From assembly GCA_009760855.2 (NCBI GenBank), contig WPIO01000065.1, positions 507,001 through 571,000 on the forward strand: a DNA stretch of 64,000 nucleotides. The letters run 5' to 3'. Within the stretch, counting starts at the first letter, position 1. Each line of letters starts with the position of its first letter. Below are positions 1 through 64,000 of this stretch, in pieces. A model generated the notes under the pieces. It did not search any database. It had not been told where the DNA came from and was given only the letters and a program-made list of their open reading frames with translations. The DNA comes from Cristatella mucedo. Its lineage: Eukaryota > Bryozoa > Phylactolaemata > Cristatellidae. The translations under genes and the position numbers were made by a program.

Positions 1-364
1 GTTGTAAATAGGGACACCTGATGACCAGCAGTTACAGATGGCCTCACTGTGGCAGCCAAAATTAAAAATGCAGGTCATGGATTCCAGTCGAACGTTAAGG
101 CTTTTTATGATGCAAAGTGGGTTTATAGTCTTTCAGTTTAAGAAAGTTGAAGTTAAAGGAAGTTGAAGTTTAAGGAAATTGCAATAGCTCTCAGAAATCG
201 ATTTCTGATGATTCTCGAGCCAAACATTAACCAGATTCAGCTGGGTGAATGGCAAAGCAATCGTGAGAATAAGGTCTCCTTAAGCACAGTGGAGTTACTT
301 TTAGTCAGTAGTAAATGTACCAAAGGTGCCCTATTTGCAATGAAAAGGGAACAATTTCTACAGA
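1..364. other. Unassigned flank
   Basis: I see no coding homology, RNA gene or recognisable repeat here. A 69-codon plus-strand frame (163-372) shows no domain or exon-like boundary. The stretch ends where the decayed 3' tail of a minus-strand LINE-A begins. Confidence 0.4.
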
Positions 365-1490
365 CGATGTAATAATATAATAGTAATAATCTGTTTTAAC
401 CCTAAAATAACTAAATCTATTGCAATAACCTCACATAGGTCGGAACGGAAGCATATCCACTGATTAGTGATAATACGATACAAACATTGCAGCAAGGATT
501 AACGAATAAAGGACGATTCACGCAGACGGAGAAAGTGATGTCAAAATAGGCAGATTTTTGGTTTCGTTTTAGATGCAGTCGAGTAAGGGAATGCCACGAT
601 GCCAGTTGGTGGTAGAGTACCAGGTTTTAGGAGCATGCGAACCGTATGCAATGTCAACCCAGATTTGAGGTTGGTTAGATAATAGGCAAACTATTTTGGT
701 AAGAACGGTGAACGATGTAGTGGGGGCCTGATTAGGACTATTTTGGATGTTGGCCGGAGATAGAGAATGACTGGATTTAAAAGTAAGCGAAAGAGCTTTG
801 AAGTCAATATGCTGATGCTTGGTGGGAAGCCAGTGCAGGTCGGCAAGAAGTGATGGAATGCAAGAAATTGACGTTCACGACAAACAAGCCGAGCTGCCTA
901 GTTCTGCACGACCCGAAAAAGGCATTTTATTGCACAGACAAGAAGATCCGCAAGGATCGAGTTATGCAAGTCCAGATGGGATGTCACAGACGTATCAACA
1001 CTTGTCTGTGGCTCCATTCTATCTAAGCAAGTTCGTAAAGTTTTGCAAATAGCTGAAAGTTGGCAGGTTGGTTGACATTAGAGCTGCCGGGGTTGTACAG
1101 TGATAATGCTGAGGCTGTTGGAGATATGCTAGCCCAAGCAATTTTCAAGGTTAGACTTTATGGTTTCTGATTGATACTAGATTCCCATAAATATTAGGTT
1201 GGTTCGATTGTTATACAATTTTAAGAAGTTAGCCATCATCCAAGTACAAAGTCAGCATTATAAGCTGTAAGGAACCCACGGATAATTTGATATTCTGGAA
1301 GGCTGGGAGCACAAAGCACAGGCATGGCTGCGTATCATTTGCATAAAAATGAAAGCCAAGATTATACCTGGTGACTATATCGTGAAGAAAAAAGTATAAA
1401 TTGTGAAAAGAAGTAGACCTAGAACTGATTTCAAGAGTGGGTGGGGCTACATCATACTTGAAAGATTCACCGGACAACTGCTGCCTGTAA
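365..1490 (-). mobile_element. LINE-A relic (L2/CR1-like), 3' half
   Basis: This is a decayed minus-strand LINE. Its 3' tail lies at 365-430, where AAT-rich sequence is followed by a mutated form of the family stem-loop. From about 540 it aligns by eye with the C-terminal reverse transcriptase region of the best LINE-A copy (31109-32100): the 'LHWLP' segment is near 820-850 and the region around the YxDDTQ motif near 1330-1480. No frame survives beyond about 80 codons. The family was assigned by comparison within the window and by typical L2/CR1 reverse transcriptase motifs. Confidence 0.7.
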
Positions 1491-2109
1491 ATATCAACTG
1501 CTGGCTAGAGCAGCTATGCAAATAAAGTCACGGTAAAAGAAATGGCCACACTAGCACCGCCAGGATTAAATGTGGAACATTCAAGATCTCACCGGGAGAT
1601 GTAGAGGCAAAAGTGTAGTTAGAGCTACCGCAATAACTAAGAAAGGTAAGTCGGTGGCTTGCAACATACCGCTTGCCTTTTTTTTCTTTGCTTCTTTTTT
1701 TGCTCTTTTTACTAGAGTGTTTCTTCTGAGCATCAGCTGAAAAATAAGTTCAAGCACTGATAAGGCTCTCCAACGACAAACAGCTTCATCTGTGCGACCC
1801 CCACTCTAATCCCAGCAAGAGCTGGGTATGCAAGTACTTGACTAGTAAAGCCACTGAGCTCCACTACATAAGACACAGCTAGATACCTCACCGAAGGGTT
1901 AGCAGGCCACGAGCATAAAGACTAGAAGAAATTAACACGATATTATTCAACATGCAGTTGATTTGCTTGGTGCTTTCTACCTTCAGATTCGTGGGCACTG
2001 TCCTTTTTCTCAAGTTCAGAGTCACTGTCCACACGGCGTCTGCAAACGCAGTTACGTAATTCCACATTTATAAATCATAAAACCCCACAGGCATTATATA
2101 TGCAGCATC
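1491..2109. other. Unassigned spacer
   Basis: No gene or repeat is recognised. A short T-rich run lies near 1680-1710. Translation on both strands is heavily interrupted. Confidence 0.4.
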
Positions 2110-4800
2110 GGTCTTGCAAAGAGCATGCTAAATAACATAATGTTAATAATAATAGCAATACATGTGTACAGCACCATCAGAGAACTCAACCTCTTTCTAG
2201 GCGCTTCATATAAGCTGTAATGCAAGCATGATCAAATGGTAAGTGGTAACATGCACAGCATCAATGGGATATGTTTAGAGGTAACATGCACAATGTCAGC
2301 CCCCATATGCACACATAGCACAAGTCAAAAGGATCTACAAATGCTTGCATTTTTAGCTTCTTTTGTCAAGTCGGGGATGTCGTTATGTCAGTCGGGACTG
2401 AGGTCTGGGCTTTGGCAGCATACGAACTAAAGACACGGTTTCCAAAAGATTTGGGAGTAGTTCTGAAGGTAGGCTCGAGCCAGAAAATGAATAGTCGACG
2501 GCAGATCCTTGAAGTCGATACGCTGCTTGATTGGGAGCCAGTGGAGGTCGGTAAAAAGGTGGCACTCCCGACAGATAAGCCTAGCTGTTGAATTTGGTAC
2601 CAACTGTAAGCACCTGATTGCGCAGGCCGGTAGACCAGCAAGCATTGAGTTGCATAAGTCGAGATGGAATGATATAATTGTATGGACCAATATAGATGTG
2701 GTAACCCTGTCTAAACAAGCCCGAATTGTAGCAATGTTATGTAGCTGAAAGTAGGCAGACTTGATTGTGGAGCTGATGTGGTCTTCTAACAGAAGGTCAG
2801 TTTGGAACATAACACCTAGATTTCGTGCAGATTCAACAGGAGATATGCTGGCAGAGCCGATTGTGGGCTTTCCAATTTCCTAATCACACTTGGTTTGCTC
2901 CCAACTAGTAAGTTGGCTTTATCATCATTTAATTTAAAAAAGTTTGCTGCCATCCATGTGCAAATGTCAGCAAGGAAGTTGAGAGAATTCGATGTGCAGG
3001 AGGGCTAGGATGGATCAAAGCAAATGCATAACTAAGATGGAGAGCGTAAACTTAGAAAAGAAGCTGACCAAGCAAAATGCCCTGAGCTACCTCAAACTTC
3101 AGTGTTTCCTCGGATGATCTTAGCCCATTCACATCAACACTCTAGAGGTTCCAATTGAGATAGGATCTGAACCGTTGAAGTGCAGTGCCAGTGATGCTCA
3201 GGCGAGATAAGAGGTACTGGAAAAAAACTTGGTGATCAGTGGTATCAAACTTTGCCGAAAGATCAAGCAGAGTGACTTTACACAAGTCTGCATACCTGGG
3301 AAGATCGTTATACACCCGAAGCAATGCTGACTCGGAGTAGTGATTAGCTCTAAAACCAGACTAGAACTTGATAGGTGTTAAGTTTCAATATAAGAGTTCA
3401 GCTGGTCTGCTGCAACTCGTTCTAGTGGCTTTGATAGAAGCAGCAGAAGGGTGGCTGGGTGGAAGGTGCTCAAGTTCTCTTGGCCTAGTGTTGCTTTCTT
3501 AATTCGAAGCCTGACAACAGCCTTTTGAAAGGTGCTGGGACATAACCTGAGGCAAAGGACATACTTATCAAGTTTATATGCATGGAGGCAGCAGATCTAT
3601 GCATTGCAAAAATAGGACAGTGGGAATAGGGTCTAGAGCAGTGGTTCTCAACCTGTGGGTCGCGACCCCTTTGGGGGTCGAACGAACCTTTCACAGGGGT
3701 CACTTAAGATAATCAGAAAACATGCATTTCCACATTTCGCACAGAATAATTTTATGGTTGGAGGTCGCCACAACATGAGGAACTGTATTAAAGGGTCGCA
3801 GCATTAGGAAAGTTGAGAAGCACTGGTCTAGATGGTAAGTATAGTCTTCTTAGACTGGGAGATGAACTCCAAAATGAGGTTACCAGTGGCAGTCTTGGAT
3901 GCACACATTAAGGTGCTTCACAGAATCGCGGGAGAGAAGTACTGTAAAGTTGCTATTAAGGGATAGGAGTCCAGAAGGGATGCTGCTACCTTACGGATGA
4001 GCTCTCTGGTCTTGCCAGTCTTGGTGAAAAAGAAGCCAGAGAAGCGATCAGCTAGATCGCCACAAGGATTAATAGGTAAGGAGCAAACTTGGAAGTGGTT
4101 AAGGAGATGGTTGATAGTAGAAATGAGTATATTTGGATTGCGCAACTGCGATTCAAAAATATTTTATATAAGCTAGACTTGACCTTTGCCAGGATCGATT
4201 AGTATAATCTACAGTAGTCCTGTGCCTGTCAACAGACAGTCAGTACTGCTCTGTTATATGCTTTCTCAAGCTGTTGCTTAGTAGACCTAGCTAGTTTAAT
4301 GTCTGTGGTAAACCATAAGCCGTCTAGGTGAGGGGAAACTGCTTAGCCAGAGGAGCAAACTCGTCAAGCATGTCAGCTAACGACGTGTTCTAACATTCTA
4401 CCAATGATGACAGGTCGGAAGAGGGATTGCGCTGCACGGGCGAACAAGATACTCTCGTGCGGACAGCATCGATGTTAAGGGTCTTGAGGTTTTGCGATTT
4501 ACAAGTGATTTGAATGCAAAGGAGGGCACACACTGTAGACTGAATGAGATTGGCATGTGGTCAGATGAGCAGAATTTGGTAATTATTGGGGATGATAGCA
4601 TATAGTTGCGGGAGAATATTTGATCGGTGTGTGACCGCTGTTGTGAGTACGGTTATGCGGATGAGCCACAAGAGAAAATGAGTCAGTCAGTGTACAAAAC
4701 TGATCTTTTGGTGCATATTTTCTTTCACTGAGTCACAGTACAAGTCGACCAGACCTGGCAGGGCAGATTAGTCAGCCCATATCATCTAAGACTCAACCCA
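2110..4800 (-). mobile_element. LINE-A relic, long copy interrupted by SPIN-like hAT
   Basis: This is a long minus-strand LINE-A copy. The 3' stem-loop sequence lies at about 2170-2215 and reverse transcriptase C-terminal fragments at 2427-2810. The 'LLDLSAKFDTTDHQVF' part of the fingers/palm is at 3142-3324. Linker fragments sit at 3918-4145 and 4398-4601, and the last recognisable part, toward the endonuclease, ends near 4700-4800. Many frameshifts and stops make it dead. A 187-bp hAT element is inserted at 3639-3825, so the hAT arrived after the LINE. The 5' boundary is approximate. Confidence 0.75.
3639..3825. mobile_element. SPIN-like non-autonomous hAT transposon
   Basis: This 187-bp element starts with CAGTGGTTCTCAACCTGTGG and ends with the inverse pattern (…TTGAGAAGCACTG). 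It is flanked by an 8-bp target duplication, gtctagag at 3631-3638 and gtctagat at 3826-3833, matching at 7 of 8 positions. An 8-bp duplication and CAGTGGTT-type ends are hallmarks of hAT elements. Beyond the ends, both subterminal regions look nearly identical, from memory, to the SPIN family: a left block rich in GTCGCGACCCC/GGGGGTCGAACGA, and a right block reading TTTTATGGTTGG…ATGAGGAACTG…AAAGGGTCG. SPIN is known from several tetrapods and some invertebrates through horizontal transfer. There is no transposase; it is a deletion derivative. It sits inside a dead LINE-A. Confidence 0.9.
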
Positions 4801-5036
4801 CACCTGTAGGTCTGACCCAATTAAGACTAAACACACTGTTGCTATTGCCCCCTCCCATAGGCAGCACTGTCCTCTGCAGCCAGAGCCGAGGTCTGCCGTG
4901 CATTTATCCTTAATAGAAATGTAGTTCACTCACTTGCGACTCGGAATCACCTATCTCCACTAAATACTTACCCACAGTATTAGAGAAAATGTTGCGATCG
5001 ATCAAAGATCTCCCAGGGTTTTAAGCCACCTGCAAA
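4801..5036. other. Unassigned spacer between LINE copies
   Basis: No coding signal or known repeat was recognised between the LINE-A 5' remnant and the 3' end of the next LINE-B copy. Confidence 0.35.
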
Positions 5037-5820
5037 TGTATCTCCGTCTGTAACTCCACAAAGTCATAAAGACCATGTGGGCGTTACGCAAGAGAGTTTT
5101 GTATAGCACACTCACAGCCTAAGCGGCTTTCGGTACACATTCGGTAGCCAACAGACTTCGTCTCACGCAACAAACAGAAAGTGGGAAGCATAGCAGAGTC
5201 AGGAGAGCAGTTGAGGTAGCGAGTAGCATAGAAGTAGCAGCTCAGGACCGCTGAAAAAGATGTGCCATAGTCGGCAGTTGAAGAGTAGTTGTCGTTGCAT
5301 AAGAATTGTGGAAGCGAGTTCCACAGTCTAGGACCTGCAGAGCTAAAGCTTCTGTCGCCTACTGTCTTTAAGCGGAGGAATGAATGGGACAGCTAATTTA
5401 TTGTCCACACAGGACCTCAGGGCACGAACAGACTGAAACTGATGCAGCAGTTCAGCTAGGTACGAAGGAGCCAAGCCGTGGTGGGCCTTGTGGGTCAGCG
5501 TAAGAACTTTGCTCTGTATCCTTTGCTCAACCGGCAACCATCTTAGCTCTTTCAGCAAAGGTGACACGTGCTCAAACTGCTGGGACTTGAAGACCAGCCT
5601 TGCAGCCATATTCATAGTCCGCTGTAGTGGCAAAATAGCTTTCTTTAGCAGCCCAGCCAAAAGGGAATTACAATCATCAAGCCGAGACAGAACTAGAGAG
5701 CTAGTTAATTTTTTTTACAAGCCACTGTGGGAGACAGCTCCTAATCTTGGATAGGGATCGGATGTGATGGCTAGCTGTAGAGGCAGTCTTCTGAATGAAG
5801 CTTTTGATATTGAGCCAGAA
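5037..5820 (-). mobile_element. LINE-B 3' fragment (reverse transcriptase C-terminus)
   Basis: This 5'-truncated minus-strand LINE-B copy keeps its family 3' end (TGTATCTCCGTCTGTAACTCC on the plus strand, at 5037). It retains a 105-codon frame (5343-5660) that closely matches the C-terminal region of the best LINE-B copy at 28010-28900, including the 'LQRTMNMAARLVFKSQ' and '[16 protein letters not shown]' segments. Homology stops near 5820 within the sequence coding for the C-terminal half of the enzyme. It is a typical product of incomplete reverse transcription. Confidence 0.8.
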
Positions 5821-6769
5821 TGAAAACACTACCTGTCAGTCATTCTTAACAACACACTGGCTAACCTTTAAAGTTATTCTTTAAAAAGCTTTGGTCAGAC
5901 GACATACTATAGTTGCAGCCAGAGGATTGTGAATGATCTGCCTTTTATGCAATCAGTACTCAGTTGACGGTCCCGGTAGGTGGTAAAGCTCCTACACTGA
6001 CGGTGTGCTAGTCAAGTCTTAAATAAACTTATTGAATTGATTAGGTTAAACTATCTTTTACAGGTCAAGCATTTATTGGAATTGCAAGCACCACAATGAA
6101 CATGGAGAATCTAAGTTAGGTGAGTCCCGAATTAGCTTTATGGGTCAGTTATGGCAGTTGCTAGCAAGTGCCTCTGCTGTCGAAATGCCACCACAACAGC
6201 CACCACGAAGTCAGAATTTCTTATTTCGGCAAGGAGTGGCATAATTGTAATCTAAGGCTCTGGGCTCAGGATGCTGTGGAAGAGTAGAAAGGCGGTTGCT
6301 TACTTATCAATATCCGGCGATGGAGCCCAGCATTCTCTGACACCCATTTCACCAATTTTCTCCCGTTCTTCGCGGCGCCTGTGAGAAACAAAGCAAAAAC
6401 ATACATCCGGTCGGCATGCTAAAAGCACCAAGCAGCAATAACAGGCAAAATAACAAAGAGCATTTGATTGCGCATTCACTCGTCCACACACCGGTTTCTT
6501 TGGTCACTTTAGCAGCAAGTTCATCCAAAGGCACATAAGCATGCCAGGTCATGGGAATGGGGTCATGGCAATTGACAACAAGGTGCTGTTTATTGCGTAT
6601 AGCAGAGAGCCACACGGGAGCCAGTAGCCATGCTTGCCGATCCTGAGCCGATCGATGCTGACCCGAACGCGAGTTAACGAATGTGCACGCTGTTCTCCGG
6701 TGAAGACTGCCGGAAGAGGCTAGTGCCTAAGTGCACACGAATAATGACACATACGAGCAGGCGAACTAT
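5821..6769. other. Spacer with one exon-like minus-strand stretch
   Basis: Mostly unassigned. On the minus strand 6455-6600 encodes a stretch with plausible codon texture ('WHAYVPLDELAAKVTKETG'). A CAG acceptor-like site sits on its upstream side and a GTGTGT donor-like site follows it. I do not recognise the protein and cannot show that it is expressed. The rest shows no feature. Confidence 0.25.
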
Positions 6770-7250
6770 ATGGCACAGTCTACTAAGGATTCGAGATTGG
6801 TTCGAGGATAAGCTAAACGACCTGCGTCAGAAAGCCGGGTGGCACGATGCCAAGCCTGATCGGGAAGCAGTTTGTAAAGGTAGGCTGGAGCAAGTGAATT
6901 AAGGGACCTTACATGTAAGTGACACAGCCTTCCAGTCGATATACTGCTGGATAAGGAGCCAGTGCGTCGATAAGAATTGGTGTAATGTGGCATTGTCGAT
7001 GTTCACGACAGACAAGCCTAGCTGCAGAGTTTTTCACCAACTGTAAACACCTCGCACAGGCCTGGAGACTTGCAAGTGATGCCTTACAGAAGTGGAGACT
7101 GGATGTCACAGATACGTGGACCAACTTAGTTGTGGAATCTCTGTCTAAGCAGGCCGAAGGTCACTTTGGAATGGATATTAGATTGAGTGCAGATGCTACA
7201 GGAGATATTCTAGCCGAGCCCATTTTGAGGGATATGCTTTCCTGTGCACA
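6770..7250 (-). mobile_element. LINE-A fragment
   Basis: This is an internal minus-strand piece of LINE-A reverse transcriptase C-terminus. Short frames at 6766-6993 and 6909-7124 contain the family segments '[19 protein letters not shown]' and 'LNSLAPAYLYKLLPDQA'. The 3' tail is missing, so this is a rearranged relic rather than a simple 5' truncation. Confidence 0.65.
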
Positions 7251-8089
7251 CATACATACAGTGCTAGCCAAAAAATCCTTGCATCCGGGGACTAAGATTT
7301 CGACTCTGGTATCATAGTGCTTCCTTGGCTGCTGGCCAAAAAACTTCCCCAGAGTACAGGACTAGCATGGGCAAGCAGTATTTGTAACAAATCGTGAATG
7401 CTACACCTTAGTTTTCCTTTCAGGTACAAAAATATGGACAATAGCCCTGCTTGTAGTATCTGAGGTAATTTTGGCTTCTGATATTGTCACCATTCTCAGT
7501 GGATATAATTTTTTTTAGTACTGTCGGGAACACTACTAAGTAGGATTTACTCGACGCATCAAGTATCACAGTCTCCAAAAATGTATCTCAACAACCATGT
7601 CTCGAGTTTTTTCAGAAACTATCGAGAGTTTGAAGCAGGCCATTTTGAGTACATACAACAACAGGCAAAACATGGCTCGAAGAGATACAAGAAATCGCTG
7701 ACGCGGAGAAAAAGAAAACATAACCAACAACATTGTCTGATTCACAAAGAATTTGAGATTTTTTAAAACAATTTTAAAGGTATTAACTTTCTCACTTTTC
7801 CAAATGCAAGTACTAAATTAAACTACATTTCCATTATTTTGATATAGACTGTATAGTGCATGCAGGTCACCATGGTTTAGGCATATCGGGTAGTTTCCGA
7901 GACCAGTTTTAGAAAACTGTTTTTGTCAGGAACCGTAGTTGGCTGGTTTTTGCTCTAAAACTGCACTACAGATTTCCTGCATAGTCTCCAACCAGGTCTG
8001 ACCTACCTCTGTGCATGCACAAAACCAGATGCCTCACTCCTTAAACATTCGACAACTAGTTCCAAACACAGACGTTGCGATAAATAAAT
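7251..8089. other. Unassigned AT-rich spacer
   Basis: No gene, RNA or repeat recognised. A 61-codon plus-strand frame at 7581-7766 is lysine-rich and low-information. Confidence 0.35.
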
Positions 8090-8222
8090 AAAACAAAATT
8101 TGTCTTCACAGCACCCTGAGAGGACTTCTCTATCTAGGCGCTTTATATAGGCGGTCTTAAAAGGGCTTGAGCTCACGACCTTAGTCTACACTCGAGCATT
8201 TTACCCCTGGGCCAAACCATGC
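8090..8222 (-). repeat. SINE-1 copy (tRNA-derived, LINE-A tail)
   Basis: Read on the minus strand, this has a tRNA-like head with an A-box-like 'TTTGGCCCAGGGGTAAAA' segment and a degenerate B box, followed by the tail shared with LINE-A. That tail is visible on the plus strand as agcaccctgagaggacttct…ctaggcgctt. It belongs to the same family as the copies at 9752, 52079 and 56925. Confidence 0.6.
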
Positions 8223-8809
8223 AGTGTTCTACGGGAGGTACCGGACACATCCAAAATTGTTTAATTCGCTGTGTTCTGATTGTGCTACCAACTGCAACTT
8301 TTTCCAAACTCACTAGACACCCAGCAGACACGGAAGCGCACATTCAAAACGACCCGCCGGTGGCCGCAGACTGCCAAGCTTCCTGCTGGCCCGAGTGATC
8401 TGCTGGCAGAGTGTACAGCAAGCAGCAAGCTCTTGCCAAATGCCTACGTCGGCCATATTAATGCCAGACTGTAAAAAAGAGCAGAAAATCAGGTCACCTC
8501 AGGAGAAATTGCTCGTCGAGTCCCGAGTGCTTGAACGAAGACGTAGCATTTCGTCTGGAGCTGTCAGAAAAAATCCTGCAAAATAAAACAAATGAGCATT
8601 ACAAGCAGCTGCACAGCCTAAGCAGAACGGCAGTGATTAGCAACACAGAGCCGAGACGGAGCTAGGCTGCTAGAAAACTATCAGCTCTAGGCAAAGCAAA
8701 AAGCCGCATGCAAAGCGGCATGTAGCGGCTGATGTGGTCCTGACCGACTTTCCCATCGTATAAGTAACGTTTTCCAAGGAACAGCAAATACAAGTCATGC
8801 ATAATAAAG
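8223..8809. other. Unassigned spacer
   Basis: Two overlapping plus-strand frames (8280-8474 and 8395-8586) have no recognised domain. No splice or repeat structure is convincing. Confidence 0.3.
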
Positions 8810-9480
8810 ATAACAATAATAATAATAAAGATTCGTATCATACCCTAAGAGAACTCAATTTCTTTCTACGTGCTTAACATATCCTAAAAAGAAGCACATT
8901 GTTACTAAGTAATAAGGAGCATGATTTTAGCATGAATAATCCCTCAAAGAACGAAACGGTCCCCACGGACGGAGCAAATTCTAGTTAGGAAAGGGCAGGT
9001 GTGTAGATCCATTGTAAAGGACTAGTGAGGGGATGTCGTGATGCCAGTCGGTAGTTGATTCCAAGCTTAGGGAGTATACAGACTGATGGCAAGTTTGCGG
9101 AGCATACAGACTGAAAGCACGGTTGCTGCACGATTTAAGGTTGGTTAGAGGCACAGCTAAAAAGGACTCGAGTAAGCACAGTAGCACTTCGAGACGAAGC
9201 TGAGGACGAAGCACTTCCAGCAGAGAGGCCAGAGAGCAAGAGAATACAGAGCTAGCTACTAGCTAGCTACTACTACTAGTAGTGAGTGGCAGAACGTTGA
9301 ATTCGATACGCTACTTGATAGGGAGTCAGTGCAGGTCGATGAGAAGTGGTGCAATACGGCAGCTTCGACGTTCACGGAGACAAGCATTGCTTCCCAGTTT
9401 TGCACCAATCTGTAAGCAGCAAATTGAACTGGCAGGAAGACCTGCAAGTGGTGAGTGACACAAGTCGAAACGGCGTACCA
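8810..9480 (-). mobile_element. LINE-A 3' fragment
   Basis: This minus-strand copy starts with an AAT-repeat tail (8810-8835) and the family stem-loop (mutated, 8845-8880). It then covers the C-terminal reverse transcriptase region up to the 'VQNSAA..VCRE' part near 9380-9480. A CTAG/CTA microrepeat interrupts it at about 9248-9282. Confidence 0.65.
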
Positions 9481-9751
9481 CAGCACAACGCTGCGTTCTT
9501 GCTTGGGCGACTCAACTGGCTACAATGCTATTTTTTAATGGTATGTGGCCACAACATCCAGTTAAACAGCCAGAGTAGGTGACTATGGGTCACACAGCTT
9601 CTTGCTGGGGGTGGGGGAGGCACAGTGAAGCTTCATTATTAAGAACTGTGTTGGCTGAGCTAATGTAGTGTACACTAAGTAAATGTAATGTACACTAAGT
9701 AAACAATGGAGTAACTAAATAAACAAATTAGTTGACGTAAGTAAGCATCTC

Positions 9752-9875
9752 TTGCTGGTTTGGCCCAGTGGTTAAGCTGCTTGCCCCGATCAAGGTCCGG
9801 CCGAGGTCGTGGGCTCGTGACTCCTGGCATATGCCAGTTCTCCTAGGTCGCTATACAAATGAATTATATATTTAT
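9752..9875 (+). repeat. SINE-1 copy
   Basis: The A box-like segment TGGCCCAGTGGTTAAGC lies near 9763 and a B-box-like segment (GGGCTCGTGACTCC) near 9810. The tail ends GCTATACAAATGAATTATA, as in other SINE-1 copies. It is a polymerase-III-type retroposon; the head is tRNA-related but not a functional tRNA gene. Confidence 0.65.
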
Positions 9876-10049
9876 TAAGTAAGCATCTCGAAAGAGATAC
9901 TGCCACCGATGGTGGCCACACCAATGACTCCATAATGCAATGGTGATTGATTCAACAACCTCACTTATACTTTTACACCATAATAGCCTCAGTGGCTTTC
10001 TCCCCTATTTGCAGGGACTGTAAGAGTTACTCAAGACACGGAAAACCTA

Positions 10050-10690
10050 GTCCTCAAAATGTGCTTAGCTAAATTACATCTTCTGTAGCACATGCATTTA
10101 ATCTGGGTGTCCTGTTTCAAAGCAACCTTTTATTAGACGACCACATCAGCTCCAGAGTCAAGTACGCCTACTTTCAGCCATGTAACATTCAAAAAGATGT
10201 ATACAGCTGGTGCAAAACTCTGCAGCTAGGCTTATCTGTCATGAACGTCACATCTAAGACGCTACACCACTTCTGACTGACTTGGACTGATTCCCGATTA
10301 AGCAGTGGATCAACATCAAGGACTGTAACATAAGAACTTCTTTCTAATCATGCTAAGCATCATACCACCACTCTTATGACTAAAGAAACTTAGCTGTGCC
10401 TCTAAACAAACTTTAAATCGTTTGGAGACCACACCTTCAGTTTGCATGCTCCCATAGCTTGGAACCAACTGCCGACAGATGTCACGATATCCCCAAGCTC
10501 GAGACATTTAAAAAGAAGCTATACACCCACTCCTCTCACAGTATTTGCATCGTCCGTTTTGCATGCTTATGAGTGCTACCACTGCGACTAATCAACTGAC
10601 GTGCTTCCTTTCCAGCATATGTAAAGTGTTCAGAGACAGATATTTAGTTCTCTTGAGAGTGCTATACAAATATCCTTATTATTAGAATGT
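10050..10690 (+). mobile_element. LINE-A relic, plus strand
   Basis: This is a decayed plus-strand LINE-A 3' portion. It includes the 'NLGVLFQSNLLLDDHISS' region near 10098-10160 and the 'W.QLP' and 'FKKKLYTHSS' C-terminal motif near 10450-10530. The 3' tail (gttctcttgagagtgctatacaaat) lies near 10650-10672. Frameshifts are frequent. Confidence 0.7.
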
Positions 10691-10827
10691 GCCTACATGT
10701 GCTTTCAACAATAAAAGATACATAATCAATGCTTAGAACTCGGCCATATTTCCATAAAATCCAAAATGTCTACAGTAGCATCGAAATCATTGAGCGACTG
10801 GTTTTGCCAAGACTATATTATATTATG

Positions 10828-11080
10828 TATCTCCATCTGTAACTCCACAAAGTCATAAAGACTATGTGGGTTTTACGCAAGAAAGTTTTGTATAGCGTAC
10901 TCCTCACAGCCTAAGCGGCTTTCGGTACACATTCGGTAGCCAACAGACTTCGTCTCACACAACAAAGAGAAAGTGGAAAGCATAGAAGAGTCAGGAGAGC
11001 AGTCGAGGTAGTGAGTGGCATGGAAGTAGCAGCTCAGGACGGCTGGAAAGAATATGCTACAGTCGGCAGAAGGAGACTAG
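10828..11080 (-). mobile_element. LINE-B 3'-end fragment
   Basis: The last ~250 bases of LINE-B, from the family 3' terminus (TATCTCCATCTGTAACTCCA on the plus strand) through the ORF end and '…CERNECVLGCESTK' analogue. It is 5'-truncated and non-functional. Confidence 0.7.
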
Positions 11081-11502
11081 TGGCAGTGAAAAGATTGGAA
11101 TCTCAAAACGAATAGCAAAATAATTATAGTTATTTGTGCATGCACAAGTAGCTTTGGAGCACATGAGACAAGCAGTATGCATATAGAAATGCTTACATAC
11201 GTTTTTGCATTAATCTTACTTGTAGGAACAAATGCTAGAGCTGGAACCGCATATTGAAATGAGCTCGACAAGGAAACGTACAGAGGCTAGCTAGTAAACT
11301 GCAGGGCTCCTATAACATCTGCATGCTGACATACCAAGCTTAGCAATGAATGTAAGGCCCCAACTGACAAGTTAGGGGACCCAGATCACTGGATTGTGCC
11401 GACTTATGCTGCCCAATTATCCATGATGCAACTCTTGCTTGAATGTTGACATTCACTAACTCATGTGGCAGACTGTTGTTGTCTTAATGTCATGTAATGT
11501 AT

Positions 11503-11760
11503 TTTCGTCGGCAACTCCACAAAGCCATAAAGACTATGTGGGTGTTACACAGGAGAGTTTTGTGTAGCACACCCACAGCCTATGCGAGTTTCGGTACGCA
11601 TTCGGTAGCCAACAGACTTCATCTCATGCAACAAAGAGAAAGTGGCATAGCAGAGTCAGGAGAGCAGTTGAAGTAGTGAGTAGCATGGAAGTAGCAGCTC
11701 AGGACCACTGAAAAGGATGAGCCATAGTAGGCAGCAGGAGAGTAGTTAGTTGTCTTAAGA
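11503..11760 (-). mobile_element. LINE-B 3'-end fragment
   Basis: A second short LINE-B 3' end, truncated at nearly the same internal position as the copy at 10828-11080. The family motif 'ACTCCACAAAGCCATAAAGA' is on the plus strand at 11515. The repeated truncation point suggests a template barrier, or duplication of this segment. Confidence 0.7.
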
Positions 11761-12018
11761 GTTTCCCAGGTATACTCTCTAGTGACAACACGAATCACGA
11801 GTATTTGGTAAAAAACGGTAGTAATAACAAGTAATAATACCATAACAGTATATAGCAGCCCATGAGAACTAAGTTTCATTGTAGTCACTGGAAATGAAGC
11901 ATATCAACTAGCTAGCGATGATAGCAAGCACAATTTCATCATACATAAAAAGGACGAGCCAGATAAACGATGCATAAGCAATGTGTTATATGCAGCCGTT
12001 CTAGCAGTTAACATAATA

Positions 12019-12297
12019 CAGTCAGCCCCAGACTTACGACGGTTCGATTTACGAAAATTCGCAGATAATCGCAATGGTCATGCAAAAATCGAAAATCTTA
12101 GTGCATCCAAGAAAACTCTAAATCCACGTGCGGTCAGTAGATTTAACAACGCAACAAACATTAGGGAGGAAATGATATCTGACAGTGTCAGAACGTATCG
12201 CAGTACAGCCTATCATATACAATTCTCGACTTACGAAAATTTTGCTTACGACAGATTTCCCGGCCCCTATCGATTTCGTAGTCGGGGGCTGAGTCTG
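12019..12297. mobile_element. Candidate pogo/Tigger-like MITE
   Basis: A 279-bp block has imperfect inverted ends. The left end reads CAGTCAGCCCCAGACTTACG and the right end, in reverse complement, reads CAGACTCAGCCCCCGACTAC. A TA dinucleotide precedes the left end; the right-hand TA is not preserved. Internally a TTACGAAAATT motif occurs at both sides. CAG-type ends and TA insertion fit the pogo group of Tc1/mariner elements. A 137-codon frame runs through it but reads as repeat translation. Confidence 0.45.
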
Positions 12298-13005
12298 TGG
12301 CAATACTTTACCCTGGCTAAGGAATTATATGGCCCAAATTCCCGCGTCGGGGTTGCTCCGCGGCGCCCACTCAATATGGAGCCACCGGTTCATTGAAAAT
12401 TATTTTTTATATTTAATTAATTCACACTCAAATCTTGATAATTTCCATCAAATGTACCCATCTTCTCGGAATACCAGGGCAGGCGATGAGTGCAGTTGAG
12501 CTAGCACACTTGCGGCGCTCTATCCACTTCAACAGGAACACGGCTAGCTGCGGTCACTGAAGGCCGCTTCTTTAATAACACTGACCTTCACGTTTGCGTC
12601 AGTCGGGGGATCAGCACTCGTTCGCTTGTTTTTACTCTTCTCAGGAGGCGCATATGCTATTTTCATGTATTTACAATTGCGGCCTAACTTTAGGGTCCTA
12701 CAAGTTCACGGATTGTCTAAACGGGTGAACCACCGAACTATACGCCAACAGGCGTAGCGCGTGCGAACTAACGATGAGACCAGTGGCAAGAGCTAGTCCC
12801 CAATGCCAAAATAGGTAGGGGCCCACGAGTGACCTTTACAGTTTCCCTTTGGTTCAAATGAAGGAACAAAGTTGACATAAAGGAGTATGCCTTTCCATCG
12901 GATGATATGTGAATGCATGAACATGGGGACAGATGATGTTGCTGATAACAAGCCAAACGTGGGGAAACGGCAAAGCAGACGACCGAAAAGCAGAAACCCT
13001 CGAAG
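12298..13005. other. Unassigned; probable first intron of the minus-strand gene
   Basis: It lies downstream, on the minus strand, of a donor site at 13006-13011, so it should be intronic for that gene. No exon was recognised. Confidence 0.3.
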
Positions 13006-13011
13006 ACTTAC

Positions 13012-13129
13012 GATGATCGAAATATAGGTGACCTACTTCGAGACCTCCGTAAGGCTTCACGATTTTCGTCAGGTCTTCCCGCCGGTACTCTGTTGTAACT
13101 ACTACTGCCCTGGGGCGAGCCATCATCAC
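13012..13129 (-). CDS. First coding exon of an unrecognised gene, divergent from XRRA1
   Basis: The minus-strand frame starts with three consecutive ATG codons (first at 13129) and reads MMMARPRAVVVTTEY…, then …IVKPYGGLEVGHLYFDH. It is cut by a strong GTAAGT donor (plus-strand acttac at 13006-13011), leaving a 118-nt exon in phase 1. The residue texture is that of a conserved, folded protein, but I cannot name the family. Its 5' end is 237 bases from the XRRA1 start and points the opposite way, suggesting a shared bidirectional promoter. Later exons were not found; they must lie at lower coordinates, possibly beyond the LINE-rich intron. Frame read-through past the donor (to 12854) is probably not coding. 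Confidence 0.5.
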
Positions 13130-13366
13130 TGTTTTTAGTTAGCATTGCAGATTGGTTCGGACCGATACGCCATTACTATACAGGAAACAGAGTTGATACG
13201 AGATTATTTACAGTTTATTTAAGATCTAAGCATAAAAAATGATTTTTAAAACTAAAATATAAACTGTTTTACTCTCAAACGCTAACATTGAATTGTGTTA
13301 TCGGGCTCCTGAGGTCTACGAGGTGAATGACGGGCCAACTTCCGTTTAGTTGTCAGGGTAATCAAC
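13130..13366. promoter_or_regulatory. Putative bidirectional promoter
   Basis: This 237-bp interval separates two start codons facing away from each other (minus-strand exon at 13129, XRRA1 ATG at 13367). There is no obvious TATA box at a fixed distance from either side. The XRRA1 start has a good context (caacATGGcc). The role is inferred from geometry only. Confidence 0.45.
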
Positions 13367-16300
13367 ATGGCCGCCGGCATTAAGTACGACGATGGCACAA
13401 GTTTCATCTCCAACTGTTTTCCTGTACGGACTATGCATAGAGAAAATGAAGCCGGTGAGTATAAATTGGATCAAACTGATGTTTTATATTGCTTTGCTTT
13501 TCCTCTGCAGTTCCTCTATGAAGGATTCTCTTCCGTAGACGGGGCATGGTTGGTTGCCTACAGAGCTGAGCAGAGGAGACAGTTCAAAGCGGTAGTGTGT
13601 GCCAAACAGCCTAGAACTTTCTCAAGAATCAAGGAGGAGCGCAGGAGAAATTTTCTGTCGGCGCCTCAGCTGAAGCAAACTGACGTAGAAGAGAGTACAA
13701 GGGAAGAGGCTATGCTCGACGGCTTTTATCTTCTGAAGCACTGCTGCATAGAGGACCCGTCTGATTTATGCTCTGTAAACATATCCAGTAGCGGTCTCAG
13801 TTCTGCCAGAGAAGAAGACTTCCAGCTTTTTGATAATGTTGCTTATGTAAACGCAGCGGACAATGAATTGAAGCTAGGTATGCCACCTTCATAGTTGTTT
13901 GCTTGGTACTAAGTTGCCGAAGTTGAGTTTCAAAAGCCTGAGCAGTTTACTTAAAAAACGACATTGCACAAATTAACTCAAGGTTTATTATTTTAGAAAT
14001 TTTTGACAGATTTCCAGCCGTAAGGGAACTTGAGCTTCCGGTCAATGGTTTAAGGGGGCTCCGCTTGGATCACGACATGTTCAAGCAACTTGAGGTAAGA
14101 AATGTCTCGTACCGCGTTTAAGCACTCGCTCAAGCTAGTTTAAAGTTTGATGCGTTGAATTAGTTGAGAAATTCAGATTATTGTGGTTGTGACTCACTTA
14201 GCCGTATATCAAGTGCAATATCAAGTGCAATATTATATGAGGGACACAGCAGCAGCTTTAAGATTCCTTTGTCAGCAGTAACAGACAGGGATGGTTGCTA
14301 GGTGCATATTATGGTATATGCACTCACTCGCAAACGTAGTTACGAGGTCCATTAAACACCGTCTACTTATTAATTATTCACTCTCGGGGGTCCTCAATCG
14401 GTGTGGGTGGCTTTTGCACAAACCCTATTCTGTACATAAAAACGGACCCAACGTTGGTAGCCGTGTCTAAGGTAACTGTTAAAAAAAACTCCCCGGCGGC
14501 CTGGAACGGTATGTTACCTTTAAAGATTGCGGAACTCAAGCTTTGACTTGCAGTTTGATTATCGCACTCGCAGTCCAAACGGCTAACAATTTTTCTGAGC
14601 ATTCACTTGTGCTCAGTAAAGAAGTTATTTTTGCACTTCCGTATCACTCATGTAGTGCTGCTCCTACGGTGCTTATCTGCCATGGGAAAGACAAATGTGC
14701 TTAACAGTGAAATCGAAGGTCAAGTCCTCGCATATCACAAGACGGGTCTCAGCACTGCAAAGGTGGCACAGAAGCTTGATTTAAGTCTGAGGAATCGGTC
14801 AGGTATAACATGAAGTATTTTCAGGGTGGTAGAATGGATGTCTTACCACTCTCCGGCCGCCCATGTTCGACGACAAAACAAGATGACCGTCTGCTAAAAC
14901 TTGCTGCGCTGGGTTGAAAGAAAGCGCCACTCCGAGCTCTCTTCGAGACCTTTTGAAGAGGCCACTTGCAATGCTGTAAGTGTTGACACGGTCCGTGGAA
15001 GGCTTACGGAGCATGGCATTTACAGAAGAATGAGTAAACGCAAGCCGTTAATTTACGAACGATAACAAAATTTCCGTCTGTGGTGGGTCTGAAAACGCGT
15101 CCACTTTACAGCTGCCGACTGGAGCAGTATTCTATGGACCGATGAAAGTAAATTCACGGTCCATGGAGATGGCAAGCAGAGGACTTTAGTTAATCAAAAA
15201 CAGGCGAATAGTACCACCCGGACTGCTTACAATATACGCTCAAGTAAGGCGGTGGAAGTGTGATTATTTTTTCATATTTTTCGGCTTACGGCGTAGGAAC
15301 TCGACACCGAATCAAGGGATTACGGACAGAACCGTGTTCGTGGACATCATTGAGAATTTTGGTGTGCCCTGTACCAAAGCAGCTGCTAGCGGTGGTGGCA
15401 GCCGTTAAGATTCTTCTGGTGATATATCAATGAGGCTATTAAACCAGCTAATATTTACTTATTTAATTGCCTGGGAGAATCTACCGGGTCTCCGGGAAGG
15501 ACTAAAGTGGCGTTCCTGGAGGTGACCCTGCGGTAGGATGCTTCCGGGTCGCCTTCTGAGAGTGCTTTAGCCCCATAGCCCTCTACCTCAAGGACCTACT
15601 TAAGGATCACAGACGGATCCCAGATGTTGGCATGGGGCTGGACCTGGACCTTGAGGAGTATGACCTCTATGACTTGCTACGCTCTTTTCTCAAAGAGTCT
15701 GAATCTTCCCGCCGATGCCGACCTCGCGAAAGCCTCTTTCGACTTTGCTAAAAGAAAATGCATTTCATATTTGCAGAGCCCCAAGCTGCACGCCGAAGGA
15801 TAGACAGGTTGATATACGCACCCGTTTAGACTGGTCTAAAAGGACGAACTCTTAAGAAATTCTCAGAAATACATGATCTTCCTCTTCTAAATAAAAAATA
15901 ATTACCCCTTCTTGAAATTGAACCTGAGCACAACCAGCGATGCTGGGCTGTTCCTGCAGCATGTGCGGCACCACTCACAGTAAAAATGCTCGCAAACCAA
16001 CGTGCATACTACCCATTAATAAGTCTTTCAAACAGAGAAAGCACTGAAGTGGCTTGCCAATCACCACTGCCGGATAAGCCTGCAGAGCCGCAGAGAAAGC
16101 ATTCTGTAGGCGACTACAGAGCTCCTCCTCCTCCTCGCTGCTCGCTTTTCGGGAGCCAAAGCCCTAACTAGTCTCACTCAAAGGTACGAGTGCTAAGCAC
16201 TCTCACGGGGCAAGGCCAAAGCCCCGCATGGGTCTCACTGAAGGGGATGGCGCCAGACTGCCCCAACCCAAGCCGCAGCCATTAAGCTCCCTGTTGCATT

Positions 16301-19300
16301 ATAAGGGAGGAATTTCGTGGGCGATTTAATATACAGTTAGAAGCCAGCTTATTAGACAGCACCCAGCCACAAGTGAGGTCATTAATGAGACGTATATGGT
16401 CCACTATCCAGGTTATAACAGTTTGAGATCTGCATAGTGTGTAAGTCGGTGTCATAATCCATAGCAGGGGCAGGCATCGATAGGATAGGCAGTTCGAGCG
16501 GCCGGTATTCGCTACGAGCAGTAAAGAAGGGATTAAATACTACGAAGTGCAGCAATGTTCGTTGGTGTACCATCATGCCTGCATTTGCCGTGGAGGATAT
16601 AACAGAAAATTTACGAATACAGATAAGAGTATGCAAATATTGTTCACAGAAATATCTGTATCACTCACACGCAGGCACGCGAACGTACGCACTCACGCGA
16701 AAGTATATACAGTATACTCACGCACTCGTACACACACCCATGAACACTTACTTTATATATAGTATAAGTACGTGTATACTTTGTTCTTTTTATAAAGCAC
16801 CCTAAGAGAACTTAATCTCTATCCAGGCGCTTCACATACGCCGCAGCTCTCAAGCCCGAGACCTGCGTCATCAAAGGTGACTTTGCGGTGCTGTCTTTTG
16901 ATTGGGCAGTATAATTAACTTTGCAGTATGTACGTACCTATATTTACTTAAAAATTTTCCTGCAAAACTGTTTCAGATGTTGGACCTGTCGTACAACAGT
17001 CTGCTTCCCGACGATCTGCTAACTCTTGGTTGCTTAAGGAAGCTTAAGGTTCTTTATCTCACTGGAAATAATCTCTCTTCACTCCCAGTTAAAATGGCTG
17101 CATGCTACAGCACTGGAAGGTAAGAACTAATTAGTTTCTTTTATCCTGCGATTCTGAAAGCATAGTTTTTTGGTAAATGCTTTTCTCAACAGCTATTACA
17201 TGTCAGCCTATCATTCTAGCCACCTTGCTGCAAACTTTTTGCAAGCAAGTTTGATCCTTGCAGTGACCCGAAAAAGTGGAGATACCCAAACTTGGAGATT
17301 CTAGGCCTTGATCACAATGAGCTTGATCATATACAAGCGTTCGCACCATTGGCTGGTCTAAAAAGGTATGCACTATCGCGAATATCAGCATGTCCGTTGG
17401 TAATTTTGACCTCAATTCTTTCTATATATCAATGTTGGCTGGTGAGGACAACTCTAATACTGTATATGGTAGCCGATTTGTCTGCATATAAATGTGTGTT
17501 GCTGCCATTTTTAGGCTGATGCATCTGTCGCTCGAGCACAATAAGATATCATGCGTGCCCCATCTTCAAGCGAGAGCAACGAAGGGATCCTCTAACGGCA
17601 GTCAGGTCGCAGCAGGGCATGCCTCTACGTCTATGGTCAGCCATGGACTGAATCCTGAAGTCACTGGACCATCAGACAGCCTGCAAGACAAGGAGCCCCC
17701 AGATCGCTCAGGTTAGCGCTTGCCAGCTCTTTGCCAGCTCTTCAGAATTTCAACATATACGGACTGTTATTAAACTATGTATTAGAAAGCCTGCAGTCAG
17801 TTCGCGAGCTAAACTTCTTACCTGAAAGCAGTGGACCTCATCCATACAGTGCACTGAAGTGTAAAATAGAGCAAATCTGACAGTCAGCTTCAATATATAA
17901 GGAAGTTTTACCAGACACGGCTACATGCTAATGGTCTGTAGACATTCTCTGGACCAGCAGCATTGATTTGATGTGCGACCTCAGGGCCGCATTCGTATTT
18001 TGCCATTTTGACAATTAACTTTCGATCTCGGTTGAAGTATTGGGAAGTTCTCGGTTGCAATCATCGTTCAGTGTTATTATGCTGCCTTCACTTCAACGGC
18101 GGTGTTCCACTTAGGTCGACTCATCTTTGAGAAAACAGTAAGCTCCTGTTGTCATTTTGACGTTAGTAGCCAGGCTTTCTTGTTCAGCTAATGACCTAGT
18201 AAATATCGAATAAAAAGGTGCCATCTGGGTATTTTACTTATTGATTTGAAGTGAAGCTTGGATTAACGAAATACAGATTCACACCTTGGGCACCGCTATT
18301 ACAGGTTAAATTGTTGTCCGTTCTCGCGGCTGGAGTTTATCGACATAATGCAGGCTAGCTACTGTGTGCTACAACTGTTTACTTATCTCTCCCTCTCGAT
18401 CGCAAACGTGAAGTTAGACCAACAGTTCGGCAAAAGTTAACTTGGTATGCAGCACTAGGCTACGCTATGTTGCAAATTAGGCGGTGGTGATTACCGTAGG
18501 CTATATTCACTGTGTATCCTTCGGAATAACATTGAACACTTTTGTCTTAAGGCCTTAACATGGCTTCACCCTGCTGATTGGGTGGGATCAGAAATCGCCA
18601 GTCTTTTTGAAAACGAGAGATATTTTGATATCTCGGAGGGTGCAGGTATATGTTACTTTGAAAATCTTGCCAGGCTTACACTTGATGGATTTTTTGCCGT
18701 TGAAAGCTAGTTATAATTCATCAGGATGAATGTACCATACGAGCCAGTAGTTGTGCTAATCTTTAGAAGAATGATTTGCTTTATCTACTTAACACATTAG
18801 CAGTGAATAGACCGTCGGATGATTGGCAAATGCGCTTGCATTATAATTCTTAGCAGAAATATCTGCTTACTTGAATTAACAGGCATTGTACTCAGTTGTC
18901 CTCACATATGTAGTATTTTTTGTCACAGACTTTTGGTTTGCCTTGATTTTAGTGATACGTAAAGACCACGCCAATGGTGAATACACGAAGGAGGAGTCCG
19001 ACATACCAAAGGATGCCGATAGTCCATCGGGACATATTGATGATGGCGAAAAACTTAGTACGGGCGATGCTGAAGGAGCCATTCCATTTCCGGAGCTCAG
19101 GTTTCTGTCGTTGGCTCACAACAATATCAATTCAGAGGAGGATCTGCTGCCAGTTGCGGCCTGGCCCTCACTGGAGGAGTTGTTTCTTCATGGAAACCCT
19201 CTGACAGAAACTCACAGCGGCGACCCACCGCTGCTCAAGCGATTCCTCCAAGATGAGCTCGGAATCGCAATTTTTCGAAAGAAGCCTGTCTTCGAAAAGC

Positions 19301-22300
19301 CAAGTTTTGAAGTGCCACTTGCAAAACCCGGACGTTTGGTATGTATTATGATCAGTAAACGTCTAGCCGACATCCTATAACTTGTTGTAAAGCCCGACTT
19401 CCTTGTGCCTAAGCAAGCTAAGTTATACACAGTCACTGCATCCATTCAGATAGAGTAAATATGCATGGACTGGAGGTCTTTGCTGATTTTTTCTGCTCAC
19501 GATTATATAGATGTGCAATTTATCTCTGTCTGTAACTCCACAAAGCCAGTCCGTAATTCAACAAAGCCACACAGACTGAGTCAGTGTTATCAAAGAGAGT
19601 TTTCTATAGCGCATTCAAAGCCTATATTGCTTTCGGTACGCATGCGGTAGCCAACAGACTTTATCTCACGAAACGAAGAGAAAGTGAGAAAGCAGCATAT
19701 ATGAGTTAAGAGGCCAGCCAGGGAAGGGAGTAGCACGAAGGTACTAACAATAATAATGATGCATTTGCATAGCGTCCTAGGATAACTAAGTCTCTTTCTA
19801 GACACTTTACGTATGCTGTAAAGGAAGCATGAGACAATGATTAGTGGTAGTATGCACAATTTTAACAGGCATAACATAGTTAGAGATGACATGTGCAGCG
19901 TCAACATATAAATATGATTAGTGCTAGTATGCACAGTGTCAGCATGCATAAGCACACAAAGGTCGAATCACAAGGACTAAATTCTTTGATTATGTAGATG
20001 CGTTTTTTTCTTTTTAAATGTCAAGTCAGGCGATGTAGTGACGGTATTTGGGAGTGAGTTCTAGGCTTTGGGAGCATGTGAACTAAAGGCACTGTCCCTT
20101 AATGATTTGAGGTTCTTCTGATGTATAGCTAAACTATTTGAGTCAGAAAAGCAGGTTACGATTCCTAGGCTTAGGGGAGAGTAGTTCTGATAGGAGGTTG
20201 GAGCTAATGAATAAAAGAACTAAAAGTAAGTGACAAAACCCTGAATTTGTTGCACTGCTTGATTGGGAGCCAGTTCAGGTTGACGAGACGTGGTGTAATG
20301 TAACAGCTACGACGCTCACGACAGACAAGCCTAGCTGCAGAGTTTTGCACCAGCTGTAATCGCCTCGCCCTTAGGCCTGAAGACTTTTCGAGTAATGAGT
20401 TATAGATGTAGAGACAGGATTTTAAAAATGCGTGGACCAACTTGGTTGTTGAATCCCTGTCTAAGCAGGCCTGAAGTTTTGCAATGCCATATAGCCAAAA
20501 GTAGGCAGACTTGATGGTGGAGCTGATGTGGTCTTCTAATGAAGGGTCACTTGAAACAGGACACCCAGATTGCACGCGAATTCTACTAGAAATATGCTGG
20601 CCGAGCCCATTTTGAGGGATCGAGCCATTTTGAGGGATACGCTTTCAATTTCCGAGTCGCAAATGGTTTGCCCATAACTAGTATGTTGATTTTATCGCCA
20701 TTCAATTTGAGAAAGCTTGCTGCAATCCATGTGCAGATGTCAGCAATACATGCAGCAAGTGAGTTAAGAGAATTGAACGTACTGAAGGGCTCGAAGGGAT
20801 CAAAACAGAAGTACAAGCGAGTGTCATCTTCATAGAAATGAAAGCCTAGATTTTGCTTGGCGATCACTAAGGCAAGATGGAGAGTATAAACTTTGAAAAG
20901 AAGCGGACCAAGCACAGAGCCCTGAGGTACCTCGAACTTCAGTGTTTCATCGGATGATTTTTGTCCATTCACATCAACATTCTAGAGGTTCCCACTGAGA
21001 TAGAGTCTGAACCGTTGCAGTGTAGTACCAGTGATGCTCAGGCGAGATGAGAAGCTCTGGAAAAGGACTTGGTGATCAATGGTATCAAACAACGCTACCG
21101 AAAGATCAAGCAAAGCAAGCATAGAGACTTTACCCCAGGTCTGCATTCCCGAGAAGGTCGTTAAATACCCAAAGTAATGCTGACTCGGCGGAGTGATTAG
21201 CTGTAAAAACCAGACTGTAGCTTACCCACTAGGTGTGAAGTTCCAATATAATAGTTCAGCTGGTCGGCCACTGCTCGATCTTTGATAGGAATAATATAAG
21301 AAAGACTGGGTGGGAATTTCCTAAAGTTCTCCTGGTCTAGTGTTGCTTTCTTAATTAATGGCTAAAAAACAGCCTTGTTGAAAGATGAAGGGATATGGAC
21401 TGAGGCTATGGGAATATTTATTGTGTTAGTTATACATGGCAGCAGCAGATTTATGCATCTAAAAGTAGGATGGTGAGAAATTAATCTGGAGGATTAGTAG
21501 TCTTCTTTGACTGGGAGGTGAATTTCAGGATGAGGTCACTCGTAGCTCCTTTTAATATAGACACTGAGGTGCTGCACGGAATGTGGGGGGATTCCTGTAG
21601 GGTTGTTATTGAGGGACATGAGTTCAGATGGGATGCTGCTACCTTAGGGACAGACCCTTTGACCTTGTCTTTCTTGCTGAAAAAGAAGCTAGAGAAGGGA
21701 TCAGCGAGATCGCCAAAAGGAGCACTAGGTAAGGAGACAATCTGGGAGCGGTTACGAAGATTGTGGATGGTACACATCAGCATTTCTTTTATTGTGCACC
21801 TGTGACTCAATAATGTTATTAAAGAAGCGAAACTTGGCCATTCCCAGGATCAATCGGTACGATCTACAGTATCAGATCCTAGTATGCCTGACGATGGACA
21901 GCCAGTCCTGATCTTTTAAATGTTTTCTCAAGCTTTCCCTGAGTAGAGCTAGCTAGTTAACCATAGGCCGTCTGGGCGAGGGCGCTCATTCCGCTTAGTC
22001 AGATAGGCCAACTTATAAAGCATGTCAGCAAGTGAAGTGGGAGCTCAGGATGGCTTGAGATGACGTGCCACAAGTGGAGGTTATATGTCTTTGTGTATGA
22101 ATTGTGGAAATGAGTTCCACAGTCGAGGATCTGCCAAGCAAAAGCGTCAGCCGCCAACAGTCAATCAAACGGCTAATTTATTGTCTGTAGAAGTCCTGAG
22201 GGCGCGAGGAGGCTGAAACTGGTGCAGCAGTTCAGCTAGGGATGGAGTCAAGCCGAGGCGAACCTTTTTGGTCAGCGTAAGAACTTTATTCTGTATTGAT

Positions 22301-25300
22301 CAACCGCCGCCGTCGAAGCTCCTTCAGCAAAGGAGACACGTGGTCAAAGCTCTAGGATTTCTAGCAAGTCTTGCAGCCATATTCATCATCAGCTGCGGTG
22401 GCATAGTGGCCTAGTGGCTTTTTTTAATAGCCCAGCCAAAATCTAATTGCAATAATTTAGCCGAGGCAGAACTAGGGAGCTAGTTAAATGATTTGCTCGC
22501 CACAGTAGTAACAGTAGTAGTACAGCACTGTCTGCATCTGGCATGACGATGCAACCATGATTAGCTAAATATTACCTGGCTGTGACCATCTCAGCTCTAA
22601 AGTACCAGAAGGTGGAAACATAAGTAAGTTACCTCGCATGCATTTCCTTTTTGATGGCAAATAGATGTTTAAGAATCGCTGGACTTACTGATGCCCCAAA
22701 GCAGTGATAGGATAGAACTAACGAGGCATGGGTGCAGTGGTAACTGCTAAATATTTCATTTTTAGGTCAAATCTGTGATACCACCAATCCCCAGAATTAA
22801 CGTCGAAAAGCTGCTTGCTCTAGAAGCACCAAAGCAGGATGCAGTTTCTGTGCAAAAGGCCGAGGTGCAATGGAAAAGCAGAACTGAAAGTGTAGCGTCC
22901 GGTACTGCTGAGAGAGTGAGCACAGCTGCAAATTTTGAGAGCATCGCTGAGGAATTCGCAGCTGCTGGGCCGAAGCCGACCGCAGTGCCGGCCAATGACA
23001 ATGGCACATTCTTCATGACTCAGGTGAGCATTGTCTCCTGCATGCTAAGCTCGGCGAGTGTTTCTTAAAATCTCTCTGTTGTCCTGTCACTGTTGAGCTA
23101 AGTAGATCCTACGTGTCGACTGCGTGATCTCGTAAATTCCCTTACCAACACAGGTAAATGAGAGTGATGCTGAACGACCCGGTGTTCGTGCCGACGTCGA
23201 GGAAGCGATCGACCTTGAAAGGCCAAAACCTGCTCTCCAGCCTGGTAAAACTGAGCTCGGTATTGGGGCAAAATATGAGGGCTACGAAGAACTTTTTGAC
23301 GAGACAGATGAGGACTGTCTGTTAAACACACAGCTGCCAAAAGGTATTCAAAATTGTGTCCCGAATTTAGCAAGTAGCCTTCAATAAACTGCTTCGTTTA
23401 GTTTTCAGTTATGTACCAGAATTCTTATTTTAGTCAAGCCAGTCACAGGTCTTCTTTATCGTCAGTAGGATCTTTCATGCTTTGTCTGCTCAAATGAGTA
23501 AGAATGTAAGCCAATCGTAATTTTCCGATATTTTCAAATAAAATAATTCATTCAGCGAGAGGAGATTTTACTAGTAAAAAACAAAAACAGCCTAGAGCCT
23601 TTTAGATGCGATGTAGAGCACATTGGTGTTTGCAGCACTACGTTTTGTAGCCATGGTAGCTTAAGTATGTGCATTTGTATCCTTGGGATCACACAGCCAT
23701 GTGTGTTGAGGAACGTGGGCAGGCATGAGATGGTAAATAGAGGTGCATGCAGAAATTTAGAATTTAAAACGTTATTATATGCGTTCAAAAGTTGATTATT
23801 CGCTATAGGCTATAATAACTGAAAATCTGAGTGACTGATCTGCGTCAGACTGATCTCTTTAGTGAGGGTTTCTATTGGGCTGCTTGAAATTTCATTCCCT
23901 AACTATCCAAAGACTCTGTTCTTAACAAAGTAAATATATGCCAGTTGGGCTGCTATCTCGCTTATTTGGTTAAGCAAAGTAAATCACATTATATGCTTAA
24001 TTCTTAGGAGTCGATTACAAACCCAGGAACGTTTGGCCAACATAAATTAAAATATAAATTAATGCATACTGTGCCGCGGTTAGTGTTTGGGCTGCAACAA
24101 AAAACCCCATTCACTTATTGAACACTTCGCTTCCGCGAGCCACGGTTTGCTGTATTAGCAAAATACATAACTTATCTAATGTCTGTAGTTGTATGGAGTA
24201 AATGTCAAGAACCGAACTCTTTCATATTTGCAAACAGATCCAGCTTGCTCACACAAAGAGGCAAATGTATTTGATCAATTGCTTTTTTAATAGATATGTC
24301 AACTTCAGTTAAGGTGCTACGACATATATTAGCTCACCCAACAACATATCGCAAGAACGAGGTGCAGCTCGAGAAGAGACAACGAACGTATGAGCCATAC
24401 GAGAAGGTATGCACGACGACCGATCCTACGGCCGCATTTGATAACTTACTAAAAACAAGTTCGATAGCCTTTTCCCATGACGCTCCGCAGTGCTCCCAAA
24501 ACTAACGAGCAGAGCTGCGCCTTAGCGCGTTTCCGTATGCAGCATTTAGTCAACAGTGCGGCGATCGATAAAGAACGGAAGAAAGTATTTTGCAGCTGCA
24601 AAGTCTTATCGTCGGCCACGCGTGCAAAACCCTGTGGCTCGTCTGGTCTGTGATAAACGGCAGCAGCATAGCTGTCAGAGCCCAGTGCTTCTTTCTGAGC
24701 TTTACTGGCTCCCACTGGCGAGCATCGAATCAGCTTGAAGCTCCTTTTTTTGCTGGCCTACAGATTGCTTCACTTGCTCTCGCACGTTCGCCGAGTTGCA
24801 CTCTGGCAAACTCGATGCTCCTCCTCCTCTCTCAGTGGGGCGCTGCTCTCGCACCCAGCACGCTCTCCGGCTGCAAGTCGTCGTCTCGCCGATTCTCGAA
24901 CTGAATAGAAATCATTTTTGCAATTGGGCCTTCCGTTCGAATGCGCCGACAGTCGGGAAATTGCTAAGACTTCCGTTACCACCTGCATTGACTTAGTATA
25001 GCTTAAGTCTGGGCTAAAAAAATTAAATTGTGTTTTGCTCAGCTTTCCCTGCATCCCAGTAACTCGTCGTTCTTTTTTGTCCTGCCTACTGCATGCTTAC
25101 CTGTGCAGAATATGCATTGCATGTGACTAACCAGGGGTCTCCATATTCCGCCGTCCTGACTGTCCTTTCGTGAGCTTTTGGATTCTTGTCCAAGCATGGT
25201 GCCACGCTAGTCATTAAATCTTGGTAAGTGCTTATCTCACAGCGAGTTGCAAATTACCCAGATAGAGATTGTTGTTCTATTAGGTCTCTATGCAGAAGAC

Positions 25301-26509
25301 ATTACTATAATCTAGCAAGGTCCTCGCTCTTATATAAGCTTAAAGCTAGTGTACCCTAAATCTCTAACAAAATTTGAGGTGGCTCACACTAAGGCTGCTC
25401 TGCAGTGCTATTCGCTTTACAAAAAGCTGAACTACAATGATTCGCATAGATGTAAATGGAGCCTGGATGGCCTTTGCAGCTGTATTGTGCAGAGAGATGT
25501 TCTAACCTCCAGAGGCTGGATCAGGCTTCGCCGGACTCCAGAGTGCACTGATCTGTGCACAGAAGCGGGTGAAACAGAGATTTGCGTGCGCTTGTTATTT
25601 TTATGGCTGGAAATGTTGCCTGCATTATCATGTTGCTTTTCCCTTCCGAAGTACGGGTTTCAAGCTGCTGGCGTGGTGCCAGTGAAGCCAGCGAAGGCTG
25701 TACGAGCAATAATTATTCGGCAGATTGTTCGCCCCTTGCAGGACCCATTAGTAGCGGTCATACAAGAAACAGCGAGAGCTGCTTGGTCAGCTGTTTATTC
25801 CAGAATAAGCTCTGCTTGCTCATACTTCGGCGTACTTCGACTGCGCTACCTTGTGGTCATGTCTAATAGCTTGGCTTTGCCTATGCATGGTGAGAGTGAA
25901 TGCATGACTTGTACGTTTTACTTGAAGTGTGGTCTGGTTCCTTATAGCGGTCTGTCGCCGCCGCCGCTGAACTTGTGACGGGCGCTCAGAAAATAGCCAT
26001 CGCCCTCGAGAAGGCACGAACGACGGAAACGGTGTGTGAGGTCTCTCTTAACAAGGCGCTCGATGATCCAAAACTACGTGGCCAATATCCAGAAGCAGAC
26101 AGGCTATTGCAGAAGGTAAACTTGCCGGCCATTTGAGCGTTACCTATGCAAACGGACTGAAACAAAATCCGAATTCTTGCCGAAGAATCGTTTTCCTTAA
26201 CACCGACTGTTTTAGCGAGCCACGTGCGAAATTTTAGCGATGCTTCAAGTGTTAGTGACGAAAGTGCCTGGTGCAGTGTGCTGCTACCTATCGCCTTGCC
26301 AGAAACTTGGATGAAAGCACTGAAGTAGCCTTAAATGTCTACTTTATTTCCAGATACAGAGGAAATACGCCAGCGCTCGAGTTGACTCGATGAAAGAGGC
26401 TAAGGAAGTTCGTAGCGCGATCCAGAGCGTCATGAAACGGGCGGCCCAATTGCGCGACGAAACGACATCTATGACAGGGCTGCCGTCGCTCGCTCCTCCT
26501 CGCCCCTGA
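13367..26509 (+). CDS. XRRA1: XRRA1 homologue, leucine-rich repeat protein (13 coding exons)
   Basis: Proposed exons: 13367-13454, 13539-13877, 13997-14094, 16977-17119, 17264-17365, 17515-17711, 18953-19338, 22766-23023, 23154-23343, 24294-24406, 25652-25750 (donor uncertain), 25948-26115 and 26354-26509 (TGA stop). All junctions are GT-AG and phases agree throughout, giving about 778 residues; human XRRA1 is about 790. Similarity to the vertebrate protein runs along its whole length. The N-terminus is '[12 protein letters not shown]', followed by '[17 protein letters not shown]'. Leucine-rich repeats lie at about 145-260 ('LDLSYNSL', '[12 protein letters not shown]', 'LGLDHNELD') and 368-410 ('[12 protein letters not shown]…LFLHGNPL'), followed by '[14 protein letters not shown]'. 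Further on are 'FFMTQV' at the exon 8/9 join and '[11 protein letters not shown]'. The charged C-terminus may be helical. Vertebrate XRRA1 was linked to the response to X-irradiation; its mechanism is not established. The introns of 2.9 and 3.4 kb carry transposon relics. A likely polyadenylation signal is ATTAAA at 26835. Confidence 0.93.
14607..15400 (+). pseudogene. Tc1-like transposase relic in XRRA1 intron 3
   Basis: A frame from ATG 14682 gives an N-terminal helix-turn-helix-like segment ('[16 protein letters not shown]'). After stops and frameshifts come the typical Tc1 segments 'RMSKRKPLI' near 15030 and '[19 protein letters not shown]' near 15117-15175; the latter carries the first catalytic aspartate region. 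The copy breaks up near 15390, so the last catalytic region is absent. It lies in sense orientation within the intron at 14095-16976. Inverted terminal repeats were not identified. Confidence 0.8.
15401..16784. other. Rest of XRRA1 intron 3; unassigned, with small direct repeats
   Basis: No coding homology. An imperfect direct repeat (gccaaagccc…tctcactcaaagg and a later gccaaagccc…tctcactgaagg) lies at about 16153-16183 and 16212-16243. A CAC/CACG-rich low-complexity run covers about 16665-16745. Confidence 0.35.
16785..16888 (-). repeat. SINE-1 partial copy in XRRA1 intron 3
   Basis: The LINE-A/SINE-1 tail (aagcaccctaagagaacttaatctct… on the plus strand) is followed by a degenerate B box; the A-box half is missing. 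It lies antisense to XRRA1, 89 bases before exon 4. In this copy the outer stem keeps pairing through a G-U pair. Confidence 0.55.
19515..19740 (-). mobile_element. LINE-B 3' fragment in XRRA1 intron 7
   Basis: The family 3' terminus (tttatctctgtctgtaactccac, plus strand) carries a local duplication of the 'aactccacaaagcca' unit, then the end of the reverse transcriptase frame. It is 5'-truncated and antisense to XRRA1. Confidence 0.65.
19745..22010 (-). mobile_element. LINE-A relic in XRRA1 intron 7
   Basis: A minus-strand LINE-A of about 2.3 kb. The 3' tail is near 19770-19810 and C-terminal frame pieces lie at 20204-20575. The palm region with '[20 protein letters not shown]' and '[13 protein letters not shown]' is at 20586-20972, and upstream linker pieces are at 21481-21810. 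In this copy the catalytic YxDD region reads YEDD. Frameshifts separate all pieces. It is antisense to XRRA1 and fills most of a 3.4-kb intron. Confidence 0.8.
22085..22500 (-). mobile_element. LINE-B internal fragment in XRRA1 intron 7
   Basis: Minus-strand similarity to LINE-B at about 28225-28640 (plus-strand motifs gaattgtggaaatgagttccacag, ggtgcagcagttcagctagg, gtcttgcagccatattcat). The 3' terminus of the family is missing, so it is a rearranged piece. It lies directly beside the LINE-A copy. Confidence 0.65.
24620..24745 (+). mobile_element. Short LINE-A fragment in XRRA1 intron 10
   Basis: The plus-strand translation resembles the LINE-A segment '[13 protein letters not shown]…LLADLHWLP' (here [13 protein letters not shown]…[10 protein letters not shown]). 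It is only about 126 bp. Confidence 0.6.
25652..25756 (+). CDS. XRRA1: Inferred XRRA1 exon 11
   Basis: After a pyrimidine-rich acceptor (…cttttcccttccgaag) an in-phase frame reads [19 protein letters not shown], then …IVRPLQDP. This matches the human XRRA1 segment containing IPIPPPKKTRAQ and LRDP in both order and spacing. The incoming phase from exon 10 is 0 and the outgoing phase must be 0. The only nearby donors in that phase are weak (GTAGCG at 25751, GTCATA at 25757), so the end is uncertain by a few bases. Skipping the exon also keeps the frame. Confidence 0.6.
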
Positions 26510-27052
26510 GACCAAGCTCTCTTGTGTTGTGCTGCAGAGATTTTGATTTTGAGGCACGACAGGAAGACTGACAACGTCTAAAAACAAAATCGCCCTTTGT
26601 CCGTCGCTAGATAGCGACTCAACAATGAATTTGCTCGTCGGCTGCTGACGCCGAAAGCATTGGATTTCGATCGTGAACTTGTATAGCACCCTAGGCCGTG
26701 GCTCGCTGGCAGTGCGCCAAAGCCAGAACTAGCCATTTCGGCATTGCAAGGAATCTGTTCATAGATTCCCACGTACTTCAAGTTGCCGTTTGCTATCCAG
26801 GGATTATAGCTGCATATATATGCTATATTTTTGTATTAAATGCATGAATGCAAGCCAAGTCGTATGACAATGTTTTGTTTTGACCCTCGGACAAGCCTTT
26901 CCTACTTGACAGAAAATTATTCTTGCTACATCGACATTATGCACAGCTTGCCATTTCATTTAAGAAAACGATTGCGGCCCTCCAGAAGACTGCAAGCTTG
27001 CCAAAATACTGAGCATATGCAACTGTAGTGTACACATACACACACACACACA

Positions 27053-27088
<36 letters not shown>

Positions 27089-27400
27089 CACACACGCACA
27101 CGCGCGCGAACACACATACGACACTAACACACCCAAACGCCAAAGTCTTGTTCCAACCGGTATGTGACGCTGGTGCCAGCAGACGGCTTTCAACCTAGCA
27201 TACAGACAAAATACGTCATGATTTATGCACACTATGTCATAAATACATACTTAATGTCTCAAATAAGTAAAAAATGTTGCTGGTGCAAGTTAATATGGGG
27301 TCAGCCCTCCACGGTTTTTAATGACCTCTCTGATGCCCCGTGGCATAGAATCCGTTAACCTCTAACAGGCCTCTGGCATAATATTTCACCGATGGTACAA
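26510..27400. other. XRRA1 3' untranslated region and spacer with microsatellite
   Basis: The 3' UTR probably runs to just past the ATTAAA signal at 26835-26840. A compound CA/CT microsatellite lies at 27034-27084, with GC-alternating sequence just after it. No gene was recognised up to the SINE at 27401. Confidence 0.5.
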
Positions 27401-27585
27401 ATAAATAAATAAATCCTAGCTGATTAAACAGCCTCTTTTTGTATAGCGACAGAAGAGCCTTTACGGCTATCACCACCACTTGCAGTGGCGATAAAGAATC
27501 GTCCACCGCAGGAATCGGACCCACGACCTCGGGGCCGAGGTCGTGAAAGCAACCGCCTTACCTAGTGTGCCATCACGGCTCACCA
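27401..27585 (-). repeat. SINE-2 copy (tRNA-derived, TTTA tail)
   Basis: On the minus strand this starts with a tRNA-like head (TGATGGCACACTAGGTAAGG). It has an 11-bp palindrome with a 2-base spacer (27522-27545), a B box (GTGGGTCCGATTCC), a body ending CAGCTAGGATT, and a (TTTA)n tail. It is about 90% identical by eye to the plus-strand copy at 37616-37795. Confidence 0.8.
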
Positions 27586-27594
27586 CAGCAACCT

Positions 27595-27800
27595 GTTAAA
27601 AAGCTCATCCGAAGTCGCAGCAGAAACAGATTCGGACCTCGGCTCCAACCTATCTCAAAGATAATCTTTTGGATTTAGGTCAGGTGACTGACTTGGCCGA
27701 CTCATTTTTCTGACCCCCATGATTGAGCGAAAAATCTTTTGGAGGCCTTGGCTGTGTGCTTGGGGTCATTGTCCTACTGCTAAACGTCATCATTCTCCAG
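27595..27800 (-). pseudogene. Tc1-like transposase C-terminal relic
   Basis: The minus-strand translation gives 'DNDPKHTAKASKRFF', the classical second catalytic region of Tc1 transposases, followed by a mutated form of the WP.QSPDLNP segment. Stops interrupt it. The N-terminal half and terminal repeats are not present here. It is separate from the Tc1 relic in XRRA1 intron 3. Confidence 0.8.
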
Positions 27801-27831
27801 AAAAGTTCCAGGATGATTTATCCGCTCGGCC

Positions 27832-27887
27832 TGTTCATCGCAGACGATTCATCCAGGGGACGTTTCATCCACGGACGATTCATCCAC
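27832..27887. repeat. Short tandem repeat (GACGATTCATCCA unit)
   Basis: Three imperfect copies of a ~16-bp unit: gacgattcatccaggg, gacgtttcatccacg and gacgattcatccact. No function is apparent. Confidence 0.6.
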
Positions 27888-27960
27888 TTATAAACATGGC
27901 TGATAAACACTAGGATCTTGTTCTATACTTTATCATTATTTGCGTTTCTAGCCCCGCTTA

Positions 27961-30640
27961 CATGTATCTCCGTCAGTAACTCCACAAAGTCATAAAGACC
28001 ATGTGGGTGTTACGCAAGAGAGTTTTGTATAGCACACTCACAGCCTAAGCGGCTTTCGGTACGCATTCGGTAGCCAACAGACTTCGTCTCACGCAACAAA
28101 CAGAAAGTGGGAAGCATAGCAGAGTCAGGAGAGCAGTTGAGGTAGCGAGTAGCATAGAAGTAGCAGTTCAGGACCGCTGAAAAAGATGTGCCATAGTCGG
28201 CAGTTGGAGAGTAGATGTTGTTGCGTAAGAATTGTGGAAGCGAGTTCCACAGTCTAGGACCTGCAGAGCTAAAGCTTCTGTCGCCAACTGTCTTTAAGCG
28301 GAGGAATTGGACAGCTAATTTATTGTCCACACCGGACCTCAGGGCGCGAACAGGTTGAAACTGATGCAGCAGTTCAGCTAGGTACGAAGGAGCCAAGCCG
28401 TGGCGGGCCTTGTGGGTCAGCGTAAGAACTTTGCTCTGTATCCGTTGCTCAACCGGCAACCATCCTAGCTCTTCCAGCAAAGGTGACACGTGCTCAAACC
28501 GCTGGGACTTGAAGACCAGCCTGGCAGCCATATTCATAGTCCGCTGTAGTGGCAAAATAGCTTTCTTTGGCAACCCAGCCAAAAGGGAATTACAATAATC
28601 AAGCCGAGACAGAACTAAAGAGCTAGTTAAATTTTTTACAAGCCACTGTGGGAGACAGCTCCTAATCTTGGATAGGGATCGGATGTGATGGCTAGCTGTA
28701 GAGGCAGTCTTCTGAATGAAGCTTTTGAAATTGAGGCAGCTGTCGAACACGACACCTAGATTACGAGCACGTGGTGAAGGTCGCGAAATAGCATCACCTA
28801 TTAGAACAGCAAAGCCTTTTAATCCAGCCACACGCTTAGGGTGTCCTATGAGCAGCAGTTCGGTTTTATCGTCATTTAATTTCAGGAAGTTTTCAGACAT
28901 TCAGGATCGAATATCGGCAAGGCAAGCATTCAGTTTCTCAGTTGCTGCAGCAGATTCCGACGGTTTAAATGATAAATACAACTGAGTATCGTCAGCATAG
29001 AAGTGATATCCTATTCCATGGGCCTTAATCACTTTTCCCTGAGGTTGCGTATAAATGGAGAACAGCATGGGACAAAGTACAGACCCTTGAGGGACTCCAC
29101 AGGTGACCCTTCTCATGTCTGAGACCTGACCCCCACACGACACGGATTGAACACGATCAGACAAGTATGATTTAAACCGCGCCAGTGCTTCGTCTGCCAG
29201 ACCGATCGTTGTTCTCAATCGTTCAAGAAGAACTTCGTGATCAATAGTGTCGAAGGCAGCAGACAGATCTAGCAGAGCTAGGGCAGTGACATTCCCGTCG
29301 TCGTTGCCACGTAGAATGTCATTGTTAACACGGAGGAGAGCAGTTTCAGTAGAGTGCTGCCTCTTGAACCCTGATTGAAATGTGTCTGACATTCCATTAT
29401 TTTCAATATGTTCAACTAGCTGCTTAGCAACAATTTTTTCAAGAATCTTTGATAAGAACGGAAGAACGGAAACTGGACGATAGTTTGCTAGGACCTCTGT
29501 GTCTGATCCGGCTTTTTAGAGTAGGTCTAACGATTGCCGATTTGAAGGACTTGGGGACGACCCCTTTTCTGCAAGTGAAGACCACAGATATGAAGGTATA
29601 GGGTCTTCACGAAACGAGCTCTTTTTGCTAGACCTTTTTAAGGAAGCCACATCACAGGCAGAAACATCGGAGAACCTTTTAAGAAAGGTCACAGGTTGAG
29701 GAACGGCGATTGCTTTGGTCGGAGGGGGCTTAATGGAGGCACGAATGTGCACAAATTTTTCAGTAAAGAAGGCTGAAAACTTTTCGGCTGAGCACTTAAT
29801 ATCTGGGGAGTCAGACCTCTCAGCATTGGCCAGTAAATGGTTTACTGTCTTATAAATCTGTTTAGTATCCGACTGGCAGGAATTCAGCTTTCTAATGAAA
29901 AAAGAAGCACTGGTTTTTAAGCTTTCGAGTGTAAACTCGAAGGAAGTCTTTAAAATTGACTAGGTCTGCCTCAGACCCCGATTTCTTGAAACGACGTTCA
30001 AGCCTGCGCTTAACTCGGAGCATCTTAAGGAGTTTTTTGTTAATTGAAAGGAATCTCGACGACTTTGAACACGGATAGAGCGAACGGGAGCATGCTTGTC
30101 AAGAGCACTCCTGAGTGTCATGTTCATCGCATCAGTGAGGGTATCGAGGCTGCCGGTCGAGTCTGGATGCAGATCAAGAAGGCCTGCATCACAAACAGAT
30201 TTAAAAAACTTGTCCATGTATATGCTTTGTAAGTTACGTCGTTTGGCAAATTCGACATTGCCCTGTACGTACGAGGGAGCAGGAGTAGTAAACGAGACCG
30301 AACAATGATCTGAGAGGGTCAGTGGGCACACCACGAAGTCAGTGGGGAGGACATCCTTAGTGATCACGAGATCTAGAATGTGGCCACCGACGTGGGTGCT
30401 ATGATTAACGTGTTGGGCCAAACCGAAATTCTCCAGACAGTCAAGAAATGAGCGGACCTGGCTGTTGCTAGTGTTGTCAACGTGAATATTGAGGTCTACA
30501 ATCAGTAGCGGCCTGTCACACACAAATATTTTAGCGAGGAACTCTGAAAACTCCTCTATAAACAAGTTTAGATAGCCAGAAGGAGGCCGGCATATCGCAA
30601 CGGTGAGAGGCATTATCTTTGATGAAGACCTGATACATTA
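27961..30640 (-). mobile_element. LINE-B, best-preserved copy (endonuclease C-terminus plus reverse transcriptase)
   Basis: A 2.7-kb minus-strand non-LTR retrotransposon. From 5' to 3': the C-terminal part of an APE-type endonuclease (29960-30613, with 'DLNIHVDN', 'HVGGHILDLVI' and 'LSDHCSV'), a linker (29516-29752), then reverse transcriptase (28901-29392, with 'LLDLSAAFDTIDH', 'GVPQGSV' and 'YHFYADDTQLYL') and its C-terminal region (28010-28900). The two reverse transcriptase frames are separated by a single in-frame stop at 28901-28903, where related sequence has Trp. At least one frameshift lies near 29510, in an A-run. The 3' end is the family terminus at 27961. The clade is inferred as L2/CR1-like. 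The N-terminal endonuclease is missing (5' truncation near 30640), so it cannot move by itself. Confidence 0.88.
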
Positions 30641-30884
30641 AAATCACGTGGATCCTACTCTCCTACATTAAGAGTTTGCGAGTCGTTCTCGATTAGATGA
30701 AAATCCTGGCTCTGTCCGTAGAACCGTGAACAAATTATCGCGACTTATGCGTGAGCTGCAACTTGAAGACGATGCCTGTCAAGATTTATTAGTTCGCTCG
30801 TGTAAGGGGTATGACTCGAAAACTTCAAGGTGCGTAAGAAAAGCCTGGAAGCTGGCAGCGCAGGAAAGTAGATAATAATAAAAA
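30641..30884 (+). other. Spacer between two LINEs with a 66-codon open stretch
   Basis: Between the truncated 5' end of LINE-B and the 3' tail of LINE-A, a plus-strand frame from about 30672 reads '…SVRRTVNKLSRLMRELQLE', then '…KTSRCVRKAWKLAAQESR' and a stop. It looks more protein-like than its surroundings, but no Met start or known family was recognised. It could be an exon remnant or a transposon piece. Confidence 0.25.
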
Positions 30885-33705
30885 TAGTAATAATTCACTT
30901 GATAAAGCGCCCTCAGAGAACTTAATCTCTCTTTAGGCGCTTTACATTTGCTGCAAAGTGAAATGCAATTGAATGGTAAGTAAAATCATGCTTGAAAAAC
31001 AAACGAAATGAATAATATGGTTAGGGGTGACATGCACAGGGTCAGCACGCAAATGTGATTAGTGGCAGCATGCACAGTGCCAGCACGCATAAGCACATCA
31101 AGGACGAATCACAGAGACCCACTAAATGCTGTCCTAAATAGGTGTGTATTTAGGTTCCTTTTAAATGTGGTCGGGTCAGGGGATGTTCTGACGCAGGTCG
31201 GGAGGGAGTTCCAGGCTTTGGGAGCATATGAACTAAATGCACGGTCTCTAAAGGATTTGAGGTTTGTATGAGGTATTTCTAGACTGTTGGATTCCGAAAA
31301 GCCGGTGGTACGATGCTTGGCCTGATGGGGTAGTATATCTGACAGATAGGCTGGAGCCATAGAATGAAGGGACCTAAAAGTGAGCGACAAAACCTTGAAG
31401 TCAATCCGTTGCTTGACTGGTAGCCAGTGCAGGTCGGCGAGAAGTGGAGTAATGTGGCAACTGCGACGCTCACGACAGACAAGCCTAGCTGCAGAGTTTT
31501 GCACCAGCTGCAATCGCCTGATCGCACATGCTAGTAGGCCAGTAAGCAGTGAGTTGCAGAAGTCGAGACGAGATGTCACGAATGCATGGACCAACTTGGA
31601 CGTGGTATCTTTATCTAAACAAGCCCTAATTTTAGCAATGTTATGAAGCTGAAAATAGGCGAATTTGACTGTGGAGCTGATATGGTCGTCTAACGAGAGG
31701 TCGCTTTGGAATATGACACCTAGATTTCGAGCTGATTCAGCTAGAAATTTGCTGGCAGAGCCAATTTTGAGAGTCAGCCTTTCCAATTTGTGAATCACAC
31801 TGGGTTTTCCCATAACTAGTAAGTTAATTTTATCATCGTTAAGTTTTAGAAAATGTGCTGCCATCCATGTGCGGATGTCATCAATGGATGCAGCTAGTGA
31901 GTTTAGAGAATTTGAGGTGCTTGAAGGCTGGGAGGGATCAAAGCAAAGGTACAACTGAGTGTCATCCACATAGAAGTGAAAGCCTAGATTGTGCTTGGCA
32001 ATCACATCAGCAAGAGGCAGCGTATAAACCGTGAAAAGAACCGGACCTAGCACTGAGCCCTGAGGTACTCCATATTTCAGAGGTACTTCAGATGATCTTT
32101 GTCCATTCACGTCAATACTCTGGAGTCTCCCACTGAGATAGGACCTGAACCACTGCAGAGCAGTGCCAATGATGCCCAGGCGAGATGAGAGGCGCTCTAG
32201 AAGAACTTTGTGATCGATGGTATCAAAAGCTGCCGAAAGATCACGCAAAACAAGCAGAGACATTCTATCCATGTCTGCATTCCTAAGTAGGTCGTTGTAT
32301 ACCCGAAGCAATGCTGACTCTGTGGAGTGATTAGCTCTAAAGCCAGACTGGAACTTACTAGCAAGGTGTGAGGTTTCGATATACGAGTTCAGCTGGTCCG
32401 CCACGACCCGTTCCAGTGTCTTTTATAGGAATGGTAGAATTGAAACTGGGCGGTAGTTGCTCAAGTTCTCTTGGTCAAGTGTAGCTTTCTTGAGACGTGG
32501 CCTGACTACAGCTTTTTTGAAAGGTGCTGGGACATGACCTGAGGCTAATGACATATAAATTATGTTAGTTATGCATGGCTGCAGCAGATCAATGCAACGT
32601 TGGAGCAGGACAGTGGGAATAGGGTCCAGAGGACTTGTTGTCTTCTTTGATTGAGATACAAACTTTAGGACTAGATCACTAGTGACCTGCTTAAATGCAG
32701 ACATTGAGGTGCAGCCAGGAACCGAGGAACAGCATTCTAGTGGGGAGGTTGTCATCGCAGGGATGGATTCCCTGATCTTGTCTATCTTCTGCACAAAGAA
32801 TCGAGAGAAGCGATCGGCTAGATCATCATTAGGATCATCAGGTAAGGAGCTAATCTAGGAACGGTTGAGGAGATGGTTTATTGTCGACATCAGTATTTTT
32901 GGATTGTGCATCTGTGATTCAACAATGTTTTTATAAAAAACTAGACTTAGCCTTTGCTAGGATCGATTGGTACGACCTAAAGTAGTCTTCATATGCCTGT
33001 CGATGGACAGTTAGTCCGGATCTTGTGTATGCTTTTTCAAGCTTTCGTTTAGTAGACTTGGCTAGTTTAATGTCTGCGGTAAACCATAGGCCGTCTGGGC
33101 GGGGGCGCACAGTGCGCTTTTGTCAGAGGGGCAAAATCGTCTAGCGTGTCAGCTAGTGTCGTGTTGAAGCTATCTACCAATTATGACAGATCGGAGGGAG
33201 GATTGAGCAGCAGAGATGAAGCAGATATTCTCGCACGGACAGCATCGATGTCAAGGGTCTTGAGGTTTCGCGATTTACAGGTTTTTTTAGAGGAGGATGT
33301 GGGCACACACTGTAGATTGAATGAGATCTGCAAGTGGTCAGATAAGCATGATTTGGTAATAATTGGTGATGACAAAGTGCAGTTATATGAGAAAATCTGG
33401 TCGAGTGTGTGACCCTCGATGTGGGTAGGGCCATGCACATGAGCCACAAGAGACAATGACTCAGTCAATGCACGAAATTCGGTGCTGAAAGCGTCAGATA
33501 AGTTATCAAAGTGAACGTTGAAATCACTCATTACGAGGAAGGATTGATTTCTTGCACACAGAATCGAAATGAGATCGGAGAAATCCGAGATAAAGGAGGA
33601 TTTGGTACCTGGTGGATAGAGGCGTAACGGTGCAAGTAATAAGCTAATTCTAGCGAAAGAGCATTGGGCCGTCGAATAGGTGACCGCAAACTGACATTGC
33701 AATTG
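30880..33705 (-). mobile_element. LINE-A, best-preserved copy
   Basis: A 2.8-kb minus-strand L2/CR1-like LINE. It includes the endonuclease C-terminus (33181-33700, 'VMSDFNVHFD' and 'THIEGHTLDQIF'), a linker (32423-32794) and a long reverse transcriptase frame (31109-32404, 431 codons). That frame carries 'FRANHSTESALLRVYNDL', 'SAAFDTIDHKVLLERL', '[13 protein letters not shown]', 'FHFYVDDTQLYL' and the C-terminal 'WNSLP' and 'FKRNLNTHLF' motifs. The 3' UTR and stem-loop tail lie at 30885-31108, ending in ATAATAAT. It is 5'-truncated at a CA microsatellite (33716). Stops and frameshifts between pieces make it inactive. It serves here as the reference for the other LINE-A copies. Confidence 0.9.
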
Positions 33706-33715
33706 CACAAATATT

Positions 33716-33770
33716 ACACACACGCACACACACACACACACGCACACACACATATATTTATTTATTTATG
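33716..33770. repeat. CA microsatellite followed by ATTT repeat
   Basis: (CA)n with a few G substitutions at 33716-33751, then tatatttatttattta. It abuts the 5' end of the LINE-A copy. Confidence 0.9.
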
Positions 33771-34016
33771 CATACCGGTGCAGCGGTGGCGGCTGCTTCG
33801 ACCCCGGCCGCCGCTCTTCTGCATTCTGCCACACCCGAGCGTTCGCGTGTCGCCATGGCAGCCTCTCTAGATGCCCGCGCGGTGCATTGCGCAAATCAAA
33901 CACGGTCTTGGACTAGGGGCCTACAGTTTATTCGTTGGGCCAGTTAGTAACGTGTTTGACGCGATCGCGAACTGTGTGTACTTACTTACCGTCACTCCTC
34001 CTCTCTTTCTCACTAT

Positions 34017-34134
<118 letters not shown>

Positions 34135-34929
34135 CTCTGTATTCAGTACCTATTTCGTAGCTGGATTTTTCGACATACATCCCCTCATACGTCTTGGGTC
34201 GGCCAAATCCCGGGGCCTACTAAACTTCTGAGATCGGCTAACTTTCGTGTCTACGTATACGTTAGACCCGAGTCTTCCCATTAACGTTCAATCGCTATAT
34301 AAATGAATTGTTATTTTTTATTTTTAATGCCAGGGCCTAGCGGTCAGCGAGCGGTGGCGAATTGGCAGATAGCCACTCTAGCTCTCCGCCGCTCATCCGA
34401 CCTCTGTACGCATGCACCGCGGCTGACACCGCACCGCATTCTAGCGCTCCAAACGGGCAAGACAACGCTTAGCGCCCATGCAGCGGCGACGGCGCGCGGG
34501 AATTGAAGGCCGTACTTGGCCTCCAATGCTGATAGTCAATAACGGCGTTCTCTAGACACTCCATTCCGGCTGATTTTCAGGGTCACAGAGCGCTCGAGGC
34601 GTGCCTTGTGCAATGAATGTATAAATATGTATTTCTGTTTGAGCGTGTGCGTGTACACGTACGCATGCTCGTGTGCGTGTCCTTGCGTGCGTGCCCACGC
34701 GCAAGGGGATTTTTATAAACCAGATAGACATGTGTGTGTGTGGTGTGTGCACTCAGTAAATAAGAGCAGCTCACAGCCTGTGGACTCGCTTCGCTGAGTG
34801 ATAGCAGATCCGTCGCGAACGATAATGCTGCACCATCTTGCTGCTTGACGAAAGTGCGCCATCTTGCGGCATGTCAGATTTTCCGCTTTAATTAGTAGAT
34901 ACCAGGTCTTGTTCACTTCCTTGTTGACT

Positions 34930-35140
34930 GAATAACAATATAATAATAAAAATGCGATTGTGTAGCACCCTCAGATAACTTAATCTCTATCCAGGCACTT
35001 CAGTGGAAAGTAAAGAAAGTACGATCATAAGGTTAGTGGCAGCATGCACAGTGTCGGCACACATAAGCACACAAATGACGAATCACAACGACTCATTAAA
35101 TACTAGGATAAAAAGGTGCGTCTGAAGGTTTGCATCTGGT
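34930..35140 (-). mobile_element. LINE-A 3'-UTR fragment
   Basis: A very short 5'-truncated LINE-A: the AAT tail, the stem-loop (tagcaccctcagataacttaatctct on the plus strand) and the 3' UTR up to about 35140. Pairing of the outer stem is kept through G-U pairs. Confidence 0.7.
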
Positions 35141-35691
35141 TCGAATAAAGACTGAATGCATTGAGGCCAAATGCATTGAACTGTCTGCCGAAAACTAATT
35201 CCACCGCGAACAGGAACGATCTTGAAAATGTTCTGAGCTACCGCTCTGCCTAGTGAGCCACCACTGAGGCTAGTTTCTCCGGGTGCCCAACCCAATGCGT
35301 CCTGGGAAACCCGTCAGTGGCTGAATGTAAGCCACGTGCCTCCGTTTCTAATATCGCTGGACAGTGTCGTAGTTGGAATTTTTTTCTGCCTCGCATCCAC
35401 TCTCGCGATGAATGCAAGCGATGTTACGTTCTCGCGCAGCTCCATCGTCAGAATTATTCTTTTAGTGTATCTGAAGGTCGGAGAGGGAGACGTGAGGAGC
35501 GACACGCTCCTTCTGGGGGCGTGCCTCCTTTCGGGTTTGTTTGAATTAATTAGAAGGAAAATCTATTTAATATTATATAAATATGCAATTAGCTTTTTAA
35601 TAAATATAGTTAATATGCATTTTATTCTTAGTGGGTCGTGCAGATCGCTGTACAGAATATTGCTCACATTTTGGAATGAAAATGTAACGTA

Positions 35692-36050
35692 TCTTCGTCA
35701 GTAACTCCACAAAGCCACAAGGACTAAGTGGGTGTTACTCAGGAGCGTCTTCTGGAGCGCACGTAAAGCCTTTTAAAGGCTTTCGGTACGCATGCGGTAG
35801 CGAACAGACTTAATCTCGCGCAGCAAAGAGAAAGTGAGAGCAAATAGCTGAGTCAGGAGGGCAGTCGACGTACAGAGTAGAGCATGGAAGCAGCCGCTCG
35901 GGACGGATGGAAAGGATGCGCCTCAGTTGGCAGCAGAAGAGTAGCTGACGTTGCGTAAGAATTGTGGAAGTGACTTTCACAGTCCACGTCCACCAGAGCA
36001 AAGGCTTCTGTCGCCAACGGGTGAGCGGATAACTAACGTACACTAGACAA
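35692..36050 (-). mobile_element. LINE-B 3' fragment
   Basis: The LINE-B 3' terminus (gtatcttcgtcagtaactcc, plus strand) and the end of the C-terminal region. 5'-truncated. It marks the left edge of the GC-rich block. Confidence 0.7.
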
Positions 36051-37615
36051 ACTAGCTGGGACACGGAGAAGAGTAGCCCTAGCCAGCATGGGAATCCCTG
36101 TCCCACAATGGCTACGCAAGTAGCCTAGTTTTTACTGCCGCATGTCTAGAGGAATCGACTCGCGCTATTTGCGGCGCAGCGCGAATCCATCTGTCGCCAG
36201 AACAACAAGTCCGACGCATCGGACTGGCCAGCAGCTGGCCAGTCTGGCTGACGTCTGCTGGAATTTCCTGGCTGGTGAGCGAGCGTGCAGTTTGAATCGC
36301 GCCGCTGGTCGAGCGAGCGTAGAGAGGACGAGGCAGAGCCCAGCTCGCGGCAGACTCGGCGCAGCTCCGCTCGATCGCCAGCTAGATATACGTTCCGCGT
36401 GCGGGCGCGCAGCTGGGACCGCTGGGCGGCGATGGCGTCAGCTGACGACGGCACAGAGCGCGCGGCGAGTGCGATGAGCTCGAGCCGGCCGGCCGCTGCG
36501 CTCACCATTATCGCAGGCTGGCCGTCGAACTAGGCCGCCGAACGGAAGGAAGGAAGACACCTAAGGCTTCGCGGGCTAATGCTCACTGCAGCAGCATCAT
36601 GCCGCTCGAGCTTCGAGTGCTGCTGCTGCTGCTGCTGCTGCTGCTAGCTCTCCAGCCTAGCAGCCGCAAAGTCCTTTGGCTTTCAAAGTTACATTGAACG
36701 GAGACATGCGGCACTGCATCGGCGCCGCGATTTTGCTCCTATCATCAGGCGACATTCAGCGGAAGCTGAAAGACTCACGACTCGACCTTGGCGGCGGCGC
36801 GGTCTTGGCGTCACAGTGGCTACAAGCCGGACGCAGCGGCTTAGGCAGCTTTTTTGCGGCCCTAACAGTGCTGGGCCGCAAGCGGAGCGCTTGCTGCGCG
36901 AGTCATTGCCGACGAGCGACGAATATGACGGCGAGGGAGGCCGCGAACGTGCGCGCCGCGAGCCGCTGCTAGCGAGCTGTCGCTCCGGCCCAGGTATGCA
37001 CGCGGCTGTGCCGAGACGGAGTAGCGGAGCGCGGTGGCTACGAGGAGAGCCCGCGCCGTAACGTAACAAGTCCGCGTCCTGAGCGTCGAGTCCCTGTACA
37101 TTTTGCAGCGACGCCGCACGGTTAAAGGCATCCAGTGTCAGCCGCCGCGGCGTGCAATTACGCTCTTGCGGGGCGCCTGGAGCGCCGCTGGACCGAGCGG
37201 CGAAGCGAAGGCACGGCACGGGAAGCACGGCGCGGGAGCGGCTCTCGCAGCCCGCCGAGCGGCCCGCGCGCCGAGAGCGGCTCGTCGAGCTCGACCGGCA
37301 TAGACGGCATAGATTTCGCACGAGCGCTATGCCGCCTGGCCGCAGAGCGCGCCCCAAGTGGCCACTGCAATTTAGAAGCCGCGAACGGTAAACCTCGGCA
37401 ACGCTAGTCTGCGCCTACCAGCAGCAGCAGCAGCAGCGCGCCGCCACCGCCGCCGCCGCCGCCGCCACCGCCTTTGCACGGCGACGGCGAGAGCGTCGCT
37501 CGGAGGCCGGGCGAGCCGGCTCAGGGTGACCATCTCGCTGCGACGGCGGCCCCGTCGCCGCCGTCGCGTGCCCAGTGTCCGTCCGCATCCGATGAAAAAT
37601 GCGCCGGCGGCTTTG

Positions 37616-37795
37616 TCGCGATGGCACACTAGGTAGGGTGGTTGCTTTCACGACCTCGGGACCGAGGTCGTGGGTTCGATTCCTGCAGTGGGCGATTCTT
37701 TATCGCCACTGCAAGCGGTGGTGATAGCCGTAAAGGCTCTTCTGTCGCTATATAAAAAGAGGCTGTTTAATCAGCTAGGATTTATTTATTTATTC
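37616..37795 (+). repeat. SINE-2 copy
   Basis: Plus-strand SINE-2: tRNA-like head (GATGGCACACTAGGTAGGGT), an 11-bp palindrome (37649-37659 with 37662-37672), B box GTGGGTTCGATTCCT at about 37670-37684, a body with TTTATCGCCACTGCAAG and a GATTTATTTATTTATT tail. It is highly similar to 27401-27585, so fairly young. It is embedded in the GC-rich block. Confidence 0.85.
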
Positions 37796-39689
37796 GCCAG
37801 CGAGCGTCGAGCTGGCCTCGGCGAAGCGTTGCGCGCCGTCGGCGAGCATTGATCCGCCGCCGCCGCAGAGCAGTAGCCTACTGTCACCGTGTCGCGGCCG
37901 CGCGCTCCGCACTTGGAAGTCGAGCCTCCCTCCATGTGCGCTCGTCGGGTTGGCATCGAGCGCGTCGAGGCCGGGCCTCGATCTTGGCAAAACGGAAACG
38001 AGCTCGAGTCGGACGAATAGCTACAGTGCAGCTCCGGAGAGCACTTATTGGACGGGTGGAGGTTGATTGAGCGCCTGGCAAGCGCTCGCCGTCGAGCGCC
38101 GTCCGACCTATTCACTCGCCGCCGCTCCGCCCAACGACGCCGGAAGCGCGGCGGATGCGCTCCCCGTTTGGCCGCCGAGCGGGCCCCGCTCGCGCGCCTC
38201 TCGGCTGCTACGCTTCGCTTTAGCTCGCCTCGCCTCGCCGCGTTCTTCGAGGAGCCACTCGTTCATTTGGTCGCGCGCGCACGCGCGCGCGTCGAGCATA
38301 CGGCGGTGCAGGCGTCGTCGTCGTCATTTTTCCTAGAGCCTCTGCGCGCCCACTCCGCGCCGCCAGCGCCATCGCTGTCCCGCTCAGCGCGAGCGCAGCT
38401 CACACATCGCAGGAATCGATGTGACGAGCAATCGATGAGCAGCAGCTTACCGCCGGACACTTTCGCAGCGACCAATAAGCCAACTCTGCTGTTAGATTGC
38501 GTCACGCGGCGGTAAAGGTTGATTCGTATAGCGGTTGCGGTTCGTCCTTTAGTAATTGTCCTTTTGAATTCGCGTTGGCGCAAGATTGCTCGTCGCTGAG
38601 GCCGAGGCGGTTGTCGTGCATGCGGACGCACAGGAGGCGGTGCTAAGATGAGCAGCGAGCGGCTGCACGGCACGGCACGGCACGGCAACCTCGGGTTTCG
38701 TGCGCAGCGTCGGCAAAGCGGCCCCGGCGGTGTTCTGTCGCATCGGCAGATAATCGCTGACCGGCAGCGCGGCGGAGGCGCCGATTTCTCAAAAGTAACA
38801 ATAGCAACAACAAAGCGCGGCCGTATGCGATTGTCGCTGCTCACCGTCGCTACGGCGTTCCGGCGTCGTGAGCGGGCTCCGCTGCGACTCCACGGAGGAC
38901 CCGTGGCGGCGGCGCGCTCCACCTCAACGCTGGCGGCTTCTTCAGTTGAATCGAGCATCGCAGCGTAGCAGCGCGTGTAAGCGTCGCGGCGAGACCCCAG
39001 TTAAGCCGGACAGCCGTACACCTTACCTGAGGCGAGTCGTCTACTGCTTTTCTAGTGCGACAGTCGAGACGCAGGAAGCGCCTTACGCGTGCGCGCCGCG
39101 TCGCTTCCGCGAGGAGATGAGCAGACGCGGCATGTGCTGGCGAGTTGGCGCGCAGCTCTAGGCGTCATCGTGCGCGCGCGCGCTCACAGAGGTGCGAGCG
39201 ACGTCTTAGATTCCCTCTTGGCGGCGGCGCGCTGACTGCCGGCGTTCTCCTAACTAAACGATCGGGAAACTTTGACATCCGGTTTGACGGGGCGTTAGTG
39301 AGGGATGTTAGTGACTTTCGGCTTTTTCCGGCGTTTCCTGCTGTCTCGACATGCATACTTCCCTTGGTGCTTGCCCGCAGGCTATCGACGGTGGGCTGCG
39401 GTGGGTGCGCACTCGCCGCTGTCACGAGGGGACCGGCGCCAAATGCAACGTCCGCGTCGCCGCGGCCGTTACGTTACTGCCGCGCGGTGCAGCGCTGGCG
39501 TGCCGCTCCGCGCCGTCGGCGAGCGGCGCTCGCAGCCACCAACCCGACGCTTGACGCGGCAGAGGCCTGAGCTGCCTGACGGGAAAGGATGGGACGCTTA
39601 GCGCCCGTCTCGAGAGGACACGAGAGCGCGCGCGCGCACGCTCGAGCGCTAGCAAAGGCTGGCTTGCCGCTGAGTCGCAGCCCAGAGGA

Positions 39690-39840
39690 CGGCGCTCGTA
39701 TCCCGGGTCGCGGGTTCGATTCCCGCAGCCGGAAGCGCTTACGGACCGATGCGAGCTGCGTGACGGCGCCCGTAAGGCTCTTCGGCCGCTCTGCGTCCTG
39801 GAGGCTGTTGAGCAATCAGCTAATCTCTTTATTCAAGGGC
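39690..39840 (+). repeat. Diverged SINE-2 copy
   Basis: B box CGGGTTCGATTCCCGCAG near 39712, then a body matching SINE-2 (ccgtaaggctcttcggccgct, aggctgttgagcaatcagcta), with many C/G substitutions compared with the 37.6-kb copy. It is older, or shifted toward the local GC composition. Confidence 0.65.
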
Positions 39841-41345
39841 AAGTGTCTCGTCACGATGTGATTGCGCGCGATTACGCGCGCTGGCGTCAGAAGAGACAGC
39901 GCGAATGAACAGTACTCGAGGGAGACGCGAGAGCCGATCCGGAGGCGGTCGAGCGCATCGCAGCCGCAGCGTGTGCGCGTCGCCTGGCTGAGGGTAGTAG
40001 TCCTTTCGCGAGGCCGTCGCGGTCGCGAACCTTTTTAATATTTTATCGCGACCAGCGCCGCGGCTCACCAAACCAGTAGCCCTGGTCGAACGAGTGCACT
40101 GAGTCAGCGGCGTGGCTGGCCGCAAGCCAGCCTCGAGATCGCGAGCGGCGGCTGAGGTGACGTCGCTTTTTAAAGAGAAGCTACGCGAGCCGAAAAGTGA
40201 GAGGACTGTGTGGCGGCGGCGGCGGCGGCGGTGAGGAGGCGCATAACGCGTAGCGTGACGAAAAGACGCCGCAAGTGGAGGAAATCCGCTGAGATGCGCC
40301 GTAAACTCGGCTGAGCGAGAGAGTCAGACGCGCTTGCTCGCCCGCAGTTGACGGCAACTAAGGCGCTGCTGGGCGGAAGAACCGTGCCAGGCGGCGAAAT
40401 CGTTAGAGCGTCGCGTTAGGCGCTGTGGCGCCTCATCGCGAGGGATCGCGAGAGAGGGATCGCGCGCTCGGGCAGTCGGGCCGCGCCCGGGGCAGGTCGG
40501 CGCGAGGCCGACCGAGGCGTTCGCACCGACGCTCTGCACGAGGTGCCGCTAGAGGTTGGCCTTCGGGCGAGTCAGAAGAACGAGCGACGTCAGCTGCTCG
40601 GCAGCACCGCCGCGACGTGTGCGGTCTCGCTTCGCCATCGGCCCGGCGTCGCGATTATTCGGAGGCCGATGAGGGATCTCGTCCTGTGCCTTGAGACGGA
40701 GCTCGGCTTCTGGGTCTCAGCACAAGGCGGGGCTGGTCTCGCGCTCGCTTGCCCGCTGCACTTGCCGCGAACTGGCCGCTCAGCCGCGTCGGCTACTAAA
40801 TGATAAATATGCCTGGGGAGTCTGCAGAGGCTGCGGAATTGACCTTCTTCCTGTAACCGGATCTTCGTCGCGGCCGCACTCGCAGTCTATCGCGAGACGC
40901 CGGGGACCGCTATGGACGCCAAGGGCACGTAAGATTCGAGCGAATGGCCGCGATGCTTCCACAGGCGCAATCTCGCTCGCCCGCGTTCCCGCGCGTCAGT
41001 CCTAATCACCTCGGCATCTTCGTTCGCCCTCGGCCTGTCGAACTGCACATGCTGCGCTTCGGGGCTTCTCGTGTCGGGACACTCGCAACTGGATTGGCTA
41101 GCGAAGCGAGACGCACGGAGGCGGGCGAATCAAACAGATCGGCAGGTAGCATGCTGCTGCATTGAGAGCAGCTTGGAGTCTTCGCTTATACACGAGGCCG
41201 TTCGTCGGTCATCCGCCGGCACCAACGAACGCCGGTGCATCGCCACCCCACCTTCGCCGCCGCCTCCGCGGCCACCACCTCCTCCTCCTCCTCCGCCGCC
41301 GCCGCCGCTGCCGCCGTTAGGGACCGCGCGGGCGGCAGGCGCGCG

Positions 41346-41399
41346 GTCCTGGATGAGCACCCGCCAGCGCGCCCGCCTTGGCGGGTGCTCATCCAGGAC
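41346..41399. repeat. Perfect 20-bp inverted repeat (hairpin)
   Basis: The arm GTCCTGGATGAGCACCCGCC (41346-41365) is repeated in exact reverse complement at 41380-41399, with a 14-base GC-rich loop. Neither a T-run nor transposon ends surround it. It lies about 0.9 kb upstream of the KCTD start codon. Confidence 0.95.
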
Positions 41400-42139
41400 G
41401 GGTTCCTGACGGCATCGCGTCGCGCATCGAGCGCCGCTGTCACACCGGTTTCCACGGATCACGAGAGCCAGCTCTCCTTCGCTGGAGGGGTGCTTCTCCG
41501 CTCCGTCGATGCCGAGCCAGCTCCGCGGAGACGACGACGACGGCTTCGCACCCGCCGAAGTCGGATCGCGCATTCGCCGCGGGCCCGCGTTACCCTGGGG
41601 TGGTCAGCATATTGGGATATTGACCTTATTGGTTCTTATTGACGAAGAACAAATAAGGTGCGCGTCCACAGTCGATTATCGCTTTCTCGACGCAGGAAAT
41701 GACTCGATGGGAGCATGACGTCTGCTTATCCTAGGAAAATGCCGACCCAGAGAGGCCGGGCGAGCGGCGGCGGCGGCGATCTGCGAGCGCCAATCAGAAT
41801 GCGCGCTCCACTCGCCCGGCTCCGCACCGTCGGCATCTCTCCGTAGGTGGGCTATCGAGCGCGGGGCTGCGCGCGGAGAGCGGCACGCGCGCGCGCGAGC
41901 TGCTCTCGAGCGCCGGCATTAGCGCCGAGCCACGGGCGACTGATGACGGCCCTCGTCGCGCTGTTCAGCACGCCGGGCCGCCGCGGAGCTATTGATCGGC
42001 GCCGACAATCTGCATTCACGAAGAAACTATTTAATTTATTCCAACGACGTACCGGCCTCCACCATTGGCCGGTCAACCCATAAAAAGCAATCCTCCCGCG
42101 AGTAATTGCATTAGGGAGTCTCGGTTGCAACGGTCTGGG

Positions 42140-42141
<2 letters not shown>

Positions 42142-42200
<59 letters not shown>
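42142..42200. repeat. GA microsatellite upstream of the KCTD start
   Basis: An uninterrupted (AG)n of about 59 bp ends 111 bp before the KCTD start codon, so it probably lies in the promoter or 5' UTR. It is complementary to CT tracts in the intron and downstream. A purine-rich tail (42240-42295) follows. Confidence 0.95.
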
Positions 42201-42202
<2 letters not shown>

Positions 42203-42311
42203 CCAGGGAGACCTGCAGTGGGTGCGAGAGAGACCGACGCAGAGCGAGCGAGGGGAGAGAAAGAGGGAGAGAGGAGGAGAGAGGGTGGTGCACGAACGTC
42301 CAACGAAGGCC

Positions 42312-42971
42312 ATGTTCCCTGAAGTGATCGACTTGAACGTGGGTGGCGTCTTTTACACGACGTCGCTGACGACGCTAACTAAAATATCAGGGAGTTATTT
42401 TGCCGACCTGTTCGCGAACCATCTTCGAGCGCCCACCAAGGACGCGCACGGCCGCTACTTCATAGATCGCGACGGCGTGCTCTTTCGCTACGTGCTCGAG
42501 TACCTGAGGAGCGGAGAGATACAGCTGCCCGAGAACTTCCAGGAGACCGAGCGCCTCCGGCACGAGGTATGGGCGCCACTCGGCGCCGCCAGAGCGCGCC
42601 GTGGCGCGGGCGCCGCCAGAGCGAACGGTCCGCTGCTGGGCTCTCGCCCCGACGGCGCCCGACGGCTCGATCCACGCTCGAGCCTCGGCCCCGCCACAGC
42701 GGGCTCCGCGATCCGCGTTCGCTCCGCACCCGCACGCGTGCCAACAGATCCATTCACGCTGGGCTGCCGAGCCGTTTTTGGGCACAGTCAGTCTTCACGC
42801 ACGGTCGTCATCGGCCCGATTCGCGAGATACGAGCATCAAGCTGCATAGTCGACGGCACGACGCCCTGTCTCTCGACGGGCTTGACCGGGTCGGGCTCTC
42901 TCTCTCTCTTTCTCTCCATCTCCCTCTCTTATCTCTCTCTTCCTCTTTAAATCTCTTTCTTTTTACCTCTC

Positions 42972-43058
<87 letters not shown>

Positions 43059-43748
43059 CTATTTATACTCTCTGTCTATAATCACCTGCCAATATTATAT
43101 CTCTCCTATTCTCGCGCTCGCTCTCATTGTCATTTGCTCGTCCGTCGTTCGTTGCAGGCCCGCTTCTACAGGCTCGGCGACGTGCTCGCCGAGCCGTCGC
43201 CGCTCGCCGAGCGGCGCAATGGCAACGCGCTGGCCAAGATTGGTGAGAACAGCGGCGGCACCGCATTGCCGCCCTTGCCGGCGGCCCAGACGCCGTGCGG
43301 CGGCAGCGGCCACGGCCGGCCGGGCGACGGCTTTAGGGGTGTCATAACGATCGGCTACAGGGGCACGTTCGCGTTCGGCCGCGAGGGCACAGCCGAGGTG
43401 AAGTTCCGCAAGCTCACGCGCATACTTGTCTGCGGACGGGTGTCGCTCTGCCGCGAGGTGTTCGGCGAGACGCTGAACGAGTCGCGAGACCCCGACCGCG
43501 GCTCCGAGGACCGCTACACGGCGCGCTTCTTCCTGAAGCACAGCTACCTCGAGCACGCATTCGACATGCTGCTGGACCGCGGCTTCCGGCTTGCCGGCTG
43601 CTGCGGCACGGGCACCAGCTCCGCCGGAAGCGGTCTGTCCGAGACGGGCGTGCTGCCGCAGCAGAAGGCCGTCGCCGCGGCTGACAGCGAGGAGGGCAGG
43701 TGGAACCACTACAACGAGTTCGTGTGGCAGAGGCTGTCCTCTGCGTGA
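42312..43748 (+). CDS. KCTD12-like: KCTD8/12/16-type BTB protein (two exons)
   Basis: Exon 1 is 42312-42566 (85 codons), then intron 42567-43157 (GT…CAG, phase 0) and exon 2 43158-43748 (stop TGA), giving 281 residues. Residues ~3-95 form a BTB/T1 domain ('VIDLNVGGVFYTT', 'GRYFIDRDGVLFRYVLEYLRSG'), interrupted by the intron before 'ARFYRLGDV'. Residues ~145-270 match the C-terminal H1 domain of KCTD8/12/16 ('VITIGYRGTFAFGREG', 'FGETLNESRDPDR', 'YTARFFLKHSYLEHAFD', 'WNHYNEFVWQR'). In vertebrates these proteins are pentameric partners of GABA-B receptors and bind G beta-gamma; the same role here is inference. I prefer ATG 42312 (gccATGttc) over the in-frame ATG at 42222, which would add a 30-residue Arg/Glu-rich stretch encoded by the GA repeat. 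The paralogue cannot be assigned. Confidence 0.93.
42975..43054. repeat. CT microsatellite in the KCTD intron
   Basis: A nearly pure (CT)n of about 80 bp within a longer pyrimidine-rich run starting near 42893. It fills the 3' half of the 591-bp intron, about 100 bp before the acceptor. Poly-Ser/Leu frames across it are artefacts. Confidence 0.95.
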
Positions 43749-44264
43749 TGGGGGCGCGCGGCGCCCACAGGGTGCTGCTCGGAGCGAGAGGCCGCGCCGA
43801 TGCTCGCCCCGCCCCTCCCCCGAATGACCGGGCCTGGCGGCGACTTTACGGAGGCGGCACGACGTCGGAGCTGACAGTGGCGCAGGCCGGCCAGGCCACA
43901 CCGTCCGCCACGCGCGCACGAGCCTTACGCGGCGCTTGGTTTCCGTCCTCGTCGCTTTAACCAGCGCGCACTCATGCACCCGGCCGCCACTCCACGGCGC
44001 CAAGACGGAGACGGCGATGGCAGAACAGTCGAGCGTGCCCATGAGCGGCCACCCGCAGCTCGCTAGACGACACGGCTCGACAGCACGCTGCCAGGCGGCT
44101 CGACAGCGCGCCGGCTCGACGGTACGCCGGTCAGCGAATCGGAAGACAACCGGCTCGCTCCGCCGTCAGTCGCACCGCCGTCCGGGGGGGCGGTCATTCG
44201 TCGAGGGCGCTCGGTTCAGGCAGCGGGTGCGCCTTGAAGTCGTTTCTTGCTCGTCTCGTTCGCA

Positions 44265-44351
<87 letters not shown>
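44265..44351. repeat. Pure CCG/CGC triplet tract (about 29 units)
   Basis: An uninterrupted (CGC)n of roughly 87 bp, about 520 bp after the KCTD stop codon. CGG/CCG tracts of this length are known in other genomes to be unstable and to form hairpins or quadruplexes; that property is inferred here. Confidence 0.95.
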
Positions 44352-44354
<3 letters not shown>

Positions 44355-44579
44355 ATTAGGCGCCGCAGCCGGCGGCTGCGACTGCGGAAGACGGTCGGTG
44401 GATGCTCATCCGCGGCGGCGGCGCCGTCTGCGGCTCACGCGCGCTCGCGCCGCCCGCCGGCTGATCGAGCGAGCGGCGCGGCTTCGAGTCCGCGGGTGCG
44501 CAGGGCGAGCCACGCGTGACGGAAATACATTTGATCGCCACTCTAGCCGTTCCAGCCGACGACGGGGCACACGCCGAAG

Positions 44580-44610
44580 CGCTCTCTCTCTCTCTCTCGC
44601 TCTCTCTCTT

Positions 44611-44702
<92 letters not shown>
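44580..44702. repeat. CT microsatellite downstream of the KCTD gene
   Basis: About 120 bp of (CT)n with a few interruptions near its 5' end. It has the same strand polarity as the intron tract and the opposite polarity to the 5' GA tract. Confidence 0.95.
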
Positions 44703-44705
<3 letters not shown>

Positions 44706-46130
44706 TACGCTCGCGCTCCTCCGACAAGCCGTCGCACAGCCGCGGCGGCTGCTCGCGAGCGCCCGCGGCGCGCCATCTCAAAGGCTCGAGCCATCTGCTG
44801 CTCACTCCAGCCGGCGGCGGTGCCGACTCGGCTCGACGGGCACCGTGCCGACTCGGCTCGGTGCGGCCTCGACCGGCCGCGGCTCCGCATGCCCGCGCGA
44901 GGTAGCGACGAGCTCGCACTCGCTCGCCCCCTCCCCCTTCCCTCTCCTGTTGCTCCTCTCGGGCTGGGGCCGACGTGCCTGCGGCGGCTGCGAGACGCGA
45001 GCGCCGCTTGTTACCGCGCTGCCGCTGCCGCTGCGGATCGGCGGCTGTGGTCCCGCCCGAAGCGTCACGCTAAAGACTGACGCTAAAAGTCGCCGAGCGA
45101 GGGGCGGCCACCATTCGGAGAGCACCGCCGACGCCGCTCTCTGACGGGGGTCTCCGGCGGCTCGTTGCCGGCCGGCCTGCCGGGTTACGAGGCGAGGTCA
45201 GAACGGTCAGTCCCGCGGCGGCCGGCGTCCGAAGAGCGAGCGCTCTTGCCGCGCGCCGCTTACGTGAAGGTTATTTTGGGCCTGCGTTCAACGGGAAGCT
45301 CGACGCGCCAGCGAAAAGGCGAAGCAGCCAATGAACGCGCCGGATATTCCCGCAGGACGCACACGAGCCGCTCGCGCGCGTCGGGATTCTTAGACCTGGG
45401 CGTGCGACTCCGGGGTCGGGTTATGGGTCACCCATCGCTACGGCAGCTGCAGCCGCCGTGCAGCAGCGTCGGAGTACAGTCTGCTGTAGCGACTGCTCGG
45501 CCCCGACGCGTACACTCCAGATAGTAGTGGCAGAGCGCTGCAGTTCAAACGTCTCCAGTCGCAGACTAGTCCGACAGACAAGCCTCGCTGCAGCGGCAGC
45601 GTCGTCGAGGGCGGCCGCCGCGCGCTCAAAGTACTGATCAATTCTAGCGCTGGACACTCTGGACGAACGACTCATTAACGCGGTGGTTTGCCGCCATTCG
45701 TCCGGGATCGATGACTACATTTTGAATAGGATACTTTGCACTATGGCTGCTAATGCAAGATATGCGACGTGGAAGCGCTCGGCCAACGCTCGCAGGCAGG
45801 GAGAGGGGCGGCGGCGGCGGTGGCGGCGGCGGGGGGGGGGGGCTAGAAGGCTAAAGCTCTCGCGTGGGTCCGGCTGAAAGGAAGGGGTCTGTGGCTGCAC
45901 CGCCAGCCGAAGTAGCCGCCGCTCAAACCGTCGACTATGACGAGAACGACTCCTTTCGCGAACCTCCATGGAAATCCGCGAGCTCTTGCGGCTGGCTCGC
46001 CAGCCCGCCGCCGGCTGCCGGCAAGCGGCCTCAAAGAGCGAAGATTTTAAGAGCAGAAGCTTGCCGCCAGAACCTTGAGCGCGCTGCGGCGCGCCTTCCT
46101 TCGGCGAGCGCTCTTCAAAGCGTCGCGAAG

Positions 46131-46165
46131 AGCAGCTGCCGCCGCAACCGCTGGCGGCAGCTGCT
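46131..46165. repeat. 13-bp GC-rich inverted repeat
   Basis: AGCAGCTGCCGCC at 46131-46143 and its exact reverse complement at 46153-46165, with a 9-base loop (gcaaccgct). Confidence 0.9.
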
Positions 46166-47950
46166 GCTGCAAAATGGCAGAGGCTCCAAAAGCGGCGCGA
46201 TACTGGCGCGCGCGCGCCTCCCTTCGGCGTGCACGTTCAAGAGGGCAGGCTTTCAGAGGGGCCGCGTCGTATTTTTGAAGAGGCACTCGCGCACGCTCTC
46301 AGATGTGCTAATGAGGTCAGCTTTGAGTTTTGCGCTCGATTTCACGAGGTCGCCGAGCGGTGCTGTCGACTGAGCGGCCAGGGCCAATACCGCAATTAAT
46401 CCGGTGCAGTCGATTGCGTCAGAGCGAGCGAGCGCGGGATTGAGCAATGGCGCGAGATTTCCGAGTGCGCTTAAGCGACAGCGCAGCGTAGTACGAAGTC
46501 CAAATCGACGCTCCTTCGCGGCCGATTTCTTCGCAGGTTTGCGTCTGATTAAAGTGGATTTCGGCACCTGACAGCATATTTGCAGGCCATTTGCATGAGA
46601 ATGCGCGAGAGCGCGCCACGATTTCCGGTCACTTTGTGCTTAATTTGAGTGGGTTTCGGTGGATTGCGATAACTCGTTGCACTGGAATGGCGGCGCGCGC
46701 TACACCAGCCAGATTGTGATGAAAATTGTTGTCCACGGTCCCTGAGTTGTAAGACCTAGGAACCGATTATTCGATAATCTATAGCGGAGGCCGCCTAAAA
46801 GTCGGCGCCATTAAATAGGCAGTCCGTTGCGAATTCCGACTCGGTATTGGCATGTGAGCTGACTTGAGCTCCAGGCCACGGAGCCATTGGTGTATGTCAT
46901 GGCCGCTGTTGAAACCCGCAACCCTCCACCGCCGTCACTACACGACGGGCGTGAGCACAGTGCGGATGTGGACGGAACAAGCAGGCCGTCGCGCTTTGTG
47001 CAGAAACTGCGGCGGCGGTACATGACAGGAAGCGCTCTTAAGAGGCGCGCCGCCGAGAGGCGAGGCAATTCGTGGGTCGCTGGCGAGTCGCGCCCGCATG
47101 CAGAGCAGAGGCAGTTGGGACTAGAGCGGAGCGCGCGTCCGTCTTCGACTAAAAAGCGAGTCGCAACGGCCCACGGTGGGGGCGCGTCAGCACGATCTGT
47201 GTCGAGTCGGCGGCCTCGGCGGCGGCACCGCTTGGACGTCATGCTGAAGCGACGTCTCGCCCTCGCAGAAATACAATCGAGCGGGGCTTGTGTCGGGCAG
47301 AGCGTTCGTTGTTCGAACGATCCGCCACTATCGAGGCCGCTCACTCGGTTCGCGGCGTATCGCGGCGATTGCTCGGAGCAGAACGACGCGCGGCTAACGA
47401 ACGGAGCGCGCGCGGGCCACTGGGCGCTTGGGCGCAGGTTAGCACACACCGCTCAGTGCCGCTGGCCCCGGCTCAACCCCAGTGCAGCGACTAGCACGAC
47501 GTTACGCACAGCCGCAGATGATGGAAAGCGGAAAAAACTAGGCGCGTTCGCCCGGAGCTATAGCCGCCGCCGTCGACATTCCGGGCTGCCACCGCCCGCC
47601 GCAAGGCCGGTCAGCGGCCGTTCTCTTTAGATGAGCCGGCGTGCCAACTGATGCTGCTGCTGCGTCGTGGCGGAGGGCATTTACGGTGGGCCGCAAATTC
47701 CCAGTGCCGCCTAAGGTCGTCCAAGAATAACTGGGATGAGCGGCCGCGTAATTGCGGCGGTACGCCAGTGCGCCTGAAGGCTCCCGCTGGAGGGCGAGCG
47801 CGCTCGTGCCCCCGATCGATTAGCGCTCGTCGAAATGCCAAGAGTAGTCGCGACGCCGTCGAGGATCGAGGCCCGCGATTCTTCACTATTAAGCAGGTCG
47901 GGATCTGCGTGGCTCTAAGATAAGAGACCTTGGGGATGGCTGAGGTGGGG

Positions 47951-47988
47951 CGGGAGCGTCCGCGCCGCTGCTGGCGCAGACGCTCCCG
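47951..47988. repeat. GC-rich hairpin
   Basis: CGGGAGCGTC pairs with GACGCTCCCG (10 bp). After one C/A mismatch, GCGCC pairs with GGCGC around a 6-base loop. No T-run follows, and terminators of this bacterial type are not expected in this genome. Confidence 0.85.
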
Positions 47989-48359
47989 ACTTCTTTAATT
48001 GAGGCGAGCAAGTGCGCGCGCGCGGCTGTAGTGGAGTGCCTTCGTGCGATCGGGCGTCGGCGCTGCTCGCGGCAGCAGCGCGACGGCGATCGCGTGGTGC
48101 GGGCGGCGGCGGCAGCAGCGAAAACCGCGCGAGGCGGCGCGATTGGGAACGTTGCGAGCGCTGCGAACGCTCTGCGGCGGCGGCAGCGCCGGTTCGCACG
48201 ATTCAATCTCGGCTACTGGCGCGAAATCTGCACGCCAGTAGCGGAGAGTGAGTAATCTGCAAATTGACGTCGTCGTGACCGACTCATTAGCAAATGTTCG
48301 ACGAGCGGGCGGCACCGACGAGGCCACCGACGACAGTGGCATGCCTTCACCACGAGCCA

Positions 48360-48402
48360 GCGAACGTTCGGAGACGCTCGGTTGCCGCTGCCGAACGTTC
48401 GC
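48360..48402. repeat. 12-bp inverted repeat made of AACGTT palindromes
   Basis: GCGAACGTTCGG at 48360-48371 and CCGAACGTTCGC at 48391-48402. Each arm contains the self-palindrome CGAACGTTCG, so two identical palindromic sites lie 20 bases apart. This is compatible with a dimeric protein site; no factor is named. Confidence 0.85.
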
Positions 48403-48691
48403 AGGCCTGAGTTGGTCTCTCCACGCCGGCCGCCCTATCTTGCCGTCGGGATAGAGCAGTCGTACAAAGTTCCGGCGTCACGATATTTAGCGACAACCCG
48501 ACTGCCGAGATAAAGTGGTTCTGTTGTTGAGGCAACTTTTCTGGGTGTCGATGGTGCTTGGTCTTACTGTTAGTGTTACTTGCGGTCTTACTTGGCCAAC
48601 CCGTCATTTCGTGTAGATCCTCGTTGCTTCGGGGTCATTGCAACTCATGAGCAGGAGCGTGAGGGCATTAAGTTTCTCAAAGCCTTTAGTT

Positions 48692-48917
48692 TGACATTAT
48701 CTAAGCGGCAGGTATGCGATACCGCACAGAACACGGAAGCGGGCTCAAAGACGTTTGTTTATTCGCACGGACGCCGCAGCGGGCCAGCACATGACTGACC
48801 GCCCGGCGTCCTCGACCTAACTCTTCGGGCCTTTGCCGCTCGTGACTTATATACCACTGCCATAAATCGCAATAACCCATAATCCAACGACGGTGTCATT
48901 ATCATAAAATTGCGACA
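48692..48917 (-). mobile_element. 3' LTR of a minus-strand LTR retrotransposon
   Basis: On the minus strand this starts TGTCGCAATTTTATG and ends …ATAATGTCA (TG…CA). It is 226 bp, with a TATA-like GTATATAA and a GAATAAAC polyadenylation signal in the expected order. A purine run (AAGGGAGGA, 48918-48926) directly precedes it, as a polypurine tract should. A partner with the same R/U5 end lies at 50321. Confidence 0.75.
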
Positions 48918-48926
48918 TCCTCCCTT

Positions 48927-50320
48927 GATCTCAAAATCAAATGGGGCAACAACAAAATACGACATTACAACAACGCGATGATAATACATGCCGCCCTTAA
49001 CTGCCTTCTCATCTAGCCCGTGGCTAGGTAATGGCAGCTCGGAGGAGGCAAGTGAAAGCACGGCCTTTGCTAACTTTCTGGCAATGTATGGCACGAGCTT
49101 TGCCGCATCGCCGAGCCATACAGCTTTCCACCGCACCACCACTCTCCAATGCAGGACCAGTCTCTGCCACCGCACTAAGCTTCCGGGCATTCGCCCTAAC
49201 GCCGGCCGCTGTCTTGTGAACTGCAACCGCTGTCGCCGCTCGCGTCGCCCGTGAGGCAGATGCCTCGAGCCTCAGCTCCTGTACGACTGCCTTTAGCCGC
49301 TCCGTCGGCCACTCCTGCACCGATGCCTCCGATCTCTCGGCGTGCGTACACCTGTCGCGCCTCCTCGACGGGCGTCTCGCTCGCGTCTTCTGCTGGCCCC
49401 TCGCGAGTCTCCGCCACCAGCAGTTCGGAAACCGAGGCGACTACAATGTGCGCCACCATCTGTTGCTGCCACTCCTCGGTCTTTGCCTCCGACGGCTCGG
49501 CAAGCATCTCATGTGCCTTCTCGGCGAGCGGCTCACCCGCCTCCTTAGCAGGCGCTTCGCGAACTTCCGCCGACGCTAACGCTTCGCTTCATGCTGCCGT
49601 CGCCTCCGAGACAATTAGCGCCGACTCGCTGGCCACCGGCGCTGTCTTGCTCTCTACCAGTGCTTTCCCGTCTCTCTGCAGGACGCAGCCGTCGCTCTAC
49701 CGGACGCTGCCATCTCTCTTCCAGACGCTGCCGTCTCTCTTCCGGACGCTTCCACCTCTGTGCCGGACGCTGCCATGTCTGTGCCGGATACCTCCGCCTC
49801 GCATGTGGACGCCGCTTCTGCGGGCTCTGCCGCCGTCTCTGCCGGATCTGCCTTCTTCGCCCGGTACACCGTTGGCGATTGCTGCTGCCGCTTTCGGTCG
49901 CTCTTTTCAGACTCCCCAGTCTGACAGCATTTACAGAATCCGAGCGCAGCAGCCACGCTTTTACGGCCTCCACCTCCAGCCGATTCTGCACTATCGCCTC
50001 CGATTTCCTGGTACTCTTTAAGTCCGACCGCCGAAGCCTCTCTTCACCTTCGGGGCTTGCAAACACCTTCACAAGTGTTGCACGCAGCTAGGTGTAGTCC
50101 TCTTGCACCTAGTCAGAAAGGGTTGCAGCGAACGTTAACGCACCGTCTGCTAGGAACACACAAATGTACATATTCCAAAAATCTGGAACGACACCTCTTT
50201 CGTTAAGCCTCCTCTCCAAGTCGAACAACCAGCTTACGAAGTCGTCCCGACGTAGTAGTATTCCAGCATCATCTCCTGGCGTTTGCTGCTCTGCCGCTTC
50301 TGCCGAAATAGCTTGTTGTT
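48927..50320 (-). pseudogene. Gag-like region of a pol-less LTR retrotransposon
   Basis: The minus-strand frame just inside the 5' LTR reads '…DDFVSWLFDLERRLNER' and 'DFWNMYICVFLADGALTF' (50109-50363), then 'VKVFASPEGEERLRRSDLKS' (ending near 49900), resembling retrotransposon Gag in layout. Two in-frame stops interrupt it (near 50090-50110), and a frameshift follows. A Cys-containing segment ('GFCKCCQTGE') and a 7-residue repeat tail (49680-49800) come next. No protease, reverse transcriptase or integrase is found in the 1.4-kb interior, so the element is internally deleted or non-autonomous. The clade (Ty3-like) is a guess. Confidence 0.6.
49680..49795. repeat. 21-bp tandem repeat inside the gag-like frame
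   Basis: Five consecutive units of 21 bp (49680, 49701, 49722, 49743, 49764) plus a partial one, with unit form CGGACGCTGCCATCTCTCTTC. On the minus strand it encodes a 7-residue Ala-Ser-Gly-Arg-Glu-type repeat, so it preserves frame. Confidence 0.9.
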
Positions 50321-50400
50321 TGACGTTCTCTAAGCGGAAGGTACGCGATAACACGCAGAACACCGAAGCGGGCTCAAAGACGTTTATTCACGCGGTCGCC
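50321..50400 (-). mobile_element. 5' LTR remnant (R/U5 portion)
   Basis: About 75-80 bp match the R/U5 end of the 3' LTR (plus-strand tgac.tt.tctaagcgg and gaagcgggctcaaagacgttt). Beyond 50400 the sequence is not similar to the U3 of the 3' LTR, so either U3 was replaced or the two ends come from different elements. Confidence 0.65.
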
Positions 50401-52078
50401 GAGCTGAACGTGGTAGGTAGTCGAAGAGGTAACGATCGTCATTGCCTCAACGATTCTCTCCGTCCTGGTGCCTGTAGCAGTAACCCTATGAAGCTTGATT
50501 AAGAACGCTCCAGTGCGGTGTTGTTTGCTATGCGTAGAGGTACATTTAAGGGGCACCAGTCTTGAGTACACAGTACGCACACTCGCATTTTACTGCTTTT
50601 AGAGTGAATTGCAAAAATACCAAGCCATTTCGCACTTTAACTGTCGGACAATGCACAGCAGTCGACTTTGATGGCCAGAATGCAGACCGCAATCTTTTAG
50701 AGACCGCCTAAAATCCACCAGACGTAGGATGCTTGAAGCTCAAGCATGGATTGCTTCTTGCTACAGTATATTCTGTTTAAGAGATGCACCCAAGTAATTC
50801 CATAGCGAACTCTCGTCCTTGGACACTGCAACGCAATGGAATGCTATGACCCGGGTACAAAATACTGCAACTCACAGCGATCTTCTCGAATCTACGAAAA
50901 ATTCACTAGGAATTGCATTCGCCAAGCTCAAGTTTGGATTGCACAATATAGTGCCTTGTATTTGTTAGAGCATCCGCGTAGCTTCGCGCCATTGTTCATT
51001 GGCGATCTTGGGGTATGCGTTGCAGTCAACTTGAAAGGCTCGGGCAAAAAACAGCAATCCATTGCAAACCACTACAAATTCTCCCGAATTTGGCTACAGC
51101 TTGAAGCCCCAATTCTAATTGCAGATTACTGCTAACTCTACTTAAAATGCACCAGCAGCATCTCAAAGCATTCAGAGTGCGTTCGTTAGCGAGCAATGCG
51201 CAGCAAACGACTACAGTGCCCGCCCGGGTAAGCATCGCAATCCTCTCTCATCCTGCACAAATCCACCATTTCAAGCATGGATCTAATTTGAAATGCGCTA
51301 AAATTCAAGCAAGCGTACTAAGTTTTAAGGTTGCGGGCTTTGATTTTTTTCAGGCGAAAGGGCTACTGAGGTCCATGCCACTACCCAAATTTCAGTCCCG
51401 TCCAACCTGCCAGAAACCACACGGAATCTAGCAGAAAAGAGGCGTGCGTGATGGTCCTTTTTGAATGAACATTGCACTGCTCTCTATTTAAAGTGTACTC
51501 GCACAATATTTCACGACATTGTGCACGGGCGTTCCCGCGCCACGCACTGCAGCCAATCGCTTTGCAAATTTCGATTGCATGAAACCTTTCGCAAGCCTTT
51601 ACAGTGTGCCGACCAAAATTAACAGCGGTAATTGAATTTTCGTAGAAATAAGCTGTAAAGCCTAGGCGCGGCTTCTAGCATGCCATTTCTGTAATTAAAC
51701 TCACAGAAATAACCAGATATCTGGAATTAAACTCGCAAAAACAACCAGACATCGGATGAGTGCGGCCAAATTAGGATTACATAAAAAAGTTCACCCTTCA
51801 CGTCAATTTACTGTATAGAAGCATTGGAAGCCAGGAACGGTCTGTGTGAGGTAGTTCTCCGGCAATGGTCGAACACACCTCAGGATGGACACGGCATAAA
51901 ACACGGCTGGAAAGGAAGCCTTCGGAACCCTAACATCATAAAAAAGATTTCTGTCTAAGATGACGAAGGCAAGAATCCAATATGTGTAAGGCGGCTCCTG
52001 ATAATAAACGAGGACACGTAAGATGCACGCTCCGAGGTCACCACAGACCTTTTGGCGGTAGCCGAATCTGAGGATGCC

Positions 52079-52229
52079 GTGCTGGTTTGGTCCACTGCTT
52101 AAGGTGCTCGCCTTGAACTAAGGTCAAGGTGAATGTATTTGAAGACCGTGGTCGTGGGCACACGCCCCGTGGCATATGTGACGCGCCTGGATAGAGATCA
52201 AGTTCTCTTAGGGTGCTATACAAATGACT

Positions 52230-52240
<11 letters not shown>
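52079..52240 (+). repeat. SINE-1 copy
   Basis: A-box-like TTGGTCCACTGCTTAAGGTG near 52088, a degraded central part, then the shared tail (gcgcctggatagagatcaag, ttctcttagggtgctatac). An AT microsatellite (52232-52262) grows from its 3' end. Confidence 0.7.

Positions 52241-52262
<22 letters not shown>
52232..52262. repeat. AT microsatellite
   Basis: (AT)n of about 30 bp, probably expanded from the SINE-1 3' tail. Confidence 0.9.
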
Positions 52263-52266
<4 letters not shown>

Positions 52267-53689
52267 AACTACCCATAGCCAAGTGGTAACTAACGCAGTG
52301 CCTAGGAGCCGGGCACATTCTTAGAAGGGTAGACTTGCATAAGATAGCGCTTACCCACCACATGTAGAGAGTCTCGGGAATACATAAACTATTGTTTGGT
52401 TCCATGTGTAATTGCGATTGAATCTTCTCGATGCGGATTTCCGGCCGATCTGTGACCAATTGCTGTGGATTGTGGTATCGACCAATTGCGCTATATTCAC
52501 TGGAGCACAATCGCGTGCGCTTTGCTGTAGCACGGAAGGCCTTTGGCAATAAAAAAAGCGGTGTTAGTGGTTGTAGTTAATAGTCACGCGCGACCACTAA
52601 TGGTGAAGTCCTGAGCATTGAAGAACGGTTAGTGACCCGCAGGTGCAGCACCAATTCATGCCGGTATGCCGATGTCAATGGAAGACCGCAGTAATAACGC
52701 ATCGCCTTTCAACTAACGTGAGAAATCGCGCGGAATCTTTTGATTTACTTTAAAAACAGTGAAGTGTTAAAATGTAATTAAAATTGGCGGATCGTGCAAC
52801 CAATTTTTGGTCGATTTTCTGCGGATCGAAGTAGATTGCTGCAGTGGAAGGAGTCACTGCAAGTGATTACAGTACATCGTCCGAGGTTGTGCGAGCACAA
52901 TAGATAGATATTATTTGCGTGCATTTTGAACACAGTGCTCTGCAATATGTTTCAAAATGGTAGCATTAAGCATCAGATTTCTGGTAATTTTGTAGTGGAT
53001 TGCGGCATTGGCCAGGGCCATTGCAGTTAATTGCAGTGCATTGTCTAAGAGCGCACTTGTTCAACGGCGTGAAGATTTTTAGATGTACTTCAAACGGAGT
53101 TTAGTACCCGGCGGAATCTAAATTAGAGCTGTGCGTAGCCAGTATTCGGTGGATTTACGGTTGGATTACGGTAGTGGCTAGTGTCTTTGGCGCCAATTTG
53201 CTTAAGAACGCGCGATGGCAATGACGCGAAATTTGAGTGCATTACAACGACTGTGGGCTAAAATATTAACTCACAATTTAAGAATTGCGCGGCCGATTTT
53301 CGGTCATTTTTTGCTTGATTATATGCTCAGTTCTTTGAATCCTTCGAAAAACATTCGCTCTTTGCTTTGCACCGCGCCTGCGTACGGGAGGCAGGTGCGG
53401 TCGAAAGTTTCTGGCGACTCTAGGAGCGCGGTAAGTTTTCCCGCCCTACTTTGAAGCCAAACAGAGGTCATCCAAAAGACCTGAATGCCGCGCGATCAGG
53501 TCTGAGATATGGAGTGGAGCTGCGATTGCGCTCACTCCGCTGACGACGTTTCAACTACTCCACCAGCTTCAGCTTCACTGCTCACTCGCGCTAAGACTCT
53601 CAAAAAGCGATTGCAGCTGCGGACTTGGGGCAGCGATTGTCGTCCCGAGTGCGAGCTGAAGATAGAGCGTGCAATTTATCTACGCACGT

Positions 53690-53950
53690 ATTTATCGCAG
53701 CATCTAGTGGGTCCCTGTGATTCGTCCTTTGCGTGCTCATGCGTGCTGACACTGCACGCTGCCACTAACCAAATTTGTGTGCTGACCCTGCGCAAGATAC
53801 CCCAAACCATGTTACGCTTTGTGTCGTTGAGCACGCAACCACGTACCATTCGATCGTGCTTTCTTTGCAGCAAATTTAAAGTGCTTTGAAAGAGATCAAG
53901 TTCTCCGAGCGCACTATTTCATATGCATTTTTACTATTATTTTATTATTA
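53690..53950 (+). mobile_element. LINE-A 3'-UTR fragment, plus strand
   Basis: It matches the LINE-A 3' UTR in reverse orientation to the 31.0-kb reference (gcatctagtgggtccctgtg, gattcgtccttt…gtgctgacactg, ccactaaccaaatttg). It ends with the stem-loop (agagatcaagttctccgagc) and an ATT-rich tail. The 126-codon frame at 53509-53889 is therefore not a host gene. Confidence 0.75.
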
Positions 53951-53989
53951 TTATCATCATTACAATGAATGATTTTTCGAAGCGCTGCG

Positions 53990-54790
53990 ACGCCCTTTGA
54001 CGTCGCCTTTGACGGTTCTATGGGTCTCCGCTTCGCGGTCCGCTCGGCGACGGGTCACGTGCGTCGGTCACGTGCGGCTCGCGAATCTCAACCTGACTGA
54101 GCGAGCTGAGCGAATGGGCACGAGGTGGCTGAAGGCGAACTCGTTTCTGCCGCGTCGCACAGCGCCGCCTCTGGCACGGCTCACTGCCTCCTGCGGTGGC
54201 GGTGGCGCGACGAGTGCCATCGACCGAAACGACCGGGCCACCACGGCGGCGGCGGTGGCGGCGCCGCTCTCGCCAGGCCTCGGAAGGCGACGCCGCGAAT
54301 GCATGTAGGTTAATGGATGGCGAGCTGCGCTGTCGCTAATTTGCAGAAGAGTGGCATCCTAACTTTTCGAGTGGCTTGAGAGCGTGGCACCGGAGCGATA
54401 GGTGAGCAAAGGGGGCAGAAAAGTTCGATCCGGCGACGCGCCTTCGCCACACCCACCCGCGCCAGCTCGCGTCCATTTGCTCCGAAGGCTTTCTGCTGCC
54501 ACGCTAATCGACCTAACGAGGCGCTCGGTGAGTAACGACGGCGGAGAATTAGCGGTCGTCGGGCGCCGATATTGGCCGTAACCGGTGCGCGCGACCTCTA
54601 CGTCTGCGGACCTCTCGGCAGCGCGCAGGGTCGTGCTCGATCAGGAGACGGCGGCGCACAGATCAAGATGGCGGCGCATAGAGCTTACCCGCACAGCGGT
54701 CGGCCGCGGCCGCACAGAGGAGCTTTTTGCAATCGGCACTGCTCGCGCGGTCAGCGCTGCTGCACGCTCACTGTGCGAGATTTGACTTAG
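53990..54790. other. Second CpG-rich patch
   Basis: A short GC/CpG-rich island between AT-richer flanks, containing GGC/GCG runs near 54190-54300. No domain was recognised in its small frames. It could be a promoter-type CpG island of a gene not otherwise visible in the window. Confidence 0.35.
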
Positions 54791-55417
54791 AAAAGTGAGT
54801 GGTATGACGTCTTATAGTGAGAAACGTATATGCGGCTGGAGACAGCATACTTAAGTGACAGGACCTGCCCCGAGCATACCCGATCGTTTCACTTCTGAAT
54901 GGCCACCAGCACGAGGAGAATACAACTCACCAAAAACAACGCGCTGTGGCAGCAACTAAGTAAGTATGGATTTACAGGCCCGTACGTCCAGACATCACAC
55001 AGGAGAGCCTTAAGTAACGAGCCAAGGACCTCTTCAGGCAGCCGGAACTACCGAATCAGGCTTACGTCAGCCATATCTTAGCAAAAATAAATGAGTACCT
55101 CGCCTTGGACAGCAACCGCAGCTGCAGCAAACCGTAACCGCAAGCCAATGAGCCTGTTCTAGACTCCGGGTTCGCGAACTTTATCACGCTTCATTGCCAA
55201 AGTCGACGTGTCTGTGTCTCTCTAACACAAATGCTGGGAGTGCTTAGAGATGCATCTTGGATAGTAGCACCAACCCTGCGAATGCCAGAAATCTCCAAAC
55301 CTTATCACTCTCAGAGCACACAGGATCAAATTTCTTAGCCTAGTTCCTTAGCCACATTGGCTGCAATGTGGAAGATTGCATACACAAAATTCCAGCTACC
55401 GTGATATTCAAACAGAG

Positions 55418-55570
55418 ACAGAGAGAGAGAGAGAGAGAGGGGGGAGAGAGACAGGGAGACAGAGGCAGAGACAGAGACAGAGAGGCAGATAGAGATAGAG
55501 ACAGAGGGAGACAGAGGGGGGAGAGAAAGAGAGAGAGAGAGCAAAAGAGAGAGAGAGAGAGAGAGGCAGA
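55418..55570. repeat. GA-rich microsatellite
   Basis: An imperfect (GA)n with GACA and GGGA interruptions over about 150 bp. Arg/Glu frames across it are artefacts. Confidence 0.9.
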
Positions 55571-56272
55571 CAGACTTGAGAGTATTTCTATGTAAAAATT
55601 TACCCAGACGAGATTCAGTAGCCTGGAGTATCAATAATGTGGTACGGTAATCTAAGGGCTACCGGCTAAGTCAAGCCTGGCCGTTGATTTGAGGACTGAT
55701 GGGCGATGAAGCCTCGTAATCTGGGCAGATGGGTACCGAGAGTTCGTCGGCGGAGAGGCGGAATCAAGAAACCACTTCTTTCACATTTGGCAGGGAATGA
55801 TGCTCAATGCGAGCGATTTGGAACGTTTCAGTGGCTCAAATCAGCTTCCATGCTGCTTCTATTTCTGTGTGCCCGCACTCTAAAATAATAATAAAAGTAC
55901 AAAAATCTACAGACACTAGCTATCACGAGTTGCTCGTTGCATGGTTGCCTCTTTTTGGAAATTTCAAAGGTTTACCGTGGCGAAGCCAGGATTTTCGTCA
56001 AGAAGGAAAGACCTGCAAAATGTTTATGTAGGGGCCAGACCCACGGGATTTTTATGTATGCGGGGCTAGGCCCAAAAATTAAGAAAACTTTTTAGAGCGA
56101 AGTCATAGTATTTATTTAATACGAAATCGGCTGTTGCTCATGAAGTGGATTTTAGACAAGATTTCTTCTTGGGCGACCGTCGGAAGGAGCGTGGGAATAG
56201 TAAGCGATTCAGGTCGCCACCCGCTGTAAGGAGAATGCCTCCAGCCCCTCCCTGACTACGTCGCTAGAGACT

Positions 56273-56324
56273 TATCTTAACACATAAGGACCCACGTTTA
56301 TCTTATCACATAATGACCCACGTT
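56273..56324. repeat. 26-bp tandem duplication
   Basis: Two adjacent units, tatcttaacacataaggacc…cacgtt at 56273 and tatcttatcacataatgacc…cacgtt at 56299, differing at two positions. The surrounding 55.6-56.9 kb shows no recognised gene. Confidence 0.85.
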
Positions 56325-56924
56325 TCTCGAGTTAGGTCATATAAGATGCATTCTACAGAAAACTCATTTTAAACCGCTCTGATGGTTGTAAGCTGACGCT
56401 CTGTCAGCACGCACGCGCCGGTACAGAAGCGACGTAATGCAGATACCGAAGGCGGCTTCAACACTGGCGTATTCGTCAACGCTCGCAGCGTTACACCGCA
56501 CAGCCGCTCTCCACTCTGTCCTGCTTCACCCACTGCCTCCTTCTCACCCGGCAGTGACTCACTCTTGATAAAAAAAAACATAAACTCATTTAACCACAAT
56601 CTCATATAACCGATAAACCAATAAAACCATAGACCCGCAACAAACCATACAGCCAAAATGGTCTTCATACCTACCGACTTTCAGCTCCGGAAACAAAAAT
56701 GCAAAAGCAAATGTGTAGGAAATTTAATCGTTGAAAAGTTCCGTATTGCCAAAATGCAGTTGTGGCACGCTGAGTCCATAGACGTGAGAATTTATTATAT
56801 AGTGGCAGAGCCGACGGGGGGGGGTAGAAGTAGTTGCCCCCCAGACCGAAAAGAAGCAGCTCTGACTGATCGCAGCCACGATCTCAGGGGTTTGGCTTCA
56901 GCTGGCTTTTACTAAAAAAATATA

Positions 56925-57058
56925 ATTCATTTGTATAGCGCCCGAAGAGAACTTATTCTCTATTCAGGCGCTTCACGCACGCCTCGGGGTTCGAGCCCAC
57001 GAGCTCAGCCAGACCTTGGTCGAGGCGAGCACCTTAACCACTGGACCTGGGCGCCTGG
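56925..57058 (-). repeat. SINE-1 copy, the clearest in the window
   Basis: On the minus strand: A box GTCCAGTGGTTAAGGTG, B box GGGCTCGAACCCC, then the tail AAGCGCCTGAATAGAGAATA, AGTTCTCTTCGGGCGC and TATACAAATGAATTATA. The outer stem GCGCC/GGCGC and inner stem AGAGA/TTCTCT are intact. Confidence 0.8.
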
Positions 57059-58339
57059 AGCGAATGGTGGTTCGAATCTAGCCAAGAGGAAGGTCCACTG
57101 GGATCTTTTCGCTGCGTCGAAGCGAGCGACTGCTGACTCTTCATACGTTCACTTTGGAACAGTTTAGCTTTTCGGTTGAGCAATGGAACCTTGAAAAGCC
57201 AGTCGCAGTCTTCACTTTTCAGCGGCACGCGGCAAACCATTTGCTACGGATATTCCGAACCTTGGCTACGGTGGAAAACTGCGGCGAAGCAAAACGTCCT
57301 TAGAAGACTTCATCCAAGACAAAAACACCAGACGAACCATCATTTCGTCACTAATGTGCGAATTACGTGGTCAAAAGCGACCATCGAATTACTCCTCTGA
57401 CTAATTGCCAATAGATCGGGCCTAAAGACTCATCAGTGCTCATAGGCTATCCTGGGCAAGCTCTGCCGTATCTTAATTAGTCAAGTAAAGGGCCTAATTA
57501 AACACGTGTCGCAGCGAAAATTCGATCGAAGGGCATTACTGGAAACATCCCTTCAGTGACGTGCTTTTTTCTATTGTGGGGCTGAATTTTAAAATGGCCT
57601 CACTGCCTGGCGCCAGCTGGCGCCGGACAAGTCGCGAGGTGGACATTCGTTGCAATGCAAGATATGTTTTGGGCGACTCAGCCACACTTGCACTTTCATC
57701 AACAAGCTGGGGACATGCGGGGGATCTCGGCAGCTGAAGTGACTCCATGGGCATCTCGCATGAGCGTAGTCAGCGCTGTGCTTCGATGACAGTCATCTCA
57801 AATGATACTGCGATAGGTGATGCAAGAAAATGACTTCATTGCTTACGAATTCTTGGACGCACTACCTCGACCAAGAATCAATCTTTACTTATTTCTGATG
57901 CTGAAAATCTCATGGCTTTTAATTCTAATCCGCTGGATGGAGTTTAGATTTTTCCATGCGAATGTTTCTTTCACACGAAAGCGTAAACGACGCCAAATGG
58001 CAAGCACAACGTCATCGGTTTCGGCAGTTTTCAACGGAAATTGAGCTTACGCAGAGCGACGAAGCTCGGTGAAGCGGACTCGTTGTTTAAATGGAAGCAG
58101 AAGCTAACATCATTTAGCGGTCGTTTAGGTTATCAATATGCCAAGGTTCGAGCTGAAGGGGTTCGCAAAACGTCTGAGGAGTATTTCTTGTTTCGGTACA
58201 AAGTTCTTGTTCTCGTACAAAGATCGTGACATTTTAGAGAACGTTAAGCCTTTTTTCCTACCTTGGTGGTGGCGGTAGTGGAGGTGAAATTAAGCTTGGC
58301 CGGCTGAGTGGCTACGCTTAATTTCAATTCGGACTGTAC
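57059..58339. other. Unassigned spacer
   Basis: Several small plus-strand frames (57176-57400, 57817-58044, 58041-58229) have no recognised domain. No repeats were identified. Confidence 0.3.
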
Positions 58340-59460
58340 GAAGCTGTGCTAGTTCTTCGAACCCAATTGCCTTCTAGTGCCTCAAGTTATTCTTCCCTCC
58401 AATCACATGTGGCTTCCAGGGTTGACATTTTCACTTGGATGGCAGCAAACTATCTCAAATTGAATGAGGGTAGAACAAATAATAGTAATAATAATAATAA
58501 TGCAATTAATAAAGCGCCCTCAGAGAACCCAGTCTCTATCTAGGCGCTTTACATTTGCTGCAAAGGGAAACGCGATTGAATGGTGAGTAATATCATGCTT
58601 GATAAATAACGTGAACTACATGGTTAGGGGTGACATGCATAGGGTCAGCATGCAAGTGTGGTTAGTGGCAGCATGCACAGTGTCAGCACGCATAATCACA
58701 TGAAAAGCGAATCACAGGGACCTACTAAATGCTGTCCTAAAAAGGTGTGTTTTTAAGTTCTTTTTAAATGAGGTCAAGTCAGGGGATGTTCTGACGCAAG
58801 TCGGGAGGGAGTTCCAGGCTTTGGGAGCATACGAACTAAATGCACGGTCTCCAAAGGATTTGAGGTTTATACGAGATAATGGTAGACTGTTTGATTCCAA
58901 AAAGCGGTAGGTACGATGCTTGGCTTGGTGGGGAAGTAGATCTGAGAGATAGGCTGGAGCCAAAGAATGAAGTGACCTAATAGTGAGCGACAAAACCTTG
59001 AAGTCAATCCGTTGCTTGACTGGTAGCAAAGTTAGTTGCTACGGGTAAATTTAGCGCCACTTAAACGCGAGAAAACATGACCCTCAAAATGGCTTCACCC
59101 AGCATATCTTCTGTTGCTGCTGCACAGAATGTGGTTGTCCTGGTCAAAAGTGACCTTGCCACACATGACCACACCATCTCCACTGTTAAGTCTTCCTCAC
59201 TTTCAGCTTTGCAACATTGTAAAAACTTGAGACTGTTTATTAGATAAGGATGCCGTAGCCAAGCTTGTCCAAGCGTTTGTGACATCCTATCCAGGCTACT
59301 ACATTTTTACTATTCGCAAGTCTTCCTTATTGTGCAATAAGACCCTTACGGTTGGTGTAAACCCTACAGCTGTAATGACATCTGTGGTTAACGCTGTCAC
59401 ATCAACTCTCGAGAACCTGAAATGCATCTCTCCATCAAGCAGAGAATTGAATTCAGGTAC
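58340..59460 (+). mobile_element. Plus-strand LINE-A relic split by a later LINE-A
   Basis: The left part (58340-58475) reads '…YSSLQSHVASRVDIFTWMAA' then 'NYLKLNEG'. The right part (about 59040-59460) resumes the same reverse transcriptase region ('…HTISTVKSSSLSALQHCKN' and the region of 'LVQAFVTSYPG'). Both follow the order of the reference copy at 31.1-32.4 kb. The gap is filled by an opposite-strand LINE-A (58480-59035). Confidence 0.7.
58480..59035 (-). mobile_element. LINE-A 3' fragment nested in another LINE-A
   Basis: A minus-strand 5'-truncated copy with an AAT tail (58480-58500), an intact stem-loop (agcgccctcagagaaccc, 58514 onward), the 3' UTR and a 105-codon C-terminal frame (58712-59029, 'FKVLSLTIRSLHSLAPAYL' … 'FKKNLKTHLF'). 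It is among the least decayed LINE-A copies. In the inner stem-loop the loop differs but the stem pairs are retained. Confidence 0.8.
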
Positions 59461-59489
59461 TGCCTGAAGTTAGATAACTACAGAAGTGA

Positions 59490-60661
59490 GTTGTGTCAGC
59501 ATGGACCGCTGCCGGGTGGGTCTTTTGATCGTGCAGAGGGCCGGTTTACCATCAGTATGTGCCATAGAGAAGTTTGGGCGCTGGCTATGACGTTTGCGAA
59601 AACTTTTCGGAGTGGACGCCGGAGAGAGCGGCGAGGGTTGTTACGCTGTGTGCCTTCTAGAGAAAAAACTTTCAATGTAGGTTTGAAATGAAGTCATTTT
59701 TACTATAAGCTATTTCGGCCAGCCGATTGAGCCGACGGGAATGACTTCGCAAGTTGGCTGCTGAACTCTGAGCGGAGACTGTATGAGATCCGTGTTGAAC
59801 CATCGAAGCGGCACGGGCATGAGTTTTTCTACGACACCATTTTCTGGGTGTATTATTTCATGATGAAGCTAGCCAAATATTGACTACCCACTACTTCAAG
59901 ACGCTTTGGTAGTGGCGCTGGCTAGCACGGCTGCCGCGGGCGGGGTTGGTGAGTGCTGGACGGACGGAGTTTGCCGACAGACGCGACCAGAAGCGGCAGC
60001 AGCTACGGGTTGAGGTGGAACAACAGGCGGCTGCAATTTGCCAGGCCACGACGACCGGCAGGGAGACGATAGCAAGTGAGGCTACAGAAAGAGAGGGGGT
60101 GCTGCGTAAGCGATGGCAGCATCGGTAGAGGCGGCAGAGTCCGGAGAAGAAGCAGGTGCAACGGTGGCCGTGATCCACAAAGCGGGAACTGTACAGGTCA
60201 GATCTCCGACGTTTTCCAGTGGCATACGTAGCTGGCTGGTCACGAAAAGCTATACTCGAGCACGCCTTCTCCGAACGACCGTTAGGTAGCCAGCCGGCCT
60301 ATGAGAGCGTTGTGGGCAATCTTTTTGGTTTCGTGTTTGGTTCCCCAGACTATGATGTGTGATAATTAGATCACGGGTATGTAGATAGATAGCCACGGCA
60401 GCGAGTTGCATCAGCTTGAGCGCTGCCGGCTGGATTTTTTGTCGTGCAAGGGGTCGGCTCTCCTCTGCGGTTCACTGGGTGCGTGTGCCACAGATGAGCT
60501 TGGGCTGCAAGGGGCGGGCTACAAGCGGCGTGACCTTGGCACAGGAGTTGTGGAGTGGACATGGGCGACAGCGGCGGGGGGGGGGAGAGCTATCGCTCTG
60601 TGAGCCGTCTCGAGGAAAGAGCTTTGAGTTTCGGTTTGAAATAAAGTCTGTTTTACTATAA
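59490..60661 (+). mobile_element. Candidate short LTR element (two LTR-like direct repeats)
   Basis: Diverged direct repeats at 59490-59707 and 60404-60661 share gttg..tcagc.tg…cgctgccgg near the start, a ggagtggac…cggcg block, and a matching end (ggtttgaaat[ga]aagtc…ttttactata). The second copy carries AATAAA at about 60640. The ~700-bp interior holds a short frame (59946-60128: 'FADRRDQKRQQLRVEVEQQA…') that is Gag-like at most. The layout suggests a terminal-repeat retrotransposon in miniature. No tRNA primer site was confirmed, and tandem duplication of a UTR is an alternative. Confidence 0.45.
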
Positions 60662-61799
60662 CGTCCTTCACTTTTAGGTACCTTCATTCCCTTAATCCGG
60701 CGTAGTAACCTGACATACTCTCTCCTCGGGCTTCCCATAGCATCAAGGGCTCTTCTTACTCTAGTCGTCTTGCTGTGACTTAAGCCATCCTGGAATCCAT
60801 TGTAGACTATCTTATGAGCACTCTGCAGTCCCAAAGCCTGGAATCCACCCCCCCCGATTGAAGTCACGACATTTCTTTGCTCGACGGCATTAAAAAAAAG
60901 CAAGAAAACCACCCGTTCTCCACAGAACTTACTTCAGTTTAATTACTGCCCTTTATGTGCTTATGGGTGCTGAAATTATGCATGAAATCGCTAATCAGTT
61001 AACAAGCTTTTTTATGGAACTTAGTCAGTGCCCGGAAAGAGACGAAGCGTTTTTAGGGCGCTAGCAAATGATGTCTATAACTATTACCTTTACGTTTTCC
61101 GCAAAACGGCGATTCCCCAAACTAATAGTGAAGCAGGCACTTGGTGTTCGCATGTGTATCTCCATGTATAAGTACTCGTCTACTTCCTCACAAAAACCAA
61201 GAGGTTCCTAAGTAAAGTGTACTTCGATCCAAGGTTGGGGTACTTCAGGCCTGCTGCTAAGTTGAGTCCTTGCTGAAGTCGGTCATTGGAGAGACTCATT
61301 CAGAGGTTAATTACACTTCTTTTGAGGTAGTCCATTTGTTAATGCTGAACGCTTACTGGCTACGCCTACGTCAGTACTTTCTTGAATACAGCACTGTCGC
61401 GACCGACCCTTCACTGCACTCGTTCCAACCTGACTTATTCAGCACTAGCGCGTTACGAGTATTGAAAGCAGCTTGCCTGATTATCCGAGGCGCTAGGAGG
61501 CAATAGGAGCCTAAAATAATCGGATAATTGACTTCGCCAATGACAGCCTGTCGACGATAACTGATGGTCTCGTGGAGGTACTTCGATATGTATTGCGATT
61601 GTGCTTTAGGTTCCCTTTTGCTTTTACTCGATACTGCTACGCTTGGTACGCTTCGAGTTGTTACTTTGCTGTTTATCGGTTACGATGTCTAGCGGTCGCA
61701 ACATAATAATAATAATAAGGCGTTGCATAAAGCTGTAAGAGAAAGTAATGTTAATACAGCCACTTTAAAAATAGCTGCATGTGTGACAACGCCCTTGTA
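60662..61799. other. Unassigned spacer with one protein-like minus-strand stretch
   Basis: On the minus strand 60665-60900 reads '…GGGGFQALGLQSAHKIVYNG', then '…RVRRALDAMGSPRREYVRLL', which has coding-like texture but no family I can name. A 78-codon plus-strand frame (61270-61506) is also unassigned. Confidence 0.25.
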
Positions 61800-63180
61800 A
61801 TTAAAGGCATGCACGACGCCGCTATCAAGATTCTCGAAAAGATTCTTGCTAAGCCGTCGCTTGTCGAACATATTGGAAATAATGAATATCACAAAACTTT
61901 AGTCGGGATTGTATCGACGTCACTTTACTGCAACTACTCTCGTCCATATATTCAACGACATCCTTAGCAGTAACAAAGATGCTAATGTCACCTCTCTGAT
62001 CCTGCTTAGTCTATACTCTGCTTTCGACGCTGCTGGTTCCGATATTCTACTTGAAAGAAGCGTTCAGTCTAGCAGATGAGGCACCGATGTAGTTCAAATA
62101 ATATTTGTCAGGTCGTCTTCAATCCGTTTGTGCGATGATCAAGTCTTTCGTGGAGTTGCACAAGGTCGAGTATCGGTCCTCTGCTATTTTGTATTTGTAC
62201 CGAGCCTCTGAGAAAGGTGATTCGGGTACATTGGATCCATTATCACTTTTATGCAGACGATACCCAGCTGTATTTGTCATTAAAAATGATCGAAATCTGC
62301 TACAACGACTGAGAAAATGAATGCTTGCATTGCAAAGCATTGATTCTGAGTTGTGGACCGTGTCCCGAAACTTACCGATAATTAAACCTAACTGCTACTC
62401 ATAGGACACCATCCGTGCTACAGGACTAGGTGATCTAGCTGTTTTACTTGGTCGTGCTGTTGTGCAACCATCGCAATGTGCGCGTAATTTAGATGTCCTC
62501 TTAGTTAACTGCATACACTTTGATTGTTTCATTAAGAAGACTACTTCCACCGCTTGCCATCACGTTCGATCCCTAGCTAAAATTATGAACTGTCTGTCAA
62601 GATGGCTTGCAAAAATCCATCTAGCTCATTGGTTTTGACTAAGTTATACTCATGCGATTCCATTTTGGCTGGGCTATCACAATATCCAAAAAACCTCTGC
62701 ATCAAGCAATAAATATGGCTGCAATGCTAGCTTGCAAATCCCAGAGGTTTGACCCCGTGTCTCCTTTGCTAAAAGAGCTAGGATGGTTTCCGGTTGACCA
62801 ACGGATACAGAGCAAAGTTCTTACACTGACCTACAAAGACCACCACGGCTTGGCTCCTCCATACTTTGGCGAACTGCTGCACTGGTTTCAGCCTCCTCAT
62901 GCCCCCAGGTGCAGTATGGAGGATAAAGTAGCTGTTCTAATCCTACGCTTAACGACTGCTGGCGCCAGAAGCTCTTGGTCTACAGGTCGCAGACTACGGA
63001 ACTCATTTACTCAATTTGTGCGATATGAAATCTCTCCTTCTGCCGACTGTGGCACATTATTTCCTGCCGTCCTGAGCTGATACATCCATGTTACGCACTA
63101 CTTCAACTGTTCTTCTGACTAAGCATGCTTATCAGTTTCTCTTTGTTTCGTGATACAGGATCTGTTGGCTACCTCTTTGA
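61800..63180 (+). mobile_element. LINE-B relic, plus strand
   Basis: A long but decayed plus-strand LINE-B. It begins in the 'KILEKI.AK..LVEHI.NN' region (61835-61890) and passes the palm motifs ('HFYADDTQLYLS' analogue near 62245-62280). It ends with a 142-codon C-terminal frame (62652-63080, 'QAINMAAMLACKSQRF' and 'HGLAPPYFGELLHWFQ') and the 'GSVGY' C-terminus near 63160. Frameshifts are common. Confidence 0.75.
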
Positions 63181-63189
63181 TCCTCTGTG

Positions 63190-63545
63190 TGTTTGGTTCA
63201 CGCACAGCACAGAAACGCCAGCTGATGAACAACACCAGTTTATTCTCGAACGCACGGAGCAGAGGGAAGCGCGGCTCTATCCGCCCTTCTCTCTCACCCG
63301 AGTTCCCCTTCTCGAACACGGCTATGCACCGGCCGACTCCGATGATTAATCAGAGGCGGACCATGACCCCGCAGGTGAATCCAACATACGTTCACCAGCT
63401 GACTTGCGGGAGGAACAATACCGGCCTGTGTCCACGCCACATCAGAGGCGGATCATAGTTGTGCACCGGCCCGTCCCGATGATGCTCCCAACAGCTGTTC
63501 ACCAGCGGGTTAGGCGGAGGAACAATACCGGCCTGTGTATAATCA
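63190..63545 (-). mobile_element. LTR-like block with internal duplication
   Basis: On the minus strand it carries an AATAAA-type signal (GAGAATAAACTGG near 63240) and, upstream of it, two copies of an ~105-bp module. Plus-strand aggaacaataccggcctgtg occurs at about 63411 and 63516, each preceded by an agctg…gcggg block. The layout fits a solo LTR with a duplicated U3. No partner LTR lies in the window. Confidence 0.4.
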
Positions 63546-64000
63546 AACTACACTCTGATGATTGAACACCTACAGAGGTTTACTGACAAAGGAGCTTACC
63601 TACATTATCTTGGAAAATACATCCAGAATGAATTAATACGAACTTTAGCTTCTACAATGAAGCATCAAACTACTGAAGCAGCCAAGTCAGCGAAATAAAA
63701 TTCAACTATCTTTGACTGTACCCCAGATGTCAGCCACAGTGAATAGATGACCATGACTATTCGTTTTGTTCACCTAAGTGAAACAGAGGCGATAATCAGA
63801 GAGAATTTCGTTCGTTTTATCCGGTACAAGAGATCACATGTGCTTTTATGATTGAAGCTCCGTTTGAACAGTTGAAAGAAATGAAATTGGGTAATGGAAA
63901 TATGAGAGGACGATGGTATTCCAATGGCAGTAACATAAAAGGCAAGACTAATGAAGTGCAGAAGAATGCTGAACATAAATCCACATGCCTTCTATGTACC
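63546..64000. other. Unassigned right flank
   Basis: AT-rich; no gene or repeat recognised. Confidence 0.35.

What the first reader, a model, noticed from the sequence alone, without database searches (positions are those of the whole stretch)
3631..3833. SPIN-like hAT element with intact ends and target duplication
The 187-bp element has hAT ends, an 8-bp target duplication (7/8 match) and subterminal sequence that looks, from memory, almost identical to the SPIN family known for repeated horizontal transfer between tetrapods and some invertebrates. It sits in a much more decayed LINE-A, so it arrived later. Such close similarity in an animal with otherwise diverged repeats points to horizontal acquisition.
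Basis: partly seen in the sequence, partly recalled or inferred. Interest (0 to 1): 0.85.

Follow-up and report, generated by a model that had tools for sequence, protein, structure and literature searches.

The report
SPIN transposon fossil in a lophotrochozoan
A short, dead jumping-gene copy in an invertebrate genome belongs to a family that, as recalled from memory, is almost letter for letter the same as one in rodents, so it most likely arrived by horizontal transfer between animals; similar cases are already known.

Summary
Window 3639-3825 is a 187-bp non-autonomous hAT element with an 8-bp target duplication (7 of 8) and a clean empty site in two LINE paralogs. Its 5' end occurs at 852 places in its own 572-Mb genome, whose mitochondrial contig points to a lophotrochozoan. 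Copies form a star-like burst about 6% diverged (non-CpG); target duplications independently give 6.1% per copy.

SPIN identity: no SPIN record could be fetched. A 32-mer reaching into it later hit 57 places (reversed control 0) and exposed a longer subfamily carrying it (58 of 59 aligned bases identical, one 3-nt gap). A 1,123-bp relic with both ends, a perfect duplication and a broken transposase C-terminus exists; no intact SPIN transposase was found.

The SPIN label is supported; horizontal transfer is likely but not directly tested. SPIN-like elements in a snail are already in print: a new member of a known kind.

The parts
3631..3638 (.). left copy of the 8-bp target duplication, GTCTAGAG
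   Evidence: in 48 copies, T at position 4 in 89 of 96 and A at position 5 in 86 of 96 flanks
3639..3825 (+). 187-bp non-autonomous SPIN element; 14 differences from the family consensus (K2P 0.080, non-CpG 0.057)
3639..3654 (+). 5' terminal inverted repeat (16 bp; 15 of 16 match the reverse complement of the 3' end in the consensus)
3810..3825 (+). 3' terminal inverted repeat
3826..3833 (.). right copy of the target duplication, GTCTAGAT (7 of 8 match)
2372..4699 (-). broken LINE copy (reverse transcriptase fragments at 2372-3410 on the minus strand) into which the element inserted; approximate limits
   Evidence: tblastn and blastn to paralogs within 31109-33477 and 19995-22029

Best explanation
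The element is one dead copy of SPIN, a hAT DNA transposon, in its short non-autonomous (MITE) form. Shown: both ends, target duplication, empty site, hundreds of relatives in the same genome, a second longer subfamily, and broken transposase remnants, one of them between two SPIN ends. Inferred: an autonomous SPIN entered the germ line of an ancestor by horizontal transfer; its transposase recognised the shared ends of internally deleted copies and moved them by cut and paste into sites with a central TA, giving 8-bp duplications; the burst then stopped and the copies decayed by about 6%. At an assumed neutral rate of 1-3 x 10^-9 per site per year (recalled, not measured for this lineage) that is roughly 20-60 million years.
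For: Ends, duplication and empty site. 852 places by the 5' end, control 0. Star-like family: pairwise/consensus distance 1.87, consensus divergence 0.058, against 0.061 from target duplications. The 187-bp consensus aligns to the recalled rodent SPIN_NA/URR1-like sequence at 179 of 186 positions; the first 85 bases are identical and the last 81 have one mismatch. Prediction met: the internal segment typed was later found in the genome, 57 pattern hits with control 0, and in the 313-bp long consensus at 58 of 59 aligned bases with one 3-nt gap, score 105 against a maximum of 27 in 500 shuffles and 25 in the whole window. Relic C5:384414-385536 has both SPIN ends, a perfect CACTAAAT duplication and a transposase-like C-terminal remnant. 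That remnant has four other matches in the genome; three of them lie about 160-210 bp upstream of SPIN 3' internal sequence. One of the three (L106) aligns to a 563-aa hAT frame of the same genome, 26% over 80 aa, E 5e-6 in a 901-base subject; that frame hits Dimer_Tnp_hAT just over its cut-off (22.7 against 21.4 bits).
Against: The comparison SPIN sequence is from memory; no SPIN record could be fetched. It was typed after the 187-bp consensus had been seen, so only its internal segment is an independent test. The recalled rodent 5' junction is absent: 5 hits, all with 3 mismatches, which read as mutated 187-bp copies. The C5 remnant has no Pfam match, and a piece of the L106 relic has no useful PDB match. 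No close relative's genome was available to show patchy distribution. The 6% divergence is not unusually low for this genome.
Confidence: 0.87

Rival explanations
1. A different hAT family, old and vertically inherited in this lineage, that shares only its ends with SPIN.
For: hAT families can have similar ends: another family here has an end reading CAGGGGTGTCCAACC on one strand. The SPIN sequence used here is recalled.
Against: In the long subfamily the match covers about 84 bp at one end (one 1-nt gap) and 138 bp at the other, including an internal segment typed before it was seen in this genome. The copies are only about 6% diverged.
Confidence: 0.06
2. SPIN sequence reached the assembly as contamination from vertebrate DNA rather than by integration.
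For: None seen here; contamination is a usual rival for claims of horizontal transfer.
Against: The window copy sits inside a host LINE, with a duplicated target and an empty site in two paralogs. The first 100 of 852 places lie on many contigs, several of them millions of bases long. The 187-bp subfamily differs internally from the recalled rodent form.
Confidence: 0.01
3. SPIN has been in lophotrochozoans since before the split from vertebrates, or entered them first and moved from them to tetrapods.
For: A SPIN-like hAT (about 1,000 copies) is reported in the snail Biomphalaria glabrata (PMC5440852, passage). Direction cannot be read from one genome.
Against: Non-coding DNA should not stay near-identical over more than 500 million years of vertical descent (general knowledge). 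A later transfer out of this lineage is not excluded.
Confidence: 0.06

Closest known systems
SPIN (Space Invaders) hAT transposons of tetrapods, and SPIN_NA / rodent URR1-like MITEs (comparison sequence recalled)
   Same: Ends, subterminal sequence and about 60 nt of internal 3' sequence nearly identical; 8-bp duplications; short non-autonomous copies.
   Different: The internal deletion junctions (187-bp and about 313-bp forms) differ from the recalled rodent form; the host is an invertebrate.
SPIN-like hAT of Biomphalaria glabrata (PMC5440852, passage)
   Same: Lophotrochozoan host; about 1,000 copies; no intact transposases detected in that assembly either.
   Different: No sequence in the passage seen, so identity could not be compared; the host species here is not identified.
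SPIN of Rhodnius prolixus (PMC11614815, passages)
   Same: Invertebrate genome with SPIN_NA elements attributed to transfer from vertebrates.
   Different: Insect host; its genome-wide copy number and sequence were not in the passages seen.
Other hAT families of this genome: 640-aa BED/hAT family (L074) and 563-aa hAT family (L083, L084)
   Same: hAT dimerisation domain; cut-and-paste type by family.
   Different: No match to the SPIN consensus beyond short words in the stretches read; long open frames remain.

Membership tests
hAT superfamily DNA transposon | 8-bp target duplication and terminal inverted repeats beginning CAG | tested here: met
   38 of 48 copies with at least 6 of 8 matching, control mean 7.7, maximum 17; 16-bp inverted repeats, 15 of 16
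hAT superfamily DNA transposon | partner encoding a hAT transposase | tested here: inconclusive
   A broken relic beside SPIN sequence aligns to a hAT frame; the C5 remnant has no Pfam hit; no intact copy among 5 matches from 10 candidates
SPIN | near-identity to SPIN over ends and subterminal sequence | tested here: met
   179 of 186 aligned bases, but against a sequence recalled from memory; no library record available
SPIN | internal sequence shared, not ends alone | tested here: met
   57 hits to a recalled 32-mer, control 0; 58 of 59 aligned bases in the long consensus; a second recalled piece, the rodent 5' junction, not found
SPIN | Buster-type target duplication, nnnTAnnn (recalled) | tested here: met
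   T at position 4 in 89 of 96, A at position 5 in 86 of 96; CACTAAAT on the 1.1-kb relic
SPIN | transposase groups with Buster-type transposases in a tree | not tested
   Only short broken pieces read; no Buster reference sequence fetched
SPIN | patchy host distribution through horizontal transfer | not testable with these tools
   No related animal genomes held

The most novel reading that the evidence does not exclude
A separate SPIN invasion of a lophotrochozoan lineage not listed in the passages seen here, in which an autonomous element nearly identical to that of rodents arrived, produced two independent MITE subfamilies and died, making this lineage part of the same transfer wave as tetrapods.
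Probability: 0.5. Interest if true: 0.55.

Novelty: new member of a known kind. Interest (0 to 1): 0.42.

Why it matters
SPIN is a well-known case of transposon transfer between distant animals. A lophotrochozoan genome with two SPIN subfamilies, coding relics and an internal molecular clock (target duplications) lets the time, number and route of invasions be tested in a group where the passages seen here report only a snail.

Tried and rejected
Vertebrate or viral SPIN records: no match in plasmids, viral contigs or prokaryote genomes; the 7 phage matches look like chance (34-35 bases, E 0.6). Rfam gave two matches far below their gathering scores. Sequence strings in the paper library: 0 papers. 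Under the DOIs I recalled for Gilbert 2010, Pace 2008, Gilbert 2012, Li 2013 and Arensburger 2011 no paper is held; they are used from memory. The hAT hits were considered as SPIN's partner: nine loci were read (L074-L080, L083, L084), and none matches the SPIN consensus beyond short words; where ends were scanned (L075-L080, L083, L084) only end-like stretches with 3-4 mismatches appeared, and L074 was compared by blastn only. The stretches are 1.8-4.3 kb long, so ends outside them would be missed. L081 and L082 were not examined. The 20 long-form loci were 20 of 57: all 16 one-mismatch places plus 4 chosen ones; 8 of the 20 made the long consensus. Copies L045, L069 and L069b were dropped before the means (51 of 54 kept), not before the medians. 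A LINE divergence search across the genome did not complete, nor a DNA search with the young hAT frame; neither was repeated. Host species not identified.

Full report
Observation. The element occupies 3639-3825 and is flanked by GTCTAGAG and GTCTAGAT. Its 16-bp ends are inverted repeats. Joining the flanks and aligning them to two uninterrupted LINE copies in the window shows a clean empty site with one target copy. The LINE copy itself carries stops and frameshifts in its reverse transcriptase.

Family. The own genome (572 Mb, 688 contigs) gives 852 places within 3 mismatches of the 31-bp 5' end and none for the reversed pattern; a DNA search had 2229 first-look candidates, of which 40 were scored. 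Of 22 copies fetched without the pattern, 16 pass that threshold. Those 22 are among the best matches to the window copy, so this is a biased sample; the true number is probably above a thousand (inference). Of the 30 loci fetched by the pattern, the window's own included, 29 align to the window element over 150 bp or more. The consensus of 54 distinct copies is 187 bp; the window copy differs at 14 positions.

Age. Median K2P to the consensus is 0.068 for 54 copies and 0.078 for the 32 from the pattern sample. With three copies dropped, mean non-CpG divergence is 0.058, and mean pairwise distance is 1.87 times that, close to the 2 of a star. Target duplications, identical at birth, differ at 12.2% of sites by a mixture fit, or 6.1% per copy. 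The two clocks agree, so most of the divergence arose after insertion in this lineage. Years depend on an assumed rate.

Target choice. Of 48 copies, 38 have duplications of at least 6 of 8; T stands at position 4 in 89 of 96 flanks and A at position 5 in 86 of 96. This is the Buster-type pattern as I recall it; the paper is not held.

SPIN identity. The first 85 bases agree and the last 81 have one mismatch, but that comparison alone could be coloured by what I had seen. Searching a 32-mer whose first part lies in this segment found 57 places, 16 of them with one mismatch and none exact, control 0. Twenty of the 57 were fetched. Eight gave a 313-bp consensus that carries the whole segment: 58 of 59 aligned bases identical and one 3-nt gap, score 105 against 11 for the 187-bp consensus, 25 for the best place in the window and at most 27 in 500 shuffles. 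The median K2P of the 20 long-form loci to that consensus is 0.096; several align only in part, and L097 and L099 are near-duplicates. A second recalled piece, the rodent 5' junction, gave only 5 hits with 3 mismatches, which read as mutated short copies; different deletion derivatives would explain this.

Transposase. A 1,123-bp relic at C5:384414-385536 has both SPIN ends, a perfect CACTAAAT duplication and an 80-aa stop-free C-terminal piece. That piece has four other matches in the genome among 10 candidates. Three lie about 160-210 bp upstream of SPIN 3' internal sequence (coordinates). One relic (L106) aligns at two places to the 563-aa frame of L083, 26% over 80 aa and 29% over 78 aa, with stops inside both. 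That frame hits the hAT dimerisation domain just over its cut-off and DUF4371 under its cut-off. Pfam does not recognise the 80-aa piece, and a PDB search with a piece of L106 gave nothing useful. No intact SPIN transposase was seen.

Host. The mitochondrial contig C688 reads well with code 5; AGA and AGG sit at conserved serines (conservation recalled). Nine of ten frames sent to Pfam were recognised, nad6 was not; cob and nad4L were named by eye. The block nad1-nad6-cob-S2-nad4L-nad4-H-nad5, with candidate T and P tRNA genes on the other strand (from a list of 44 candidates), matches the order of these genes in the table for the nemertean Lineus viridis, which has a further tRNA after nad1 (PMC2728741, passages), and the reverse-strand block described for solenogasters, apart from T and P (PMC11488289, passages). 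This supports a lophotrochozoan, phylum undetermined.

Known ground. Passages seen: SPIN-like hAT with about 1,000 copies in Biomphalaria glabrata (PMC5440852), SPIN in Rhodnius (PMC11614815), 385 SPIN elements in the painted turtle (PMC4054807). A search for space invaders, transposon, horizontal transfer and mollusc together returned only the Biomphalaria paper. SPIN in the snail Lymnaea is recalled only.

Verdict. The element is a SPIN MITE with high probability. Horizontal transfer is likely, because non-coding DNA would not stay this similar to a mammalian element by descent, but that step depends on the recalled label and was not tested directly.

Noticed in passing
L074 (G000:C210:1959200-1962600): A hAT family with BED and hAT dimerisation domains and a 640-aa open frame; 55 of 138 domain matches in the genome share one identical score, which suggests very recent activity.
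   Followed up: partly
L083 (G000:C645:1540700-1545000) and L084 (G000:C244:4523300-4527200): A hAT family with frames of 563 and 482 aa; the two loci are 94.5% identical over about 2.67 kb and L083 is 94.2% identical to L076 over 2.1 kb. One end reads CAGGGGTGTCCAACC on one strand; no SPIN ends seen.
   Followed up: partly
window 5036-5818 and 27962-28739: A repeat pair 95.9% identical over 783 bp, younger than the SPIN family.
   Followed up: no
G000:C688 (mitochondrial contig, 21,008 bases): Exact long direct and inverted duplications of about 1.8-2.1 kb, and both strands used for genes; duplicated region or assembly artefact.
   Followed up: no
L047 (G000:C88, about 5914989-5916146): Two SPIN copies in opposite orientation about 1.1 kb apart; about what chance would give for this copy number (rough estimate, no call).
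   Followed up: no
L097 and L099 (contigs C468 and C653): Two 882-base stretches 99.7% identical that hold the same truncated long SPIN copy: a recent duplication or redundant contig.
   Followed up: no
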